Source: Flavonifractor sp. An112
GTDB lineage: Bacteria; Bacillota; Clostridia; Oscillospirales; Oscillospiraceae
DNA length: 64,000 bases
Direction of reading: 5' to 3'
Assembly (NCBI RefSeq): GCF_002161085.1
Contig: NZ_NFLU01000007.1
Location: forward strand, 1-64,000
Position numbers and translations under genes: made by a program
Notes under the pieces: model-generated
The model's input: only the letters and a program-made list of their open reading frames with translations
Told to the model about the DNA's origin: nothing
Databases searched by the model: none
Part shown: positions 1 through 64,000 of the stretch, piece after piece
Layout: each line of letters begins with the position of its first letter
How positions within the stretch are numbered: position 1 is the first letter of the stretch

Positions 1-34
1 TGGGCGGCCGTTTTTCGTGGGAATCCGCCCCTTT

Positions 35-92
35 TGCCGAGGAAACGGATTGCCACGCCAGTGTGCGCACTGGCTCGCAATGACAGGCTTGT
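35..92. repeat. Palindromic intergenic repeat-like element
   Basis: An imperfect stem-loop is visible: ATTGC (49-53) pairs with GCAAT (77-81), and CCAGTG (58-63) pairs with CACTGG (68-73) around a TGCG loop. The surrounding wording, a run from GAGGAAACGG through CGCAATGACAG, resembles dispersed intergenic repeats I recall from many Clostridia, but no second copy was found in this window, so its repeat status is recollection. It lies just downstream of rpoD and could serve as a transcript 3' structure. A shorter stem GGGCGG/CCGCCC (2-7 with 25-30) lies beside it. Confidence 0.45.
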
Positions 93-131
93 GCAAAACA
101 GCTATTTTGCAACAGGCCCGCTTTTCGTTTG

Positions 132-1478
132 TTAGTTCAGGAAATCCTTCAGCTTCTTGGAGCGGGAAGGATGACGCAGTTTACGCAGGGCCTTGGCCTC
201 GATCTGACGGATACGCTCACGGGTGACCTTGAATTCCTTGCCCACTTCCTCCAGGGTGCGGGTGCGGCCGTCCTCGATACCGAAGCGCAGCTTGAGCACC
301 TTCTCCTCACGCTCGGTGAGGGTACCCAACACGGAGACCAGCTGCTCCTTCAGCAGGGTGAAGGAAGCAGCCTCAGAGGGCTCGGAGGCGTCCTCGTCGG
401 GGATGAAGTCCCCCAGGTGGGAATCCTCCTCCTCGCCGATGGGGGTCTCCAGAGAAACGGGCTCCTGGGCAATCTTCAGGATCTCCCTTACCTTGTCCAC
501 CGGCATATTCATCTCCTCGGAGATCTCCTCGGGGGTGGGATCGTGGCCCAGCTCCTGGAGAAGCTGACGGGAGACACGGATGACCTTGTTGATGGTCTCC
601 ACCATATGGACGGGGATACGGATGGTACGGGCCTGATCGGCAATGGCCCGGGTAATGGCCTGACGGATCCACCAGGTGGCGTAGGTGGAGAACTTGTAGC
701 CCTTGGTGTAGTCAAACTTCTCCACGGCCTTGATGAGACCCAGGTTGCCCTCCTGGATCAGGTCCAGGAAGAGCATACCGCGGCCCACATACCGCTTGGC
801 GATGGATACCACCAGACGGAGGTTGGCCTCGGCAAGGCGCTGCTTGGCCGCCTCGCCACGCTTCACCAGACGGCGAAGCTCCTTGATGTCGTCCTCAGAC
901 AGGGCGATCTCCTCGCCGGCCTCCTTGGCCCGCTCCATATCCTCCAGCTGCTCCTTGGCAGCGTCACCGGCGCCCATATCCTGGGCCAGCTGGACCTCCT
1001 CATCGGGGGTGAGCAGGTTGACTTTGCCGATCTCCTTCAGATACATACGGACCGGATCGTCAATGCCGAAGGAGTCCACCAGAGTGTTGGGGTCTACGAT
1101 CTCCTCTTCAGGCAGGTCTTCGATTTCATTGAGCTCCTCCAGAGGAGGCATGGTGTCGTCGGCCAGCTCGGGCAGATAGTCGTCGCCTACCGTGTCGATG
1201 CCCAGGTTCTCCAGGGTATCGTAGATCTTGTCCATCTGCTCGCTTTCCAGATCCAGGTTCTCCAGCACGTCCATCAGTTCGCTGGAGGAGAGCTTGCCGT
1301 TTTTCTTGCCGCGCTCGATCAGCTCCGCCAGTTTTTCGGCGCCCTGGACGCCTTCCACCACCTTCATGACCTCGATCTTGCCCTGCTCCATCTTCTTCGC
1401 GTTGTCGCGGGCCAGCTTGGCCTGATCCTCCAGGGTCAGGGTGAGCTCTTTTTTACCGGTGGTCTTCTTTTCACTCAT
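132..1478 (-). CDS. rpoD: RNA polymerase primary sigma factor RpoD/SigA
   Basis: This is the housekeeping sigma-70 factor that directs RNA polymerase to TTGACA/TATAAT promoters. In the 448-residue product, region 1.2 starts near residue 140, region 2 with the core-binding and -10 recognition helices spans about 216-286 ([31 protein letters not shown]), and region 4 with the -35 helix-turn-helix lies near 385-440 ([20 protein letters not shown]). The internal ATG at 1478 was chosen because GGAGG sits six bases before it; a longer reading from 1493 lacks a ribosome site. It overlaps the end of dnaG by eight bases, so the two are translationally coupled, the usual Firmicutes dnaG-sigA arrangement. 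Confidence 0.97.
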
Positions 1479-3261
1479 GCGGTTGTCCTCCATATGATTT
1501 TTTCTCTCTGAATTTATCCCGGGCTGCCAGCAAAGGGTCCAGCCCGACGCCGCCCCGCTTGGCGGCTTCTGTCTCGATAATCTCTAAGTAGTCATGCAGC
1601 GCCTGGCTGCGATTGGAATGGGTCTCCGGCTGCTCCAGAATCCCGGTGATGTGGCTCATCTCCTCCGGGGCCAGCGATCCGGACAGCGCGCCCAGTTGTA
1701 AACTGAGCCCTTGGCTGTGCCGCTGCTTGAGCAGCACATAGAGCTTGGCCAGCAGGGGAGAGGAGAACTGGGACGGGTCCAGTCCATCTGTCTCGGGCAG
1801 CAGGACTGGGTCCAGCAGCAGCAAGCGGATCACACCCTCCTCCGCGCGAGCGGAGCGGATATTCTCATAGTGCAGCTGTCTGGATTTGGGCTGGAGCTGA
1901 ACGGCGGGGGTCAGGTCCTTTTTTGCCTGGACTTTTCTGGCCCGCCAGGCCCGGTCCTTTCGGTAGCGGGCTACCTCCTGGGCCATGGCGGTTCCGGAAA
2001 TACCGGCTGCTGCTGCTGCTTTATTGCCGTAGATTTCCCGCTCAATAGGGCTTTGAAGGGCGGCGATGGTGGCCACAGCTTCCTTTAGATAGGCCAGCCT
2101 GCCCTCTTCGCTTGACAGGTCATGTTTTGCCTGCAGGCTGTCCAGCCGGTAGTCGTTTTGTCCGGCGCTGCCATTGAGGCACTTCTCAAAAGCGGCAGGG
2201 CCAAACTTTTTAACGAAATCATCCGGGTCCTGTTTGATGGGCTTGCCCTCGGCATCAAAAGCGTTGGGCAGCTGAAGTACCCGGACGGTGAGGTTGGCAT
2301 TTTTTAAAATGTTGAGTACCCGGTCGGTGGACTGCTTGCCGGCGGCATCATTGTCGTAGCAGAGCACCAGTTCCTTGGTGTACCGGGCCAAAATGCGGGC
2401 GTGCTCCTCAGTGAGGGCGGTTCCCATGGTGGCAACCACATTATCAAAGCCCGCCTGGTGCAGGGTGATCACGTCGATGTTGCCCTCCACCAGAATCAGG
2501 TTGGGCCGCTTGGTGTTCTTGGCGAAGTTGAGGGCGTAAATGAGACGGCCTTTTTTGAAGAGCACCGTCTCCGGAGTGTTCAGGTACTTGGCGCCCTCCA
2601 GTCCGGGGAGCAGGCGGCTGGTGAAGCCCACCACCTCGCCCCGCACATCAATGACCGGGAGCATAAGCCGGGACCGGAACTTGTCATAGATGCCGCCGTT
2701 CTTTCCGGCTACTGCCAGACCGGCGTCAATCAGATCCATTTTGGTGTAGCCCTTGGCGGTCATGGCCTTTGTGAGGGCATCCCACTGATCTGGCGCGGCC
2801 CCCAAACCAAACCGGGTAGCGGTGCGGGGAGAGATCTGCCGTTGGGCGATATAGTCCCGCACCTGCTGGCCGCCGGGACCAATGAGATAGTCGTGGTAGA
2901 AACGGGCTGCGTCTTTGGACAGCTCCAGCAGTCGGGACCGCTTTTTGCGATAGGCCTCGTTTTCTCCGGCCTCCGGCACCTCAAGACCTGCCCGCTTGGC
3001 CAGCAGCTTTACCGCGTCCAAAAAGGGGAGATTCTCCATCTCCATAACAAAGGAAATTACGCCGCCACCCTTGCCGCAGCCGAAGCAGTGGTAGATCTGC
3101 TTATCGGGAGAGACGGAGAAGGAGGGGGTCTTTTCGTTGTGGAAAGGGCACAGGCCCCACAGGTTGTTTCCCTTTTTCGTGAGGTGGACATAGGAAGAGA
3201 CCACGTCGGCAATGTCGCTGCGGGCCACCAGATCGTCAATGAATTGTTCTGGTATCGCCAC
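1471..3261 (-). CDS. dnaG: DNA primase DnaG
   Basis: DnaG makes RNA primers at the replication fork. The 596-residue protein opens with a CHC2 zinc-binding domain (C38, H41, C59, C62), followed by the TOPRIM catalytic core near 250-330 with the acidic [11 protein letters not shown] segment and LCYDNDAAG, and a C-terminal helicase-binding region that is weakly conserved. The GTG at 3261 is the likely start: AGGAGG lies six bases upstream and the product then begins M-A-I-P-E, as is typical. The ATG at 3267 touches the ribosome site directly and is less likely. Its end overlaps rpoD. Confidence 0.96.
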
Positions 3262-3388
3262 AGGCATCCTCCTTCCGACTATCTTTTCCAATCAATACCA
3301 ATCTCATACGCTGGCATATGTAAAGTTAAATAACCTTACGGCATAAACACCTTTAAAAGCATTTATACTCTAATGGTGTAAGCATAAA

Positions 3389-4393
3389 TCACTTTACGCT
3401 CCAGGACTTCGGGATGAAAGCGTCGCTGAACTGGTCCACGGCATATTTATCGGTCATGCCGGAGATATAGTCGCATACGGCGCGCTCTACGCCCTCCTCC
3501 ACCCGGATGTCCTGATATTCCGGAGGCAGCTTGTCCGGGTCCTTCACATAGTACTCAAACAGGCGGCGGATCATGTCCTGGGCCTTTCCCTCCTCGCCCT
3601 TGGCTACCGGGCTGCGGTAGACATATTCAAACATGAACTCCCGCAGTTCATTCATAGCGTCCCGGCAGGCGGGGGACTGGACAATGTCATTCTTTCCGGC
3701 GGACTGGGTGATGATGTCCACCGTCAGAGTGTTGATTCGCTCAGAGTGGGTGAAGCCCAGTACCTGGGAGACCGAGAGGGGCAGGTCCATGGGATAGATG
3801 ATCTTGCCCCGCATGGCGTCGTCAATGTCGTGGTTGATGTAGGCGATCTTGTCGGCCAGCCGCAGCAGACGGCCCTCCAGGGTCTCGGCCTGGTCGGAGC
3901 CGGTGTGGCAGAGAATGCCCCGGCGCACCTCGTAGGTCAGGTTGAGTCCCTCGCCGTCCCGTTCCAGACGGTCCACCACCCGAAGAGACTGCTCGTTATG
4001 GGCAAAGCCTCCGGGCATGATCTCATTGAGGACCCGCTCTCCGGCGTGTCCGAAGGGGGTGTGGCCCAGATCGTGGCCGTAGGCGGCCGCTTCTGCCAGA
4101 TCCTCGTTGAGGCGTAAGCCCCGGGCGATGGTGCGGGCGATGCGGCTGACCTCGATGGTGTGGGTCATGCGGGTGCGGTAGTGGTCCCCCTCCGGCTCCA
4201 GAAAGACCTGAGTCTTGTGCTTGAGCCGCCGGAAGGCCTTGGAGTGGACAATCCGGTCGATGTCCCGCTGAAAGCAGGTTCGGGTGGGGCAGGGCTCCAG
4301 AGGCACCAGACGTCCCCGGGAGCAGGCGGACAGGCAGGCATAGGGGGAGAGCAGGGCCGCCTCGGCGGCTTCGGTCTGTTCACGCAGTACCAT
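3389..4393 (-). CDS. dgt: Deoxyguanosinetriphosphate triphosphohydrolase-like HD protein
   Basis: This 334-residue protein belongs to the HD-domain dNTP triphosphohydrolase family (dGTPase-like), which releases tripolyphosphate from deoxynucleotides. The N-terminal FQRDIDRIVHSKAFRRL, the metal-binding RMTHTIEVSRIART and the AYGHDLGHTPFGHAGE segments are all present, as are the later RLADKIAYINHDIDDA motif and an antigen-like C-terminal region. In many Firmicutes the gene precedes dnaG and sigA, as it does here. The start is uncertain, because no good ribosome site lies immediately before the ATG at 4393. Substrate preference cannot be read from sequence. Confidence 0.9.
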   Translation of the reverse strand: MVLREQTEAAEAALLSPYACLSACSRGRLVPLEPCPTRTCFQRDIDRIVHSKAFRRLKHKTQVFLEPEGDHYRTRMTHTIEVSRIARTIARGLRLNEDLAEAAAYGHDLGHTPFGHAGERVLNEIMPGGFAHNEQSLRVVDRLERDGEGLNLTYEVRRGILCHTGSDQAETLEGRLLRLADKIAYINHDIDDAMRGKIIYPMDLPLSVSQVLGFTHSERINTLTVDIITQSAGKNDIVQSPACRDAMNELREFMFEYVYRSPVAKGEEGKAQDMIRRLFEYYVKDPDKLPPEYQDIRVEEGVERAVCDYISGMTDKYAVDQFSDAFIPKSWSVK

Positions 4394-4489
4394 GGGCGCT
4401 CACCAGCCTCTCAGCAAATTTCAACCTTTATTCTTTATACGCCGCAGCCTGGATAAAACCCTTCTTTTTTTGTAAATTTTCTATTATGC

Positions 4490-5185
4490 TCACAAATCCC
4501 CCTGATGAGGGCGGCTGGATTCGTCATTTTGCTCGCCAGTAAGCAGGGCCAGAAGCTCGGCGGGGGTAGAGATGATCTGCTGTGCACCCTGTTCGGTCAG
4601 AAATTCCGCGTCACGGAAGCCCCAGCTCACCGACAGACAGGGCAGACCGGAATTGCGGGCGGTCTGGATATCCACCTCGGAGTCGCCTACATAAACGGCC
4701 TCTTCAGGCTGAGCGCCCAGTTCCTTCAATGCGCGAAGTACCGTGTCGGGAGCAGGCTTGCGGGCAACTCCCTGGGATTCACCGATGGCCACCTTTACCC
4801 GATCGCCAAAGTAGGTCTGACACAGACCTTTGACAGCGCCGTCAAATTTGTTGGATACCACTGCCAGTTTGATCCCGGCCTGATTCAGACCGTCCAGCAG
4901 CTCCAGCACACCGGCGTATGGAGCGGTGCGGTTCTCCATATTCAGCAGGTAGTGGGCCCGGAAATCAGCCAGACACCGGGCCTCCAGTTCTTCAGGGGTT
5001 CCCTCGGGCACGGCACGGTGAATGAGCAGGCCTACGCCGTTGCCCACAAAGCGGCGTACCTCATCCAAAGAGCGGGCGGGCAGTTTGTGGAGGGCCAAAG
5101 CATAGTTGGTACTGTCGGCCAGATCCTGAAGGGTATCCAGCAGGGTGCCGTCCAGATCGAAAATCACGGTGGAATAGGGAATCAT
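4490..5185 (-). CDS. HAD-family phosphatase, phosphoglycolate phosphatase-like
   Basis: A 231-residue HAD hydrolase. Motif I FDLDGTLLDT lies at the N terminus with its nucleophile and acid/base aspartates. A helical cap follows, then motif II VVSNK, and motif III/IV AYVGDSEVDIQTARN-like text near residue 165. Such proteins dephosphorylate small phosphometabolites; the closest named family is Gph/PpaX, but the true substrate is unknown. The ATG at 5185 is supported by AGGAGG seven bases upstream, and an upstream in-frame extension lacks support. It follows the glycosyltransferase gene by 65 bases and may be in its transcript. Confidence 0.85.
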   Translation of the reverse strand: MIPYSTVIFDLDGTLLDTLQDLADSTNYALALHKLPARSLDEVRRFVGNGVGLLIHRAVPEGTPEELEARCLADFRAHYLLNMENRTAPYAGVLELLDGLNQAGIKLAVVSNKFDGAVKGLCQTYFGDRVKVAIGESQGVARKPAPDTVLRALKELGAQPEEAVYVGDSEVDIQTARNSGLPCLSVSWGFRDAEFLTEQGAQQIISTPAELLALLTGEQNDESSRPHQGDL

Positions 5186-5250
5186 AACAAGCCTCCTTAT
5201 CAGCAATGGCAGGAAATGCGGGCGGTCCGTGGGACCGCCCGCATTGTGGG

Positions 5251-6327
5251 TCAGTAGAGTCCGTTGGCAGAGAGGATCTGGGTAACCTGCATGGCACGGT
5301 TGGACCAGGCGGCGGCAGCCCCATGTTCCCGCCGGCGGACGGCAGGCCAACCATCCGGTTCTTCCAGAGCACGGATGCACAGCCGCACAAACTCGCCGGG
5401 GCTGTGGGCGGCGTAGATTACGTCAGGGAAATGCTCCACATGGTCGGGGTAGAACATAGCCACAATGGGCTTGCCGGAAGTGAGATATTCATAGACCCGG
5501 CTGGGTACGATGTCGGCGCCGTAGTCAGACTGCCGCAACAGATGAAGGCACACGTCGAATCGGGACAGATAGTCTGGAATATCCACCGGCAGCTGGCGGC
5601 CCAGCAGACGGACGTTGGGAAGGGCCTCCAGGGTGCGCAGCTGGGGATTGTAGGGCTCTACCTGCCCTACAAAGACAAAAGTGCACCGGGGCAGAGCCCG
5701 GGCGGCCTGGATGGCCGGTGTCAGGTCAAGATCCTCCCAAATGGTGCCCACAAAGCCCAGAATGGGACCGGTGAGGTCGGCCAGGGGAGCGGGACACTCA
5801 TTGTCTGGCCGGGAGAACATGGGATAGCTTACCCCATTGGGAAGCAGGGCAATGTTGTCGCTGCAGGGGGAGAGGTGGTCCACCAGCCCCTCGGAGGCGG
5901 CAAAGATCACGTCGGCAGCCAAGGCCAGGTCGCTCTCCCACTCGGGCGGAGTGTCCAGCCAGTCCTGGGCGCAGTCATATACCAGCCCCTGATGGGGGAT
6001 GGCGTCCAGCAGATGGACCTGCTCCGGGGAAGTGCACCAGAGCAGGGGCTCCCGAAAGCGATGCATATCCATCAGCTTAAGAATATGGCGGGTCAGCTTG
6101 CGGTCCCGGACAAACCGGAGCAGCCGCTGATCCTCGGAGGCCTCAGGAGCAGGCGGGAGGGCATATACGGTCAGGCCGGGGCGTACTTTGCGGCCGGGCT
6201 TGCGGTAGTTCCGGGAAGGCGGCTCCAGAAAGATGATCTTGGCATCCTTCAACCGGGTCATCAGCTGCTGGGTGCGGGTGGGGATAGTGCTCCAGGGTTG
6301 GGAGGAGAGGCACAGGATCTGTTTCAA
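5251..6327 (-). CDS. Glycosyltransferase, TuaH-like
   Basis: A 358-residue GT-B fold glycosyltransferase, probably adding a sugar to a cell-surface polysaccharide at the cytoplasmic face. Recognisable parts are VYDCAQDWLDTP in the N-terminal half, the ALLPNGVSYPMF linker, PILGFVGTIWEDLDL opening the nucleotide-sugar half, and the donor-binding VPSRVYEYLTSGKPIVAM near residue 280. The resemblance is to teichuronic acid TuaH-type enzymes. It starts at a TTG (6327) whose TGA overlaps the stop of the upstream fusion gene (TTGA), with GGAGGG about nine bases before. This coupling implies that the two act in one pathway. Confidence 0.82.
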   Translation of the reverse strand: MKQILCLSSQPWSTIPTRTQQLMTRLKDAKIIFLEPPSRNYRKPGRKVRPGLTVYALPPAPEASEDQRLLRFVRDRKLTRHILKLMDMHRFREPLLWCTSPEQVHLLDAIPHQGLVYDCAQDWLDTPPEWESDLALAADVIFAASEGLVDHLSPCSDNIALLPNGVSYPMFSRPDNECPAPLADLTGPILGFVGTIWEDLDLTPAIQAARALPRCTFVFVGQVEPYNPQLRTLEALPNVRLLGRQLPVDIPDYLSRFDVCLHLLRQSDYGADIVPSRVYEYLTSGKPIVAMFYPDHVEHFPDVIYAAHSPGEFVRLCIRALEEPDGWPAVRRREHGAAAAWSNRAMQVTQILSANGLY

Positions 6328-8555
6328 CGGGACACACCCTCCAAAAGCCGGCGGGCAGTCTCCTGGTTGCGCTCCTCCACCTGCCGCAGCCGCTCCACGC
6401 CGCCGGACAGGAATTCGGTGTCTCCGATTCGGGCATAGACTGCGTCGATGTAGCCGCACAGGGATTCCGCCGTCACCTTATCCAGGTCGGTGTACAGATC
6501 CTGGCCGATATAGGAGAGGAAAGAGCTGATTTTCTGGTCGTATACCACGCCCACCAGAGGCACACCCTGGCCGGCGGAAAAGACGAGGGCGTGCAGCCGC
6601 ATAGAGATAACCGCCTGCATCCGTGCAAACAGACCGATAGTGTGGTCGGAACTGCCGGTATGGGTAAGAATATGGTGGGGGGCCTTCATATACTTAGCAG
6701 CCAACTTGGCGGCATCCACATCCAGACGCCGCTCAATGGGCAGAAAGACGGTGGTCAGGCCGTATTTCTCATAGGCGTAGTCGGCGGCGGCGGCAAAAAC
6801 GGGGGCCTTGGCCTCAAAGCCCGGCCAGGGCCGCAGGGCAAAGCCGATATATTTGCCGTTGGGATCGATGCCCTGGCTCTCCAGAATGCCGTCCACCACG
6901 GGCGCGGGAGCGGCGGGCAGAATGACCGTGGGGTCGGCGGAGAGAATGATTTCCGGGTGGGTGACCTTCATGTCGGTCAGCTCCTCACGGGAGTGAGTAT
7001 CCCGCAGGGTGATGGCGTCCACGCTCTTCTGGAGCACCTTGGAGGCCCGTTTCCGATTGGAGGGGGAGTGGATGGGACCGATGCCGCAGCCGTACATCAT
7101 AACCTGATTGCCCAGCCGCTTAGCCCAGGAGATGGTGAAGAGATAGAACCACAGGGAGCGATGGCTGGTTACGTCCTGCATCAGGGAACCGCCGCCGTTG
7201 ATATACAGCTTGGTTTTTCGCATCCGCCACAGGAACTTGGGGAAGGCAAAGGTGTAGATGGAGTTGACACGATAGGTGCGCCGGGTATCTTCCGGGCTGC
7301 GGGAGAGCACCCAAATGGGAAGGTCAGGGTCCACCTGGCGCAGCTCGGTGACAATGGCCTCCAGAATGGCATCGTCGCCGGCGTTGCCCCGGCCATAGGC
7401 TCCGCATACTAGAGCGCCATCCCGCCGGCCGGTCTTGCGGGCCTGGCGGCGGAGAATGGTGTCATAAATGGAGAGCTGCCGCTGGAGGGTGCTCTCCAGA
7501 GAGTAGTCCTCCTTGGCCCTCTGATAGAGCCGCTGGCCCATATGCTGGCGCAGCTCCGGGTCCTGAGCCAGCGCAATGAGGTGGCGGGAGAGTCCCTCCG
7601 CGTCCCCTGCCTCAAAGAGGAAACCGTGGATACCATGCTCGATCAGGTAAGGCACGCCGCCTACCCGGCTGGCCACTGTGGGCAGGCCCGCCCGGGCGCC
7701 TTCGGTGAGGGAGTAGGGGAAGGTCTCGGAGAGAGAGGTGAGGGTATTGATGTCCAGAGCATTGTAGAAGCTGTCGGTGTCGGACACCCAACCGGCAAAG
7801 CAGACCTGCTTGGCTACTCCCAACTGGTTGGCCAAGTCCTTCAGCATCCCCATCTGCTCGCCGTCGCCGGCGATAAGCAGCCGCAGATGAGGGCAGACTT
7901 TATAGGCCAGGGCAAAGCCGCGGACCAGGGTGGCAATATCCTTGACGGGGTTGAGGCGGGCGGCAATGCCCACCACAACAGAGTCCTGGTCAGCATCCAG
8001 CCCCACACTCTTCCAGTATTCCTCCCGGGAGAGGGCGGGGGTACGGGGGGCAAAATCGATGCCGTTGTAGATGGTGAACAGCTTGTCCGGATCAAAGCCG
8101 CGGGAGATGAGCAGATCGGTCATGGCATCGGACACGCCGATGCGGTAGTCTAGCTTCCGCAGAGCGATGGTGTTGATGGTGCCGTAAGTGATGCGGGAGA
8201 AGGGGCGGCCCAGGTAGTCCAGCCGATAATCGGAGTGGACAGTGGTAACCACGGGCAGACCGGTGGCCTTCCGCAGCAGAGCGCCCATCAAATTGCCCCG
8301 GGCGCCGTGACAGTGGAGGATCTGATAGCCCCCCTCCACGATCATCTTTTTCAGGGTGTTGCGGGTTTTCAGCAGATTGTGTCCAGGCAGGACCACAGTG
8401 GGGATGCCAAGTTCCCGGGCCTCTTGGGCAAATGGACCTTCCATAAAACATACCATGGTAACGTCGATGGTATGGGCAAGATTTTTCAGTAGGGAATGAA
8501 CGTGGGTCTTGGCGCCGCCGCTGTCGCCGCCGGAGATGAGGTGCATGACCTTCAT
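6324..8555 (-). CDS. Fusion of GT4 glycosyltransferase and CsaB-like polysaccharide pyruvyl transferase
   Basis: A 743-residue two-domain protein. Residues 1-375 form a GT4 glycosyltransferase (GGDSGGAKTHVHSL near the N terminus, VVGIAARLNPVKDIATLVRG, AGDGEQ, then the donor-site SETFPYSLTEGARAGLPTVA). Residues from about 381 form a polysaccharide pyruvyl transferase of the CsaB type (CGAYGRGNAGDDAILEAIV, YINGGGSLMQDVTS, late SMRLHALVFSAGQGVPLVG). CsaB ketal-pyruvylates secondary wall polymers so that SLH-domain proteins can bind. These activities are more familiar to me as separate proteins. GGAGG lies ten bases before the ATG. The downstream TuaH-like gene is coupled to it. Confidence 0.88.
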   Translation of the reverse strand: MKVMHLISGGDSGGAKTHVHSLLKNLAHTIDVTMVCFMEGPFAQEARELGIPTVVLPGHNLLKTRNTLKKMIVEGGYQILHCHGARGNLMGALLRKATGLPVVTTVHSDYRLDYLGRPFSRITYGTINTIALRKLDYRIGVSDAMTDLLISRGFDPDKLFTIYNGIDFAPRTPALSREEYWKSVGLDADQDSVVVGIAARLNPVKDIATLVRGFALAYKVCPHLRLLIAGDGEQMGMLKDLANQLGVAKQVCFAGWVSDTDSFYNALDINTLTSLSETFPYSLTEGARAGLPTVASRVGGVPYLIEHGIHGFLFEAGDAEGLSRHLIALAQDPELRQHMGQRLYQRAKEDYSLESTLQRQLSIYDTILRRQARKTGRRDGALVCGAYGRGNAGDDAILEAIVTELRQVDPDLPIWVLSRSPEDTRRTYRVNSIYTFAFPKFLWRMRKTKLYINGGGSLMQDVTSHRSLWFYLFTISWAKRLGNQVMMYGCGIGPIHSPSNRKRASKVLQKSVDAITLRDTHSREELTDMKVTHPEIILSADPTVILPAAPAPVVDGILESQGIDPNGKYIGFALRPWPGFEAKAPVFAAAADYAYEKYGLTTVFLPIERRLDVDAAKLAAKYMKAPHHILTHTGSSDHTIGLFARMQAVISMRLHALVFSAGQGVPLVGVVYDQKISSFLSYIGQDLYTDLDKVTAESLCGYIDAVYARIGDTEFLSGGVERLRQVEERNQETARRLLEGVSR

Positions 8556-8601
8556 GGAATCAAAACCTCCAAAGAAAAAAGAAAGTACTTGTGTCTCGGT
8601 G

Positions 8602-8625
8602 GGGATCTATGATACAATAACCCGG
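8602..8625 (+). promoter_or_regulatory. Candidate promoter of the DUF4330 gene
   Basis: Within the divergent gap between the CsaB fusion and the DUF4330 gene, a TACAAT -10 element follows TTGTGT after about 18 bases. A GGTAC/GTACC inverted repeat lies immediately downstream. The call is by eye and the -35 is weak. The leftward genes must also have a promoter here, but none stands out. Confidence 0.4.
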
Positions 8626-8677
8626 TACCATTGTACCAAGTGCGACATGAATTTACAACCTCGGAGGCTGCAAAAAG

Positions 8678-9193
8678 ATGATAGACGAAAAGGGAAGACT
8701 GTTTGGTAAAATCAACATCGTGGATCTGCTGGTGATCCTGGTGGTTATTATTGCGGCAGTGGTTTTGGGTATGAAGTTCCTCAAGCCGGGCAGCAGTGGT
8801 GTTGTAGGCGGAGGTTCCACCACCACCCATGTGGAGTATACCGTGCTGGTAGAGAGCGTCCAGCCGGCGGTTTATGAGAGCATCAAGGAGAATTATATCC
8901 CCTCCACCCTGATGGCCTCTGGCGAGCTGCTGGACGGTCAGGTCACTGCTGTGGAGGCCAAGCCCCACGGTGGAGATATTACGGTGAGCACGTCTGGCGA
9001 TACGGTGGCCCTTACTGCTGACAAGGGTTTGCTGGATCTGACTTTCACTGTGGAGTGCAATGTGGCTAACCCCATTACCACCGAGCTTGGTACCCAAGAG
9101 GTGCGTGTGGGCAAGAGCCATATCCTTAAAACGGATAAGTTTGAGCTGAATGGCGTGATCTTGGACTGCACCTGGAGTGAGAACGCCGAGTAA
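8678..9193 (+). CDS. DUF4330 domain protein, single-pass membrane
   Basis: A 171-residue protein of the DUF4330 family, recognised from its opening text IDEKGRLFGKINIVDLLVI, followed by one membrane helix (about residues 14-32) and an extracytoplasmic beta-rich domain from about 40. Its biochemical role is not known. GGAGG lies ten bases before the ATG at 8678. A hairpin with a T-run follows the stop, separating it from the PAP2 gene. It is divergent from the surface polysaccharide genes, so an envelope role is plausible but unproven. Confidence 0.85.
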   Translation: MIDEKGRLFGKINIVDLLVILVVIIAAVVLGMKFLKPGSSGVVGGGSTTTHVEYTVLVESVQPAVYESIKENYIPSTLMASGELLDGQVTAVEAKPHGGDITVSTSGDTVALTADKGLLDLTFTVECNVANPITTELGTQEVRVGKSHILKTDKFELNGVILDCTWSENAE

Positions 9194-9220
9194 ACCAGCT
9201 GAGATCGATCAAAATAGAGA

Positions 9221-9251
9221 GGGCGGCGGTCATGGTACCGCCGTCCTTTTT
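9221..9251 (+). terminator. Terminator after the DUF4330 gene
   Basis: A ten-base-pair stem (9221-9230 with 9237-9246, one G-T pair) is followed by TTTTT. It fits a rho-independent terminator reading rightward. The PAP2 ribosome site begins just after it, so some read-through would be needed if the genes share a transcript. Confidence 0.6.
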
Positions 9252-9270
9252 CCAATAGGAGGAACTTATT

Positions 9271-9825
9271 ATGCCCCAATGGCTGCTGCCGATAGACGGC
9301 GGTATTCTGCTCTGGATCCAGAACTTCCTGCGCTGTGCCGTGCTGGACCCGATCATGATCATTTATACCCAGATGGGTGACGCTGGCATCCTGTGGATTG
9401 TGCTTTCTGTGGTGCTGATCTGTATTCCCAGGACCCGTAAAGCGGGTTTTGTCAGCTTGATAGCCATGCTGCTGGGCCTGCTATGTACCAATGTGGTGCT
9501 CAAGCATTTGGTGGGCCGTACCCGGCCCTGGCTGATGGTAGAAGGGCTGATTCCGTTGGTAGCAGAGAACGACCCCAATTCCTTTCCTTCGGGCCACACC
9601 TGCGCAGCCTTTGCGGCGGCCTCTGCCTGGTGCCGCACCCTGCCCCGGCGGTGGATGAAGATCGTCGCCGTGGTGATGGCGGCTCTGATGGGGTTCTCCC
9701 GGCTTTATGTGGGAGTTCACTTCCCTACAGACGTGTTGGCCGGTATGGTGGTTGGTCTGCTGTGCGGCTGGCTGGCCTGGCTCATCTGGAAGCGGCTGGC
9801 CGCCTGGCGGAGTTGGGAGGCATAA
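9271..9825 (+). CDS. PAP2-family membrane phosphatase
   Basis: A 184-residue integral membrane phosphatase of the PAP2 family. All three signature motifs are present: KHLVGRTRP (K-x6-RP), PSGHT, and SRLYVGVHFPTD with the catalytic histidine and supporting aspartate. About five membrane helices can be traced. Such enzymes remove phosphates from undecaprenyl pyrophosphate or phosphatidyl lipids; which one is acted on here is unknown. AGGAGG lies eight bases before the ATG. The next gene begins three bases after its stop. Confidence 0.9.
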   Translation: MPQWLLPIDGGILLWIQNFLRCAVLDPIMIIYTQMGDAGILWIVLSVVLICIPRTRKAGFVSLIAMLLGLLCTNVVLKHLVGRTRPWLMVEGLIPLVAENDPNSFPSGHTCAAFAAASAWCRTLPRRWMKIVAVVMAALMGFSRLYVGVHFPTDVLAGMVVGLLCGWLAWLIWKRLAAWRSWEA

Positions 9826-9827
9826 CC

Positions 9828-10373
9828 ATGCGGGCGGAAGAGATGCAGACCACTCTGCGGAATGGAAGCCGGTGTCTGCTTCGCAGTCCCCGCCCGGAGG
9901 ACGGGGAAGCGGTGCTGCGCCATCTGCGCCGGGTGGCAGCAGAGAGCCCTTTTACCGCTTTTCTGCCGGAGGAGATCAGCAATACCCTGCGGGAGGAGCA
10001 GGCCTTTCTCAAGCGGCAGCTGGCCAGCCCGGGCAGACTGATGCTGGCCGGATTTGTGGAGGGCAGGTTGATTGGGCTGGGGGGCGTGGGCCCTGCGGCA
10101 GCCAACCGAAAATGCGGTCACCGGGCTGAATTGGGATTATCTGTCCGCTGCCGCTGGTGGGGGCAGGGCCTGGGCCGGATGCTGATGGATGGACTGTGCC
10201 GGGAAGCCAGGCATATGGGCTATGCCCGCATGGAGCTGTCAGTGATGGAAGACAATGTCCGGGCGGTGGCCCTCTATGAGAACTGTGGGTTTGAGCGTTT
10301 TGGCCTGCTGCCCGATGCCTACCGTACAGAGGGAGACAGTCAGGCCGCCATTTTGATGAGCAAGGTATTATAA
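9828..10373 (+). CDS. GNAT-family N-acetyltransferase
   Basis: A 181-residue GNAT acetyltransferase. The acetyl-CoA pyrophosphate-binding loop appears as RWWGQGLGRMLMDG near residue 107, preceded by a strand AELGLSV and followed by MELSVMEDNVRAVALYENCGFE, which is typical of motif B. The acceptor is unknown; the general layout resembles RimJ/L-like and small-molecule acetyltransferases. GGGAGG lies seven bases before the ATG at 9828, and only two bases separate it from the PAP2 stop codon, so it is co-transcribed with that gene. Confidence 0.87.
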   Translation: MRAEEMQTTLRNGSRCLLRSPRPEDGEAVLRHLRRVAAESPFTAFLPEEISNTLREEQAFLKRQLASPGRLMLAGFVEGRLIGLGGVGPAAANRKCGHRAELGLSVRCRWWGQGLGRMLMDGLCREARHMGYARMELSVMEDNVRAVALYENCGFERFGLLPDAYRTEGDSQAAILMSKVL

Positions 10374-10411
10374 AATGGACGCCAGTCCCTATGGGACCGG
10401 CGTCCATTTTA
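10371..10411. terminator. Bidirectional terminator
   Basis: A 19-position stem with one mismatch (10371-10389 with 10393-10411, loop TAT) is flanked by AAAA and TTTT. It serves convergent genes: the acetyltransferase from the left and the F420-ligase-like gene from the right. It overlaps the acetyltransferase stop codon. Confidence 0.85.
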
Positions 10412-10418
10412 TATGTGC

Positions 10419-11612
10419 TTATTCGGTGGTGTAGTTGTCGAAATAGCCCTGGATGTAGACAATGGGGGTGCCCTTGTCGCCGGAGCCGGAGGTCAGATCG
10501 CACAGAGAGCCGATCAGATCGGTCAGGCGGCGGGGGGTGGTGCCCTGAGCAGCCATCTTACCCACCAAGGAGCCGTCCTTCTTCTTGATCTCGCCCTTAA
10601 TGGCCTCGCGCAGAGCCTCGCCGGACAGAGCGGCAAAGTCATTGTCAGCCAGGTACTTCAACTTCAGCTCGTTGGGGGTGCCTTCCAGACCGGCGGTGTA
10701 AGCGGGGGAGACCACCGGGTCGGCCAGCTCCCAGATCTTGCCCACGGGGTCTTTGAAGGCGCCGTCGCCGTAGACCATGACTTCAACGTGCTTGCCGGTA
10801 GCCTTCAGAAGCCGGGCCTGGATTTCCTCCACCAGATCCTGGCAGGGACGGGGGAAGAGCTTCACCTTGTCCTCGGTGGACTTGTTGGAGCCCAGCAGGC
10901 CATAGTTTTCATTGTAGCCGCTGCCGTTGATGGGAGCGGTCATGATCTCATCCAGGCAGAACACCTTCTCGGCGCCGGCGGCAACCAGGCGGCGCTTGGT
11001 GCGGGCGCGGGTGTGGATGTCGCAGGCCAGCACGTTCTTGGTGTAGGCCAGAATAGCCCGGGGATCGTTGGCGAAGATGACCTCCACCTCAGCGCCAGAC
11101 TCACGGATCAGATTGGAATAATAGTCCACATAGTCCACGCCGGTAAAGGGGTGGGTGGTGTAGCCGAACAGCTCGCGGTAGCGCTCCAGAGAGAGCACAT
11201 CCTTGTAGGGGTCCACACCCTTTTCGTCCATCACGTCCTCATCAATAAGGTGATTGCCCACCTCGTCGGAGGGATAGGACAGCATCAGGACCACCTTCTT
11301 GGCGCCCTTGGCGATGCCGCGCAGGCAAATAGCAAAACGGTTGCGGCTGAGGATGGGGAAGATCACGCCAATGGTCTCTCCGCCCAGCTTCGCCTTTACA
11401 TCGGCGGCAATATCGTCTACCGAGGCATAGTTACCCTGGGCGCGGGCCACAATGGCCTCAGTCATGGCGACTACGTCGCGGTCGCGTACGGAGAACGCGC
11501 CATCGTTGACCGCCTCCAGGACAGACCCGGTGACGATCTCGGCCAGGTCATCTCCGCTGCGGATAATGGGGGCGCGGATACCCATGGATACGGTGCCGAC
11601 CATCCGGCTCAT
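10419..11612 (-). CDS. Coenzyme F420-0:L-glutamate ligase-like protein
   Basis: A 397-residue protein resembling the F420 ligase (CofE/FbiB, PF01996) fold: an early GIRAPIIRSGDDLAEIV, DRDVVAMTEAIVARAQG, and later LGSNKSTEDKVKLFP and VMVYGDGAFKDPVGKIWELADP. CofE adds glutamate to F420, but clostridia of this kind are not known to make F420, so the true substrate is probably different. AGGAG lies nine bases before the ATG, with a good promoter upstream. It stands alone between terminators. Assignment to the family is fairly firm; the reaction is not. Confidence 0.75.
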   Translation of the reverse strand: MSRMVGTVSMGIRAPIIRSGDDLAEIVTGSVLEAVNDGAFSVRDRDVVAMTEAIVARAQGNYASVDDIAADVKAKLGGETIGVIFPILSRNRFAICLRGIAKGAKKVVLMLSYPSDEVGNHLIDEDVMDEKGVDPYKDVLSLERYRELFGYTTHPFTGVDYVDYYSNLIRESGAEVEVIFANDPRAILAYTKNVLACDIHTRARTKRRLVAAGAEKVFCLDEIMTAPINGSGYNENYGLLGSNKSTEDKVKLFPRPCQDLVEEIQARLLKATGKHVEVMVYGDGAFKDPVGKIWELADPVVSPAYTAGLEGTPNELKLKYLADNDFAALSGEALREAIKGEIKKKDGSLVGKMAAQGTTPRRLTDLIGSLCDLTSGSGDKGTPIVYIQGYFDNYTTE

Positions 11613-11666
11613 AGAACAACACTCCTACTATAGTTGGATTCGCTGCGGTATTCCCGTAACATTAAA

Positions 11667-11695
11667 ATTATACTATATTTTTTTCTGCTTGTAAA
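11667..11695 (-). promoter_or_regulatory. Promoter of the F420-ligase-like gene
   Basis: Reading leftward, TTTACA (11695-11690) and TATAAT (11672-11667) are separated by 17 bases, a strong SigA-type promoter. The transcript would have a leader of roughly 45 bases before the ATG at 11612. Confidence 0.75.
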
Positions 11696-11719
11696 AGGTT
11701 TTTTCTTTGCAAACGAACT

Positions 11720-12595
11720 TTATTCGACGGATACCCACTGCCGGACCACGTCAAGAAAACGGGCGGTCAGAGGGGAAAGCGGCTTGCCCCGGCGAACGGC
11801 CAGGGTGATGTCCCGATAGCGGGGATGTTCCAGAGGGATGGCGGCGAAATTGCGGCCGGTACCCTGCAGCACCAGTTCCGGTCGGATACTGACACCCAGC
11901 CCCTGCTCCACCATGGCCAGGATGGCAAAGTCGTCGTTGACGGTGTAGCGCAGGTTGGGATGGATGCCCTCCTCCTGGAAGATTTCTCCGATCTCCACAT
12001 CCCGCTCCTCAGGAATCCAGATGAAAGGGTCCTGGGCCAACCGTTCTATGGGATAGAAGGGGGCGTGTGCCAGAGGGTGGTCCGGTGGGAGCACCGCCAT
12101 AAACTGATCCCGGCGCAGGGGAAAGACCTCCAGATCGTCTCCGGCGGGCAGTCCCAGGAAACCACAGTCTGCCTGCCCCTGGCGGATCAGGTCCTCCACC
12201 TCTGCAAACTCCCACTTGCTCAGTAATTCAAAATGGATGCCGGGATAGCGCTGGAGAAAGAGCTTCATAATAGGAGGCAGCCAGTGGATGGATACGCTGG
12301 CGAAGGTGCCCACCCGCAGGGTGCCACGGGTCAAACCGTGGAGATGGGCAGCCTGCTCCTCCAACTCCTTCTGGGCGTTGCACACAGCTCGCAGATATGG
12401 AAGCAGTGACTCACCGGCTGCACTCAGATGCACGCCTCCCCGTCCCCGGACCAGCAGCTCCATGTCCCATTCCTGTTCCAGCGCGGCGATCATCCGACTG
12501 GCCGCCGATTGGGTGTAGCCAAACGCCTCAGCTGCCTTGGTAATTCCACCCAGTTCTACTGTTTTCAGCAGGATCTGATACTTGATCAGGCTCAT
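11720..12595 (-). CDS. LysR-family transcriptional regulator
   Basis: A 291-residue LysR-type regulator. The N-terminal winged helix-turn-helix reads KAAEAFGYTQSAASRMIAAL near residues 17-37, followed by the linker helix and a two-lobed effector domain beginning near TRGTLRVGTFASV. The effector is unknown. The inner ATG (12595) fits the family start better than the ATG at 12604, but neither has a clear ribosome site. It is divergent from a 47-codon gene with a palindrome between them, which is the classic arrangement for a LysR target. The 3' end runs close to the F420-ligase-like promoter. Confidence 0.88.
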   Translation of the reverse strand: MSLIKYQILLKTVELGGITKAAEAFGYTQSAASRMIAALEQEWDMELLVRGRGGVHLSAAGESLLPYLRAVCNAQKELEEQAAHLHGLTRGTLRVGTFASVSIHWLPPIMKLFLQRYPGIHFELLSKWEFAEVEDLIRQGQADCGFLGLPAGDDLEVFPLRRDQFMAVLPPDHPLAHAPFYPIERLAQDPFIWIPEERDVEIGEIFQEEGIHPNLRYTVNDDFAILAMVEQGLGVSIRPELVLQGTGRNFAAIPLEHPRYRDITLAVRRGKPLSPLTARFLDVVRQWVSVE

Positions 12596-12613
12596 ATCGA
12601 TCATTCCGTTTCA

Positions 12614-12628
12614 TCATGAATTTCATGA
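12614..12628. promoter_or_regulatory. Candidate LysR operator
   Basis: TCATGA-ATT-TCATGA is symmetric. It sits between the divergent lysR and small-gene starts, centred near -54 relative to the expected start of the small transcript. That is the usual place for a LysR activation site. The role is inferred from position. Confidence 0.5.
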
Positions 12629-12639
12629 AAAAGATTCGT

Positions 12640-12668
12640 TTGCATCATAGTAAACTCTATTGTATACT
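12640..12668 (+). promoter_or_regulatory. Promoter of the 47-codon gene
   Basis: TTGCAT (12640-12645) and TATACT (12663-12668) are spaced by 17 bases. The transcript would start near 12675, about 40 bases ahead of the ATG of the small gene. Confidence 0.75.
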
Positions 12669-12715
12669 ATAGCCAGAAGGAAGGCAAGAGCGAACGACAG
12701 AAAGGAGCGATTTCC

Positions 12716-12859
12716 ATGAAGAAGAACAACGCAATGGTAATGAATCGGAAGAACAACGGCTATGAGCTGATGGGAAAGGGTATGTCGGTCAACGTCATGC
12801 GCACCTATTGGAAGGGAAGCCCCTGGAAAGCGCTTCGGGACTGCGTCCGCAGCGTATAA
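12716..12859 (+). CDS. Small 47-residue protein divergent from LysR regulator
   Basis: A short gene, not matching any family I recognise. It has a ribosome site AAGGAG nine bases before the ATG, its own promoter upstream and a strong terminator 37 bases downstream, so it is transcribed as a single short mRNA of about 260 bases. The product is basic and methionine-rich: it starts MKKNNAMVMNRKNNGYELM and ends in an aromatic/basic segment, YWKGSPWKALRDCVRSV. There is one cysteine, no signal peptide and no membrane helix. The divergent LysR regulator probably controls it. It could be a functional small protein or a leader for regulated RNA; the isolated layout favours the former. Confidence 0.65.
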   Translation: MKKNNAMVMNRKNNGYELMGKGMSVNVMRTYWKGSPWKALRDCVRSV

Positions 12860-12895
12860 TTTGATCTTTGCTCCGGTTGGGGAGAACCGATAGAA

Positions 12896-12939
12896 GCCCG
12901 GAGGGCCTGCCGAATGGCAGGCCCTCCGGGCGGTTTTTT
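12896..12939 (+). terminator. Strong terminator after the 47-codon gene
   Basis: A perfect 16-base-pair stem (12896-12911 with 12916-12931, loop GAAT) is followed by GGTTTTTTA. It ends the small transcript reading rightward. The T-run is on this side only. Confidence 0.9.
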
Positions 12940-12942
12940 ATA

Positions 12943-14148
12943 TTATGCCCCCAAGTCTGCTGCCTGAGGGAAGGGATAGGTTGTGCTGCCGATGGTAATA
13001 GATTCCACCTGGCTCAGGTCAAAGGCCTGGGCAGGGGTAAAGCGGAAGACATGGATGCCGTCCCGACTAGACCCGGGGTAGGGACTCTCGCCAGATCCCC
13101 AGGTTCCGGCATAGGCGCTGGGAATCTGAGTAATCAGCTCCGAAGTGCCGTCCCGGTAGTTCAGCCGTGCATCTGCCAAAATTTCCTTTACGCTGACCAG
13201 CCAGCTGCCGCCGTATGTGTCCCTGACCAGATAACCCTCCAGCTGCGGGGGCAGCTCTATGTCGGAAAGCTTCTCCAGATCCAGCAGTACCTCCGCACCG
13301 GAGACGGCTGTCCACTCCTCCAGAGTGGGGGTCTGCATCTCCAGTTCAATATAACCTGCGCAGATGGAGATTTGATAGATGGTGCCCTCCTGGGTATATT
13401 CGGAAAATTCCGGCTGGTCGGGCCGCAGACCCCAGGCTTCCTCCATCTGCCGGGTGGTATTGACCACTGTAATGTCTGCCGGGCAGCTGAGGGTCTGGCT
13501 CTCGGTCACCGGTATGATCACCGGGCCGTAAGCAGCGATGGGCTTGAAGTTATGATTGAGGTTCATGCTCACTTCTACCTGTTTCAGCTCAGGATCTTCT
13601 AAAGTCATGGATACCTTGACAAGAGAGGTTTGCGTATCTGGGTCGTAGCTGGCCTGCTCCAGATTAAGGGTGCTGCATCCCTCGAAACCGCCCCGGGGCC
13701 CCCATTCATATTCCGGCGAGTTGTCCGCAAGAACGACACCTGCCTCCTGGGATACCGGAGAAGCCGCAATGTAGGCATACAGTTGGTTCCCGCTGCACAT
13801 GGTTGCCACCAGGGTAGCCTGGGGCTCTGACTGGGTGACAGTCTGGGTGGGAGTATCATATTCTGTCCATTCTTCGATGGGGTCCTCCTTGGATATGCCC
13901 ATATCTGCCCGTGCTGCGTCCCGCAGCGTAAGCACCACCGCAAAGGCGGTGAGGCAGCAGAGGGACGCGATGATTGCCGCCACCAGCAAGCCCCGGGTCA
14001 GGCGGCGGGTTCTTCCTGTTTTATGGTTTTGTTTGAATCGTTTCATCGTCAACTCCTCAATCCTGGCGGGGGAGAGGGGGGTGGTATCAGTTAAGAGAAT
14101 GCTGTCCTCCTGATAGTGGTCCAGCAAATCAAAGATCTCACGTTTCAT
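12943..14148 (-). CDS. Anti-sigma-like single-pass membrane protein
   Basis: A 401-residue protein with a cytoplasmic N terminus of about 50 residues (with the charged helix RIEELTMKRFKQNHKTGRTR), one membrane helix at about 53-75 and a long extracytoplasmic domain of predicted beta structure that I do not recognise. Its ATG overlaps the stop of a sigma-70 region 4 fragment (TGATG), the normal layout of an ECF sigma gene followed by its anti-sigma gene. The identification as anti-sigma is thus mainly from context. Because the sigma gene is truncated, this protein is probably an orphan. Without its promoter and partner it may no longer be expressed. Confidence 0.65.
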   Translation of the reverse strand: MKREIFDLLDHYQEDSILLTDTTPLSPARIEELTMKRFKQNHKTGRTRRLTRGLLVAAIIASLCCLTAFAVVLTLRDAARADMGISKEDPIEEWTEYDTPTQTVTQSEPQATLVATMCSGNQLYAYIAASPVSQEAGVVLADNSPEYEWGPRGGFEGCSTLNLEQASYDPDTQTSLVKVSMTLEDPELKQVEVSMNLNHNFKPIAAYGPVIIPVTESQTLSCPADITVVNTTRQMEEAWGLRPDQPEFSEYTQEGTIYQISICAGYIELEMQTPTLEEWTAVSGAEVLLDLEKLSDIELPPQLEGYLVRDTYGGSWLVSVKEILADARLNYRDGTSELITQIPSAYAGTWGSGESPYPGSSRDGIHVFRFTPAQAFDLSQVESITIGSTTYPFPQAADLGA

Positions 14149-14275
14149 CAGCCTGCTCCCCCTTTCGTCAAAGCTTCCTTGAGTTTCATGCGACCGCGCC
14201 TCAGCTTGGTTTTTATGGTGGATTCGTTCAGGGCCATGTGATCTGAGATCTGCTTGGTAATGTACCTGGGGTGGA
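14148..14275 (-). pseudogene. C-terminal fragment of an ECF sigma factor
   Basis: Reading leftward in frame to the TGA at 14150-14148, the translation gives RYITKQISDHMALNESTIKT then KLRRGRMKLKEALTKGG, a clear sigma region 4 helix-turn-helix. Everything upstream, including region 2, is missing: the open frame continues only into holin-derived sequence and meets a stop about 25 codons earlier. The break lies around 14266-14278. The TGATG overlap with the following anti-sigma-like gene confirms that this was the first gene of a sigma/anti-sigma pair. Confidence 0.8.
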
Positions 14276-14462
14276 ACTGCCTTTCACCTACACGGTACTC
14301 CTCTGTCCACTGGTGTTAGTGTGGTACATCCTTACCGAGGCGGGCAGCATCATAGAGAATGCCGGCGCCCTGGGTGCGAAGATTCCTGGTTTCCTGCGAA
14401 AAGCTATTGAGGCTCTGAATGATAAGGTAGAAAGCGCCGGGGATATAGACAATGATAAATAA
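14271..14462 (+). pseudogene. C-terminal remnant of a phage holin (TcdE-like family)
   Basis: The translation PLVLVWYILTEAGSIIENAG and the following IPGFLRKAIEAL match the C-terminal third of toxin-secretion/phage-lysis holins. A full holin is about 130-150 residues with two or more membrane helices; only about 63 codons remain here. The left end runs straight into the sigma fragment on the opposite strand. No lysin, portal, capsid or integrase gene is nearby, so this is the scar of a lost prophage or of a recombination event. The GTG at 14271 has no ribosome site. Confidence 0.75.
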
Positions 14463-14680
14463 TCTTCGCCGCAGGCAATGTCCGCCGGTCCGGTAGCCAG
14501 GTTTCTGGAGCAGCTGCCACTGATTTTTTACATGATGTGTGATTTGTATGGATATGCAAATCACAAACTGCTCTTTATCGCCTGAAGGCAGAACTTTTGT
14601 AACACCACCTTTAGCACCACCCGGATATGCAAAAACGGGCGTTTTTAAGCATATTGGACGCCGGGTATGGACAAATAAAA
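14463..14680. other. Intergenic remnant between holin fragment and tRNA-Gly
   Basis: No convincing gene is seen in this stretch. It holds two copies of GGATATGCAAA, (around 14551 and 14632), short open frames without ribosome sites, and AT-richer sequence than its surroundings. It lies between the holin remnant and the 3' side of a tRNA gene, so it may be residual phage DNA, but nothing in it can be assigned. Confidence 0.4.
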
Positions 14681-14717
14681 AGCCCTGAAAGCATTGAAAA
14701 ATCAATACTTTCAGGGC
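14676..14717 (-). terminator. Terminator of tRNA-Gly(CCC)
   Basis: The stem GCCCTGAAAG (14682-14691) with CTTTCAGGGC (14708-14717) is followed, reading leftward, by TTTTTATTT. It lies ten bases after the tRNA 3' end. Confidence 0.85.
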
Positions 14718-14726
14718 TTTCTTGCT

Positions 14727-14800
14727 TGGAGCAGGTAAAGGGAATCGAACCCTCATATTCAGCTTGGGAAGCTGACGTTCTGCCACTGAACTATACCTGC
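14727..14800 (-). tRNA. tRNA-Gly (anticodon CCC)
   Basis: On the minus strand a 74-base cloverleaf is complete: acceptor GCAGGTA/TACCTGC, D arm with GTTCAGTGGCAGAAC, anticodon stem TCAGC/GCTGA around TTCCCAA (anticodon CCC), T arm GAGGGTTCGATTCCCTT and an encoded CCA. It stands alone with its own terminator. tRNA 3' ends are common phage integration sites, and a holin remnant lies about 260 bases away. Confidence 0.95.
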
Positions 14801-14993
14801 ATGGGCTTATTGACTTAGGCATTATAGCATATGCCCTTATATTTGGCAAGAATTTTTTTGCGACGGCATTCCTGGCCTTTCGCTATGAGCGCTGAAAAAT
14901 CACAAAAAACCTTGCAATCTATTCCAATCCGTGATATCATTTCTTAAACCAAAGGTATAATAACTGAAAGGGTATGGAAAGGTTGGAAGTACG

Positions 14994-15629
14994 ATGAGCA
15001 AAAAACAGGCATTGACTGAATTCCATCGGGGCTCCATCCTGGCCGCTGCCGAGCGGCTGTTTGCGGAAAAGGGCACCGAAAAGACCACCATGGATGACAT
15101 TGCCCGAGAGGCCGAGTACAGCAAGGCGACTTTGTATGTCTATTTTCAGAGCAAGGAGGAGATCATCAACGCAATCCTCCTCAGTGGGATGGTGTTGCTG
15201 AAGAAGAAGCTGCATGAGGCCATTGAGAGCCACAGTGACTGGTTCCAGGCCTATGACGCGGTGTGCCAGGCGATCGTGCGTTTCTATGATGAAAACCCCA
15301 CTGCCTACGACGCCGCCACTGGTTCTATCCCCCTGTCTCAGGATGGCGACACCCTCCAGAAGGGAATATCCGACATCCTGCGGGTCAGCGATGAGATCGA
15401 GCAGGAACTGGCTGATTTCCTGGTACGGGGTGCAGCGGACGGCGCGGTGCGTTCTCAGCTGCCTCCCGTGGAGACCGTTCTCCTGTTCTGGTCTGCTCTC
15501 TCCGGTATGGTACATACCGCTGAGCAGAGGGAGAATTACATCCAGCGCACCTTGGGCCTGACCCGGGAGGAGTATCTCCAGCACGGCGCCCGGCTGCTGC
15601 TGGCCTCCCTGACCAAAGCGAATATGTAA
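14994..15629 (+). CDS. TetR/AcrR-family transcriptional regulator
   Basis: A 211-residue TetR-type repressor. The helix-turn-helix reads TTMDDIAREAEYSKATLYVYF at about residues 32-51 after the usual ILAAAERLFAEKG helix; the remaining helical domain would bind a ligand that is unknown. A TATAAT -10 element preceded by GG lies about 35 bases upstream of the ATG. The gene is alone, with a bidirectional terminator after it, so its target is not obvious. The convergent neighbour purA is not a likely partner. Confidence 0.9.
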   Translation: MSKKQALTEFHRGSILAAAERLFAEKGTEKTTMDDIAREAEYSKATLYVYFQSKEEIINAILLSGMVLLKKKLHEAIESHSDWFQAYDAVCQAIVRFYDENPTAYDAATGSIPLSQDGDTLQKGISDILRVSDEIEQELADFLVRGAADGAVRSQLPPVETVLLFWSALSGMVHTAEQRENYIQRTLGLTREEYLQHGARLLLASLTKANM

Positions 15630-15645
15630 GTATTGTATACAGTAT

Positions 15646-15684
15646 GAACCCGGTCCGGATTTCCGGACCGGGTTCTCTGTTTTT
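15646..15684. terminator. Bidirectional terminator between tetR and purA
   Basis: A perfect 14-base-pair stem (15646-15659 with 15662-15675) is followed by TCTGTTTTT rightward. The convergent genes on both sides end here. The purA stop codon lies inside the T-run side. Confidence 0.85.
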
Positions 15685-16957
15685 ATCGATAGCAGATCTC
15701 GTGGCGCTTGGGGCCGGTGGAGACGATGGTGATGGGACACTCGATCTCTTTCTCCAGGAAGGTCACATAATCCTTGGCCTGCTGGGGCAGGGCATCAAAG
15801 TCGGTAACGCCCCGGATATCGCACTTCCAGCCGGGCAGAGTGGTATAGACCGGCTTGGCCTGATCCAGCAGAGCGGGTACCGGGAAGTCCCGGGTCACTT
15901 TACCGTTGATCTCGTAACCAGTACATACCTTGATCTCATCCAGATAGCCCAGACAGTCAATGGCGGTGAGAGCCACCTGAGTGGTACCCTGCACCATGCA
16001 ACCGTACCGGGTAGCCACGGCGTCAAACCAGCCCACCCGGCGGGGACGACCGGTGGTAGCGCCGTACTCGCCGGCGTCACCGCCCCGGCGGCGCAGCTCC
16101 TCGGCCTCATCCCCGAAGAGTTCGCTGACGAAAGCGCCGGCGCCCACAGCGGAAGAATAGGCCTTGGTTACAGTCACGATGTCGGAAAATGCCGTGGGAG
16201 GTACTCCGCCGCCCACAGTACCGAAGCCGGCCAGCGTGTGGGAGGAGGTGGTCATGGGGCAGATGCCCAGGTTGGGATCCTTCATGGAGCCCAGCTGACC
16301 CTCCAGCAGCACCTGCTTGCCCTCCTTCAGGGCCTGGTGCACAAAGCTGACCGCGTCGCCCACGTAAGGCTCCAGGATCTTCTTATAGCCCATCAGTTCC
16401 TCAAACAGATCCTTGGGGTCCAGAAGAGGCTTATGATACAGATGCTCCAGAAGAACGTTTTTCAGGGCACAGATATGTTCCAGCTGAGCCTTGAGCCGGT
16501 CCTCATACCACAGATCGGCCACCTGAATACCGATTTTGGCATACTTGTCAGAATAGAAAGGAGCGATACCGGACTTGGTGGAGCCGAAGGCGGCGCCGGC
16601 CAGGCGTTCCTCCTCGCAGCTGTCCAGCAGCACATGGTAGCTCATCAGCAACTGAGTCCGCTGATCCACGATAATGTGGGGGGCAGGTACGCCGCCGTCC
16701 TCCAGATGCTTGAGCTCAGCAGCAAATTTCGTTACATCCAGGGCCACACCATTGCCGATGATGTTGGTGGTGTGGGAGTAGAATACGCCGGAAGGCAGCT
16801 GATGCAGAGCGAATTTACCATAATCGCAGATAATGGTATGGCCTGCGTTGGCGCCTCCCTGGAAGCGGATGACTACATCGGACTTCTCCGCCAACAGATC
16901 GGTGATCTTGCCCTTGCCTTCGTCGCCCCAGTTGGCGCCTACAATTGCTTTCACCAT
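15683..16957 (-). CDS. purA: Adenylosuccinate synthetase PurA
   Basis: PurA uses GTP to condense IMP with aspartate to adenylosuccinate, the first step from IMP to AMP. The 424-residue product has the P-loop GANWGDEGKGK with the catalytic aspartate, RFQGGANAGHTI with the catalytic histidine, the LLEGQLGSMKD-like segment and the late GRPRRVGWFDAVATRYG motif. The start at 16957 has AGGAGG eight bases upstream; an upstream in-frame ATG lacks one. It has its own promoter and is apart from the large pur operon, which lacks it. Confidence 0.95.
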   Translation of the reverse strand: MVKAIVGANWGDEGKGKITDLLAEKSDVVIRFQGGANAGHTIICDYGKFALHQLPSGVFYSHTTNIIGNGVALDVTKFAAELKHLEDGGVPAPHIIVDQRTQLLMSYHVLLDSCEEERLAGAAFGSTKSGIAPFYSDKYAKIGIQVADLWYEDRLKAQLEHICALKNVLLEHLYHKPLLDPKDLFEELMGYKKILEPYVGDAVSFVHQALKEGKQVLLEGQLGSMKDPNLGICPMTTSSHTLAGFGTVGGGVPPTAFSDIVTVTKAYSSAVGAGAFVSELFGDEAEELRRRGGDAGEYGATTGRPRRVGWFDAVATRYGCMVQGTTQVALTAIDCLGYLDEIKVCTGYEINGKVTRDFPVPALLDQAKPVYTTLPGWKCDIRGVTDFDALPQQAKDYVTFLEKEIECPITIVSTGPKRHEICYR

Positions 16958-17038
16958 ATTGGATTCCTCCTGCCGCGGGGATTCGCGCATTGGCCTTTTC
17001 CCGTCGGCAATCCATGGGGATATCATTCCCCACGCGGT

Positions 17039-17067
17039 ATTATAGTACGCTTTCTCCCTTGAATCAA
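17039..17067 (-). promoter_or_regulatory. Promoter of purA
   Basis: Reading leftward, TTGATT (17067-17062) and TATAAT (17044-17039) are 17 bases apart. The leader of about 75 bases includes a small hairpin, GGGGA/TCCCC near 17015-17030. No purine riboswitch core is visible. Confidence 0.75.
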
Positions 17068-17149
17068 GGCAAAAAGAGAAAAAATGTCATAAAATGATTG
17101 CCACCACCTTCCAGAACACCGCGTTTTGTTGGAAAAGTAAAAAAAGAGG

Positions 17150-17178
17150 TTTACTTCCACACTTCACTTTGATAAAAT
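17150..17178 (+). promoter_or_regulatory. Promoter of yerC
   Basis: TTTACT (17150-17155) and TAAAAT (17173-17178) are separated by 17 bases. A GC-rich inverted repeat (GGGCGGC with GCTGCCC) follows in the leader before the ribosome site. Confidence 0.6.
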
Positions 17179-17248
17179 AAGAAAAACGGGCGGCTAAGAA
17201 GCTGCCCGCCGGTTTCCGAAAGAGAATCATCAGGAGGTCAAATACTCT

Positions 17249-17557
17249 ATGACGAAAAACGAAAAGCGGGAACACAGTGATCTGCTGTATGAAGCGATCC
17301 TCACCCTGAAGGACCTGGACGAGTGCCGGAAGTTCTTTTCCGATCTCTGTACGGTGGCGGAACTGCGGGCCATGGAACAGCGTTTTGAAGTGGCAATGCT
17401 GTTGTCCGAGGGCATGATTTACAACGATATTCTGGAGCGCACCGGCGCTTCCAGCGCCACCATCAGCCGGGTGAACCGGTCTTTGCAGTACGGTGCTGAC
17501 GGCTATCAGGCAGTGCTGCCCCGGATCAAGGAGAAGCAGAGCGGCAATGGCGTATGA
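17249..17557 (+). CDS. yerC: YerC/YecD family TrpR-related DNA-binding protein
   Basis: A 102-residue protein of the YerC/YecD family, related to the Trp repressor fold. Features include the helix LYEAILTLKDLDECRKFFSDL, CTVAELRAMEQRFEVA and the helix-turn-helix segment NDILERTGASSATISRVNRS at about residues 59-78. Family members are thought to regulate transcription, but their targets are poorly known. AGGAGG lies about twelve bases before the ATG. The downstream methyltransferase gene overlaps its end by eleven bases, so the two are co-translated. Confidence 0.88.
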   Translation: MTKNEKREHSDLLYEAILTLKDLDECRKFFSDLCTVAELRAMEQRFEVAMLLSEGMIYNDILERTGASSATISRVNRSLQYGADGYQAVLPRIKEKQSGNGV

Positions 17558-18293
17558 ATATCTGGCCGGCTGTTATGACCGTTTTACAGCCGACGTTCCT
17601 TACGCCGCCTGGGCCGACTATCTGGAGAAGCACTTTGCCCGCAGTAAGCTGCCCATCCATACCGTGCTGGACCTGGCCTGCGGTACTGGTACCCTGACCT
17701 GTGAGTTGGCCCAGCGGGGGTATGAGATGATCGGCGCCGACCTGTCGGAGGAGATGCTGGCCCAGGCAGCCGAGAAGGCCCGGGACGTGGAGGGGATTCC
17801 TCCTATCTTTCTGCACCAGGCTATGGAGAAGCTGGACCTGTATGGTACCATCGACGCCTGTGTCTGTTGTCTGGACAGTGTGAACTATGTTACCCAGCCC
17901 AAAAAACTGGCGCGGGCCTTTCAGCGGGTCCATACTTTTTTGATGCCTGGAGGACTGTTCCTCTTTGACATCAATACCCCGGACAAGCTCAAGGGGCTGG
18001 ACGGTCAGCTTTTCATGGATGAGGACGAGGACGCCTGCTGTATCTGGCGGGCGGAATACTCGCCCCGCCGGCGTATCTGTAGCTACGGCTTTGATATCTT
18101 CTGCCGGGAGGAGAATGGACTGTGGAGCCGGATGGAGGAGGTCCATGAGGAATACGCCTATGAGCCGGAAGAGCTGGAGCAGATGCTGCGCCAGGCCGGT
18201 TTTCGGCAGATCAAGCAATATGGCGAACTGAAGATGCGCCGCCCCGGACCGGGGGAACAGCGCATCTTTTTCGCCGCACGAAAGGAATTTTAA
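17547..18293 (+). CDS. Class I SAM-dependent methyltransferase
   Basis: A 248-residue class I methyltransferase. SAM-binding motif I reads VLDLACGTGTLTCELAQRGY near residue 38, followed by motif II GADLSEEML, the CCLDSVNYV strand, and the later LFDINTPDKL segment. Such proteins follow the general small-molecule methyltransferase pattern (YodH/UbiE-like) and the substrate cannot be told. The start at 17547 gives MAYEYLAGCYDRFT, the common opening of this group. It overlaps yerC and is followed four bases later by hslO, so these form one operon. Confidence 0.88.
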   Translation: MAYEYLAGCYDRFTADVPYAAWADYLEKHFARSKLPIHTVLDLACGTGTLTCELAQRGYEMIGADLSEEMLAQAAEKARDVEGIPPIFLHQAMEKLDLYGTIDACVCCLDSVNYVTQPKKLARAFQRVHTFLMPGGLFLFDINTPDKLKGLDGQLFMDEDEDACCIWRAEYSPRRRICSYGFDIFCREENGLWSRMEEVHEEYAYEPEELEQMLRQAGFRQIKQYGELKMRRPGPGEQRIFFAARKEF

Positions 18294-18297
18294 ACGT

Positions 18298-19176
18298 ATG
18301 TCAGATTCGATCATTCGCGTTCTGGCTAAGGACGCTCCTGTCAAGGCCTCGGCCATTTCCGCCCGGGCCATGGTGGAGCGGGCCAGACAGATCCATAAGA
18401 CCCTGCCGGTGGCTACTGCGGCTCTGGGCCGCTCCCTGATGGCCGCCTCCATGATGGGCAACCAGCTGAAGGAGGAAAACGGCTCTGTCACTCTGCGGAT
18501 CAAGGGCGACGGACCTCTGGGGGGCATTACTGTGGTATCCGACAGCGCCGGAAATGCCAGGGGCTATGTGGTCAACCCCCTGGTTGATCTGCCTTTGAAG
18601 GGCCCTGCCAAGTTGGATGTGGGTTCTGCTGTGGGCAAGGACGGCTCTCTTACCGTCATCAAGGACATGAACATGAAGGAGCCCTATGTGGGTACCATCC
18701 CTCTGGTATCCGGTGAGATTGCCGAGGATATCACTTCTTATTTTGCGGAAAGTGAGCAGATCCCTTCCGCCTGCGCCCTGGGTGTGCTGGTGGATGTGGA
18801 TCAGAGTGTACTGTGCGCTGGTGGTTATCTGATTCAGCTGCTGCCTGGTGCAGACGACAGCGTTATTACTGCTATTGAAGAGGGCATTGCCAAGGTGGGC
18901 CCCGTTACCGAGGCTATGCGCAACGGTGAGAGTGCCCGCAGCCTGGTGGAGCGTGTTCTGTCTGCCTTTGACCTGGAGGTCCTCAGTGAGGAGCCGGTGG
19001 AGTACCGCTGCTATTGCAGCCGTGAGCGGGTGACCCGCGCCCTCATCAGTATGGGCCGGGAAGAACTGGAGTCTCTCATCAAAGATCAGGGCAAAGCGGA
19101 GCTCACCTGCCAGTTTTGCGACAAGGTTTATGACTTTACAGGCGAGGAATTGCAAGGCCTTCTGAATTCGATTTGA
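18298..19176 (+). CDS. hslO: Hsp33 redox-regulated chaperone
   Basis: A 292-residue Hsp33 family holdase, activated by oxidation and unfolding to protect proteins under oxidative stress. The redox switch has all four zinc cysteines: C238-x-C240 in CYCS and C271-x2-C274 in CQFCDKVYDF. The N-terminal half carries the conserved GPLGGITVVSD-like and TVIKDMNMKEPYVG segments. It is the third gene of the yerC operon. No terminator is seen before the tRNA promoter, so a weak one or read-through is possible. Confidence 0.95.
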   Translation: MSDSIIRVLAKDAPVKASAISARAMVERARQIHKTLPVATAALGRSLMAASMMGNQLKEENGSVTLRIKGDGPLGGITVVSDSAGNARGYVVNPLVDLPLKGPAKLDVGSAVGKDGSLTVIKDMNMKEPYVGTIPLVSGEIAEDITSYFAESEQIPSACALGVLVDVDQSVLCAGGYLIQLLPGADDSVITAIEEGIAKVGPVTEAMRNGESARSLVERVLSAFDLEVLSEEPVEYRCYCSRERVTRALISMGREELESLIKDQGKAELTCQFCDKVYDFTGEELQGLLNSI

Positions 19177-19203
19177 TTTTTTGAAAAAAATCGAAAAAAG
19201 TTG

Positions 19204-19232
19204 TTGACAACTGGGGGTCGTTCTTGTATAAT
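19204..19232 (+). promoter_or_regulatory. Consensus promoter of the tRNA array
   Basis: TTGACA (19204-19209) and TATAAT (19227-19232) at 17-base spacing are a perfect SigA promoter, placed about 50 bases before tRNA-Val. It is the strongest promoter seen in the window. Confidence 0.95.
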
Positions 19233-19281
19233 AACTTTCGTCGCTTGGCCCGACAGCCAAACGAAAGTGAAAGAAGAACGA

Positions 19282-19357
19282 GGGAGCATAGCTCAGCTGG
19301 GAGAGCGCATGCCTTACAAGCATGATGTCACAGGTTCGAGCCCTGTTGTTCCCACCA
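19282..19357 (+). tRNA. tRNA-Val (anticodon TAC)
   Basis: A complete 76-base cloverleaf with acceptor GGGAGCA/TGTTCCC, D arm AGCTCAGCTGGGAGAGC, anticodon loop CTTACAA, T arm with GGTTCGAGCC and an encoded CCA. First of five tRNAs in the array. Confidence 0.97.
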
Positions 19358-19393
19358 CTCCCTTTCTGGGAGCTCCCGTACCCCCTACCGTCT

Positions 19394-19470
<77 letters not shown>

Positions 19471-19473
19471 TTC

Positions 19474-19549
19474 GCCTCTGTAGCTCAGTTGGTAGAGCAG
19501 GGGACTGAAAATCCCCGTGTCGCTGGTTCGATTCCGGCCGGAGGCACCA
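19474..19549 (+). tRNA. tRNA-Phe (anticodon GAA)
   Basis: A 76-base tRNA with acceptor GCCTCTG paired with CGGAGGC, anticodon loop CTGAAAA (GAA), T arm with GGTTCGATTCC and an encoded CCA. Third gene of the array, only three bases after tRNA-Asp. Confidence 0.96.
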
Positions 19550-19554
19550 CCGTT

Positions 19555-19584
19555 CCTGGTGGATACCGCAAGGTATCCACCAGG
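19555..19584 (+). other. Hairpin between tRNA-Phe and tRNA-Gly
   Basis: CCTGGTGGATACC pairs with GGTATCCACCAGG around a GCAA tetraloop, a 13-base-pair stem without a T-run. It is more likely an RNA-processing or pausing structure than a terminator. Confidence 0.6.
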
Positions 19585-19641
19585 GGCACCTTTAAAATCC
19601 AGGCATATGTGTTCCGTTCTTTTCATAGGATGGAAACAGAT

Positions 19642-19717
19642 GCAGGTGTAGCTCATCTGGTAGAGCGCCACCTTGCCAAGGTGGAGGTAGCGAGTTCGAG
19701 CCTCGTCACCTGCTCCA
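19642..19717 (+). tRNA. tRNA-Gly (anticodon GCC)
   Basis: A 76-base tRNA with acceptor GCAGGTG/CACCTGC, D arm AGCTCATCTGGTAGAGC, anticodon loop TTGCCAA (GCC), T arm CGAGTTCGAGCCTCG and an encoded CCA. Fourth gene of the array. It complements the separate tRNA-Gly(CCC). Confidence 0.97.
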
Positions 19718-19722
19718 AAAAT

Positions 19723-19752
19723 GATAAAAGGAAGGTCCGCCCTTCCTTTTAT
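19723..19752 (+). other. Hairpin between tRNA-Gly and tRNA-Cys
   Basis: ATAAAAGGAAGG pairs with CCTTCCTTTTAT in the short spacer. Its right side ends in T-rich sequence, so it may act as a weak terminator or as a processing structure. Confidence 0.5.
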
Positions 19753-19758
19753 CCATAT

Positions 19759-19832
19759 GGCGACATAGCCAAGTGGTAAGGCAGAGCTCTGCAAAAGCTC
19801 CACCCCCAGTTCGAATCTGGGTGTCGCCTCCA
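19759..19832 (+). tRNA. tRNA-Cys (anticodon GCA)
   Basis: A 74-base tRNA with acceptor GGCGACA/TGTCGCC, D arm AGCCAAGTGGTAAGGC, anticodon loop CTGCAAA (GCA), T arm CCCAGTTCGAATCTGGG and an encoded CCA. Last gene of the array. Confidence 0.97.
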
Positions 19833-19833
19833 A

Positions 19834-19868
19834 AAACCGACTATCGAAAGATAGTCGGTTTTCTTTTT
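19834..19868 (+). terminator. Terminator of the tRNA array
   Basis: The stem CCGACTATC/GATAGTCGG with a GAAA tetraloop (19837-19858) is followed by TTTTCTTTTT. A second hairpin with AACCGGTTA/TAACCGGTT and a T-run lies near 19962-19999 and may be a backup terminator. Confidence 0.9.
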
Positions 19869-20013
19869 GATTTCTTGAGCAATCAAAATGTTTGGCGTAA
19901 ATGCGCCGCTCACTGCTTGGGCTGCTAGTCTTAGCTTGCATCTATATTGTTTGGATAAGAAGAGAACCGGTTATCGGAAGGTAACCGGTTTTCTTCTTTG
20001 TATATACTGGAAA

Positions 20014-20035
20014 ATATCATATGATATGGTATAAT
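20014..20035 (+). promoter_or_regulatory. Extended -10 promoter with embedded 14-base palindrome
   Basis: TGGTATAAT (20027-20035) is an extended -10 element. Directly before it, ATATCATATGATAT (20014-20027) is a perfect palindrome lying in the spacer, where a bound repressor would block polymerase. It drives the transglutaminase-RyR gene pair. The cognate regulator is unknown. Confidence 0.6.
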
Positions 20036-20081
20036 GAGAAAAATGTAGAACAACAGTATGGTGGAGAGGGGAAGTGCGGAT

Positions 20082-21260
20082 ATGAAGAAAAAGAGAAGAT
20101 CGAAGAGACGCAGGCGGAGCGCCTCCGGTGTGGTGCTGCTGATTGTTTTGTTTCTGGTGATAGGCATAGGTGTGGTGCTGGTGCGGATGCTGCTCTCGCC
20201 CAAGGAAGGGTCTGCAGCGGCCTCTCCGACTGAAACAGAATTACCCTTACCTCAGGTCACGACAAGTCTTCAGACGCCGTCTGCGGTCGTTACAGGGCGC
20301 CCTGAGAAGGAAGATCCGGAGAGCATTCTCTACCAATATCTCTATGAACAGGTAGATGGGCAGCAGCAGGTGGTGAACTTTACAGCGGAAGATATGAGCA
20401 TGGAGCAAATCGGGCAAGTGCTGGAACAGCTCCAGCGTCAGCCGGAATTCTTCTGGTTGGAAGGCTACGAATTGGTTGGCAGCGGTACGGAGTATCAGGT
20501 GGAATTTGACTGGAAATATACGGATCTGACCGCCCGACGGGAACAGGTGGAGCAAGCGGAGGCCCAGGCGCTGGCTGCCATTCCGGAAGGAGCGGGAGAC
20601 TATGAGACTGCCCTGAGCCTGCATGACTGGCTGTGTGATCACATTGTATATCAGAGCAGCAGCGACGGCAGCGATCAGGACCTGTACGGTGCGTTGGTAA
20701 ATGGACGGTGTGTGTGTTCCGGATACAGTCAGGCCTACGTGTACCTCCTGCGCCGAGCCGGCATCCAGGCTGAGACCGTGCGAGGTACTGCTGACAATGG
20801 AACAGGTGCCCAGTCCCATGCCTGGACAAAGGTGGTTCTGGATGGGGAGGTATATTATACCGACGTGACATGGGACGACCAGGAGACACATCCGGACGGA
20901 CATACTTATAGCTGGTTTGCAGTTACCAGTGAGCGTATGGCGTCTACCCATTTTGCGGAGCCGGAGCGAGGCGCGGAGATGACGCCCAGTTCCGCGGTGG
21001 CGTGCAATTACCACTACCGCAACGGCTGGGTGCTGGAGCAGTTCAACACAGAAGAACTGGTCCGGATCTTCTCCTCTCAGACTGGCGGAAGCCTTACTGT
21101 ACTGGCCGCAGATGAGGCGGTATATGGTCAGCTGATGGAGTTGGTACAGGACGGGGAGGCTATGACCGCTGTGCTGGAGCAGGCAGGCTATCCGGTCAGT
21201 CAGTATACCTATTTCCACTCGGAAGGTTCGCTGTGTCTGGACCTGTTCCCGGAAGCATGA
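20082..21260 (+). CDS. Membrane-anchored transglutaminase-like protein
   Basis: A 392-residue protein with a very basic N terminus (KKKRRSKRRRR), one membrane helix at about 15-35 and an extracytoplasmic domain carrying a transglutaminase/peptidase-like core. The triad is visible: C212 in CVCSGYSQAYVYLLRRAGIQ, H246 in AQSHAWTKVVLDG and D261 in YYTDVTWDD. Bacterial members act as cysteine peptidases or crosslinkers at the surface; the activity here is unknown. GAGGGG lies ten bases before the ATG at 20082; an upstream ATG lacks a ribosome site. The RyR-domain gene follows 54 bases later with no terminator between. Confidence 0.82.
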   Translation: MKKKRRSKRRRRSASGVVLLIVLFLVIGIGVVLVRMLLSPKEGSAAASPTETELPLPQVTTSLQTPSAVVTGRPEKEDPESILYQYLYEQVDGQQQVVNFTAEDMSMEQIGQVLEQLQRQPEFFWLEGYELVGSGTEYQVEFDWKYTDLTARREQVEQAEAQALAAIPEGAGDYETALSLHDWLCDHIVYQSSSDGSDQDLYGALVNGRCVCSGYSQAYVYLLRRAGIQAETVRGTADNGTGAQSHAWTKVVLDGEVYYTDVTWDDQETHPDGHTYSWFAVTSERMASTHFAEPERGAEMTPSSAVACNYHYRNGWVLEQFNTEELVRIFSSQTGGSLTVLAADEAVYGQLMELVQDGEAMTAVLEQAGYPVSQYTYFHSEGSLCLDLFPEA

Positions 21261-21314
21261 GCGAGCCTAAAAAGCTGTATGGCGGACAGGCCGCCTCACA
21301 GGAAGGAAATTGAT

Positions 21315-23108
21315 ATGTGGGCAGATTGTTGTTTTTACCTTTCGGTGCTGCTTCTGGCGGGCAGCCTGATCGCCGCTGTCAGGATATATAGAGCGCCCTA
21401 TCAGCGGGGGCGGTTTCTGTCGCCGGTCAAGTGCGTCCTGGCCGGGGTATTCCTTGCTGCGGTCCTGCTGTTTCTTCCCCTTCATCTGGAGCAGCTCCCA
21501 AAGGATTTTGCGGGAGGGATAAACAGCGTACTGCTGTCCATTCACAGTACCATGAGGCTGTTTGTGCTGGATGGGGAGTTTGACGGTGTGCTGGCATTTA
21601 CCTCCGCTTTACCAGACGGTGTGGTACGTACCGGGTACTCGGTTGTTGCTGCAGTGCTGTATGTACTGGCTCCCGCCCTCACCTTCGGCTTTGTCCTGTC
21701 CTTTTTTAAGAATATTTCCGCTTATCGCTCCTTGCTGTTTCACTATGGGACCGACGTTTATGTTTTTTCCGAACTGAACGAGCAGGCTCTGGTTCTGGCG
21801 CGAAGCATCCAGGAGAAGGACAGACGCTGTCTGCTTGTTTTTATGGATGTATTTGAGAACCATGAGGAGTCTATCTTTGAGCTGTGTGAGAAGGCAAGAG
21901 AGCTGAAGGCGGTCTGCTTCAAAAAGGACATCGTTGATATCAGTTGGAACGTCCACAGCAAGAGAAGCTGTGTGTCTTTATTTGCGATAGGGGAGAATGA
22001 GTCTGAAAATATTGAGCAGTCCATCAAGTTGGTGGAGGCGTATAAAAACCTCCCCAATTTCCGCTTGTATGTTTTTTCCACCAGGGTGGAAAGCGAGGTT
22101 TTGTTCCAGACTGCTGTGGATGGCGGAATGCGGGTCCGGAGAGTGAATGTAATCCGCTCTCTGATCAGTCAGACCCTGTACCGGGAAGGCGGTTCTCTGT
22201 TTGAGGGAGCCATAGACTGCGGGACTCATAAGCTGATATCGGTGGTACTGATTGGTTTGGGCCGGTATGGCACGGAGATGCTGAAAGCCTTATCCTGGTT
22301 CTGTCAAATGGACGGGTATCAGGTAAAAATTCACGTCTTTGACCAGAGAAATGACGCAGAGGAGCGGTTTACCGCGCTGTGTCCGGAGCTGATGGCGCCG
22401 GAGCGCAACGGAACCGACACGCCGGGCGAAGCGCAGTATCATATTGTGATCCATGGGAGAATGGACGTGCAGACTGCCCGGTATGCGGACTGCTTTCATA
22501 CCATCGGACCAATCAGCCACGTCTTTGTAGCGCTGGGGGATGATGGCCGGAACGTTGAGGCGGCGATCAATGCCAGAATCATGTGTGAACGTCAAGGACA
22601 GCATCCTACAATTCAGACCATTGTATATGATCCTTTGAAGAAAAAGGCATTGGAGGGGATCACCGATTACCGGGGCAATCGGTATCGCATTTCCTTCATT
22701 GGGGATTTGAATGAATCCTATTCTCAAGAAGTCATTCTGGACTCGGAGTTGGAACAGGCTGCATTGGAGCGGCATCTGAAATGGGGAACAGAGAGCGCCT
22801 TTTGGGCATACGAATTTAACTATCGTTCTTCCGTTGCTGCGGCGATCCATTTGAAAATGAGGATCTTATGCGGAATCCCTGGGGCTTCAAAAAAGGAAAG
22901 TGAGCTGACTCCGGAGGAGCGGAGGACCATTGAGGAGCTGGAGCACAGGCGCTGGAACGCCTATATGCGGTCCGAGGGCTACCGGTTCAGCGGATCTGTC
23001 TCACCGGAGAGCAGAAATGATCTGGCAAAGCTCCACCATGATCTGGTTCCCTTTGTGAAGCTCAGCGAGGAAGAGAAACGAAAGGACTCCCGTGTGGGGA
23101 CGGCCTGA
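21315..23108 (+). CDS. Membrane NAD-binding (TrkA-N-like) protein with C-terminal RyR domain
   Basis: A 597-residue protein with three membrane helices (about 3-24, 37-56, 104-132), a cytoplasmic part with two Rossmann-like segments, and a C-terminal RyR domain. The first Rossmann region begins near residue 146 and lacks a clear glycine motif; the second has LISVVLIGLGRYGTEMLKAL (GLGRYG at 314-319). The C terminus, 540-597, reads EHRRWNAYMRSEGYRF, then HHDLVPFVKLSEEEKRKD, the hallmark of bacterial RyR domains (PF02026). The layout resembles TrkA-N channels and RyR sensors, but the pore is not obvious. GGAAGGA supports the ATG at 21315. Function is unknown; ligand-gated signalling is a guess. 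Confidence 0.75.
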   Translation: MWADCCFYLSVLLLAGSLIAAVRIYRAPYQRGRFLSPVKCVLAGVFLAAVLLFLPLHLEQLPKDFAGGINSVLLSIHSTMRLFVLDGEFDGVLAFTSALPDGVVRTGYSVVAAVLYVLAPALTFGFVLSFFKNISAYRSLLFHYGTDVYVFSELNEQALVLARSIQEKDRRCLLVFMDVFENHEESIFELCEKARELKAVCFKKDIVDISWNVHSKRSCVSLFAIGENESENIEQSIKLVEAYKNLPNFRLYVFSTRVESEVLFQTAVDGGMRVRRVNVIRSLISQTLYREGGSLFEGAIDCGTHKLISVVLIGLGRYGTEMLKALSWFCQMDGYQVKIHVFDQRNDAEERFTALCPELMAPERNGTDTPGEAQYHIVIHGRMDVQTARYADCFHTIGPISHVFVALGDDGRNVEAAINARIMCERQGQHPTIQTIVYDPLKKKALEGITDYRGNRYRISFIGDLNESYSQEVILDSELEQAALERHLKWGTESAFWAYEFNYRSSVAAAIHLKMRILCGIPGASKKESELTPEERRTIEELEHRRWNAYMRSEGYRFSGSVSPESRNDLAKLHHDLVPFVKLSEEEKRKDSRVGTA

Positions 23109-23123
23109 ATTGACGCAAGCGTC

Positions 23124-23152
23124 TTGTCAGCCTCTGAATATCGGCGTATACT
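23124..23152 (+). promoter_or_regulatory. Promoter of the second acetyltransferase gene
   Basis: TTGTCA (23124-23129) and TATACT (23147-23152) are 17 bases apart, just after the RyR gene. The acetyltransferase can thus be transcribed independently of the RyR operon. Confidence 0.75.
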
Positions 23153-23203
23153 GAGAGCGAATTAAGATATCCGCACCGACGGATGAAAAGGAGCGAGAAG
23201 ATA

Positions 23204-23683
23204 GTGGAACAGATCTGCATACGCCCCATGGAGGAGAACCAGGTGGCTGAGGTATCGGCCCTCATTGGCCGGGTGCTGCTGGAGGTCAATATTCGGGACT
23301 ATCCCCGCGAAGCGCTGATGGAGTTTGTGGAGTATTACAGTCCAGAAGGTGTGGCTGCCATCCCCAAATCAGGCGGACACAGCTATGTAGCCATGCTGGG
23401 GGATGAGCTGCTGGCCTGTGGCTCTGTGGCGCCTATGGAGGACCGGCCGGGGGAGTGCGAGATCAGGGCCCTGTTTGTACGGCCTGACTGGGAAGGCAAG
23501 GGTGTGGGCAGAAAATTGGTACAGACTCTGGAGGCCGACCCGCTGTTCCGGGCGGCCAAGCGTGTGGCGGTTTCCGCTTCTCTGACCTCCCACGAGTTCT
23601 ATTTGAAACTGGGCTATCGCTATCAAGATGGGATTAAAGTCTGCGAGGACAATGACCACTACTGGATGGAGAAATTCAACTAA
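23204..23683 (+). CDS. GNAT-family N-acetyltransferase
   Basis: A 159-residue GNAT protein. It has the beta-alpha-beta core with CEIRALFVRPDWEGKGVGRK at about 82-101 (motif A, acetyl-CoA loop) and a late ASLTSHEFYLKLGYRYQDG motif B. The GTG at 23204 is preferred because AAGGAG lies ten bases upstream; the in-frame ATG at 23183 has none. The acceptor substrate is unknown. It has its own promoter and ends in a strong bidirectional terminator shared with purD. Confidence 0.86.
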   Translation: MEQICIRPMEENQVAEVSALIGRVLLEVNIRDYPREALMEFVEYYSPEGVAAIPKSGGHSYVAMLGDELLACGSVAPMEDRPGECEIRALFVRPDWEGKGVGRKLVQTLEADPLFRAAKRVAVSASLTSHEFYLKLGYRYQDGIKVCEDNDHYWMEKFN

Positions 23684-23690
23684 GAAAAAA

Positions 23691-23727
23691 GCCTCCGGCC
23701 GGGATTTCCCGGCCGGAGGCTTTTTTT
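23691..23727. terminator. Bidirectional terminator at the end of the pur operon
   Basis: GCCTCCGGCCGGGA pairs with TCCCGGCCGGAGGC (23691-23704 with 23707-23720), flanked by AAAAAA and TTTTTTT. It ends both the acetyltransferase and purD transcripts. Confidence 0.93.
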
Positions 23728-23734
23728 ATAGCTT

Positions 23735-24991
23735 TTATACCCGACCAATGTCAGTGCGGAAGTGCATATCCTGGAAGTGGATGTGCTTGGCGGCGGCGTA
23801 AGCGCCGTCGATAGCCTCATCCAGATTGTCACCCACGGCGGTGACGCCCAGAACACGACCGCCATTGGTAACGATATCACCGTTGTCGTTCAGCTTGGTA
23901 CCGGCGTGGAATACCACGGCAGTCTCGCCGGCCTCGTCCAGACCGGTGATGGGGTAACCCTTCTGATAGCTGCCGGGGTAGCCGCCGGAGGCCAGCACCA
24001 GGCAGCAGGCCGCGCCGGGCTTCCAGCGGATATCCATCTTGTTGAGCTGGCCCTCACGGCAGGCGGCGAAGATCTCCATCAGGTCGGAGTCCAGCAGAGA
24101 GAGGACGGCCTGACACTCGGGATCGCCGAAGCGGGCGTTGTACTCCACCACCTTGGGACCCTCGGGAGTGATCATGAGGCCGAAGTAGATGACGCCCTTG
24201 AAGGGGCGGCCCTCCGCCTTCAGTGCCGCTACAGTGGGCAGGAAGATGTCCCGCATACACTGAATGGCCACGGCAGCGGTGTAGTTGGGGGAGGGGGAGA
24301 TAGCGCCCATGCCGCCGGTGTTGGGGCCCTGGTTGCCGTCATAGGCCCGCTTATGGTCCTGAGAGGAGGGCATACACAAAATATGCTCTCCATCGCAGAA
24401 GGCCAGCACGGTGACCTCGGGGCCGGTCATGCACTCCTCGATGACGACCTTGGCCCCAGCCTCGCCGAAGCGGTGATCGCTCATCATGGAGCGGACGGCC
24501 TCCTTGGCCTCCTCCACAGTCTGGGCCACAATGACACCCTTGCCCAGAGCCAGGCCGTCGGCCTTGACCACGATGGGGGCGCCCTGAGCTTCCACATAGG
24601 CCAGAGCGGCGTCCATGTCGGTAAAGGTCTCATATTTGGCGGTGGGGATGTTGTACTTCTTCATCAGGTTCTTGGAGAAGATTTTGCTGGCCTCAATGAT
24701 GGCGGCGTCCGCGGTGGGGCCGAAGGCGGGAATACCCGCCGCCTCCATGGCGTCCACCATGCCCAGAGCCAGGGGATCATCGGGGGCTACCACCACAAAA
24801 TCCATGGCGTGGCTCTTGGCCCACTTCACCATGCCGTCCACGTCGGTGGCGGCGATGGGGACGCACTGGGCGATGGATTCAATGCCGCCGTTGCCGGGGG
24901 CACAATAGAGCCGGGTGACATGGGGGCTCTGGGACAGCTTCCAGCAGATGGCGTGCTCCCGCCCGCCTCCGCCTACGACTAATACCTTCAT
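23735..24991 (-). CDS. purD: Phosphoribosylamine-glycine ligase PurD
   Basis: PurD joins glycine to phosphoribosylamine with ATP to give GAR, step two of purine synthesis. The 418-residue product has the N-terminal KVLVVGGGGREHA loop, the ATP-grasp core with APIVVKADGLALGKGV and NTGGMGAISP, and YNARFGDPECQAVL near residue 285. The ATG at 24991 is preceded by GAGG seven bases away; a TTG two codons earlier is possible. It is the last gene of the operon and is separated from the AICARFT gene by a cluster of hairpins. Confidence 0.95.
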   Translation of the reverse strand: MKVLVVGGGGREHAICWKLSQSPHVTRLYCAPGNGGIESIAQCVPIAATDVDGMVKWAKSHAMDFVVVAPDDPLALGMVDAMEAAGIPAFGPTADAAIIEASKIFSKNLMKKYNIPTAKYETFTDMDAALAYVEAQGAPIVVKADGLALGKGVIVAQTVEEAKEAVRSMMSDHRFGEAGAKVVIEECMTGPEVTVLAFCDGEHILCMPSSQDHKRAYDGNQGPNTGGMGAISPSPNYTAAVAIQCMRDIFLPTVAALKAEGRPFKGVIYFGLMITPEGPKVVEYNARFGDPECQAVLSLLDSDLMEIFAACREGQLNKMDIRWKPGAACCLVLASGGYPGSYQKGYPITGLDEAGETAVVFHAGTKLNDNGDIVTNGGRVLGVTAVGDNLDEAIDGAYAAAKHIHFQDMHFRTDIGRV

Positions 24992-25019
24992 GTTCAAACC
25001 TCGTTTCGTTACCCCCGTC

Positions 25020-25227
25020 CTTTTCGCGTAGCGAAAAGCTTTTTCGCGGAGGGTGTTGCGCTCCGTGACCCCGGAGCGAAAAAATCAGATGTATGTCTGG
25101 GAGAATTCACTTCTCCCAGACATACCCCGACCCGCGCCGTGGGCGCGAAACCGGGGGTATCGCAGAACTGCGCCAATGTACATTGGCGCAGTTCTGCGTA
25201 TCCAGGGGGTATTGGATACCCCCTGGA
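25020..25227. repeat. Cluster of perfect inverted repeats between purH-type gene and purD
   Basis: At least five hairpins are packed here. CTTTTCGC/GCGAAAAG at 25020-25038. TTTTTCGC/GCGAAAAA at 25040-25083, with GCTCCG/CGGAGC inside. A 15-base-pair stem at 25091-25105 with 25111-25125. A 38-base palindrome at 25161-25198 whose arms are 18 bases each. TCCAGGGGGTAT/ATACCCCCTGGA at 25201-25227 with loop TGG. None ends in a T-run. They may stabilise or process the pur mRNA before purD, or be a composite mobile palindromic repeat. Confidence 0.8.
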
Positions 25228-25233
25228 ACTGGT

Positions 25234-26406
25234 TTAATGGTGGAACAGCCGCATCCCGGTAAAGGCCATGACAATGCCGTACTTATTGCAGGTGGCAATG
25301 ACGTGGTCGTCCCGGATGGAGCCGCCGGGCTGCACGATGTAGGACACGCCGGACTTGCGGGCCCGCTCCACGTTGTCACCGAAGGGGAAGAAGGCGTCGG
25401 AACCCACGGTCACACCGGACTGGGTAGCGATCCAGGCCTTTTTCTCCTCAGCGGTGAGCACCTCGGGCTTGACCTTGAAGGTGTTCTGCCACACGCCCTC
25501 GGCCAGCACATCCTCGTACTCGTCGGAGATGTACACGTCGATGGCGTTGTCCCGATCGGGGCGGCGGATGCCGTCCACGAACTGGAGGCCCAGAACCTTG
25601 GGATGCTGGCGCAGCAGCCAGTTGTCCGCTTTGTTGCCTGCCAGACGGGTGCAGTGGATGCGGCTCTGTTGGCCGGCACCCACACCGATGGCCTGACCGT
25701 CCTTCACATAGCACACCGAGTTGGACTGGGTGTACTTCAGGGTGATCAAGGAGATGAGCATATCCCGCTTGGCGTGCTCGGGCAGCTCTTTGTTGTCGGT
25801 AACGATGTTGTTCAGCAGGTCGGCGTTGATCTCATAGTTGTTGCGGCCCTGCTCAAAGGTGATGCCGAACACGTCCTTGTGTTCGATGGCCTTGGGGACG
25901 TAGTTGGGATCGATCTCCACCACGTTGTAGCCGCCCTTGCGCTTGGTCTTGAGGATGGCCAGGGCCTCCTCAGTGTAGCCGGGGGCGATGACGCCGTCGG
26001 ACACCTCCAGAGCCAGATAGCGGGCGGTCTGGGCGTCGCACACGTCGGACAGGGCGGCCCAGTCGCCGTAGGAGCACAGCCGGTCGGCGCCACGGGCCTT
26101 CACATAGGCGCAGGCGATAGGGGACAGGTCCATGTCCTCCGCAAAGTAGATCTTCTTCTCCACGTCGGTGAGGGGAGTGCCCACAGCAGCGCCTGCGGGG
26201 GAGACGTGCTTGAAGGAAGCGGCGGCGGGCAGGCCGGTGGCCTCCTTCAGCTCCTTGACCAGCTGCCAGGAGTTCAGCGCGTCCAGAAAGTTGATGTAGC
26301 CCGGTTTGCCGTTAAGCACCTTGATGGGCAGCTCGCCGGACTCCATAAAGATGCGGGCAGGCTTCTGGTTAGGGTTGCAGCCGTATTTCAGCTCCAGTTC
26401 GGTCAT
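25234..26406 (-). CDS. purH: Standalone AICAR formyltransferase
   Basis: A 390-residue protein corresponding to only the AICAR formyltransferase half of bifunctional PurH, transferring a formyl group from 10-formyl-THF to AICAR. The start MTELELKYGCNPNQKPARI, the internal AASFKHVSPAGAAVG with the catalytic Lys-His pair, QQSRIHCTRLAGNKADNW, and the terminal DAFFPFGDN and SVRDD-like text are all present. There is no N-terminal MGS-like IMP cyclohydrolase domain; that reaction is supplied by the neighbouring PurO-type gene. The 390-residue form is common in Clostridia. Confidence 0.93.
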   Translation of the reverse strand: MTELELKYGCNPNQKPARIFMESGELPIKVLNGKPGYINFLDALNSWQLVKELKEATGLPAAASFKHVSPAGAAVGTPLTDVEKKIYFAEDMDLSPIACAYVKARGADRLCSYGDWAALSDVCDAQTARYLALEVSDGVIAPGYTEEALAILKTKRKGGYNVVEIDPNYVPKAIEHKDVFGITFEQGRNNYEINADLLNNIVTDNKELPEHAKRDMLISLITLKYTQSNSVCYVKDGQAIGVGAGQQSRIHCTRLAGNKADNWLLRQHPKVLGLQFVDGIRRPDRDNAIDVYISDEYEDVLAEGVWQNTFKVKPEVLTAEEKKAWIATQSGVTVGSDAFFPFGDNVERARKSGVSYIVQPGGSIRDDHVIATCNKYGIVMAFTGMRLFHH

Positions 26407-26425
26407 GTTCTGTGCTTCCTCCTTC

Positions 26426-27133
26426 TTACTGATGCTTGTTGAGGATGACGGTCTCCCAGTTGCCGGTCATGATGTCGATATAGCGCACAAAGAGGGAGAC
26501 CTTGTTCTCCTCATTGAGGCTGTTCCAGATCAGCTGGGCAAATTCCTCGGGAGTCTCGCTGGTGATGGCGATCTGCTCCGGCTCACCCTCGAAGGAGGGC
26601 AGGGGATTGCCGTCTCCCATGTAGGTGTGGATGAAGTGGCCCTGACCGGCCAGGGGCTTCTCATAGGCATAGAAGTAGCGGCGGCAGGAGGCGGGATCGC
26701 CGTCGGCGCTCTTCAGGATGGAGAGCACATAGTCGCCGTCCTTCTTTACCAGACCGGAAATACGGGGGGTGTAGTTGGGCTCATCCGGCTCGAAGGTGCG
26801 GGTATGCAGGGCCTGAGAGAAGGTCTTGCCGGCGGCCAGGCCCTCCCGGATGGTGTCGGTCTGGTCACCGTTGGTGACAATGGTGGAGGCGCCGAACACC
26901 CGGACTGGATTGTAGATGATGAGGGAGGGGTCGGTCATCTTGGAGGGATCAAAGGCCTGGGTGCGGATGCCGTCGGGGGTCTCCACAAACACACGGTTGC
27001 GGGAGTTCTCGCTGCGGCCCATGATGAAGTAGGCGATGACCGCCTTGGTGTCGTCGGCGGAGCGGCCCAGCACGATGCCGCGGCCGGGATAGGGATTGCT
27101 TTGCAGCAGTTGGGTCAGGTCCAGCGTTTTCAT
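26426..27133 (-). CDS. purO: IMP cyclohydrolase, PurO type
   Basis: A 235-residue protein of the IMP cyclohydrolase family first known from archaeal PurO. Motifs are NPYPGRGIVLGRSADD, FIMGRSENSRNRVFVE and RTFEPDEPNYTPRISG. It would close FAICAR to IMP, replacing the missing N-terminal half of PurH. The ATG at 27133 has AAGGGG nine bases upstream and follows the purN stop by four bases. Immediately downstream is the standalone AICARFT, so the last two steps are encoded by two genes. Confidence 0.9.
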   Translation of the reverse strand: MKTLDLTQLLQSNPYPGRGIVLGRSADDTKAVIAYFIMGRSENSRNRVFVETPDGIRTQAFDPSKMTDPSLIIYNPVRVFGASTIVTNGDQTDTIREGLAAGKTFSQALHTRTFEPDEPNYTPRISGLVKKDGDYVLSILKSADGDPASCRRYFYAYEKPLAGQGHFIHTYMGDGNPLPSFEGEPEQIAITSETPEEFAQLIWNSLNEENKVSLFVRYIDIMTGNWETVILNKHQ

Positions 27134-27137
27134 AACA

Positions 27138-27770
27138 TCATTCCCCTTCTTTGATGGTAACGATCCGTCCCTCCACGGAGAGGCGGCCTTGACAGAACAG
27201 AGCGACGGCCTGGGGCAGAATATGCCACTCAGCCTGCTCCATGACCCGGCGCTGGAGTACCTCGGGGGTGTCGCCGGGCAGAATGTCCACCGCTTTCTGG
27301 AGGACGATGGGGCCGCCGTCGGGCTCCTCATTCACAAAGTGAACGGTGGCGCCAGTGACCTTCACACCGTAGGCCAGGGCCTTTTCGTGGACGTGAAGGC
27401 CATAATAGCCCGCCCCGCAGAAGGACGGGATGAGAGCGGGATGGACGTTGAGGATGGCGTTGGGATAGGCTTGCACCATTTCCTCGGTCAGAATGTGCAT
27501 GAAACCGGCCAGCACCACCAGATCGATGCCCAGCTCCTTCAGCTTGGCCACCAGGGCCTGGGTCATGGCACGGTTGGAGTCGTAGTCCTTCCGGGCTATC
27601 ACATAGCCGGGGATACCGGCGTTTTTGGCTCGCTCCAGGGCATAGGCGTCAGCTTTGGAGGAGATGACGGCGGCCAGTTCTCCGCCGCCCAGCTCACCCC
27701 GGTCCCGGGCACCAATGAGGGCCTGGAGATTGGTCCCGCCGCCGGAGACCAGTACAGCGATTCGGGTCAT
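27138..27770 (-). CDS. purN: Phosphoribosylglycinamide formyltransferase PurN
   Basis: PurN formylates GAR with 10-formyl-THF, purine step three. The 210-residue enzyme begins [19 protein letters not shown] and has the folate/catalytic region [20 protein letters not shown] with [14 protein letters not shown] (catalytic Asn and His) near residue 105, and a late [19 protein letters not shown] with the catalytic aspartate. It overlaps purM by four bases. Confidence 0.95.
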
Positions 27771-28810
27771 ACCAGTTCCACCCCGGCGTCGCCGTCAACC
27801 ACAGAGCCGATGACGTAGGCCTGCTCGCCGGCCTGGGCCAGCAGTTCCATGGCCTGCTCCGCCTGAGCGGCGGGAAGGGCCAGGATCATGCCGATGCCCA
27901 TGTTGAAGGTGTTGTACATATCCCGGGTGGGAATGCCGCCCTTCTTTTCGATGAGGTCGAAGATGGGCAGGCGGGGGAAGGAGTCCAGCTTAATCTGAGC
28001 GGTGAGGCCCTCGGTCATCATACGGGGCACGTTCTCGTAGAAGCCGCCGCCGGTGATATGGCTGATGGCGTGAACGTCGATGCCGCCTTTCAGCAGGGCC
28101 AGGATCGCTTTGACATAGATGCGGGTGGGAGTGAGCAGGGTCTCACCCAGGCTCTTGCCGCCCAGCTCCTCCATGGGGGAGGTCAGGTCGGCGTGCTCCA
28201 CGTCCAGCACCTTACGGACCAGGGAGAAGCCGTTGGAGTGGACGCCGGTGGAGGCCAGACCGATGAGGGTATCGCCTGCGGCCAGGGCCTTGCCGTCGAT
28301 GATCTTCTCCTCGTCTACAATGCCAACAGAGAAACCGGCCACATCGTAGTCATCCTCCGCCATCAGGCCGGGATGTTCGGCGGTCTCGCCGCCTACCAAG
28401 GCGCAGTCAGCCTGGCGGCAGCCCTCGGTGATACCGGCCACGATGTCGGCGATGCGGGCGGGATCGTTCTTGCCGCAGGCAATGTAGTCCAGGAAGAAGA
28501 GGGGAGTGGCGCCGCCGCAGATGATATCGTTGACGCACATGGCCACGCAGTCGATGCCGATGGTGTCATGCTTGTTCATCAGCTGGGCCAGGCGCAGCTT
28601 GGTGCCCACGCCGTCGGTGCCGGACACCAGCACGGGCTTCTTCATGCCCGCCATATCGGGGGCAAACAGACCGCCAAAGCCGCCCAGGGTGCCCATGACG
28701 CCGGGGATATAAGTGGATTCCACCATGGGCTTGATGCGCTCTACCGACTCATAGCCGGCGGTCACGTCCACGCCGGCGGCGGCGTAGGACTCAGAGTGAG
28801 AATTTTTCAT
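27767..28810 (-). CDS. purM: Phosphoribosylformylglycinamidine cyclo-ligase PurM
   Basis: PurM (AIR synthetase) closes FGAM to AIR with ATP. The 347-residue product carries [33 protein letters not shown], and the late [17 protein letters not shown], all family signatures. It sits between purF and purN in the operon, overlapping purN by four bases. Its length matches the family (about 340 residues). Confidence 0.95.
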
Positions 28811-28828
28811 ACGGAGAAACCTCCTCGA

Positions 28829-30253
28829 TTATTGGGTTTGACCGATTTTCTGTTCAAAACGGAATTTTTCCCGGGCTTCCGGTACGGGCACCGGATAGGT
28901 GCCGGTGAAGCAGCCGTCGCAGAAGGTGCAGCCGCAGCCGTTGGCCAATTTATGGACGCTGTCCACGCTGAGGTAGCCCAGGGAGTCGGCGCCGATGATC
29001 TTGGCGATCTCCTCCACCGTGTGATTGCAGGCGATGAGATGATCCCGGGAGTCGATATCGGTACCGAAGTAGCAGGGATGGAGGAAAGGGGGCGCGGAGA
29101 CCCGCATATGGACCTCTGTGGCCCCGGCCTCCCGCAGCAGCCCCACGATGCGGGCGGAAGTAGTACCCCGGACGATGGAGTCGTCGATGATGACTACCCG
29201 CTTGCCCCGCACTACGGAGGAAATGGGGTTGAGCTTGATACGCACCTTGTCCTCCCGGTTTTTCTGGCCGGGGGCGATGAAGGTGCGGGCGATATACTTG
29301 TTCTTGATGAAGCCGGTGCCGTAGGGGATGCCGGACTGCCGGGCATAGCCGATGGCGGCATCGATGCCGGAGTCGGGCACGCCGATCACGATGTCGGCCT
29401 GGACCGGATGCTCCAGGGCCAGGAAGGCTCCTGCACGGAGCCGAGCCTCGTGGACGCCGGCACCGTCGATCACCGAGTCAGGCCGGGCAAAGTAGATAAA
29501 CTCAAACACACACAGGCTGCTCTTGGCCTTGCCGCAGTGGGTCCGTATGCTCCGCAGGCCGGACTGGTCGGCGATGACGATTTCGCCGGGTTCCACATCC
29601 CGGAGGAAGTGGGCGCCGATGGCGTCCAGAGCGCAACTCTCCGAGGCGAACACATAGCCGCCGTCCAGGGTGCCGATGCACAGAGGCCGGAAGCCGTTGG
29701 GGTCCCGGGCGGCGATCAGCTTGCGGGGGGAGAGGAGCACCAGGGAATAGGCCCCCTGGATCACATCCATGGCGGCGGACACGGCCTCCTCGATGGAGGG
29801 GGCTTTCAGCCGGGCGCCGGTGATGGTGTAGGCGATGACCTCGGTGTCGCTGGTGGTGTGGAAGATGGCGCCGGACAGCTCCAGCTTCTCCCGCAGCTCG
29901 GCGGCGTTGGTCAGGTTGCCGTTGTGGGCCAGAGCCATGGAACCCTTCACATGGTTGATGACCATGGGCTGGGCATTGGTACGGCTCTTGCGGCCGGTGG
30001 TGGCGTAGCGCACATGGCCCACGGCCATACTGCCGGGACCCAGGTGCTCCAGAACTTCAGGGGTAAATACTTCGCTGACCAGTCCCACGTCCTTGTGGCT
30101 GGTGATGACGCCATCGTCATTGATGGCCATACCGGCGCTCTCCTGGCCCCGGTGTTGGAGGGCATAGAGCGCGTTGTAAGTAACAGAGGCGGCGTGGGTC
30201 ATACCGGCCACACATACGCCGAAAACACCACATTCTTCATGAATTGTTGCCAT
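28829..30253 (-). CDS. purF: Amidophosphoribosyltransferase PurF
   Basis: PurF commits PRPP to purines by replacing its pyrophosphate with ammonia from glutamine. The 474-residue protein starts MATIHEECGVFG; Cys8 is expected to be the N-terminal nucleophile after removal of a seven-residue propeptide. The glutaminase domain retains LQHRGQESAGMA and the oxyanion Asn-Gly in LAHNGNLTNAAE. The phosphoribosyltransferase has the PRPP loop VVIIDDSIVRGTT. C-terminal CTFCDGCFTG may ligate an iron-sulfur cluster as in the Bacillus enzyme. A second, degenerate paralog precedes it in the operon. Confidence 0.95.
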   Translation of the reverse strand: MATIHEECGVFGVCVAGMTHAASVTYNALYALQHRGQESAGMAINDDGVITSHKDVGLVSEVFTPEVLEHLGPGSMAVGHVRYATTGRKSRTNAQPMVINHVKGSMALAHNGNLTNAAELREKLELSGAIFHTTSDTEVIAYTITGARLKAPSIEEAVSAAMDVIQGAYSLVLLSPRKLIAARDPNGFRPLCIGTLDGGYVFASESCALDAIGAHFLRDVEPGEIVIADQSGLRSIRTHCGKAKSSLCVFEFIYFARPDSVIDGAGVHEARLRAGAFLALEHPVQADIVIGVPDSGIDAAIGYARQSGIPYGTGFIKNKYIARTFIAPGQKNREDKVRIKLNPISSVVRGKRVVIIDDSIVRGTTSARIVGLLREAGATEVHMRVSAPPFLHPCYFGTDIDSRDHLIACNHTVEEIAKIIGADSLGYLSVDSVHKLANGCGCTFCDGCFTGTYPVPVPEAREKFRFEQKIGQTQ

Positions 30254-30305
30254 GGCTTTTCTTCCTTTGCGTCAGGGGCTTGGACGTGGAAACCGGACGG
30301 ACCGG

Positions 30306-31727
30306 TTATTCCTTACCGGTCCAGCAGTAGGTGCAGATCTTGTCGCGGTCGATGCCGATGGCCTCCAGCAGGCCATCCAGAGACTGATAGCCCAGGGAAT
30401 CAAAGCCCATTTCCTTACAGATGGCCTTGAGCATACACTGGCCTCGCTCTGTGGAGGAGTCGGCATATTCCTCCAGGTGCTGCTGCCCCTCGTCACCCTC
30501 CAGGTTCTGGATGGTGCGCCGGGCCAGCAGCTCCATGTCGGAGTTGCTGCGGGAGAAGTTCAGATATTTGCAGCCGTACATGATGGGGGGGCAGGCCGAG
30601 CGCATATGAACTTCTTCAGCACCAGACTCGTAGAGAAATTCTACGGTTTCTCTCAGCTGGGTGCCGCGGACAATGGAGTCGTCCACAAAGAGCAGCTTCT
30701 TGCCCTCGATGAGCTCGGGCACGGGAATCTGCTTCATTTTGGCCACCTGGTTGCGGGCCGCCTGATTGGCGGGCATGAAGGAGCGGGGCCAGGTGGGGGT
30801 GTATTTGACGAAGGGGCGGGCAAAGGGCTTACCGCTGCGGTTGGCAAAGCCGATGGCGTGGGGCACGCCGGAGTCAGGCACACCGGCCACGTAGTCCACC
30901 TTGGGCAGCTGGCCCTTCTGGACCTCGTCCCGGGCCATGATCTCGCCGTTGCGGTAGCGCATAACCTCCACGTTGACTCCCTCGTAGTTGGAGTTGGGGT
31001 AGCCGTAGTAGGTCCACAGGAAGGCGCAGATCTTCATTTTGTCTCCGGCAGGGGCCAGGGTCTCCCAGCCTCTGGCGGTTACCTTGACCACCTCGCCGGG
31101 GCCAAGCTCGTAGGCGTCGATGTAGCCCAGCTTGTGGTAGGCGAAGGATTCAAAGGAGACGCAGCAGCCCTCATCGTTCTGGCCGATGAGTACCGGCAGA
31201 CGGCCCAGCTTGTCCCGAGCGGCGATGATGCCGTCGGGGGTGAGGATAAGCATGGTGCAGGAGCCGTCAATCTCCTCCTGGGCGTGGCGGATGCCGGACA
31301 CCAGGTCGTCCTTCTGGTTGATAAGGGCGGCAGCCAGTTCGGTAGCGTTTACCTTACCAGAACTCATGGCCATAAACTGGTGGCCATGGTCGGAAAAGTA
31401 CCGCTCAATCAGCGCCTCGGAGTTGTTGATGATGCCTACCGTAATGATGGCGTACAGACCCAGATGGGAGCGTACCAGGAGGGGCTGAGGGTCGGTGTCG
31501 CTGATGCAGCCGATGGCGGAACAGCCCTTGAACTCGGCCAGGTCTTTGTCGAACTTGGTACGGAAGGGGGTGTTCTCGATATTGTGGATCTGGCGCTGAA
31601 AACCGATCTTGGGATCATAGACTGCCATGCCGCCCCGCTTGGTACCCAGGTGGGAATGGTAGTCGGTGCCGAAGAACACGTCCATGACGCAGTCGCGCTT
31701 AGAGATAGTGCCAAAGAAACCGCCCAT
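30306..31727 (-). CDS. PurF paralog with degenerate glutaminase domain
   Basis: A 473-residue protein with the PurF layout but without glutaminase catalysis. The start MGGFFGTISK has glycine where PurF has its nucleophile cysteine (ECGVFG), and the oxyanion segment reads TVGIINNSE instead of HNGNLTN. The phosphoribosyltransferase half is intact, with GVPDSGVPHAIGFANRSGKP and the PRPP loop LLFVDDSIVRGTQ. It ends CTYCWTGKE. The C-terminal half also has an insertion after the PRPP loop. It may use free ammonia, may be regulatory, or may pair with PurF. It lies between purC and purF, three bases after purC. Confidence 0.85.
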   Translation of the reverse strand: MGGFFGTISKRDCVMDVFFGTDYHSHLGTKRGGMAVYDPKIGFQRQIHNIENTPFRTKFDKDLAEFKGCSAIGCISDTDPQPLLVRSHLGLYAIITVGIINNSEALIERYFSDHGHQFMAMSSGKVNATELAAALINQKDDLVSGIRHAQEEIDGSCTMLILTPDGIIAARDKLGRLPVLIGQNDEGCCVSFESFAYHKLGYIDAYELGPGEVVKVTARGWETLAPAGDKMKICAFLWTYYGYPNSNYEGVNVEVMRYRNGEIMARDEVQKGQLPKVDYVAGVPDSGVPHAIGFANRSGKPFARPFVKYTPTWPRSFMPANQAARNQVAKMKQIPVPELIEGKKLLFVDDSIVRGTQLRETVEFLYESGAEEVHMRSACPPIMYGCKYLNFSRSNSDMELLARRTIQNLEGDEGQQHLEEYADSSTERGQCMLKAICKEMGFDSLGYQSLDGLLEAIGIDRDKICTYCWTGKE

Positions 31728-31730
31728 GCC

Positions 31731-32450
31731 TTACTTGTCCCCCATCAGACGGCGCATGACCTCTTCATAGGCCTCTTCGGCGCCGCCCAGATCCCGGCGG
31801 AAGCGGTCCTTGTCCAGCTTCTCGTGGGTCTTCTCATCCCACAGGCGGCAGGTGTCGGGGGAGATCTCGTCGGCCAGCACGATGGTGCCGTCGGCGGTCT
31901 TGCCGAACTCCAGCTTGAAGTCCACCAGATCGATGCCGATCTCCTTCATGAAGCCCTTCAGCAGGTCGTTGACAGCAAAGGCGTACTTCTTGATGAGCTC
32001 GATCTCTTCCTTGGTGGCCAGCTTCAGGGCCAGAGCGTGATAGTCGTTGATGAGGGGATCGCCCAGGTCGTCGTTCTTATAGGAGAACTCGATGGTGGGC
32101 TCGTCAAACACGATGCCCTCCTCCACGCCATAGCGCTTGGCGAAGGAACCGGCGGAAATGTTGCGGATAATGACCTCCAGGGGGACGATGGATACCTTCT
32201 TCACGGCGGTCTCGCGGTCGCTGAGCTCCTCCACATAGTGGGTAGGCACGCCCTTCTCCTCCAGGCGGCGCATCAGGTTGTTGGTCATGCGGTTGTTGAT
32301 GGCGCCCTTACCGGTGATGGTGCCCTTCTTCAGGCCGTTGAAAGCGGTAGCGTCGTCCTTGTAGGACACAATGACCACCTGGGGATCGTTGCTGGCGAAA
32401 ACCTTCTTAGCCTTGCCTTCGTAGAGCTGCTCTTTCTTCTCGTAAGCCAT
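31731..32450 (-). CDS. purC: SAICAR synthetase PurC
   Basis: PurC joins CAIR and aspartate with ATP to form SAICAR. The 239-residue product begins with [16 protein letters not shown] and has [37 protein letters not shown] and [20 protein letters not shown], the last three forming the ATP and substrate sites. It follows purE by 37 bases and is followed by the PurF paralog after three bases. Confidence 0.95.
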
Positions 32451-32487
32451 GACGTGATGCTCCTTTTTCTATTCTAAATTGATTTGA

Positions 32488-32979
32488 TTACAGTTTTTCT
32501 ACAATATGGCGGTCTTTTTCCATCACTTCTTCCGCCATGCGGGCCTTGAACTGGACCAGCTTGTCGGTCAGTTCGGGATCGGACAGGGCCAGCATCTGAG
32601 CGGCCAGGATAGCGGCGTTGTCAGCGCCATCCACCGCCACGCAGGCCACGGGGATGCCCTTGGGCATCTGGACCATGGACAGCAGAGAGTCCAGACCGCC
32701 CATCATGGATGTCTTGATGGGAACGCCGATGACGGGCAGGGTGGTGTAGGCGGCCAGCACACCGGCCAGATGGGCGGCCTTGCCGGCAGCGGCAATGATA
32801 ACACCGAAACCGTTTTCCATGGCGTGGGAGGCCAGTTCCTCAGCGGCGGCAGGGGTGCGGTGGGCGGAAATAATGCGGACCTCAGCGGGAATGCCGAAGG
32901 ACTGCAAACGCTGGATGCAGGGGCGCATGGTGTCCAGATCGGAGTCGGAACCCATGACAACAGCAACTTTTTTGCTCAT
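32488..32979 (-). CDS. purE: N5-CAIR mutase PurE
   Basis: The 163-residue class I PurE carries VVMGSDSDLDTM at its start (nucleotide-binding loop), RIISAHRTPAAAEEL with the conserved histidine, and the GKAAHLAGVLA segment. It converts N5-CAIR to CAIR. purK is not in the window. AGGAGG lies just before the ATG. It is the first gene of the pur operon and is preceded by a 190-base leader with a terminator. Confidence 0.95.
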   Translation of the reverse strand: MSKKVAVVMGSDSDLDTMRPCIQRLQSFGIPAEVRIISAHRTPAAAEELASHAMENGFGVIIAAAGKAAHLAGVLAAYTTLPVIGVPIKTSMMGGLDSLLSMVQMPKGIPVACVAVDGADNAAILAAQMLALSDPELTDKLVQFKARMAEEVMEKDRHIVEKL

Positions 32980-33017
32980 AAGACCCTCCTGTATACCTAA
33001 AAATTTTTCAGGGCTGG

Positions 33018-33056
33018 AAAAAATAAATCAGGGCATCCGGTATACGGATGCCCTGA
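33018..33056 (-). terminator. Leader terminator (attenuator) upstream of purE
   Basis: On the minus strand TCAGGGCATCCG pairs with CGGATGCCCTGA (33056-33045 with 33039-33028, loop of five bases), followed by TTTATTTTTT. It is a complete rho-independent terminator 40 bases before the purE start and after the leader reading frame. Because it would stop all pur transcription, a means to pass it must exist. Confidence 0.8.
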
Positions 33057-33061
33057 CGGTT

Positions 33062-33136
33062 TCAGACCCTGAGGTTGGACAGGTTGGTGCCGTGGATGGA
33101 TCGCCAGTTTGCGTAAAACCAGTGCAGTGATGACAT
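33062..33136 (-). CDS. Putative 24-residue leader peptide of the pur operon
   Basis: An ATG at 33136 has GGGGAGG seven bases upstream and opens a 24-codon frame with a TGA at 33064-33062, six bases before the attenuator stem. The product starts MSSLHWFYANWRSI and ends HGTNLSNLRV. No residue is strongly repeated, so simple amino-acid starvation attenuation is not obvious. Translation of this frame could affect folding of the terminator. Not matched to any known leader; the frame could be chance, although its ribosome site is unusually good. Confidence 0.5.
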   Translation of the reverse strand: MSSLHWFYANWRSIHGTNLSNLRV

Positions 33137-33170
33137 CCCCGTACCTCCCCATTTGTTTGATTCATGTAAA

Positions 33171-33199
33171 ATAATATCGGATTTTTTTGTGCTTGGCAA
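33171..33199 (-). promoter_or_regulatory. Promoter of the pur operon
   Basis: Reading leftward, TTGCCA (33199-33194) and TATTAT (33176-33171) are spaced by 17 bases. The transcript would start near 33164 and carry a leader of about 185 bases to purE. No ZTP, PRPP or guanine riboswitch core was recognised in the leader. Confidence 0.7.
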
Positions 33200-33292
33200 G
33201 GGCACTGGTGGATTTTTGTCTTGTTATACAACTTTGACGAAAAAAGGAAGGGGTACGTTGTGGAAGAAGAGAGGAACCGCTCCGAAAGAGGT

Positions 33293-33321
33293 TGCGTTCC
33301 GGAGCGGCAGAGGCTATACTT
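33293..33321 (+). promoter_or_regulatory. Promoter of cardiolipin synthase gene, within an inverted repeat
   Basis: TTGCGT (33293-33298) and TATACT (33316-33321) are 17 bases apart. The inverted repeat CCGCTCCG (33278-33285) with CGGAGCGG (33301-33308) overlaps the promoter and could be a regulator site. Confidence 0.6.
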
Positions 33322-33360
33322 GCCATAGAAAGAATCCGTCGAAAAGGGGAGGTGGCCCGA

Positions 33361-34893
33361 GTGAAATCCAGCCGGAACGAGACGGTAAAAAACAGTGTGG
33401 GACGAGCGCTGTTCGTGGCTCTCAGCGTACTGCTCCAGGTGGCCTGGATCGTAGGGCTGGTGCTGCTGCTCAACGACTATTATTATGCTATCTCTCTTAT
33501 CACCAACGTGCTGGCCTTCCTGGTGGTGCTCAATCTCTATGGCAAGCAGATGACCGGCCCCATGAAGGCGTCCTGGATCATTTTGATCCTCTTTTTCCCT
33601 GTGATGGGTCTGTGCATCTATCTGATGTTTGGACGTCCCAACTGTACCCGTGTCATGCGCCGGCGGTTTGAGCGCCTCCAGCAGCGGACCCAGGACCTCC
33701 TGTCCGACGGCGAGGCGGTGCTGGCCCGGGTGGAGGAGCGGGACAAGGGGATCGCCAATCAGCTGCGCTATCTCTCACGACGGGCCGGGTTTCCAGCCTA
33801 TGAGAATACCGATGTAGAGTATTATGCCACGGCGGAAGAGGGGCTGGAAGCCCAGAAGCAGGCCCTGCGGCAGGCCGAACACTTTATCTTTATGGAGTAC
33901 CACGCCATTGAGGACTCCGAATCCTTCCACGGCCTGGAGGAGATTCTGGTGGAGAAGGTCCGGCAGGGTGTGGAAGTGCGGCTGCTGTACGACGACATGG
34001 GTAGCATGGGCTTTATCAGCCCGGCTTTCATCAAGCGGATGGAAAAGCTGGGCATCCAGTGCCGGGTATTCAATCCCCTGATGCCGGTACTCAATATTTT
34101 TATGAACAACCGGGATCACCGGAAGATTACCGTCATTGACGGCAAGGTGGGCTTTACGGGCGGTTACAATCTGGCGGACGAGTACTTTAACCTGACGCAT
34201 CCCTTTGGTTGGTGGAAAGACACAGGGGTCAAGCTGACGGGGGATGCGGTGCCCAGTCTGACGGTGATGTTTCTGACCATGTGGAACGGAATCAAGGAGA
34301 CCGACAAGGACTTTGCCCCCTACCTGTCCAAAGTGGACTATCAGGCCAGGGAGCGGTGCGTGGTGGTCCCTTATGGGGACAGCCCTCTGGACGATGAACA
34401 GGTGGGGGAGACGGTCTACCTGAATATGGTCAAAAACGCCAAGGACTATGTATATGTCATTACGCCCTACCTGATTTTGGACGACGAGCTCATCTCGGAG
34501 TTGACCCTGGCGGCCATGCGGGGGGTGGAGGTGCGGATCATCACTCCCGGTATCCCGGATAAAAAGCTGGTCTACAAGGTGACCCGCTCCTATTATGGAT
34601 GCCTGGCGGACCGTGGCGTGCGGATTTTTGAGTATACCCCCGGCTTCTGCCACGCCAAGATGATGCTGTGCGACGGGGAGACGGCGGCAGTGGGTACCAT
34701 CAATCTGGATTATCGCAGCCTGTATCTCCACTTTGAAAACGGTGTGTTCCTCTATGACTGCAAGGCGGTGGAAGATGTGGGGAAGGATTTTGTGGAGACC
34801 TTTGCCCAGTGCCGGGAGGTCACAAAGGATTACCGGGGCAGGAAGCTGGGCCTGGGCCGGACGCTGCTCAGGCTCTTTGCCCCCTTGATGTAA
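33361..34893 (+). CDS. cls: Cardiolipin synthase
   Basis: A 510-residue phospholipase D-superfamily cardiolipin synthase that condenses phosphatidyl lipids in the membrane. Two N-terminal helices (about 14-36 and 40-60, then a third near 70-88) are followed by two HKD motifs: HRKITVIDGKVGFTGGYN near 260 and the late FCHAKMMLCDGETAAVGTIN. The GTG at 33361 has GGGGAGG eight bases upstream and is preferred over an upstream ATG. A paralog with about the same layout lies at 53222-54766. Confidence 0.92.
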   Translation: MKSSRNETVKNSVGRALFVALSVLLQVAWIVGLVLLLNDYYYAISLITNVLAFLVVLNLYGKQMTGPMKASWIILILFFPVMGLCIYLMFGRPNCTRVMRRRFERLQQRTQDLLSDGEAVLARVEERDKGIANQLRYLSRRAGFPAYENTDVEYYATAEEGLEAQKQALRQAEHFIFMEYHAIEDSESFHGLEEILVEKVRQGVEVRLLYDDMGSMGFISPAFIKRMEKLGIQCRVFNPLMPVLNIFMNNRDHRKITVIDGKVGFTGGYNLADEYFNLTHPFGWWKDTGVKLTGDAVPSLTVMFLTMWNGIKETDKDFAPYLSKVDYQARERCVVVPYGDSPLDDEQVGETVYLNMVKNAKDYVYVITPYLILDDELISELTLAAMRGVEVRIITPGIPDKKLVYKVTRSYYGCLADRGVRIFEYTPGFCHAKMMLCDGETAAVGTINLDYRSLYLHFENGVFLYDCKAVEDVGKDFVETFAQCREVTKDYRGRKLGLGRTLLRLFAPLM

Positions 34894-34896
34894 CAG

Positions 34897-34932
34897 AAAA
34901 AGCCTGCCGGAAATTTTCCGGCAGGCTTTTTT
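34897..34932. terminator. Bidirectional terminator between cls and glgX
   Basis: AAAAAGCCTGCCGGAAA pairs with TTTCCGGCAGGCTTTTT. It serves both convergent genes. Confidence 0.93.
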
Positions 34933-34935
34933 GAA

Positions 34936-37035
34936 TCAACTGCGTCCGCTGACCGCATGAAAGACGGCCACCGAGCGGGGGCCCATCTGCAGTCCATTGC
35001 CGCTGAACAGGGGGCCGGCGCCAAAGGGATCAGGGCAGGCGGTGTGGAGCACCAGACTCCACCGCAGGCCGGAGGGCAGCTCAGGCAGGCCCTGCCAATG
35101 TGCCTCCCAGTGGGAATTGACCGCCAGCAGAATCAGGTCGTCGGCGGTGTCGTCCTGGTTCCGGCCGGTGAAGAGCACGCCGATCTGCCGGGTCTGCTCA
35201 TCCATCTTGGCGTTCCAGGCTGCCCCGTTGTGAAGGGACACCGAGGGCCAGCCGCACCGGGCAGGGGCGGTCTCTCCGCGGATAATGGGGTGTGCTTTGC
35301 GGAAGGCGATCATTTGCGAGACAAAGTGGAACAGATCCTGGTGGTTTTCCAGCCGGGACCAGTCCAGCCAGGAAATCTCGTTGTCCTGACAGTAGGCGTT
35401 GTTGTTGCCAAACTGGGTGTTGGCAAACTCGTCACCCGCCAGGAACATGGGGGTGCCCCGGCTGCACAGCAGCACGGCAAAGGCGTTTTTCATCAGCCGG
35501 TCACGGAGGGACAGCACCGCCGGGTCCTCGGTGTCCCCCTCCACGCCGCAGTTCCAGCTGTTGTTGTCGTTGGCCCCGTCGGTGTTGCCCCAGCCGTTGG
35601 CCTCGTTGTGCTTGACGTCGTAGGAGTACAGGTCGTACAGGGTAAAGCCGTCGTGGCAGGTGAGAAAGTTCACCGAGGCGTTCTGCCGCTGGGAGGGGGG
35701 ATACAGGTCGGCGGAGCCGGTGATGCGCTGGACCGCCGCCCAGGCCAGACCTCCGTCTCCCTTCAGGAAGCAGCGCAGGTCGTCCCGGTACTTGCCGTTC
35801 CATTCTGCCCACCGGTTCCAGGAGGGAAAGGACCCCACCTGATACAGTCCGCCGGCGTCCCAGGCCTCGGCAATGAGCTTCACCCGGCCCAGAATGGGGT
35901 CGAAGGCCAGGCTCTCCAGCAGGGGCGGCTCAGACAGGGGAGCGCCGTCGGTGTCCCGGCCCAGAATGGAGGCAAGGTCAAACCGGAATCCGTCCACCCG
36001 GTACTCCACCACCCAATACCGCAGGCAGTCCAGAATGAACTGACGCACCACCGGATGGTTGCAGTTCAGGGTGTTGCCCACGCCGGAGAAGTTATAATAT
36101 TTGCCGTCGGGGGTGAGCATATAGTAGATGTTGTTGTCCAGACCCTTGAAGGAGAAGAAGGGGCCCTGCTCGTTGCCTTCGGCGGTGTGGTTGACCACCA
36201 CGTCCAGAATAACCTCAATGCCGTGCTCGTTGAGGGTGCGGATTAGATGCTTGAGCTGGGTGCCCTCGTGGTTGAACTCCGGAGTGGCGGTGTAGCTGGT
36301 GTTGGGGGCGAAGAAGCAGACGGTGTTGTAGCCCCAGTAGTTGAGTAGCTGGCGGCCGTCCACGATGCGCTCGTCGGCCATCTCGTCAAACTCAAAGATG
36401 GGCATCAGCTCCACTGTGTTGACCCCCAGCTCCAGCAGATAGGGCAGCTTCTCCAGCAGGCCCTCAAAGGTGCCGGGGTGCTTGACACCGGAGGAGGGAT
36501 GCTGGGTAAAGCCCCGGACGTGGGTCTCATAAATGATCATATCCCGGAAGGGGAGATGGGGGTCGTGGAAGTCCCCCCAGTCAAAGATATCCTCCACCAC
36601 CCGGGCGTGGTAGGAGCAGCCGGGGGTCTGGTTCACGCCCCAGATGCTCTGGCCGGTGACCGCCCGTGCATAGGGGTCCAGCAGGTATTTGGTTTTGTCA
36701 AAGAGCAGGCCCCGGTCCGGGTCATTGGGACCGTCCATCCGATAGGCATATTCGATCTCGTAGATGTCCAGGTCAAAAACGATCATGGAGAAGGTGTTGC
36801 CGATACGGAAGTTATCGGGAAAGGGCAGGATGGCAAAGGGTTCCTGCTGGGTGCGGCGGAAGAGGCACAGCTCGCAGTAGGTGGCGTTGATGGAGTGGAT
36901 GGTGAAGCTGACTCCGCCGGGCACCACGTTGGCGCCATTCAGCAGAAACAGGCCGGGCCGCACCCGGAAGCCGGAGATGTTGTTGGTGGCGGCCAGGGGT
37001 TTGGCGGGCAGCAGAGGGGTAGGCTTTGGGACCAT
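34936..37035 (-). CDS. glgX: Glycogen debranching enzyme GlgX/isoamylase
   Basis: A 699-residue GH13 isoamylase-type enzyme hydrolysing alpha-1,6 branches in glycogen or starch-like glucans. An N-terminal CBM48-like beta domain (about 20-130) is followed by the barrel with region I DVVVNHT, region II DGFRFDLAS (nucleophile Asp), region III EAWD (acid Glu) and region IV NFLTCHDGFTL. A C-terminal beta domain ends the protein. AAAGGAG lies nine bases before the ATG. It stands alone between two terminators, with no other glycogen gene in the window. Confidence 0.93.
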   Translation of the reverse strand: MVPKPTPLLPAKPLAATNNISGFRVRPGLFLLNGANVVPGGVSFTIHSINATYCELCLFRRTQQEPFAILPFPDNFRIGNTFSMIVFDLDIYEIEYAYRMDGPNDPDRGLLFDKTKYLLDPYARAVTGQSIWGVNQTPGCSYHARVVEDIFDWGDFHDPHLPFRDMIIYETHVRGFTQHPSSGVKHPGTFEGLLEKLPYLLELGVNTVELMPIFEFDEMADERIVDGRQLLNYWGYNTVCFFAPNTSYTATPEFNHEGTQLKHLIRTLNEHGIEVILDVVVNHTAEGNEQGPFFSFKGLDNNIYYMLTPDGKYYNFSGVGNTLNCNHPVVRQFILDCLRYWVVEYRVDGFRFDLASILGRDTDGAPLSEPPLLESLAFDPILGRVKLIAEAWDAGGLYQVGSFPSWNRWAEWNGKYRDDLRCFLKGDGGLAWAAVQRITGSADLYPPSQRQNASVNFLTCHDGFTLYDLYSYDVKHNEANGWGNTDGANDNNSWNCGVEGDTEDPAVLSLRDRLMKNAFAVLLCSRGTPMFLAGDEFANTQFGNNNAYCQDNEISWLDWSRLENHQDLFHFVSQMIAFRKAHPIIRGETAPARCGWPSVSLHNGAAWNAKMDEQTRQIGVLFTGRNQDDTADDLILLAVNSHWEAHWQGLPELPSGLRWSLVLHTACPDPFGAGPLFSGNGLQMGPRSVAVFHAVSGRS

Positions 37036-37049
37036 GGGAAAGTCTCCTT

Positions 37050-37087
37050 TAAAAAAGAGGGGCGCTGCATCGGTGTGCAGCGCCCCG
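37050..37087 (-). terminator. Terminator of the YbhJ-type hydratase gene
   Basis: GGGGCGCTGCA pairs with TGCAGCGCCCC (37086-37076 with 37069-37059), followed leftward by TCTTTTTT. It separates the hydratase transcript from glgX. Confidence 0.9.
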
Positions 37088-37091
37088 GCTT

Positions 37092-39338
37092 TTATTTGGC
37101 GTAGTAGTTGATGAGGCAGCCCGCCAAAACAATATCACGTTCTTCGCGGGTCATACCGGGCAGCTTCAGGGTGACGGTGTGCTCCGTACCGTTCTGGATA
37201 AGGACGGCGGGGATGACATCGGCGCCGCTGTCCAGGGCGGTGCGGACGCCGGGGATGTACAGCTTGTCGCCGGGCTGGATGTTCCAGTCCTTTACGTCCT
37301 CGTTGATGAAGGGCAGCATACCCCAGTTCACCACGTTGGAGCGGTAGCGCTTGGTGGCATACTCAGCAGCCAGGTTGGCTACGCCGCCCAGCACACGCTG
37401 GCAGGAGGCAGCCTGCTCACGGGCGGAGCCGTCGCCGGGCTTGAGGGCCATGACCAGGGAGCCCAGGCCGGTGTTGGCGGGATCGTGGCCCATCAGGGCC
37501 TCCTTCACCTCGGGGGCCTCGGGGTTGGTACGGCGCAGCTTCTCCACAGCCAGCACTTCTTTGGCCCGGGGCACATACTGGGGGTCCTTCCGGCTCAGAG
37601 CGAACTCAGACAGCTTGATGGGGTTGGAGCGGTAGGAGGAGGTCTCGCCGGAGGGGATCAGCTCATCGGTGGTAGTGACGGGATCGTAGATGGCGGAGCA
37701 AACGGTGAGCAGCAGGTTGTCGGGCAGAGCCACCTGCTCCGGCCAGTCGGCGATGTTGGGACCAAAGACCAGCTCCTGGCTGGGATCAGCCTTGCCCACG
37801 CCGAAGTACACCCGGGCCTTGTAGGGAGTGTCGTCATAGGCGAAGGGCTCCACGGCGGGATCAGCGGGGGCGTTGGGCAGCTCGTCGGCTCCGGTGAGGG
37901 CGCCGCCGTTGAGGGCGGTAGCGGCGATGGAACGGGCGTCCATCAGGGCCACATAGGACACCTGGCCATCGGAAGGCTTGGAGCCCTCCCGGTTGGGGAA
38001 GTTGCGGGTGGAGTGGCGGATGGAGAAGGCTCCGTTGGCAGGCACGTCGCCGGCGCCGAAGCAAGGACCGCAGAAGCAGGAGCGGATGGAAGCGCCAGCC
38101 GCCATCAGGGAGGCGATGTAGCCCCGGCGGGTCAGCTCCAGGTTGACAGGCTGGCTGGTGGGGTAGACGGACAGCCAGAAGGCGTCGGAGCCGATGGCGT
38201 GGCCGTCCAGCACCTGGGCCGCCCGGACAATGTTCTGATAGGTGCCGCCGGAGCAGCCGGCGATGACACCCTGATCCACCATGAACTTGCCGTCCACGAT
38301 CTTGTCCAGCAGGGAGGCAGGCTTGCTCTTCAGCTTCAGCTGGCGCATAGTGTCCTCGTCCACCTGGTGGAGGAGGTCGGCCATGTTCTCCTTAAACTCC
38401 TGGATGGTGTAAGCGTTGGAGGGATGGAAGGGCAGGGCGATCATGGGCCGGATCTTGTCCAGCTCCACATGGATGACGCCGTCATAGTAGGCACCGTCAG
38501 CGGGGGCCTGGGGCTTGAACTCGCCGCCGCGGCCCAGCACCGCCAGGTGGTCCTTCAGGGTGTCGTCGGCCACCCACACGGAGGACAGGCAGGTGGTCTC
38601 AGTGGTCATGACGTCGATGCCGGAGCGGTAGTCCATGGACAGGTTGGCCACGCCGGGGCCGAAGAACTCCATGACGGCATTCTTGACAGTACCGTCTTTG
38701 AAGGTGGAGCGGATCAGCTCCAGGGCCACGTCCTGGGGACCCACGCCGGGGATGGGGGCGCCGGTGAGATAGATGGCAATGACCTTGGGATAGCTGATGT
38801 TGTAGGTCTTTTCCAGCAGCTGCCGGGCCAGCTCGGGACCGCCCTCACCGATGGCCATGGTGCCATAGGCGCCGTAGCGGGTGTGAGAGTCGGAGCCCAG
38901 GATCATCTTGCCGGGGGCAGCGTACCGCTCCCTCATGTAGGAGTGGATGACGCTCTGGTGAGCGGGGACGAACTCGCCGCCGTATTTCTTGGCGGCGGAC
39001 AGGCCGAACACATGGTCGTCCTCATTGATGGTGCCGCCCACGGCGCACAGGGAGTTGTGGCAGTTGGTAAGCACATAGGGCAGCGGGAACTCCTTCATAC
39101 CGGAGGCCCGGGCGGTCTGAATGATGCCGACGTAGGTGATGTCATGGGAGGCCATGGCGTCGAACTTGATGGCCAGACTGTCCATAGAATCGCTGGTGTT
39201 ATGGGCCTTCAGAATGGAATAGGCCATGGTGCCTTTCTTTGCCTCCTCGGGAGCGGGCAGGCCGGCGGCGGGGCCGTCCTGGACAGGCACAAAGGCGTTG
39301 TTTTTATAGTAGACGCCCTGACGGGTGATGTTCAGCAT
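37092..39338 (-). CDS. Aconitase-family hydratase, YbhJ type
   Basis: A 748-residue protein of the aconitase superfamily, closest in length and layout to E. coli YbhJ, whose reaction is not established. It has [19 protein letters not shown] (substrate site), [14 protein letters not shown] and [17 protein letters not shown], likely cluster cysteines, followed by [16 protein letters not shown], the aconitase RNF-x-GR motif. A C-terminal swivel domain follows from about 640. GGAGGG lies before the ATG. It is alone on its transcript. Neither citrate nor isopropylmalate pathway genes are near, so the substrate is open. Confidence 0.83.
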
Positions 39339-39371
39339 ATGATTCCCTCCGATGCTCTTGAATTATCTTTC

Positions 39372-39401
39372 ATCATACCAACTTTTTCTTGCAAGTGCAA
39401 G
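39372..39401 (-). promoter_or_regulatory. Promoter of the hydratase gene with overlapping palindrome
   Basis: Reading leftward, TTGCAC (39400-39395) and TATGAT (39377-39372) are spaced by 17 bases. CTTGCA-AG-TGCAAG (39388-39401) is a palindrome that covers the -35 element, as expected for a repressor site. The regulator is unknown. Confidence 0.65.
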
Positions 39402-39462
39402 AGCTTTGTCCGTCATTTTCTGGATAATGAAATTTATGTCAACTTTTTCTGCCGGTGTTTTC

Positions 39463-39492
39463 TTGACGGCTCTATGGGAAATAGGATAAAAT
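39463..39492 (+). promoter_or_regulatory. Promoter of the amidase gene
   Basis: TTGACG (39463-39468) and TAAAAT (39487-39492) are 18 bases apart, about 38 bases ahead of the ATG. Confidence 0.7.
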
Positions 39493-39529
39493 ATGTCGAA
39501 GATATCCCAGTTCTGGCAAGGAGCATACC

Positions 39530-41035
39530 ATGAAGAAACGCATATTTACGCTGTTTTTGCTGCTGACGGCGGTAGTTGGACTGTTTCCGGCTGCTATGGC
39601 GGCGGGGACGGAGCAAATCACCGTCCGGTTTTACGATGAGGTGAGCCAGCGTTACAGTGAACCTACAGTGACCGATCGTGTCAATCTGACTCTGGACGGG
39701 GAGGCGTTGATACCGGAGGACGTTCCGGCGCTGGCCTACTATCCGGAGGGAAGCACCAACGGCCGTACCCTGGTGCCTGTCCGGCTTATCTCCGAGGCAC
39801 TGGACGCTACCGTGACCTGGGTGCCTGAGACCCGGCAGATCATCATCCTGCGGGAGGAGAGCACCATTGTACTGACGGCAGGCAGCGCCACGGCCCTGGT
39901 GGACGGTCAGGCGGTGGAGCTGCCCGACGGAGTGCCCGCCGGCGGCGTCATGTGGGATGGCAAGGAGAGCACCATGGTACCTCTCCGCTTTGTGTCTGAG
40001 CAGTTGGGGGCCGGTGTGGAATGGGTGGGGGAGACGGCTACAGTGGCCATTACCTCCCCGGAGGAGCCTCAGCAGCCAGACCCCACCCAGCCCCAGGAGG
40101 GAGATCTGGGGTGGATTACCGAGTTGTCCTTTGATGAGGAGGAGCAGACCTTTACCATCACCGCCGACCATACGCCCAAGTACCGCATTGTGGACCTGGG
40201 GGACCGGCTGGCCATAGACTTGCTGGGGGCGGTGTACGCACCGGCGGTAGGGAAAGATCTGACTCTCCAGGTGGAGAGCGACGCCATTGAGAAGATCCGC
40301 TGCTCCCAGCATGGGGATGATCTGGGCTACGGGTATCCCCACACCTTGCGGGTGGTGCTGGATCTGGCCTCCGGTGTCAGCTATGCACAGCATCTGTCCG
40401 TATCTTCCGGTGGGAATCAGGTGCGGGTCAGCGTCACCGATGTGCCGGAAGAGCCGGAGGTGCCCCCTCTGGATCCGAGCAAGATTACCATTGCCATTGA
40501 TCCCGGCCACGGCGGCAATCAGCCGGGTGCGGTCTATCCCGATGAAAATGGAAATGATGTAAAGGAAAAAGATCTGACCCTGCCCATGTCCCTGATGCTG
40601 GCAGATATCCTGGAGGAGCGGGGGTACAACGTGGTACTTACCCGGACAGGGGATGACTCGGTGAGCCTGGCCGACCGGGCCAAAATGGCCAACGCCGCCC
40701 AGGCGGAGGTCTTTGTCAGCATCCACTGCAATGCCCTGGACCGGACGGATTATGAGGGGATCTTTACCTATTATTATCCCAACAGCACCCGGGGAGAGGC
40801 CTTGGCCAAGCAGGTACAGGCCGGGGTAGTAGCCTCCACCGGCGGCATCGGGCGTGGTACCCCCTCCGCCAATTTCCAGGTGCTGCGGGAGACCACCATG
40901 CCCGCCGTGCTGGTGGAAACCGGATTCATGACCCATCCGGGAGAGCTGGCCCGGTTGTGCGACCCTGATTACCAGCAAAAGATCGCCCAGGGCATCGCCG
41001 ACGGTGTGGAGGCCTATCTGAAAGCGGAGACATAA
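39530..41035 (+). CDS. Secreted N-acetylmuramoyl-L-alanine amidase with stalk domain
   Basis: A 501-residue secreted protein. A signal peptide (KKRIFTLFLLL to AMAA, about 24 residues) is followed by a copper amine oxidase N-terminal-like stalk domain (about 45-165), an AMIN-like beta domain (200-310) and an Amidase_3 catalytic domain from about 320. The zinc ligands are visible in ITIAIDPGHGGNQPG (His), the glutamate that follows KEKDLTLPM, and VSIHCNALD (His), with the catalytic Glu in LVETGFM. It cleaves the bond between muramic acid and the stem peptide. It is alone between its promoter and terminator. Confidence 0.92.
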   Translation: MKKRIFTLFLLLTAVVGLFPAAMAAGTEQITVRFYDEVSQRYSEPTVTDRVNLTLDGEALIPEDVPALAYYPEGSTNGRTLVPVRLISEALDATVTWVPETRQIIILREESTIVLTAGSATALVDGQAVELPDGVPAGGVMWDGKESTMVPLRFVSEQLGAGVEWVGETATVAITSPEEPQQPDPTQPQEGDLGWITELSFDEEEQTFTITADHTPKYRIVDLGDRLAIDLLGAVYAPAVGKDLTLQVESDAIEKIRCSQHGDDLGYGYPHTLRVVLDLASGVSYAQHLSVSSGGNQVRVSVTDVPEEPEVPPLDPSKITIAIDPGHGGNQPGAVYPDENGNDVKEKDLTLPMSLMLADILEERGYNVVLTRTGDDSVSLADRAKMANAAQAEVFVSIHCNALDRTDYEGIFTYYYPNSTRGEALAKQVQAGVVASTGGIGRGTPSANFQVLRETTMPAVLVETGFMTHPGELARLCDPDYQQKIAQGIADGVEAYLKAET

Positions 41036-41040
41036 AGAAA

Positions 41041-41085
41041 AAACAGCGCTTCATCTGCATCATCAGATGAAGCGCTGTTTTTTTG
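41041..41085. terminator. Bidirectional terminator between amidase and FadR-type genes
   Basis: AAACAGCGCTTCATCTG pairs perfectly with CAGATGAAGCGCTGTTT (41041-41057 with 41064-41080), flanked by A- and T-runs. Confidence 0.94.
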
Positions 41086-41094
41086 AAAAAAGGA

Positions 41095-41808
41095 TTAAAA
41101 AATCTTGCGTCCGGCCAGTTCATCCTTCTGGATGGAGGTGTTGACTATCTCGAAGTGGGTGAAGGTGGCTCGGATGGCGGCCAGCTCATCATGGTCGGCC
41201 AGGGCTTGGGCCAGTTGGATATGGGCGTTGTGCAGGAGGGAGGCCTGTTCCTTGTCCTCCATGATACGGACGTAGACGGTGCCGATAAAATCATTTACGG
41301 TGGCCCGGATAGCGCCGAACAGGGAGCGGATCAACTTATTTCCTGAGGCGTCGCACAGCAGGTTGTGAAATTCCTGGTCATATTGAGAGGCCTTCGCCGC
41401 ATCCGACTCACCTCGCATCTTGACGGCCAGTTCCATCAGTCGGGCGGCCTGACCGGGGAGAATACGATTGGCTGCCAGTCGGGCGGTCTCGCTTTCCAGA
41501 CCACGGCGCAGCTGGCTGACTTGCAGATAGTTGGTCTCGCCCAGCAACAGCATCATACGGAAGCTGGCGCTCAGATTCTGCTCCAGATCGCAGGTGAGAA
41601 AGTTGCCCGCTCCATGGACGCTGGAGATAAAGCCCATCAGGCTCATGGTGCGCAGGGCTTCCCGGACGGAATTGCGGCTGACGCCCAGCAGTTCGGCCAG
41701 ATCCCGTTCAGGGGGCAGGTGCTCACCCCGTTTCAGATTGCCTTTCCAGATTTCACTCTGGATATAATTGACTACCTTTTCATAGGTGCGTTCCGATCGT
41801 TCGTTCAT
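41095..41808 (-). CDS. FadR/LldR-type GntR-family regulator of the lactate genes
   Basis: A 237-residue FadR-subfamily regulator: the N-terminal wHTH reads YEKVVNYIQSEIWKGNLKRG, then LPPERDLAELLGVSRNSVRE, and a C-terminal all-helical FCD effector domain follows from about 80. It lies just outside the lactate genes and two TGGT-N3-ACCA palindromes, the class bound by LldR/PdhR, lie at their divergent start, so it very likely regulates lactate use (compare lctA of Acetobacterium woodii). GGAGG sits four bases before the ATG at 41808; a start seven codons earlier lacks one. It has its own promoter. Confidence 0.88.
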   Translation of the reverse strand: MNERSERTYEKVVNYIQSEIWKGNLKRGEHLPPERDLAELLGVSRNSVREALRTMSLMGFISSVHGAGNFLTCDLEQNLSASFRMMLLLGETNYLQVSQLRRGLESETARLAANRILPGQAARLMELAVKMRGESDAAKASQYDQEFHNLLCDASGNKLIRSLFGAIRATVNDFIGTVYVRIMEDKEQASLLHNAHIQLAQALADHDELAAIRATFTHFEIVNTSIQKDELAGRKIF

Positions 41809-41847
41809 GGAGCCTCCAAATTCGAGCATTTTCTATAACCTAACTAT

Positions 41848-41876
41848 TATATCATAAAAAATATCACGACACAACT
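41848..41876 (-). promoter_or_regulatory. Promoter of the FadR-type regulator gene
   Basis: Reading leftward, TTGTGT and TATAAT are spaced by 17 bases, about 40 bases before the start codon. No TGGT-N3-ACCA palindrome is seen here, so self-repression through that site is not evident. Confidence 0.65.
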
Positions 41877-41904
41877 GCAACCCGCAGGACCAGATTTGGA
41901 GAGA

Positions 41905-42010
41905 AGACAGAAACACCGGCAAGGATGGATCGGCCTTGTCGGTGTCTCTGCGTTCATATGGAGGAAGACGATACGCGGAGCAGGTCCGCGAGAATAAACC
42001 GGGCAAGCGG
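41905..42010. other. Hairpin-rich gap after the acyl-CoA dehydrogenase gene
   Basis: ACACCGGCAAGG pairs with CCTTGTCGGTGT (41911-41944), and AATAAACCG with CGGTTTATT (41992-42016) forms another hairpin just downstream of the dehydrogenase gene on the minus strand. The latter probably ends the lactate operon transcript, although the T-run is short. Confidence 0.5.
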
Positions 42011-42029
42011 TTTATTCACAAAAGGGAAA

Positions 42030-43172
<1,143 letters not shown>

Positions 43173-43310
43173 AAAACAGCACTCCTTCTATCATGGGCGG
43201 CGAACGGTGTGACCGGCGGAAGGGAGAGGGGAGAGGGGAGCAGGGGCGGGGGGACGCCCCTGCCGGTCTTGCCGGCCGTTCCGGCCGCGGCCCAACGGGT
43301 CTGACAATAC

Positions 43311-44315
43311 TTAGCCTTTCATCTTCTTGATCTCGGCGGTCAGGGCGGGCAGCACCTCGAAGAGGTTGCCCACGATGCCGTAGTCGGCAACACCGAAAAT
43401 GGGAGCGTCGGGGTCCTTATTGATGGCCACGATCACATCGGAGGAGCTCATACCAGCCAGATGCTGGATGGCGCCAGAGATGCCGCAGGCGATGTACAGC
43501 TTGGGTCCCACGGTCTTGCCGGTCTGGCCAACCTGATGGGAGTGAGAGATCCAGCCGGCATCCACAGCGGCGCGGGAGGCGCCCACGGTGGCGCCCAGGG
43601 CCTCAGCCAGCTGGCGGACGGGCTCAAAGCCCTCGGCGCTGCCCACGCCGCGGCCGCCGGCCACAATGATATCGGCGCCCTCCAGGTCCACCAGCTCACC
43701 GGCGGTCTCCTTGATGACCTCCAGGATCTCGGTGCGGATGGACTCGGCGGGGAAGGAGAAGTCCACCTTCACCACCTCGGCCTTGGCCTCGCCGGCCTCA
43801 GGCTTCTTGAACACGCCGGGGCGGACGGTGCCCAGCTGGGGCCGGTGATCGGTACACAGGATGGTGGCCATCAGGTTGCCGCCGAAGGCGGGACGGGTCC
43901 AGGCCACACAGCCGGTCTCTTCGTCGATAGCCAGGCCGGTGCAGTCGGCGGTCAGGCCGGTCTGCAGGCGGCTGGACAGGCGGGGGCCCATGTCACGGCC
44001 GTTGGGGGTGGCCCCGATGAGCATGGTGGTGGGGCCATAGGTCTCCACCAGATGATTCAGCGCCGCCACATAGGCGTCGGTGGAATACTGACGGAACTCC
44101 TCGCCGTCGATGTAGAGCACCTGATCGGCGCCGTGGCAGGCGGCCTCGTCCACTGCGGCCTTCACGCCGCAGCCGATGACCACAGCCACCAGCTTGCCGC
44201 CCTGCTTGTCGGCCAGTTCACGACCGGGATTCAGCAGCTCGATGCCCACGTTCTTGGCGGAGCCGTCCTCCTTGGTTTCTACAAATACCCAAAGGTCCTT
44301 GGTTTTCGCTTCCAT
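43311..44315 (-). CDS. etfA: Electron transfer flavoprotein alpha subunit EtfA
   Basis: A 334-residue EtfA. The N-terminal domain starts near [14 protein letters not shown]; the C-terminal FAD domain holds [60 protein letters not shown] and [20 protein letters not shown], all family signatures. It carries no N-terminal ferredoxin-like cysteine cluster, unlike the larger EtfA of some lactate dehydrogenase complexes. With EtfB it moves electrons between the lactate dehydrogenase, the acyl-CoA dehydrogenase, NAD and ferredoxin. It follows etfB by 14 bases. Confidence 0.94.
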
Positions 44316-44329
44316 GTTGTACGCCTCCC

Positions 44330-45136
44330 TTAAATCACATGGGCCTCGCTCAGCAGCGCGAACAGCTTCTGAGCGGATTCTTCGCCGGTCTCTTCCTTAA
44401 TCACCACGCCGGCCTCCTTGCGGGGGGGCACGAAGGTCTTCTTCACCTTGGTGGGAGAACCCTTCAGACCGGCCCGGGCGGGATCGATGGCGGTCAGCTC
44501 GGCGGAGGTCAGGCTCTCAATGACTGCCTTGCGGGCGGCCATCTTCCGCTTGATGGTGGGGAAGCGGGGGTCAAAGGCGGGCTTCGTGAAGGTGATGAGG
44601 CAGGGGGTCTTGACGCCGATCAGATAGTTGCCGTCCTCGCCCTCCTTCAGGATGTGCAGGGTGCCGTCGGCATTGGTGGCCTCCAGCGCGTAGGTGACCT
44701 GGGGGTAGTCCAGCAGCTCGGCCAGCTCGGGACCCACCTGGGCGGTGTCGCCGTCGATGGCCTGCTTGCCGCAGAAGATGGCGTCGAACTTCACGCCCTC
44801 CAGCTCCTCCACCTTGGAAATGGCGTTATAGAGGATGTAGCTGGTGGCCAGGGTGTCAGAACCGCCGAACATACGGTCGGTGACCAGATAGGCCTTGTCG
44901 GCGGCGATGGCCAGGGCCTCACGCAGAGCGGCCTCGGCCTGCTTGGGACCCATGGACAGCACCACGATGCGGGTGTCCGGGTCATTGTCCTTGATGCGGG
45001 CGGCGGCCTCCAGGGCGTAGCCGTCAAAGGGATTGATGATGCTGGGAACGCCGTCCCGGACCAGGGTGTTGGTGACGGGATCAATCTTGATCTCCGTCGT
45101 ATCCGGGACCTGCTTGATACATACCAGAATATTCAT
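44330..45136 (-). CDS. etfB: Electron transfer flavoprotein beta subunit EtfB
   Basis: A 268-residue EtfB with MNILVCIKQVPDTTEIKID at its start, NPFDGYALEAAARIKD, AYLVTDRMFGGSDTLATSYI and FCGKQAIDGDTAQVGPELAE, the last two forming the flavin/nucleotide site found in clostridial bifurcating Etf. It pairs with EtfA and is followed by it after 14 bases. The lactate dehydrogenase gene ends 22 bases before it. Assignment of bifurcation is from the family, not from direct evidence. Confidence 0.94.
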   Translation of the reverse strand: MNILVCIKQVPDTTEIKIDPVTNTLVRDGVPSIINPFDGYALEAAARIKDNDPDTRIVVLSMGPKQAEAALREALAIAADKAYLVTDRMFGGSDTLATSYILYNAISKVEELEGVKFDAIFCGKQAIDGDTAQVGPELAELLDYPQVTYALEATNADGTLHILKEGEDGNYLIGVKTPCLITFTKPAFDPRFPTIKRKMAARKAVIESLTSAELTAIDPARAGLKGSPTKVKKTFVPPRKEAGVVIKEETGEESAQKLFALLSEAHVI

Positions 45137-45158
45137 AACGAAACTCCTTTCCGAACGA

Positions 45159-46580
45159 TCACAGCGTGCAGCAGACCTTGCCGGGGTTGAGGATCATCTT
45201 GGGATCAAAGACCTTCTTGATGCCCTGCATCAGCGCCATATTCACGGGACCCACCGCCTGGGCCAGGTACTTCACCTTGCCGAAGCCGATGCCGTGCTCG
45301 CCGGAAATCTGGCCGCCGAACTCCATGGCCTTCTGATAGATGGCGCTGAGGAACTGATCCACCTGCTTGCGGAACTCGGCCTCGTCCATGGTGTTGGAGC
45401 ACTCATAGATGTGCAGGTTGCCGTCGCCGGCGTGGCCGAAGTACTTGACCTCGAAATCGTAGTTGGCTTTGGTCTCGTTGACGAAGGCCACATAGGGGGC
45501 GATCTTGTTGACGGGAACCACCACATCGCACTCGTCCAGCAGCTTGGTCTGCTCCTCGATACCCTCCAGGAAGGAGGAACGGGCGGCCCAGGCGTCCTTC
45601 AGCTTGGGAGCGGTGTCGGCGATGAGCACATCCAGAGCGCCCTCCTCCACCAGCATCTCGGCGGCGCGCTCCACGATGGGGTCCAGCTCGTCCATGGAGT
45701 CGCCGTCAAAGGTGAGCAGCAGGTAGGCGCCGGCCTCCACGCCGTCCACCTTGCGGGGGAAGACCTGCTTGCCCAGGTACTCCTCGGAGGAGATGAGGAT
45801 CTCCTTCTCAAAGAATTCCACGGCCTGGGGCTTGAAGTGGTTCATGAACACCTTGGGCACGGTGGAAATGCAGGCGTCCAGATCCTCGTAGGGGGCAATG
45901 AGGCTGACGGTGGCCTTGGGGGCGGGGATGAGCTTCAGGGTCAGCTCGGTGATGATGCCCAGGGTGCCCTCGGAGCCCACCATCAGGTTAGTCAGGCTGT
46001 AACCGGAGCTGGTCTTGGACACGGTGCTGCCGAAGTGGGTGATTTCGCCGGTGGGGAGGACCACGGTCATGGCCCGCACATAGTCACGGGTGGCGCCGTA
46101 CTTGACAGCCCGCATACCGCCGGCATTGGTGGCCACGTTGCCGCCCAGGGTAGCCATCTTCTCGCCGGGATCGGGGGGATAGAGGCAGCCGTGGGTGAGG
46201 GCGTCGTCGGCCAGCTGCTGCAGCAGCACGCCGGGCTGGACAGTGACGGCGAAGTTTTCCAGGTCATAGCTCAGGATCTTGTTCATCCGCATGGTGCAGA
46301 GCACCACGCCGCCGCACACGGGGGTGCAGCCGCCCACCAGGCCGGTGCCCGCGCCCCGGGTGGTGACAGGGATGTTGTTGTCGTAGCAGATCTTGACGAT
46401 GCCGGCCACCTCTTCGGTGGTGAGCACGTCAATGGACACCTCAGGCATCTTCACGCCGTAGATGGGCATTTCGTCCCGGGCGTAGTCAGGATTGACGTCG
46501 GCCCCCACCACGACGCGGCCGGGTACCACCTGCTCCAACTGAGCGATGATTTCAGGCGTGACAGGATTGTACGTTGCCAT
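45159..46580 (-). CDS. FAD-linked lactate dehydrogenase (GlcD/LctD family)
   Basis: A 473-residue FAD-binding oxidoreductase of the GlcD/D-lactate dehydrogenase family. The FAD_binding_4 domain has PVTTRGAGTGLVGGCTPVCG, VTVQPGVLLQQLADDA and YPPDPGEKMATLGGNVATNA; the C-terminal FAD-linked oxidase domain carries KYFGHAGDGNLHIYEC and SGEHGIGFGKVKYL. Next to etfBA it matches LctD of the electron-confurcating LDH-Etf of Acetobacterium woodii. It oxidises lactate to pyruvate; the preferred stereoisomer is unknown, but LarA next to it would supply either. The ATG at 46580 has GGAGG nine bases upstream. Confidence 0.9.
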   Translation of the reverse strand: MATYNPVTPEIIAQLEQVVPGRVVVGADVNPDYARDEMPIYGVKMPEVSIDVLTTEEVAGIVKICYDNNIPVTTRGAGTGLVGGCTPVCGGVVLCTMRMNKILSYDLENFAVTVQPGVLLQQLADDALTHGCLYPPDPGEKMATLGGNVATNAGGMRAVKYGATRDYVRAMTVVLPTGEITHFGSTVSKTSSGYSLTNLMVGSEGTLGIITELTLKLIPAPKATVSLIAPYEDLDACISTVPKVFMNHFKPQAVEFFEKEILISSEEYLGKQVFPRKVDGVEAGAYLLLTFDGDSMDELDPIVERAAEMLVEEGALDVLIADTAPKLKDAWAARSSFLEGIEEQTKLLDECDVVVPVNKIAPYVAFVNETKANYDFEVKYFGHAGDGNLHIYECSNTMDEAEFRKQVDQFLSAIYQKAMEFGGQISGEHGIGFGKVKYLAQAVGPVNMALMQGIKKVFDPKMILNPGKVCCTL

Positions 46581-46640
46581 AAGTAGAACCTCCTCCATAC
46601 ATAGTGAAAGAAATAGAAATAAACGGATGGAAAACGGAAC

Positions 46641-47915
46641 TTACTCCCGTACCATGACGGAAATACCATTGGGAATGACCACCAGATGGGCGTCGGCGCC
46701 CTTGGCCTGACGGGCCCGCTCCAGGGCGGTGTCCACGTCGGGGGCCCACTCCATCTTCATGTCCTCGATGGTCTGGCGCTGTTCGGGAACGGTGACGTAG
46801 ATCACGCGGTGCTTGCACAGGACCCGGGCCAGGATCTGAAATTCCCACTGATCCGGCTTGGTCTGATCCTGCGGCGTGGCCAGGATCTCATCGGTCAGGG
46901 CCTGGGGGGAGGAGGCGTCCCGCAGGGCATGATAGAAGCTGTCCCCGCCGGCCCCGTCCATGCAGGAGCTGACCATAATGAGCACGCCGCCTTCTGCCGC
47001 GGCGGCCTCCGCCGCGGTGAGACCCTTGACGCTCTGGTAGATGTTCTGATCCAGGGGGTAGCCGCCGTTGCTGGAGATGACGATATCGCCCCGGCGCTCC
47101 GGCTTGACCTGGCAGTAACCCAGCAGGAAGTCACAGCCCTTGCGGTGGGCGGTCTCCGGGTCGCCGGCAAAGGCGGCCACTACCTTTTTATCCTCGTCGA
47201 TGATGACGTTTACGATGTAAGCCAACTTGGCCATCTTGGCCGCCGCCAGCATATCGGTGTGAAGCGGATTGCCGTCCAGCACGCCGGTGCGGGCGTAGGG
47301 GGAGGCGATAAACTTGGAGCAGTGATTACCCAGCACGGTGACCTGATCACACACACCGGGGAGCACACTCTTGCGGCCGCCGGAGAAACCGGCAAAGAAG
47401 TGGGGCTCAATAAAGCCCTCAGCCACCAGCAGATCGGTCTCCACAGCCAGACGATCGATGACGCAGTCGGCACCGGAGGGAAGCACGCCGATCTTTACGT
47501 TGGAGGCGGCGTCCCGGCTGTCGTGAATGACGATGGTCTCATGGTCCACGATGTCCTGACCCAGCTTGCCCACCAGCTCTTCCTTGGTGGTGGGGCGGTG
47601 GAAGCCGGTGGCTACCAGCAGAGTGACCTGGATGTCTGGGTTGCCCTGACGCAGCTCAGCCAGCATATGGGGGAGAATGTGCTTGCTGGGTACCGGCCGG
47701 GTGTGGTCGCTGATGATGACGGTGCAGGTTTTCTTGCCGGCGGCCAGCTCATGCAGTGGCTTGGAGTCAATGGGCTTGGCCATGGCGGCCAGGACCAGGG
47801 CGTCCTCTGAGTCGGAGGCAGTCAGCTCCCCGATGTGAGAGGTGAGTACCTCAGCCCCGGACAGATCAGCGTGCAGCGTCATGCCGGAAGATCCAAAGGG
47901 AATGGTAAGGGCCAT
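46641..47915 (-). CDS. larA: Nickel-pincer lactate racemase LarA
   Basis: A 424-residue LarA that interconverts L- and D-lactate. All four residues that contact the nickel pincer cofactor in Lactiplantibacillus are present with a two-residue offset: H106 (GFHRP), H172 and K182 (PHFFAGFSGGRKSV), and H198 (LGNHCSKF). D70-HTR binds as expected. The cofactor needs larB, larC and larE, none of which is in this window. It is the first gene of the lactate operon, with its promoter overlapping the region of the operator at 47951-47967. Confidence 0.93.
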   Translation of the reverse strand: MALTIPFGSSGMTLHADLSGAEVLTSHIGELTASDSEDALVLAAMAKPIDSKPLHELAAGKKTCTVIISDHTRPVPSKHILPHMLAELRQGNPDIQVTLLVATGFHRPTTKEELVGKLGQDIVDHETIVIHDSRDAASNVKIGVLPSGADCVIDRLAVETDLLVAEGFIEPHFFAGFSGGRKSVLPGVCDQVTVLGNHCSKFIASPYARTGVLDGNPLHTDMLAAAKMAKLAYIVNVIIDEDKKVVAAFAGDPETAHRKGCDFLLGYCQVKPERRGDIVISSNGGYPLDQNIYQSVKGLTAAEAAAAEGGVLIMVSSCMDGAGGDSFYHALRDASSPQALTDEILATPQDQTKPDQWEFQILARVLCKHRVIYVTVPEQRQTIEDMKMEWAPDVDTALERARQAKGADAHLVVIPNGISVMVRE

Positions 47916-47950
47916 TCGAAATACCTCCTTGCAGATCGGAATTAAGAATG

Positions 47951-47967
47951 AAGTGGTACAACCACTT
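47951..47967. promoter_or_regulatory. FadR/LldR-type operator O1
   Basis: AAGTGGT-ACA-ACCACTT is a perfect 7-3-7 palindrome containing TGGT-N3-ACCA. It lies downstream of the larA promoter, about 40 bases before the start codon, where binding would repress transcription. Confidence 0.7.
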
Positions 47968-48097
47968 TGCTGACGTCATCACTTTACCACAATTTTTGAA
48001 AAATGCAATCCCCAGTTTTTAATTTCTCACATATTCCGAAAAAATGGGTTTGAATTTATGCAAAGCGCCAATTTTGAGCTGAAATAAAGAAAGGGAG

Positions 48098-48126
48098 TAG
48101 ACAATTTGCTGGTACGAATTTATAAT
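48098..48126 (+). promoter_or_regulatory. Promoter of the lactate permease gene
   Basis: TAGACA (48098-48103) and TATAAT (48121-48126) are spaced by 17 bases. The leader to the start codon is about 165 bases and contains operator O2 and a GC-rich hairpin. Confidence 0.75.
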
Positions 48127-48220
48127 AAGACCAGTCAGTTTATCGAAATATCATTTACTGCGGAAAAGTATGGAAAAATTAAGGAGGGAGAGAAGGGCGA
48201 ATTTCGGTTTTTGTATTTTG

Positions 48221-48235
48221 ATTGGTAGAACCAAT
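48221..48235. promoter_or_regulatory. FadR/LldR-type operator O2
   Basis: ATTGGT-AGA-ACCAAT is a perfect 6-3-6 palindrome identical in form to the PdhR/LldR consensus (ATTGGT-N3-ACCAAT). It lies inside the permease leader, about 90 bases after the expected start. Confidence 0.7.
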
Positions 48236-48296
48236 AAAAAGTGGGCCGCCGCCCTGTGTCCGGCGGCGGCAGGAGACAAAGGAGGTCCCGTTTTCA

Positions 48297-49856
48297 ATGC
48301 CGTTGTTGATGTCGATCCTTACGCTGCTGCCTATTGTCTGGCTGATAATTGCGCTGGCTGTTCTGAAAATGCCGGGCCATCGCGCCTGTCTCATCGCGCT
48401 GCTGCTCACGGCGGTGCTGGCCCTGACCCTGTGGAAGATGCCGCCGGTGGATTGCCTGACCTCCGCCCTGGAGGGCTTTGCCGCGGCCCTGTGGCCCATC
48501 ATTCTGGTGATCATCGCCGCCATTTTTACTTACAATCTGTCTTTGCGCACCGGCGCTATGGATGTGATCAAGCGGATGCTGTCCAATGTGTCGGGGGACC
48601 GGCGGGTCATCATCCTGCTGATCGGCTGGTGCTTCGGCGGATTTCTGGAGGGAATGGCGGGCTTTGGTACCGCCGTGGCCATTCCCGCCGGTATGCTGGC
48701 AGGTATGGGTATGGACCCGGTGCTGTCCTGCCTGGTGTGTATGCTGGCCAACGCCTTCCCCACGGCCTTTGGCTCGGTGGGTATTCCCACCACCACGCTG
48801 GTCAGTGTGACCGGGCTGGATGCCATCCCGCTGGCCTTTACCACCGTGGTGGAAATGGCTCCCTTCATGATCCTGATGCCCTTCCTGATGGTGATTGCCG
48901 GCGGCGGTGGCGTCAAGGCCCTGAAAGGGGTGGTGGGTATCACCCTGGTGGCCGGTCTGTCCTTTGTGGTGCCTGAGCTGGCGGTGTCCTACTTCCTGGG
49001 GCCGGAGCTCACGGTAGTGGTGGGCAGCGTGGTGTCCCTGGCCTGCACGCTGGCCATGGCCCGGCTGCGGAAAGGTAAGCCGGTGCCCGCGGAATATCAG
49101 ATGTCCAGTGGGCAGCCCGCCCAGACGGGGGAGCGGGGGACGATGTCCCCGGTGGTGGCCTTTTTGCCCTTCCTGCTGATCTTTGTGCTGCTGCTGCTCA
49201 CTTCCAAGCTGGTGCCGCCGGTCAACAGCTTCCTGTCTCAGTTTGCCTCGTCCTTCAAGATCAGCACCGCTGAGACGGCGGGGCTGACCTCCTTCAGTTG
49301 GGTCAACACCCCCGGTGTGGTCATCTTTGTGGCGGCCATCATCGGCGGCGTGGTGCAGAAGGCAGGGGCACGGTTGATGTGGGAGACCTTCCTGGCCACC
49401 CTGAAGCAGATGAGCCGCACCATTGTTACCATTATGGCGGTATTGGCGGTGGCCAAGATCATGACCTATTCCGGCATGATCTCTGACATGGCAGGACTGT
49501 TTGTCTCCATTACTGGTGTGTTCTATCCCTTTGTTTCCCCCATCATTGCTGCCATTGGTGCCTTTGTTACCGGCAGCGGTACCAACACGGAGGTATTGCT
49601 GGGCCGGCTTCAGTCGGAAGCGGCCACAGCCATCGGCGCTTCGCCCTACTGGCTGGCGGCAGCAAACTCTGTGGGTGCCGGTATCGGCAAAATCCTCTCT
49701 CCCCAGTGTATCGCCACCGCTGTGGCGGCGGTTGGCCTGGTGGGTCAGGACAGCAAAGTACTGTCTGCGGTTCTGAAATGGGCCCTCTTCATGCTGGTTC
49801 TGGCCTGTATTCTGGTGGGCTGCTTCCAGTGGCTTGCCCCTTATCTGGTTGGATAA
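48297..49856 (+). CDS. lctP: L-lactate permease LctP/LldP
   Basis: A 519-residue multi-helix transporter of the lactate permease family, importing lactate by proton symport. Typical text includes PVDCLTSALEGFAAALWPII, FGGFLEGMAGFGTAVAIPAG, GSVGIPTTTLVSVTGLD and the late GAFVTGSGTNTEVLLGRLQ, with about 13 helices. AAAGGAGG lies ten bases before the ATG at 48297. It is divergent from larA and shares its control region, as expected for one lactate regulon. A GTG-free upstream extension has no ribosome site. Confidence 0.94.
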   Translation: MPLLMSILTLLPIVWLIIALAVLKMPGHRACLIALLLTAVLALTLWKMPPVDCLTSALEGFAAALWPIILVIIAAIFTYNLSLRTGAMDVIKRMLSNVSGDRRVIILLIGWCFGGFLEGMAGFGTAVAIPAGMLAGMGMDPVLSCLVCMLANAFPTAFGSVGIPTTTLVSVTGLDAIPLAFTTVVEMAPFMILMPFLMVIAGGGGVKALKGVVGITLVAGLSFVVPELAVSYFLGPELTVVVGSVVSLACTLAMARLRKGKPVPAEYQMSSGQPAQTGERGTMSPVVAFLPFLLIFVLLLLTSKLVPPVNSFLSQFASSFKISTAETAGLTSFSWVNTPGVVIFVAAIIGGVVQKAGARLMWETFLATLKQMSRTIVTIMAVLAVAKIMTYSGMISDMAGLFVSITGVFYPFVSPIIAAIGAFVTGSGTNTEVLLGRLQSEAATAIGASPYWLAAANSVGAGIGKILSPQCIATAVAAVGLVGQDSKVLSAVLKWALFMLVLACILVGCFQWLAPYLVG

Positions 49857-49860
49857 AATC

Positions 49861-49903
49861 AAATACCCCCGGACCACTGTTTTCAGAGGTCCGGGGGTAT
49901 TTT
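49861..49903. terminator. Bidirectional terminator after lctP
   Basis: AAATACCCCCGGACC pairs with GGTCCGGGGGTATTT, loop of 12 bases. It ends lctP and the convergent iron-sulfur gene. Confidence 0.88.
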
Positions 49904-49908
49904 GATAG

Positions 49909-50610
49909 TTACTGTATGGAGCCGTCGGGGGCTACGATAGCAACCCGCAGGGGAATATTCTTTCCGCTGGCGGCCACGGCGTTCTGAACTGCACGCTGGA
50001 TACCGCCGCAGCAGGGTACCGTCATGCGGACTACGGTGACACTCTTTACGTCGTTGCCCGCCAGGATGGCAGTCAGTTTCTCAGTATAATCGCCCTCATC
50101 CAGCTTGGGACAGCCAATGAGCGTTACCCTGCCCTTGATGAAATCCTGATGGAAGTTACCGTAGGCGTAGGCGGTGCAGTCGGCGGCAATGAGCAGATGA
50201 CAGCCGTCGAAGTAAGGGGCATTGATGGGTGCCAGCTTGATCTGTACCGGCCACTGACGCAGCTGGCTGGGTACCTGCCCGGCGCAGGGGGAAGGGGAGG
50301 CTTCATCACGATGGATGGCCCGGCTCATGCTGCCGGGGCAGCCGCAGGGCAGGGGAGGGGCTGCTTTTTCCTTGGCCGCCTTGGCGGCCAGCACGGCGGC
50401 GTGGTCGTAGGCAGGAGCTTCCCGCTCTTCAAACGTGATGGCTCCGGTGGGGCAGGCGGGCAGACAATCGCCCAGCCCGTCACAGTAGTCCTCCCGGGTC
50501 AGTTTGGCCTTACCATTTACCATCTCGATGGCGCCCTCGTGGCAGGCGGCGGCGCACAGGCCGCAGCCGTTGCACAGGGCCTCGTCAATTTTTATGATCT
50601 TGCGTTTCAT
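49909..50610 (-). CDS. 4Fe-4S ferredoxin-type protein with C-terminal domain
   Basis: A 233-residue protein. The N-terminal ferredoxin-like domain has a canonical cluster motif CNGCGLCAAACHEG (near 13-26) and a second, unusual one, CDGLGDCLPACPTG, where the first two cysteines are five apart. A linker then leads to a C-terminal domain with a further CxxC-like set: LPCGCPG, ADCTAYAY, GCPKLDEGDY and MTVPCCGGIQRAV. Such proteins are common in Clostridia; the redox partner is unknown. AGGAGG lies eight bases before the ATG at 50610. It is near the lactate module but convergent to lctP. Confidence 0.82.
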   Translation of the reverse strand: MKRKIIKIDEALCNGCGLCAAACHEGAIEMVNGKAKLTREDYCDGLGDCLPACPTGAITFEEREAPAYDHAAVLAAKAAKEKAAPPLPCGCPGSMSRAIHRDEASPSPCAGQVPSQLRQWPVQIKLAPINAPYFDGCHLLIAADCTAYAYGNFHQDFIKGRVTLIGCPKLDEGDYTEKLTAILAGNDVKSVTVVRMTVPCCGGIQRAVQNAVAASGKNIPLRVAIVAPDGSIQ

Positions 50611-50691
50611 ATGGAACGCCTCCTTGTGTTTGTGTGAGCCAAGGATACCAGAGTAAGAGCCCATGGTATGTTGCAGAAGCAACACAAACAG

Positions 50692-50729
50692 AAAAAAGAT
50701 GTCTGCGCTGTGGCGCAGACATCTTTTTT
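50692..50729. terminator. Terminator of ireB
   Basis: GATGTCTGCGC pairs with GCGCAGACATC (50698-50708 with 50713-50723), flanked by A- and T-runs. Reading leftward it ends ireB before the iron-sulfur gene. Confidence 0.9.
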
Positions 50730-50741
50730 CCGCAATCAAAT

Positions 50742-50990
50742 TCAATCCCTGAGATACTGCTTGACCAACTCCTGCAACAACTCGTCCCGGTCCAGCTTAC
50801 GAATGAGGGCCCGGGCGTTGTTGTAGTTGGTGATATAAGTCGGGTCCTCCGAGAGGATGTACCCCACGATCTGGTTGATGGGGTTATAGCCCTTCTCCTG
50901 AAGGGAGTTGTATACGGAGGTCAGCACCTCTTTGATCTCAGGATCTTTTTCGTAGCGGATGCTGAATTTGCGAGTGTAATCGGTCTCCAT
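50742..50990 (-). CDS. ireB: IreB-family regulatory phosphoprotein
   Basis: An 82-residue protein matching IreB (UPF0297): [20 protein letters not shown], then [20 protein letters not shown] and a C-terminal [15 protein letters not shown]. In Enterococcus faecalis IreB is phosphorylated by the Ser/Thr kinase IreK and lowers cephalosporin resistance. Usual neighbours are alaS and ruvX; here it is alone between an iron-sulfur gene and a divergent sigma gene. The ATG at 50990 is preceded by GGGAGG ten bases away. Confidence 0.9.
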
Positions 50991-51234
50991 ACCTGTCGCA
51001 CCTCCCGGTCCAAATCTGTTTCCCATTGTAGCCGAAAATGGTCCGGCTGTAAAGGGGGCGGGGGAAAATTTATCAATCTTTAAGATGTTGGAAAGGAAAA
51101 TATCTGGTAGATGCAACCATTGGATGGGTGCTGTGGTATTATGGATACCAGAGGACCGGCGGGGCCTGTGCTTACGGGCATGAGCGCAGGAGGAATCGGC
51201 GGCCTCCGGATGCCCATAAGGGAGGAGAAAGACC

Positions 51235-51702
51235 ATGACGGACGAGCGGAAAGCCAGAGCTCAGGTGGAGCGCTGGGGAGATATGGTGTGGCGGCTGGCC
51301 CTGGCCCGCACTCGCCATATCCAGGACAGCGAGGATGTGTTCCAGGAGGTGTTTGCCCGCTTCTTCCGCCATGAGGAGGAGCTGGACAGCGATGAGCACC
51401 GGAAGGCCTGGCTGATTCGCTGTACCCTCAACTGCACCAACACCCTGCTGTCCGCTCGCTGGCGGACCCACCTGCCCCTGGAGGAGGCGGTGACAAAGGC
51501 CATGGAACCGGCGGATCGCACGGTCTATGAAGCAGTACTGTCCCTGCCAAAAAAGTACCGGACTGCCATTCACCTGCATTACTATGAGGGGTATTCGGTG
51601 GAGGAGATTGCTGCCCTCACCGGAGCCAAGACGGGCACAGTGAAAAGCTGGCTGTCCCGGGGGCGGGACCGGCTGTCTCAAGCACTGAAAGGAGACAAGT
51701 GA
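51235..51702 (+). CDS. ECF-family RNA polymerase sigma factor
   Basis: A 155-residue ECF sigma factor. Region 2 covers about 15-75 ([20 protein letters not shown]) and region 4 about 105-150 ([40 protein letters not shown]). GGGAGG lies eleven bases before the ATG. The next gene begins three bases after its stop, so the two are co-transcribed. That gene encodes a membrane-anchored serpin in the place of an anti-sigma factor. The regulon is unknown. Confidence 0.92.
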
Positions 51703-51704
51703 CC

Positions 51705-53180
51705 ATGATGAATGAATATAAACGGGCCAATGATACCCTCCATCCCACCCATTCCGCTGTGGAGCGGGCGGTGAGGGGGGAGGATTCCAAGAGAAAAGGA
51801 AGGCCGCTGAAAGCACTGGTGCCGGCGGGAGTGGCGGCTGTGGCAGCCGTAGCTCTGCTTATCACCGGTATCCCCGGCACGGACGGCGAGACCGGCGGCG
51901 GGCCATTGACAGGCAGCGCCTATGCCATTGCCTTGCCGGAGTACCCTGATCTGCCCAAGCACCCAGCTGAACCCCTGGGGGGCAGCGACGCGGAGTGGGA
52001 GCAATTCAATGCAGACCTGGATGTCTATCTGGACGCCTGGGAGGCCTACCAGGACGAGACCGTCAGCCTGCGTGACACCCCTGAGCTGACTGCCGCCCTG
52101 GCGGACTATACCGGCACCAGCGCCGCCCTGGCTCTGGCAGGGGAGGGCAACCGGGTCTATTCTCCCGTATCCCTGTGGTTTGCTCTGGCCATGCTGAGCG
52201 AGACTACGGACGGAGAAACTCAGCAGCAGATACTGGATGCTTTAGGGGCTTCCGATGTGAATCAGCTGCGGGAGTGGGCCGACATCCTGTGGCACACCCT
52301 CTACCTGGATGACGGCACCGCCGCCACTCTGCTGGGCATCTCCATCTGGCTCAGCGAGAAGTTAGACTTCCACCAGGACACCCTGGAGCGGCTGGCGGAG
52401 TACTATTATGCCGGCTCCTTCCGGGTCCCCATGGGTACCGGCGAGGCGGACAGAGCCATCACGGAGTGGGTATCGGAGCAGACAAAAGGCCTTATCGGCT
52501 CCGACGGCAAGGTGCTGACCACCAGGGCCGAGACTCTGGCGGTGCTGGCCTCCACCCTGTACTTCCAGGCCCGGTGGAGTGACGAGTTTGATCCCAGCCT
52601 CACGGCGGAGGATGTGTTCACCGCTGCGGATGGCAGCGAGACGACGGTGGACTTCATGCACATGACCCAGACTACCGGCTTTCTCCGCCAGAACGGCTAT
52701 CAGGCAGCCAGCCTGGGCACCACCGGCGGCACGATGACCTTTGTCCTCCCCGACGAGGGGGTCACCCCCGCCGAATTGCTGGCCAACCCGGATTTTCTGA
52801 CGGAACTCACCGATTCTGACAGCAAGATCTACGGCGAGGTCCAATGGTCGGTTCCCAAGTTCGACGTCAGTTCCGATCTGGATTTGATTCCTGCCCTGAC
52901 AGGTATGGGGATCACCGACGTGCTGTACAGGGGGACCGCCGACTTCACCCCCCTCGTCGACCTCACTCCGGTGTGGCTGGAAGAGGCCAGACAGATCGCC
53001 CGGGTGAAGGTGGACGAGGAGGGGGTGGAGGCCGCCGCCGTCACCCTGCTGGCTGCCGACGCCGAGGAGGCCATCGTGGAGGACCCCGCCATCTGCGTCA
53101 TGGATCTGGACCGGCCCTTCCTGTTCGTGATCCGGGACGGGGATGCCGTCCTTTTTGTGGGCGTGGTGGAGCAGGTATAA
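51705..53180 (+). CDS. Membrane-anchored serpin with anti-sigma-like N terminus
   Basis: A 491-residue protein. Residues 1-36 are cytoplasmic, with a short charged helix (MNEYKRANDTLHPTHSAVER) that resembles short anti-sigma N termini of this group; a membrane helix at about 37-56 follows; then a linker; and a full serpin domain from about 120 to the end. Serpin marks include STLYFQARWSDEFDPS, VDFMHMT, the hinge EEGVEAAAVT (438-447) and DRPFLFVIRDGDAVLFVGVV. By counting from P17 at E438, P1 falls at E454. It overlaps the promoter region of no other gene and is three bases after the ECF sigma gene. Confidence 0.88.
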   Translation: MMNEYKRANDTLHPTHSAVERAVRGEDSKRKGRPLKALVPAGVAAVAAVALLITGIPGTDGETGGGPLTGSAYAIALPEYPDLPKHPAEPLGGSDAEWEQFNADLDVYLDAWEAYQDETVSLRDTPELTAALADYTGTSAALALAGEGNRVYSPVSLWFALAMLSETTDGETQQQILDALGASDVNQLREWADILWHTLYLDDGTAATLLGISIWLSEKLDFHQDTLERLAEYYYAGSFRVPMGTGEADRAITEWVSEQTKGLIGSDGKVLTTRAETLAVLASTLYFQARWSDEFDPSLTAEDVFTAADGSETTVDFMHMTQTTGFLRQNGYQAASLGTTGGTMTFVLPDEGVTPAELLANPDFLTELTDSDSKIYGEVQWSVPKFDVSSDLDLIPALTGMGITDVLYRGTADFTPLVDLTPVWLEEARQIARVKVDEEGVEAAAVTLLAADAEEAIVEDPAICVMDLDRPFLFVIRDGDAVLFVGVVEQV

Positions 53181-53181
53181 G

Positions 53182-53216
53182 CACAGCCCCCGCGGCAAGA
53201 TGCCGCGGGGGCTGTG
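53182..53216. terminator. Strong GC-rich hairpin between serpin and cls genes
   Basis: CACAGCCCCCGCGGCA pairs with TGCCGCGGGGGCTGTG around AGA, a 16-base-pair stem. T-runs are weak on both sides, so termination may be partial. Confidence 0.6.
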
Positions 53217-53221
53217 TTCGT

Positions 53222-54766
53222 TTATACCAGGGGAGCCAGTACACGCAGGATGGATCGGAACAGCCGCCGGGGCCAGGAGCGCTCCAGGCACTGCTCCAGG
53301 GTGACTTTTTGGCTGGCCAGCTGGGTGGCCAGAAAGTCGGCCTTGATGTCCAGCACTGTGGGGTCTTGGTAGAGGAGCACCGCGTCCTCAAAGTGGAGGA
53401 ACATACTGCGATAGTCCATGTTGATGGTGCCTACAACTCCGCACACGTCGTCGGACACCAGATTTTTGGCGTGGACAAAGCCGGGGGTGTACTCAAAGAT
53501 TTGTACTCCAGCCTCCAGCAGAGGCTGGTAATGGGATCGGGTCAATTCAAATACCAGCTTTTTGTCCGGGATATGAGGGGTGATGATGCGTACATCCACT
53601 CCGGATTTGGCGGCGTTGCACAGGGCGGTATTGACGCTGTCGCTGACGATGAGATAGGGAGTCATGATATAGACGTACCGCTTGGCCTTGGAGATCAGGT
53701 TCAGGTATACTGTCTCGCCCACCGGCTCATTGTCCAGGGGATTGTCGGCGTAGGGCTGTACAAAGCAATCTTTTCCCATAACAGCCTCGGGAGGCAGGGA
53801 GGTGGGCCGCAGGGCAGCATAGTCCACCCTGATCTCCCGGATATATTCCCACATGGTGAGGAACATCACCGTCATGCTCCAGGCTGCTTCTCCTTTTACC
53901 AGGATGGCGCTGTCCTTCCAGTGACCGAAGCGGGGTTTCTGGTTGATATACTCGTCGGCCAGATTGATCCCGCCGGTGAAAGCAGTGTGTCCGTCGATGA
54001 TGCACAGCTTCCGGTGGTCCCGGTTGTTCATGCGGATGGAAATGACCGGCTTGAACCGGTTGAAGAAGCAGCAGGGGATACCGGTCTCCTGCTCAAATTT
54101 TTCGGCGTAATTGGCGGGCAGGGTGCCAAGGGAGCCCACGTCGTCATAGATCACCCGTACGTCCACGCCGGCAGCGTGCTTTTCCTTCAAAACTTCCACG
54201 ATGGAGTCCCAGAACACACCGGGGGCCAGGATGAAATACTCCAAAAAGATATAATGTTTGGCCTTTTTCAATTCCTCCAGCATGGCGGGGAAGGCGTCGT
54301 CTCCCAGCGGGAAGTACCGTGTCCAGGTATTGGTATACACCGGGCAGCGGGCATATTGCTCCAGATAGCGGGCCTGATTTACCGCGTCACGGCCCAGCAC
54401 CGCCAGCTTCTGAGCCTTGTAGTCCCCCTCCAGCTGCTCCAGCATGGTACGGTCCATACCCTGCATCTTCCGGCGCATCCGGGCAGACAGCTTGTTGCCG
54501 CCGCACAGCAGATAGACCAGCCAGCCAAACATGGGGAAGAGCAGGATGGGGATGATCCAGGCGATCTTATACCCCGGGTCGGTCTGCCTGCGGACAATGA
54601 CCAGTACAGCCAGCAGGGAGAGTACCACACAGGCCCAGTATACGTAGACATAGTAACTCCAGGCCCATATCATGGGCACCAGAAGTACCGTGGCCTGCAA
54701 AATGATGAGCACAGCCACGATCACCGAGCGCTGAAAGAGAAAGGAAGATAGCTTTTTGATGTTCAC
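53222..54766 (-). CDS. cls: Cardiolipin synthase (second paralog)
   Basis: A 514-residue cardiolipin synthase. N-terminal helices at about 12-34, 40-60 and 66-86 are followed by two HKD motifs, HRKLCIIDGHTAFTGGINLA near 245 and FVHAKNLVSDDVCGVVGTIN near 435. It begins at a GTG with AAGGAG seven bases upstream, 25 bases after dnaE. Two paralogs in one window suggest that their expression differs, perhaps by phase or stress. Confidence 0.92.
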   Translation of the reverse strand: MNIKKLSSFLFQRSVIVAVLIILQATVLLVPMIWAWSYYVYVYWACVVLSLLAVLVIVRRQTDPGYKIAWIIPILLFPMFGWLVYLLCGGNKLSARMRRKMQGMDRTMLEQLEGDYKAQKLAVLGRDAVNQARYLEQYARCPVYTNTWTRYFPLGDDAFPAMLEELKKAKHYIFLEYFILAPGVFWDSIVEVLKEKHAAGVDVRVIYDDVGSLGTLPANYAEKFEQETGIPCCFFNRFKPVISIRMNNRDHRKLCIIDGHTAFTGGINLADEYINQKPRFGHWKDSAILVKGEAAWSMTVMFLTMWEYIREIRVDYAALRPTSLPPEAVMGKDCFVQPYADNPLDNEPVGETVYLNLISKAKRYVYIMTPYLIVSDSVNTALCNAAKSGVDVRIITPHIPDKKLVFELTRSHYQPLLEAGVQIFEYTPGFVHAKNLVSDDVCGVVGTINMDYRSMFLHFEDAVLLYQDPTVLDIKADFLATQLASQKVTLEQCLERSWPRRLFRSILRVLAPLV

Positions 54767-54791
54767 GGGGTTACTCCTTGCCGCATGATGG

Positions 54792-57700
54792 TTACTTCAC
54801 GACCACATTTTCTCCGCCCAGCAGCTCCTTCAGTTCTTCGACGAGGGCTGGATGGATCACACAGGGGGTGGACAGCAGCTTGCCGGTATCGGCGCAGCGG
54901 ATCACCAGCTGCTCTGTGCCGGGGAACATGGTGAGCACCAGTTTGATCCGGCGCCAGCGTGAGTCCTCCAGGCTGGGGATACGGATGTATAGCTTTTTGA
55001 TCTTCAAAGTGGGCTGGTCCGGCTCCTCGTAGCCGTCCCGCAGGTGATCTAAAGGCTGTACTCGGTCACACATGAGCTGGGGGGCCTTTTCGTCTCGGAC
55101 GGAGATGCGGCCCTCTGCCAGCAGCGGCACATTTTCCTTCAGATAGGGGCCGCACTCGCCCAGAGCCCGGGCAAACACCAGCATTTCCATGGAGCCGGTG
55201 TCGTCCTCCAGGGTGACATAGGCCATCAGAGTGTTGTTGCGGGTGGTGCGGGTACGGGAGGCGGACACCACACCGGCAATGGTCACCCGTTGCTCGTCCC
55301 GGAAGGTGGTGGGACCGCCTTCCTGGGCGAAGTCGGAGAGAATAGCACCGATGGAGGCCACCTTCCGCTTTTTCACCAGGTCCCGGTACTCATCCATGGG
55401 GTGGCCGGACAGGTACAGGCCGGTGGTCTCCTTCTCCATGGTCATCAGTTCCCGGCGGGAGAACTCAGGGATGTTTTTCAGATTGAGCTGGGGGGCGGAC
55501 TGGGGCTCGTCCCCGCCGCCGCCGAAGAGGTCGAACTGTCCCTCCAGATTTTTGCGTTTGTTCTGAGCGATGGAGTCCACCAGGGACTCATAGGCGTCCA
55601 GCAGCTGGGAGCGGAAGATTCCCATACTGTCAAAAGCGCCGCACTTGATGAGACTTTCCAGCACCCGCTTATTCAGGTCGGAATCAAACATCCGTTGGCA
55701 GAAGTCGGGGAAGGAGGTGAACGCCCCCTCCTTTCGTTCTGTCAGTACGTCGTTGATAAAGCCGCGGCCTACGCCCTTGACGGCCACCAGACCGAAGCGG
55801 ATATGGTCGCCGGATACGGTGAAGTCGGCCCCGGACTCGTTGATGTCCGGGGGGAGGAGAGGAATGCCGCAGTCCTTGCATTCGGCGATGTACTCCGCCA
55901 CCTTTTCGCTGGAGTCCAGCACCGAGGTGAGGAGGGCGGCCATGTATTCCTTGGTGTAGTGGCACTTGAACCAGGCGGTGTGGTAGGCCACAATGGCGTA
56001 GCTCACCGCGTGGGCCTTGTTGAAGGCGTACTGGGCAAAGGCCTCGATCTCGTCATAAATGTCCTCGGCGGTCTGCTGGGGGATGCCGTTTGCCATACAA
56101 CCGGCAATATTCCGCTCGGGGTCGCCGTGGACAAAGGTGTGCCGCTCCTTCTCGATCTGGGCCTTCTTCTTTTTGGAGATGGCCCGGCGCACCATGTCAG
56201 CCTGGCCCATGGTGTACCCCGCCAGACGGCGGAAGATCTCAATGACCTGCTCCTGATACACGATGCAGCCGTAGGTCACCGACAGGATGGGCTCCAGGGC
56301 GGGGTGCTTGTACTTCACCTTGTCCGGGTTGTGCTTGCAGGCGATGAACCGGGGGATGGAGTCCATAGGGCCGGGACGGTAGAGGGCGATGATAGCGGTG
56401 ATGTCCTCGATGTTGTGGGGCTTCAGCCCCACGCACACCCCGGTCATGCCCGCCGACTCCATCTGGAACACGCCGGAGGTCTTGCCGTCGGACAGCATCT
56501 GGAATACCTCGGGATCGTTGTCCGGGATGTCGGCCAGAGAGAAGCCGGGGCGCTTCTGGGCCACCAATTTCACCGTGTCGTCCAGAATAGTCAGGTTCCG
56601 CAGGCCCAGAAAGTCCATTTTCAGGAGGCCAAGCTCCTCCAGAGTGGTCATGACGTACTGGGTGACCACCGACTCGTCGTTTTTGGCCAGGGGCACATAG
56701 TCCATCACCGGGCGGCGGGTGATAACCACGCCAGCGGCGTGGGTGGAGGCGTGGCGGGGCATTCCCTCAATGGCCTTGGCGGTGTCAATGAGCTCCTTTA
56801 CCCGCCTATCTCCCTCGTAGAGGTCCTTCAGGGGCTTGGACAGCTGGAGGGCCTGGTCCAGGGTGATGTGGAGGGCGCCGGGGCCGCTGGGTACCTGTTT
56901 GGCCACCGCATCCACGTCAGCGTAGGGAATGTTCAGGGCCCGGCCCACGTCCCGGATGGCCCCTCGGGCGGCCATGGTACCGAAGGTGACGATCTGAGCC
57001 ACGTGGTCCTCGCCGTACTTGCGCTGGACGTACTCAATGACTTCCTGCCGCCGGCGGATGCAGAAGTCGATATCGATATCGGGCATGGTGACACGCTCGG
57101 GGTTAAGGAATCGCTCAAAGTAGAGGGAGTACTTCATGGGGTCCACATCGGTGATGTTCATGCAGTAGGCCACCATGGAGCCTGCCGCCGAACCGCGGCC
57201 GGGGCCCACCGGGATGCCCTGGCTTTTAGCATACCCAATAAAATCCGAAACGATAAGGAAGTAGTCCACAAATCCCATTTGCCGGATGACGCCCATCTCG
57301 TAGGCCAGACGGTCCTGGTACCCCTCGGGATTGTCAGGGTAGCGGCGGGCGTACCCCTCCCGGCACAGCTTCTCAAAATAGGCGTCCCCGTCGGTATAGC
57401 CCTGGGGCAGCTTGAATTCCGGCAGGTGATAGGTGCCGAACTGGAAGTCCATGTTGCACAGCTCGGCAATTTTCACCGTGTTTTCCACCGCCTCCGGGTA
57501 ATCGGGGAAGAGGGCGGTCATTTCCTCGGTGGACTTGACGTACAGCTCGCTGGTCTCCATTTTCAGGCGGTTGGGGTCGTCCACCGTCTTGCCCATCTGG
57601 ATGCACATGAGGGTGTCCTGCATCTGGGCGTCCTCCCGGCGGAGGTAGTGGGCGTCATTGGTCACCACCAGGGGGATGCCGGTCTCCTGGTGGATGCGGA

Positions 57701-58268
57701 TGAGCCCCTGGTTGATGGCGGGGTCATTGGGCAGGTTGTGGTCCTGAAGTTCCAGGTAGTAGCCGTCCTCTCCAAAGAGCTCCCGCATCTCCAGGGCGAT
57801 TGCCTTGGCCCCCTCATAGTCCCCGGCCAGAATGCGCCGGGGCACCTCGCCGGACTGGCAGGCCGACAGGGCGATGAGTCCGCCGCAATGCTGGCGAAGC
57901 AGTTCCTTGTCGATGCGGGGACGGATGTAAAAGCCCTCAGTGAAGGCACAGGAGTCCAGATAGCACAGGTTGCGGTAGCCCTCCTCGTTGCGGCAGAGGA
58001 GGATCAGATGGTACATGGAAGCATCCAGCTCGTGGACCCGGTCAGTGCGGCCACGAGGAGCCACATAGACCTCACAGCCGATGATGGGCTTGATTCCCTC
58101 CGCCTTGCAGGCCTTGTAGAAGTCCACCACGCCGTACATGACCCCGTGGTCGGTGATGGCCACGGCGGGCTGACCCAGCTCCTTCACCCGCTTGACCAGC
58201 AGGGGAATGCGGCAGGCGCCGTCCAGCAGGGAAAACTCGGTATGGACGTGCAGGTGGACAAAGGACAT
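54792..58268 (-). CDS. dnaE: DNA polymerase III subunit alpha DnaE
   Basis: A 1158-residue replicative polymerase alpha subunit of the DnaE type. The PHP domain begins HLHVHTEFSLLDGACRI. The polymerase core has GPGRGSAAGSMVAY and the catalytic aspartates in MPDIDIDFC, then HASTHAAGVVI. The tandem HhH region and the OB-fold (about 990-1075, with VASASRTRTTRN) follow, with a variable C terminus. In clostridia DnaE works beside PolC. It is preceded by a small membrane-protein gene (30 bases) and followed by cls. Confidence 0.97.
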   Translation of the reverse strand: MSFVHLHVHTEFSLLDGACRIPLLVKRVKELGQPAVAITDHGVMYGVVDFYKACKAEGIKPIIGCEVYVAPRGRTDRVHELDASMYHLILLCRNEEGYRNLCYLDSCAFTEGFYIRPRIDKELLRQHCGGLIALSACQSGEVPRRILAGDYEGAKAIALEMRELFGEDGYYLELQDHNLPNDPAINQGLIRIHQETGIPLVVTNDAHYLRREDAQMQDTLMCIQMGKTVDDPNRLKMETSELYVKSTEEMTALFPDYPEAVENTVKIAELCNMDFQFGTYHLPEFKLPQGYTDGDAYFEKLCREGYARRYPDNPEGYQDRLAYEMGVIRQMGFVDYFLIVSDFIGYAKSQGIPVGPGRGSAAGSMVAYCMNITDVDPMKYSLYFERFLNPERVTMPDIDIDFCIRRRQEVIEYVQRKYGEDHVAQIVTFGTMAARGAIRDVGRALNIPYADVDAVAKQVPSGPGALHITLDQALQLSKPLKDLYEGDRRVKELIDTAKAIEGMPRHASTHAAGVVITRRPVMDYVPLAKNDESVVTQYVMTTLEELGLLKMDFLGLRNLTILDDTVKLVAQKRPGFSLADIPDNDPEVFQMLSDGKTSGVFQMESAGMTGVCVGLKPHNIEDITAIIALYRPGPMDSIPRFIACKHNPDKVKYKHPALEPILSVTYGCIVYQEQVIEIFRRLAGYTMGQADMVRRAISKKKKAQIEKERHTFVHGDPERNIAGCMANGIPQQTAEDIYDEIEAFAQYAFNKAHAVSYAIVAYHTAWFKCHYTKEYMAALLTSVLDSSEKVAEYIAECKDCGIPLLPPDINESGADFTVSGDHIRFGLVAVKGVGRGFINDVLTERKEGAFTSFPDFCQRMFDSDLNKRVLESLIKCGAFDSMGIFRSQLLDAYESLVDSIAQNKRKNLEGQFDLFGGGGDEPQSAPQLNLKNIPEFSRRELMTMEKETTGLYLSGHPMDEYRDLVKKRKVASIGAILSDFAQEGGPTTFRDEQRVTIAGVVSASRTRTTRNNTLMAYVTLEDDTGSMEMLVFARALGECGPYLKENVPLLAEGRISVRDEKAPQLMCDRVQPLDHLRDGYEEPDQPTLKIKKLYIRIPSLEDSRWRRIKLVLTMFPGTEQLVIRCADTGKLLSTPCVIHPALVEELKELLGGENVVVK

Positions 58269-58298
58269 AGGGATACCTCCTTGAGATGGTAGCGGCGT

Positions 58299-58829
58299 TC
58301 AGCGGGGGATTGTCGTATGCTGACAGAGCGTTTGGGTCAGATAGTCCCGCAGGATCTTGCGGTTGGCCTGCTCCTTCATGTTGACATTGGAGCTGAGCAG
58401 AATCAGGAAGCTGACAAAATAGCAGCCCAGCATAGGGATCATAGTTCCCCAGAAATCTCCGTATAGGGGGAGAAAGAATAATTCAAATAATGAGAAGTGC
58501 CGCTGGCCAGAGCCACCGCCACCGGGCAGGTATAACAGCAGCAAGAGGAGTATTAGGGATAAAGGAATGGCAAATAAGAAGCAATGAAACAGGGAGAGGC
58601 CGAAATAGCCACGCATAATGGCACTGCCATCCTTTCTGGACAGAATGCGGCCTTTCCATTCGCTGAAAGTCTCTTTGCCCTCAGCACCTTTTTTAGCGAG
58701 GGTTATCTCAGTCTTCCAGTTGTATATCTTCACATTCAGACGACTGCCGTCAGGCAATATAGTCCCGTTCAGGGACATCAGCAGGCGGTACAACTGCTCC
58801 TGGGACAGAGAAGTGACAAAGCGTGCCAT
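58299..58829 (-). CDS. Small membrane protein of unknown function
   Basis: A 176-residue protein that I do not recognise. Its N-terminal half, cytoplasmic by prediction, begins MARFVTSLSQEQLYRLLMSL and has several charged beta-like segments; two membrane helices follow at about 82-101 (FHCFLFAIPLSLILLLLLLY) and 128-146, joined by a glycine-rich loop. It ends in a basic tail. AAAGGAG lies nine bases before the ATG. It is in the whiA-dnaE run, 35 bases after whiA, and so is presumably co-expressed with replication genes. Confidence 0.7.
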   Translation of the reverse strand: MARFVTSLSQEQLYRLLMSLNGTILPDGSRLNVKIYNWKTEITLAKKGAEGKETFSEWKGRILSRKDGSAIMRGYFGLSLFHCFLFAIPLSLILLLLLLYLPGGGGSGQRHFSLFELFFLPLYGDFWGTMIPMLGCYFVSFLILLSSNVNMKEQANRKILRDYLTQTLCQHTTIPR

Positions 58830-58864
58830 AGCCTTCGCTCCTTTCTGTGCAGCGGAACCAATGA

Positions 58865-59758
58865 CTATCGGTTGGCCAGTTCTACCAGTTTGCGCAGACG
58901 GTGATTGAATGCAGATTTGCTAACCGGCGGATCGCACAGCTCGGCCAGCTGGGACAGGGTGAGTTCCGGGTGGGCCATCCGAAGGTCCACCGCCTCCTTC
59001 AGCTTGTCCGGCAGGTTTTCCAGCATACCCCGCTCCTCCAACCTGTAAATAGCCTCGATCTGGCCCTGGGCGGCATCCACCGCCTTGTCCAGGTTAGCGG
59101 CGTCACAGTTGACCCGGCGGTTGATGCTGCCCCGCAGGTCCTTCTCCGCCTTGGCGTTCATCAGATCCATGGCCGCCAAGGGGGCCCCCATGGCGGTAAG
59201 AAAGTCCTCAATGGCGTTGCTCTGCTTGAAGTAGGTGATGGCGTTGGCCTTGCGGCGGCTTTCCTTGGGGGAGAAGCCCATCTCCAGCAGCAGGGCGTGG
59301 AGCTCCCGGCTTACCGACAGATGGGAGGTGGCCAGTTCCAGATGATAGCGCTTGGCCGGGTCGGTCACCGAGCCACCCGCCAGAAAGGCGCCCCGCAGAA
59401 AGGCGGTACGGCAGTGATCTTCCTCCAGAACAGCGTAATTGATGTGGTGAACCAGCGCCTCCGCCGGATCATGTCCAAAAACGGACCAGAGGGCGGACAG
59501 CTTGTCCGGAGCGGTGATGGAAAAGATGCGCTTGCCCGCCCCCTCTGCGGGCAGGCGGTCAAAGCGCACCTGAAAAGCCTTTTGAAACAGTTGGGGCAGC
59601 CGGTCGGCAAACTCCGGCGACTCGGTGGTGATGCGGACCTCGGTGGGGGTGGACAGGGAGCAGTAGAGCAGTACCCCGTAGGCTTCCGCCTGGGCGCAGC
59701 ACTTCCGGTTGAGGGGGGCGCGGCACAGCTCCGCCTTGACCTGAGTGGAAAAGGACAT
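58865..59758 (-). CDS. whiA: DNA-binding protein WhiA
   Basis: A 297-residue WhiA. It has the homing-endonuclease-like N-terminal domain with AFLRGAFLAGGSVTDPAKRY and LELATSHLSVSRELHALL, and the C-terminal helix-turn-helix HPELTLSQLAELCDPPVSKS with AFNHRLRKL. In Firmicutes it influences chromosome segregation and cell division. It forms the conserved rapZ-yvcK-whiA cluster, 12 bases after yvcK. Confidence 0.95.
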   Translation of the reverse strand: MSFSTQVKAELCRAPLNRKCCAQAEAYGVLLYCSLSTPTEVRITTESPEFADRLPQLFQKAFQVRFDRLPAEGAGKRIFSITAPDKLSALWSVFGHDPAEALVHHINYAVLEEDHCRTAFLRGAFLAGGSVTDPAKRYHLELATSHLSVSRELHALLLEMGFSPKESRRKANAITYFKQSNAIEDFLTAMGAPLAAMDLMNAKAEKDLRGSINRRVNCDAANLDKAVDAAQGQIEAIYRLEERGMLENLPDKLKEAVDLRMAHPELTLSQLAELCDPPVSKSAFNHRLRKLVELANR

Positions 59759-59770
59759 GATACGCCCTCC

Positions 59771-60787
59771 TTACAGAATCCGGGTGGAGGCCCGCTCCTG
59801 GTAGAGATCCATCACCGCGGCGGACAGCCGGGCAAAGGAGTGGCGGGCGTAATCCAGGGTTTCAGAGGCCAAAGGACGGGTGACCAGCTCCACCCCCAAG
59901 GCTTCAATGGCCTCTTTGTCCACGACGATGGGAGTGGCGTCCTCCTCCTTATACCGCTCCAGCAGGCCGGGACGCACCGGGGCGGAATTGCACAAACAGA
60001 TATCAATAAGGCAGGGACCGGAGTGGCGCAGCAGGGCCTTCACATGGTCGGAGGCGGTCATGCCCTCGGTCTCGCCGTCCTGAGTCATAATATTGCAGAT
60101 ATAGATCTTCAGGGCCTTGGAGGCGCATACCGCCTCAGAAATGCCGTCCACCAGCAGATTGGGAATGACACTGGTATACAGGGAGCCGGGCCCCAGCAGG
60201 ATCAAATCGGCCTCCTGGATGGCACGGATGGCCTCGGGCAGGGCTTTGGGGTGCTCGGGCAGCAGGCGCACACCCTGGATGCGGCAGTCCTGGGCCTTTT
60301 TAAAGTCGCTGATCTTGGATTCGCCCTGGACTCTGGTGCCATTCTCAAAGGTGGCCTCCAATACCACGTCGGCATTGGTCACAGGCAGTACCCGGCCGGT
60401 GATGGCCAGAACCTGGCTCATTTTGGATACCGCCTCGTCAAAGGAGCCGGAAATGCCGTTGAGGGCGGCCAGGATCAGATTGCCGAAGGACTGGCCGGTC
60501 AGGTTGCCGGAGCCCTGGGGGAAGCGGTAGGTGAGCAGCTGCTGCATCAAAGGCTCGGCATTGGCCAGAGCCTCCATGCAGTGGCGTATGTCTCCCGGAG
60601 GGGGCATCCCCAGATCCTGCCGCAGCATACCGGAGCTGCCGCCATCGTCGGCAACGGTGACGATGGCGGTCAGATTCTTGGTGTGGTTTTTCAGACCGCG
60701 GAGCATGGTGGACAGACCGGTGCCGCCGCCGATGGCGACGACCTTGGGCCCCTGGGCCCAGCGGCGCTCATAAAAGGACTGATACAC
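59771..60787 (-). CDS. yvcK: Gluconeogenesis factor YvcK/CofD-like protein
   Basis: A 338-residue YvcK (UPF0052) with GPKVVAIGGGTGLSTMLRGL near the N terminus, IVTVADDGGSSGMLRQDLGM and LGPGSLYTSVIPNLLV. In Bacillus YvcK is needed for growth on gluconeogenic carbon sources, binds UDP-GlcNAc and influences cell-wall synthesis; a carbon-source role fits an organism growing on lactate. It lies between rapZ and whiA with gaps of 13 and 12 bases. Confidence 0.94.
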   Translation of the reverse strand: MYQSFYERRWAQGPKVVAIGGGTGLSTMLRGLKNHTKNLTAIVTVADDGGSSGMLRQDLGMPPPGDIRHCMEALANAEPLMQQLLTYRFPQGSGNLTGQSFGNLILAALNGISGSFDEAVSKMSQVLAITGRVLPVTNADVVLEATFENGTRVQGESKISDFKKAQDCRIQGVRLLPEHPKALPEAIRAIQEADLILLGPGSLYTSVIPNLLVDGISEAVCASKALKIYICNIMTQDGETEGMTASDHVKALLRHSGPCLIDICLCNSAPVRPGLLERYKEEDATPIVVDKEAIEALGVELVTRPLASETLDYARHSFARLSAAVMDLYQERASTRIL

Positions 60788-60800
60788 GGCGGCTCCTCCT

Positions 60801-61661
60801 TTATGCCCGGGTCATGTCCCGGTGATTTTCGGTGGCCTGATAGCCCTTCTGCTTGATGTACTCGGCCAGCGCGTGGGTAATGGCTACCGAGCGGTGCTGT
60901 CCGCCGGTACAGCCCACGGCGATAACCAGGGCGGCTTTACCCTCCGCCACATAGAGGGGGAGGAGGAAACCAATGAGATTCTCCAGATAGTTCATAAATT
61001 CGGTGGTCTGGCGATAGCCGAACACAAAGTCGTACACGCCGTCGTCCAGTCCGGTCTGATGGCGCAGCTCGGCAATGTAATAGGGGTTGGGCAGGAAGCG
61101 TACGTCAAACACCAGATCGGCCTCGATGGGGATACCGTACTTGAAGCCGAAGGAGATGACGCTGACGCTCATCTCGGGGGTATCGCCACCGTGGCCGAAG
61201 AGGCGCAGTACCTCCCCGCGTAGCTTGGCGGTGGAGAGAGCGGAGGTGTCGATGATGTATTCCGCCCGCTGGCGGACAGGGGAGAGGACGGTGCGCTCCA
61301 GCCTGACGGCCTCGTCCAGGGAGTGGGCGGAGCTGGCCAGGGGGTGGCTGCGCCGGGTCTCCTTGTACCGCTTGATGATGGCCTCCACGCTGGCCTCCAC
61401 AAAGAGGATCTTATACTCGCACCCCATCTCCTGGAGGGCGTCCAGGGCGGAGAACAGCCCGTCAAAGGTCTGACCGCCCCGGATGTCGGTGACCAGAGCT
61501 ACCCGGTCATACCGGGAGGGATTTGCCATACACAGCTCGGCAAATTTGGGGATCAGGGGGGCGGGCATATTGTCGACCACATAAAAGCCGATATCCTCCA
61601 GGAAGGAGGCGGTTTTACTCTTGCCTGCGCCGGATAGGCCGGAAATAATAATAAAATCCAT
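60801..61661 (-). CDS. rapZ: RNase adapter/nucleotide-binding protein RapZ
   Basis: A 286-residue RapZ (YvcJ) with Walker A GLSGAGKS at residues 8-15, the following VVDNMPAPLIPKFAEL, Walker B-like VALVTDIRGG, and the C-terminal FGFKYGIPIEADLVFDVRFL and CTGGQHRSVAITHALAEYI. RapZ proteins bind nucleotides and, in enterobacteria, GlcN6P-linked RNA control. It is 13 bases before yvcK and 11 after murB. Confidence 0.95.
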   Translation of the reverse strand: MDFIIISGLSGAGKSKTASFLEDIGFYVVDNMPAPLIPKFAELCMANPSRYDRVALVTDIRGGQTFDGLFSALDALQEMGCEYKILFVEASVEAIIKRYKETRRSHPLASSAHSLDEAVRLERTVLSPVRQRAEYIIDTSALSTAKLRGEVLRLFGHGGDTPEMSVSVISFGFKYGIPIEADLVFDVRFLPNPYYIAELRHQTGLDDGVYDFVFGYRQTTEFMNYLENLIGFLLPLYVAEGKAALVIAVGCTGGQHRSVAITHALAEYIKQKGYQATENHRDMTRA

Positions 61662-61672
61662 AGGAACTCACC

Positions 61673-62587
61673 TCAAAAACCCAAAAACTTCACTTCTGGT
61701 TCCAAAGCAATGCCGGTCTCGCGGAGTACGGTGTTCTGGATCAGCTCCATCAGTCGGCGTACATCGTCGGCGGTGGCCCCACCGCGGTTGACGACAAAGC
61801 CGGCGTGCTTTTCCGATACCTGGGCGCCCCCTACGCCCACGCCTTTCAGGCCGCACTGCTCAATGAGAGCGGCGGCAAAGTGGCCCTCGGGGCGTTTGAA
61901 GGTACTGCCCGCGCTGGGCAGGTCCAGGGGCTGCTTGGAACGGCGCTTTTGGGCCAACTCATCCATTTTGGCTTTGATTGCAGCGGGGTCTCCGGGGGTG
62001 AGGGCAAACTCAGCCTCCAGAATGAGCCATTCCGGATGGTCGGTAAACAGGCTGTGCCGGTAGGTGAGAGCGCACTCCTCCACAGGCAGAGTGACCTCAT
62101 CTCCAGCCTCGTTGAGGAAGGTGACGGAGGTCAGAACCTGAACCAGCTCGCCGCCGTAGGCGCCGGCGTTCATGGTGACGCCGCCTCCCAGGGTACCGGG
62201 GATGCCGTGGGCAAACTCCAGGCCGGTCAGGCCTCTGCCCAGGGCCGCCATGGCCAGCCGGGCCAGGGGAATACCGCTCTCCGCCCACAGACGGTGGTTT
62301 ACCTCCCGCACATCATCCAACCCGGAGGTTTTCAGGACAAAACCGTTATACCCCTGATCGGACACCAGCAGGTCGCTGCCGTTGCCCAGAAAGAAAGGGG
62401 AGATGTCCAGCTCTTTGGCCGCCTGAACCGCGGCGATGGCCTCCTTCCGGCTTCTGGGCAGGGCGATCAGCCGGGCGGGACCGCCGATGCGGAAGGTGGT
62501 ATAGGACGACATAGGCTCCTGCTCCCGCAGTTCCAGCTGAGGGACACGGCGGCGCAGTTCCTGAATCAGAGTATCAAAACGGTCCAT
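61673..62587 (-). CDS. murB: UDP-N-acetylenolpyruvoylglucosamine reductase MurB
   Basis: MurB reduces UDP-GlcNAc-enolpyruvate to UDP-MurNAc with NADPH. The 304-residue type II enzyme has SYTTFRIGGPARLIALP, GNGSDLLVSDQGYNGFVLK, GIPGTLGGGVTMNAGAYG and the catalytic serine in SAGSTFKRPEG. A TATAAT -10 at 62623-62618 lies upstream, though its -35 is weak. It begins the rapZ-yvcK-whiA-dnaE run. Confidence 0.95.
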   Translation of the reverse strand: MDRFDTLIQELRRRVPQLELREQEPMSSYTTFRIGGPARLIALPRSRKEAIAAVQAAKELDISPFFLGNGSDLLVSDQGYNGFVLKTSGLDDVREVNHRLWAESGIPLARLAMAALGRGLTGLEFAHGIPGTLGGGVTMNAGAYGGELVQVLTSVTFLNEAGDEVTLPVEECALTYRHSLFTDHPEWLILEAEFALTPGDPAAIKAKMDELAQKRRSKQPLDLPSAGSTFKRPEGHFAAALIEQCGLKGVGVGGAQVSEKHAGFVVNRGGATADDVRRLMELIQNTVLRETGIALEPEVKFLGF

Positions 62588-62617
62588 AGGGGCCTCCTTA
62601 CAGTTTTGCGTACTGGT

Positions 62618-62623
62618 ATTATA
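62618..62623 (-). promoter_or_regulatory. Candidate -10 element of murB
   Basis: TATAAT on the minus strand lies 31 bases before the murB ATG. The region 17 bases upstream (TTCTAA) is a poor -35, so the promoter is only tentative. It would head the murB to cls transcript. Confidence 0.4.
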
Positions 62624-62650
62624 TCAAAAAGAGGGGGAAATTAGAAGTTC

Positions 62651-63400
62651 TTATCCCAGGCCAAAGGCATCAAACTCCGCCTGGCTGCCCCGGAATACGT
62701 TCAGATCAATAAGGGGCTGAGCGCCGGTATAGCCTTCCAGTTTTGCGGAGTGGGAGTACTGCCAAAAGTGCCACCGGGGCACCAGAGGGAACACCGTGGG
62801 ACTGGAGCACCACACCGGATAATCCGCATATTTGGCGTCGGTGAGGTAGCTGTAGTAGGAGCGGTAGGTTACATAGAGAATGGGCTTGACCCCATAGTGC
62901 TCCTCCAGCCGTGCCAGCAGAGGGTCCAGAATGCTCTGGACCTGGGCTTTCTCCGGCGGATTCTCCAGGTATTCGCCGTAAAATTCAATATCCACCACCG
63001 GAGGCAATGCCCCATCGGTGACCGGGACCATGGAAATAAAGTTGTCAGCCTGGGTCTCCCCGGGGCTGTCATAGCTGAGGAAGTGGTAGGCGCCGGGCCG
63101 GACTCCGGCCTCCAGGGAGCCGTTCCAGTTGGAGGCAAACTGCTTGTCCTGAAGGAGGGAACCTTCCGTAGCCTTGATAAAGGCAAAATCTACCCCCTGG
63201 CTGGCCAGGACGTGCCAGTCCACCGTCCCCTGATAGGAGGATACGTCCACACCGAATACTTCCCACTGGTCCGGGTTGGATTCGTGGGAGTACAGGATCA
63301 GCCCGCGCCAGCGCAGGAAGAAAAAGCCCAGCAGAAGGATTGCTCCCACCAGAAGAAGGATCAATATCGTGCGCCGCAGAATGCGGAAAACTCGTCTCAA
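62651..63400 (-). CDS. Glycoside hydrolase family 25 lysozyme, membrane-anchored
   Basis: A 249-residue GH25 muramidase. An N-terminal helix at about 10-30 (ILRRTILILLLVGAILLLGF) anchors it outside. The catalytic domain has VFGVDVSSYQGTVDW at the start, ATEGSLLQDKQFASNW, the acidic PPVVDIEFYGE (catalytic Asp/Glu) and RWHFWQYSHSAKLEGYTG. It would cut peptidoglycan between MurNAc and GlcNAc. It lies 63 bases upstream of murB and is separately transcribed or co-expressed with it. Confidence 0.9.
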   Translation of the reverse strand: MRRVFRILRRTILILLLVGAILLLGFFFLRWRGLILYSHESNPDQWEVFGVDVSSYQGTVDWHVLASQGVDFAFIKATEGSLLQDKQFASNWNGSLEAGVRPGAYHFLSYDSPGETQADNFISMVPVTDGALPPVVDIEFYGEYLENPPEKAQVQSILDPLLARLEEHYGVKPILYVTYRSYYSYLTDAKYADYPVWCSSPTVFPLVPRWHFWQYSHSAKLEGYTGAQPLIDLNVFRGSQAEFDAFGLG

Positions 63401-63470
63401 AAAGCATCACCAAACAGGATAGGGATTCAATAGACAATATGATACCCGTATGCGTGGGAAAAGGCAAGCA

Positions 63471-63509
63471 AAAACCAACGGGATACCGCGTTGGCGGTAT
63501 CCCGTTTGG
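63471..63509 (-). terminator. Terminator of the carrier gene at the right edge
   Basis: AACGGGATACCGC pairs with GCGGTATCCCGTT (63477-63489 with 63494-63506), followed leftward by GGTTTTTGC. It ends the carrier gene before the lysozyme gene. Confidence 0.85.
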
Positions 63510-63516
63510 GGGAAGA

Positions 63517-64000
63517 CTACTGCTTTTTAGGGGACGGAAGCAAACCAAGCAGGATGCCCACAACAGCGGGGAGTACCCAGCCCAGCCCCATGGAAGCCAG
63601 AGGCACATAGTTCAGGAAGGAGAGGGGGAGGCCAATGTCCTTGAGTGCATAGAGCAGGCTGGCCACGCCGGTAAACAAAATGGCCACCGGATAGACCAGC
63701 CGCTCTCCTTCCAGCCAGCGCTGGAAGAAGGACAGGGCAATGAGCACGATAGCCATGGGGTAGAGTACCCCCAGCACGGGGGCGGAAACGGAAATGATCT
63801 GGGCCAGACCGGCATTGGAGATCATCATGCTGACCACGGCGAACAGAATTGCCCAGCCCCGGTAGCTGAGACGGGGGAAGAGCTTGTGGAAGAACTCGCC
63901 GCAGGAGCTGATCAGACCGACGCACACATTGAAGCAGGCGATGATGAAGATGGCGGCCAGCAGGGCATTGCCCAGAGGACCAAACAGCAGACCCACCACA
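63517..64000 (-). CDS. brnQ: Branched-chain amino acid carrier BrnQ, partial
   Basis: The C-terminal 160 residues of a BrnQ/LIVCS-type carrier that takes up leucine, isoleucine and valine with sodium. Four to five membrane helices are visible, with ISSCGEFFHKLFPRLSYRGW and the late YVPLASMGLGWVLPAVVGIL typical of the family. The 5' part lies beyond the right edge of the window. A terminator follows its stop. Confidence 0.88.
   Translation of the reverse strand, partial: VVGLLFGPLGNALLAAIFIIACFNVCVGLISSCGEFFHKLFPRLSYRGWAILFAVVSMMISNAGLAQIISVSAPVLGVLYPMAIVLIALSFFQRWLEGERLVYPVAILFTGVASLLYALKDIGLPLSFLNYVPLASMGLGWVLPAVVGILLGLLPSPKKQ

What the first reader, a model, noticed from the sequence alone, without database searches (positions are those of the whole stretch)
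51235..53180. ECF sigma factor followed directly by a membrane-anchored serpin in the anti-sigma position
The sequence shows an ECF sigma gene and, three bases later, a gene with a short cytoplasmic helix, one membrane helix and a full serpin domain outside the cell. Established: ECF sigma genes are usually followed by membrane anti-sigma genes whose outer domains sense signals, and serpins undergo a large irreversible change when a protease cuts the reactive loop. Inference: cutting of the loop by a host or microbial protease could pull on or release the cytoplasmic segment and free the sigma factor, making a suicide-type protease sensor. Alternatively the serpin simply protects the cell and is controlled by the sigma factor. 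I do not recall a described case of such a pair.
Basis: partly seen in the sequence, partly recalled or inferred. Interest (0 to 1): 0.82.

Follow-up and report, generated by a model that had tools for sequence, protein, structure and literature searches.

The report
Serpin fused to anti-sigma switch
In this gut bacterium a protease-trapping protein (a serpin) sits on the outside of the cell with a tail inside that very likely holds a gene switch (an ECF sigma factor), so the cell could read protease attack directly; the same pairing recurs in related gut bacteria and we found no description of it.

Summary
Window 51235-51702 encodes an ECF-type sigma factor; two bases later (51705-53180) comes a protein with a 36-residue N-terminus predicted to be cytoplasmic, one membrane helix, a flexible stalk and a complete serpin domain with an inhibitory-type hinge. 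It is no one-off. The same genome has a second such pair with a different sigma factor. Of 136 serpins examined from genomes of the family, 40 lie directly downstream of a sigma gene; this kind of N-terminus is seen in 5 of the other 96. The N-terminus follows the sigma factor, not the serpin domain (class match in 80 of 80 pairs; partial correlation 0.75), and resembles that of 5 of 10 sibling sigma-linked proteins with other outer domains. The serpin tree requires repeated switching between sigma-linked and unlinked forms. A conserved promoter, TGCAACC-N16-GGTATTAT, precedes the sigma gene; its exact core occurs once in the genome. Best reading: the serpin protein is the transmembrane anti-sigma factor of its own operon, probably a suicide protease sensor that replaces itself when consumed. 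The anti-sigma role is well supported by comparison; the protease trigger is inference. Searches of the held paper library found no description of it.

The parts
51112..51142 (+). putative ECF-type promoter of the operon, TGCAACC-N16-GGTATTAT (-35 / -10)
   Evidence: Strict form GCAACC-N15..17-GGTAT upstream of sigma in 17 of 22 named class-A loci and 0 times elsewhere in 274,203 strand-bases of those loci; TGCAACCN{15,17}GGTAT once in the whole own genome; of 15 sites of the shorter form in 4 congeneric genomes only the operon's site recurs in all 4.
51235..51702 (+). ECF-type sigma factor, class A (P0001, 155 aa)
   Evidence: Pfam Sigma70_r2 and Sigma70_r4_2 over cut-off; TIGR02937 sigma70-ECF 67 bits over cut-off 42.9.
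51705..53180 (+). single-pass membrane serpin, proposed anti-sigma factor (P0002, 491 aa)
51705..51812 (+). N-terminus predicted cytoplasmic, residues 1-36, proposed sigma-binding segment (YKRANDxLHPT...ERAV)
   Evidence: Class agrees with the sigma class in 80 of 80 pairs; profile finds 5 of 10 siblings; eroded where sigma is lost.
51813..51872 (+). membrane helix, residues 37-56
   Evidence: hydropathy maximum from residue 37; helix 41-53 in the model, low confidence
51873..51920 (+). Gly-rich juxtamembrane stalk, residues 57-72, least constrained part (dN/dS 0.63)
   Evidence: pLDDT under 50 to residue 69
52140..53171 (+). serpin domain (Pfam match, residues 146-489)
   Evidence: PF00079 205.5 bits; fold match to tengpin, PAI-1, antithrombin and conserpin
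53016..53045 (+). reactive-loop hinge P17-P8, EEGVEAAAVT (residues 438-447)
   Evidence: aligned to Conserpin-AATRCL EEGTEAAAAT; a loose hinge pattern is kept in 78 of 80 sigma-linked serpins
53046..53093 (+). reactive-loop bait region, residues 448-463; scissile bond by register Glu454-Glu455 (inferred)
   Evidence: register from the alignment; variable among orthologs, dN/dS 0.47; low-confidence loop 453-464 in the model
53180..53218 (.). strong 18-pair hairpin after the serpin gene, likely terminator region shared with the convergent gene
   Evidence: -39.5 kcal/mol, z -7.7, 0 of 200 shuffles fold as well; no long T-run directly after it

Best explanation
The two genes are a sigma/anti-sigma operon in which the sensor domain of the anti-sigma factor is a serpin. 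The short cytoplasmic N-terminus (residues 1-36) holds the ECF sigma factor at the membrane [supported by comparison, not by binding data]. Outside, the serpin meets a protease of the host, a competitor or the cell itself. Freed sigma transcribes its own operon from the TGCAACC-N16-GGTATTAT promoter and so replaces the consumed serpin [motif shown, activity inferred].
For: Position and overlap: 40 of 136 family serpins directly follow a sigma gene, 24 of the 40 with a 4-base overlap. Second pair in the same genome with a different sigma class. N-terminal class agrees with sigma class in 80 of 80 distinct pairs. Partial Mantel N-terminus~sigma given serpin 0.75 (0 of 2000 permutations), serpin~sigma given N-terminus -0.05; holds at serpin identity under 90% and under 70%. 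A profile of 25 class-A N-termini finds 5 of 10 own-genome siblings, L033 at 1.1e-5 and L035, L050, L042, L043 at 0.0016-0.012, best of 500 shuffles 0.33; sibling L043 carries RsgI_M. Sister genome G022 lacks sigma and has an eroded N-terminus while promoter and serpin remain. Repeated switching on the serpin tree: 18 label changes, at least 10 forced by branches with support 95 or more. Loose inhibitory-hinge pattern in 78 of 80. Conserved, near-unique promoter. M50 site-2 protease in the genome, 191 bits.
Against: No binding, cleavage or expression data. The N-terminus and the sigma gene are physically adjacent, so linkage could give part of their co-variation. Within class A everything is co-inherited and the test says little (N~sigma 0.21, while serpin~sigma given N is 0.78); among the 15 class-B pairs under 50% serpin identity the signal vanishes (0.10, 519 of 2000). 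The class-A profile misses 5 of the 10 siblings (L034, L047, L052, L061, and L046 at 0.85), and the class-B profile finds no sibling in this genome better than a shuffle. The N-terminus matches no Pfam anti-sigma domain. L159 has the N-terminus but no sigma gene in the 2.2 kb upstream held, and L151 has sigma downstream instead. The G022 case is one event, and one deletion could have clipped both parts. The Glu-Glu at the register P1-P1' of this serpin is unusual beside its relatives.
Confidence: 0.62

Rival explanations
1. The serpin is only the protected output: sigma drives a membrane-anchored serpin, the N-terminus is merely an anchor, and a different protein is the anti-sigma factor.
For: Six other loci show sigma - separate protein with a hydrophobic helix - lipoprotein-type serpin, where the serpin is a neighbour and not the anti-sigma. 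Protease-induced serpin transcription through a separate system is known in Bifidobacterium breve (passages in PMC8012564).
Against: No further same-strand gene stands next to the pair: divergent IreB gene, promoter, sigma, serpin, hairpin, convergent gene; a distant anti-sigma gene cannot be excluded. In the six other loci the middle protein has, by eye, the class-B type N-terminus and the serpin lacks it. The N-terminus tracks sigma.
Confidence: 0.15
2. The serpin ectodomain is a sensor, but for a non-protease ligand (peptide, bile component, hormone-like molecule), using the serpin fold as a binding domain like the hormone-binding serpins.
For: Anti-sigma ectodomains are often plain ligand-binding domains (general knowledge); reactive loops vary and this one has Glu-Glu at the register P1-P1'.
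Against: A loose inhibitory-hinge pattern is kept in 78 of 80 sigma-linked serpins, as in 119 of 126 unlinked ones, which is unexpected if trapping were not used.
Confidence: 0.12
3. Overload variant: the intact serpin shields its own stalk; signalling starts only when serpin capacity is exhausted and free protease cuts the Gly-rich stalk (site 1), not because loop cleavage itself signals.
For: The stalk has low model confidence and is the least constrained segment (dN/dS 0.63).
Against: Nothing here separates it from direct triggering; 58 of the 74 linked serpins with the xYP landmark have an AxA motif just before it, but so do 30 of 60 unlinked ones.
Confidence: 0.2

Closest known systems
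sigmaV/RsiV of Bacillus subtilis and Clostridioides difficile (lysozyme-sensing anti-sigma)
   Same: ECF sigma factor held by a membrane anti-sigma factor; lysozyme binding to it leads to signal-peptidase cleavage and regulated intramembrane proteolysis (abstract of PMC6066255; title and abstract start of PMC9044953 in a listing).
   Different: The outer domain here is a serpin, which would react irreversibly with proteases; no other Pfam family matches P0002 at E up to 1.
SigI/RsgI of cellulolytic clostridia
   Same: One sigma/anti-sigma chassis with exchangeable outer sensing domains (passages in PMC3413522); RseP cleavage in the membrane helix (abstract start of PMC12203970 in a listing).
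   Different: No RsgI domain in P0002; but a P0001-like sigma of the same genome is followed by an RsgI_M protein (L043).
RsiP / DUF4179 anti-sigma factors
   Same: One sibling here has a DUF4179 match below the cut-off (L061, 25.5 against 30.1 bits); RsiP is cut at site 1 by signal peptidase (title and abstract start of PMC8844934 in a listing).
   Different: Serpin instead of DUF4179.
Bifidobacterium breve protease-induced serpin (two-component system)
   Same: Proteases induce serpin transcription (passages in PMC8012564; the original paper is not held).
   Different: Sensing there is by a separate two-component system next to the serpin operon; here the serpin itself would be the sensor.
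Siropins and other gut bacterial serpins
   Same: Gut Clostridia serpins; siropins inhibit human neutrophil elastase and proteinase 3 (passages in PMC5127057).
   Different: Described as inhibitors; 'operon' and 'transmembrane' do not occur in that text, and the 'sigma' hits shown are the supplier. Whether siropin genes stand beside a sigma gene was not checked.

Membership tests
ECF (group IV) sigma factors | regions 2 and 4 present, no region 3 or 1 | tested here: met
   Sigma70_r2 and Sigma70_r4_2 over cut-off, no Sigma70_r3 among the 13 families listed
ECF (group IV) sigma factors | own ECF-type promoter (autoregulation) | tested here: inconclusive
   conserved motif in 17 of 22 loci; activity not measured
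transmembrane anti-sigma factors | gene directly downstream of and co-transcribed with the sigma gene | tested here: met
   2-base gap; sigma homologue in the flank of 14 of 15 genus orthologs; co-transcription itself not measured
transmembrane anti-sigma factors | cytoplasmic N-terminal segment, one membrane helix, outer domain | tested here: met
   (prediction only)
transmembrane anti-sigma factors | cytoplasmic segment related to that of other anti-sigma factors | tested here: inconclusive
   profile finds 5 of 10 own-genome siblings, E 1.1e-5 to 0.012, best shuffle 0.33; the siblings' own anti-sigma role is inferred, except that L043 carries RsgI_M
transmembrane anti-sigma factors | binds and inhibits the cognate sigma factor | not testable with these tools
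   needs two-hybrid or reporter assay
RsiV / RsiP families | DUF3298/DUF4163 or DUF4179 ectodomain (names recalled, DUF4179 also in PMC6066255's section list) | tested here: not met
   only Serpin matched at E up to 1
RsgI family | RsgI_N / RsgI_M domains | tested here: not met
   only Serpin matched
serpin superfamily | serpin domain over the curated cut-off and serpin fold | tested here: met
   205.5 bits vs 27; Foldseek best E 4.9e-31
inhibitory serpins | hinge P17-P9 ExGTEAAAA (motif as given in PMC8233489) | tested here: met
   EEGVEAAAV; P14 Val for Thr and P9 Val for Ala differ
inhibitory serpins | forms covalent complex with a protease | not testable with these tools
   needs purified protein
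regulated intramembrane proteolysis pathway | site-2 protease in the genome | tested here: met
   PF02163, 191 bits; its action on P0002 not testable here

The most novel reading that the evidence does not exclude
A consumption-coupled homeostat: one protein is the trap, the sensor and the main product. Each protease molecule trapped destroys one anti-sigma molecule, frees one sigma factor and thereby orders its own replacement, so transcription counts protease hits on the cell surface. This device was assembled convergently several times in gut Clostridia by joining serpins to unlike sigma/anti-sigma modules.
Probability: 0.4. Interest if true: 0.92.

Novelty: new variant of a known kind. Interest (0 to 1): 0.78.

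Why it matters
[quoted passage not shown] A serpin built into an anti-sigma factor would give a signalling role to many gut serpins, would be a bacterial sensor of proteases such as those released in gut inflammation, and would add an irreversible, stoichiometric sensor class to the sigma/anti-sigma systems. It is cheap to test with a reporter and a purified domain.

Tried and rejected
Chance neighbourhood: rejected by the census (40 of 136 serpins) and the genus data.

Signal-peptide artefact: here 36 residues precede the hydrophobic stretch, whereas in unlinked serpins it mostly starts at residue 2-25. My automatic anchor call was crude: it labelled 7 sigma-adjacent proteins 'lipo' because of a Cys inside the membrane helix, and by my reading it mis-started L028 and L093; I therefore went by the N-terminal profiles and by inspection. 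Those profiles include membrane-helix columns and also hit some signal peptides weakly (lipoprotein L122_2 at 1.9e-6 with the class-B profile), so the segment pattern was judged by eye as well.

Signal-peptidase site (AxA) as a mark of sigma-linked serpins: 58 of 74 linked but also 30 of 60 unlinked proteins that have the landmark, so a lead only.

Promoter motif for class B: a loose pattern gave scattered hits in 3 class-B loci (L137, L110, L088) and none in the other class-B loci.

Class-B N-terminus in own-genome siblings: not found above shuffles.

Papers PMC3457475 and PMC7826278 are not held, so the B. breve paper and the ECF classification paper were not read. PMC3990059 lists serpins in a cellulosome gene table, PMC12484212 as cellulosome protease inhibitors (passages); in PMC10059941 serpin and ECF sigma stand apart (passages).

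Rows dropped or not taken: matches that were fragments and one cut at a contig start (G165:C150) were not fetched; 6 of 142 serpin ORFs were dropped (3 duplicates, 3 fragments); 4 of 84 pairs with identical serpin domains; 2 of 80 pairs with short sigma cores. In one search four 'controls' with low E-values (ctl_L036_14, ctl_L050_11, ctl_L043_9, ctl_L046_22) are, or by their locus and score appear to be, the sibling genes read from another start.
Full report
WHAT IS THERE. Window 51235-51702 (+) encodes a 155-residue sigma factor with regions 2 and 4 only, the ECF pattern. After two bases (not three) an ATG at 51705 opens a 491-residue protein: 36 mostly polar and basic residues, one hydrophobic helix from residue 37, a Gly-rich stalk, and a serpin domain (PF00079, 205.5 bits, residues 146-489). 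The AlphaFold2 model (46 sequences, mean pLDDT 80) is confident for the serpin and under 50 for nearly all of residues 1-69; the 50 PDB rows shown are serpins or serpin-derived by title, led by tengpin, PAI-1 and antithrombin. The reactive-loop hinge EEGVEAAAVT aligns with the inhibitory hinge of Conserpin-AATRCL. The two genes stand alone: upstream a divergent IreB gene, downstream a -39.5 kcal/mol hairpin and a convergent phospholipase-D-family gene.

IT RECURS. The same genome has a second serpin with the same layout behind a different sigma gene (L001, 4-base overlap; Pfam). Serpins occur in 107 of 200 sampled genomes of the family. I took the listed full-length matches (30 loci and 99 regions; fragments and one match cut at a contig start, G165:C150, left out): 142 serpin open frames, 136 after dropping 3 duplicates and 3 fragments. 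Forty of 136 start within -14 to +27 bases of the end of a sigma gene, 24 of them with exactly a 4-base overlap. Their N-termini are of two kinds: class A, as here (YKRANDxLHPT...; 6), and class B (MKxEDLfdaIgeiDdel...; 34). Five further proteins have such an N-terminus without a sigma gene directly upstream: L120_25 (second of two serpins in one operon), L151 (a sigma gene directly downstream; its first ATG is about 13 bases after the serpin stop), L152 (contig edge), L159 (no sigma in the 2.2 kb upstream) and L140 (below). None of the other 91 is directly behind a sigma gene, though for 5 of these 91 less than 600 bases upstream was held; by inspection most begin with a signal peptide, often with a lipobox. 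In six loci the order is sigma, a separate protein with, by eye, a class-B type N-terminus, then a lipoprotein-type serpin.

In a wider draw of 398 genomes of the phylum 75 have serpins; of the 80 serpins in the 74 loci that I took from it (74 of 80 with at least 600 bases upstream) 4 are sigma-adjacent. So the arrangement is common in this family and rare but present outside it.

In the genus, 15 of 20 genomes (own included) carry an ortholog of this serpin (58-100% identical to P0002 over the aligned part); 14 of the 15 have the sigma homologue in the flank held.

THE N-TERMINUS BELONGS TO THE SIGMA FACTOR. I took the sigma-adjacent pairs of the family and named sets (84; 80 after removing identical serpin domains). 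The class of the N-terminus agrees with the class of the sigma factor in 80 of 80 (25 A, 55 B). Distances of N-terminus and sigma correlate given serpin distance (0.75; 0 of 2000 permutations), whereas serpin and sigma do not given the N-terminus (-0.05). Within class B: 0.38 (1 of 2000) against -0.07; within class A all three parts are co-inherited and the test says little (0.21, 9 of 2000, with serpin~sigma given N at 0.78). After thinning to serpin identity under 90% (74 pairs) and 70% (54) it stays at 0.76 and 0.67, and in class B at 0.43 (52 pairs) and 0.42 (46); at under 50% it is 0.80 for all 18 pairs but 0.10 (519 of 2000) for the 15 class-B pairs, too few to decide. Physical linkage is a partial alternative reason for the co-variation.

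The ten strongest paralogs of P0001 in the genome are followed by proteins with one predicted membrane helix and other outer domains. A profile of the class-A N-terminus without the membrane helix finds five of the ten (L033 at 1.1e-5; L035, L050, L042, L043 at 0.0016-0.012), the best of 500 shuffles reaching 0.33; L046 scores 0.85 and L034, L047, L052 and L061 are missed, and the class-B profile finds no sibling better than a shuffle. Of ten proteins scanned with Pfam (seven of these siblings and the middle proteins of L006, L026 and L028), one has RsgI_M, one a DUF4179 match below the cut-off, eight nothing. So the serpin occupies the sensor place of what looks like a modular sigma/anti-sigma chassis.

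The sister genome G022 is a natural test. Its syntenic serpin (L140) has no sigma gene; the promoter and what look like the sigma gene's ribosome-binding site and first codons remain, directly before a serpin whose N-terminus has shrunk to MMDKDALRPDPSAVRDKKRKPLK, while membrane helix and serpin are kept. One event only, and one deletion could have clipped both.

REPEATED SWITCHING. On a quick LG+G4 tree of the 136 serpin domains (44 of 133 inner branches under 80 support) the label 'sigma-type N-terminus' changes 18 times, at least 10 of them forced by branches with SH-aLRT 95 or more (shuffled mean 38). Class A alone needs at least 3 changes; L105 groups with unlinked serpins, and L084 lies inside an otherwise unlinked clade of 50. 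Gain and loss are not told apart.

PROMOTER. TGCAACC-N16-GGTATTAT lies at 51112-51142. The strict form GCAACC-N15..17-GGTAT is upstream of sigma in 17 of 22 named class-A loci and nowhere else in 274,203 strand-bases of them; the genus loci show it in 14 of 15, G022 included, the miss having only 448 bases upstream. TGCAACCN{15,17}GGTAT occurs once in the own genome. With the 11-base form four congeneric genomes give 15 sites against 6 for the reversed control; only the operon's site recurs in all four, while two other sites recur in two genomes each. The resemblance of TGCAAC to SigM/SigV -35 elements is recalled, not from a call. I infer autoregulation with a very small regulon; sites that deviate from the pattern would be missed.

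SELECTION AND LOOP. In 12 orthologs dN/dS is 0.35 for residues 3-27, 0.22 for the membrane helix, 0.63 for the stalk 57-72, 0.31 for the serpin body, 0.47 for loop residues 448-463, and 0.14 for sigma (10 sequences); pS is 0.25-0.59, so some sites near saturation. A loose hinge pattern is kept in 78 of 80 linked and 119 of 126 unlinked serpins, so linked serpins have not visibly lost the trap. By register P1-P1' is GA, AG or AA in 35 of 80 linked serpins and P1 is Gly, Ala or Ser in at least 52 of 80, which suggests elastase-like proteases (inference); this one has Glu-Glu.

HOW IT MOST LIKELY WORKS. Shown: gene order, predicted architecture, recurrence, co-variation, conserved promoter motif, kept hinge, an M50 site-2 protease in the genome. 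Inferred: residues 1-36 bind and silence the sigma factor; protease attack on the outer serpin starts intramembrane proteolysis; released sigma refills the serpin pool. The nearest model is RsiV, where lysozyme binding makes the anti-sigma factor a signal-peptidase substrate (abstract, PMC6066255). I put about 0.8 on the anti-sigma role, about 0.6 on protease as the trigger, and 0.4 on the full self-replacing homeostat.

WHAT IS KNOWN. Searches of the held open-access library gave no description of a serpin as, or joined to, an anti-sigma factor in the listings and passages that I saw: serpin + sigma factor + anti-sigma (9 papers), serpin + ECF sigma (3), two or more of serpin / anti-sigma factor / Clostridi / protease sensing (10 of 1,131 listed), four or more of serpin / sigma factor / gut / membrane-anchored / operon (10 of 75 listed), Flavonifractor + serpin (8 of 20 listed), anti-sigma factor + serine protease inhibitor + regulated intramembrane proteolysis (2); also on gut serpins. 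Most subscription papers are not in that library. The serpin phylogeny paper classes some prokaryotic serpins as membrane anchored but reports no trend between placement and localisation, and 'sigma' and 'operon' do not occur in its main text (passages). Membership: an ECF sigma factor, yes; a serpin with an inhibitory-type hinge, yes; a transmembrane anti-sigma factor by position and predicted topology, with binding untested; not a member of the RsiV, RsiP or RsgI families, whose ectodomains it lacks.

Noticed in passing
L001 1495-3518 (G000:C6, own genome): A second sigma-serpin pair, class B, with a 4-base overlap in the same genome.
   Followed up: yes
L006, L011, L026, L028, L069, L073: Sigma - separate protein with a class-B type N-terminus (by eye) - lipoprotein-type serpin; a possible fusion precursor or a split form.
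   Followed up: partly
L151 2326-4235 (coordinates on the reverse strand): Reversed order: a serpin with the class-B N-terminus followed at once by a sigma gene.
   Followed up: no
L033, L034, L050 (own genome): Proteins with one membrane helix directly behind P0001-like sigma genes whose outer domains match no Pfam family at E up to 0.01: uncharacterised candidate sensors.
   Followed up: partly
window 53180-53218: Very stable 18-pair hairpin between the serpin gene and a convergent phospholipase-D-family gene, without a long T-run.
   Followed up: partly
L310, L311, L313, L317 (other families): Four sigma-adjacent serpins outside the window's family; three share a different N-terminus with PETLAETDL, the fourth looks like class B.
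   Followed up: no
L063 (G104:C4): One long open frame (1267 residues from the chosen start) with two serpin matches in tandem.
   Followed up: no
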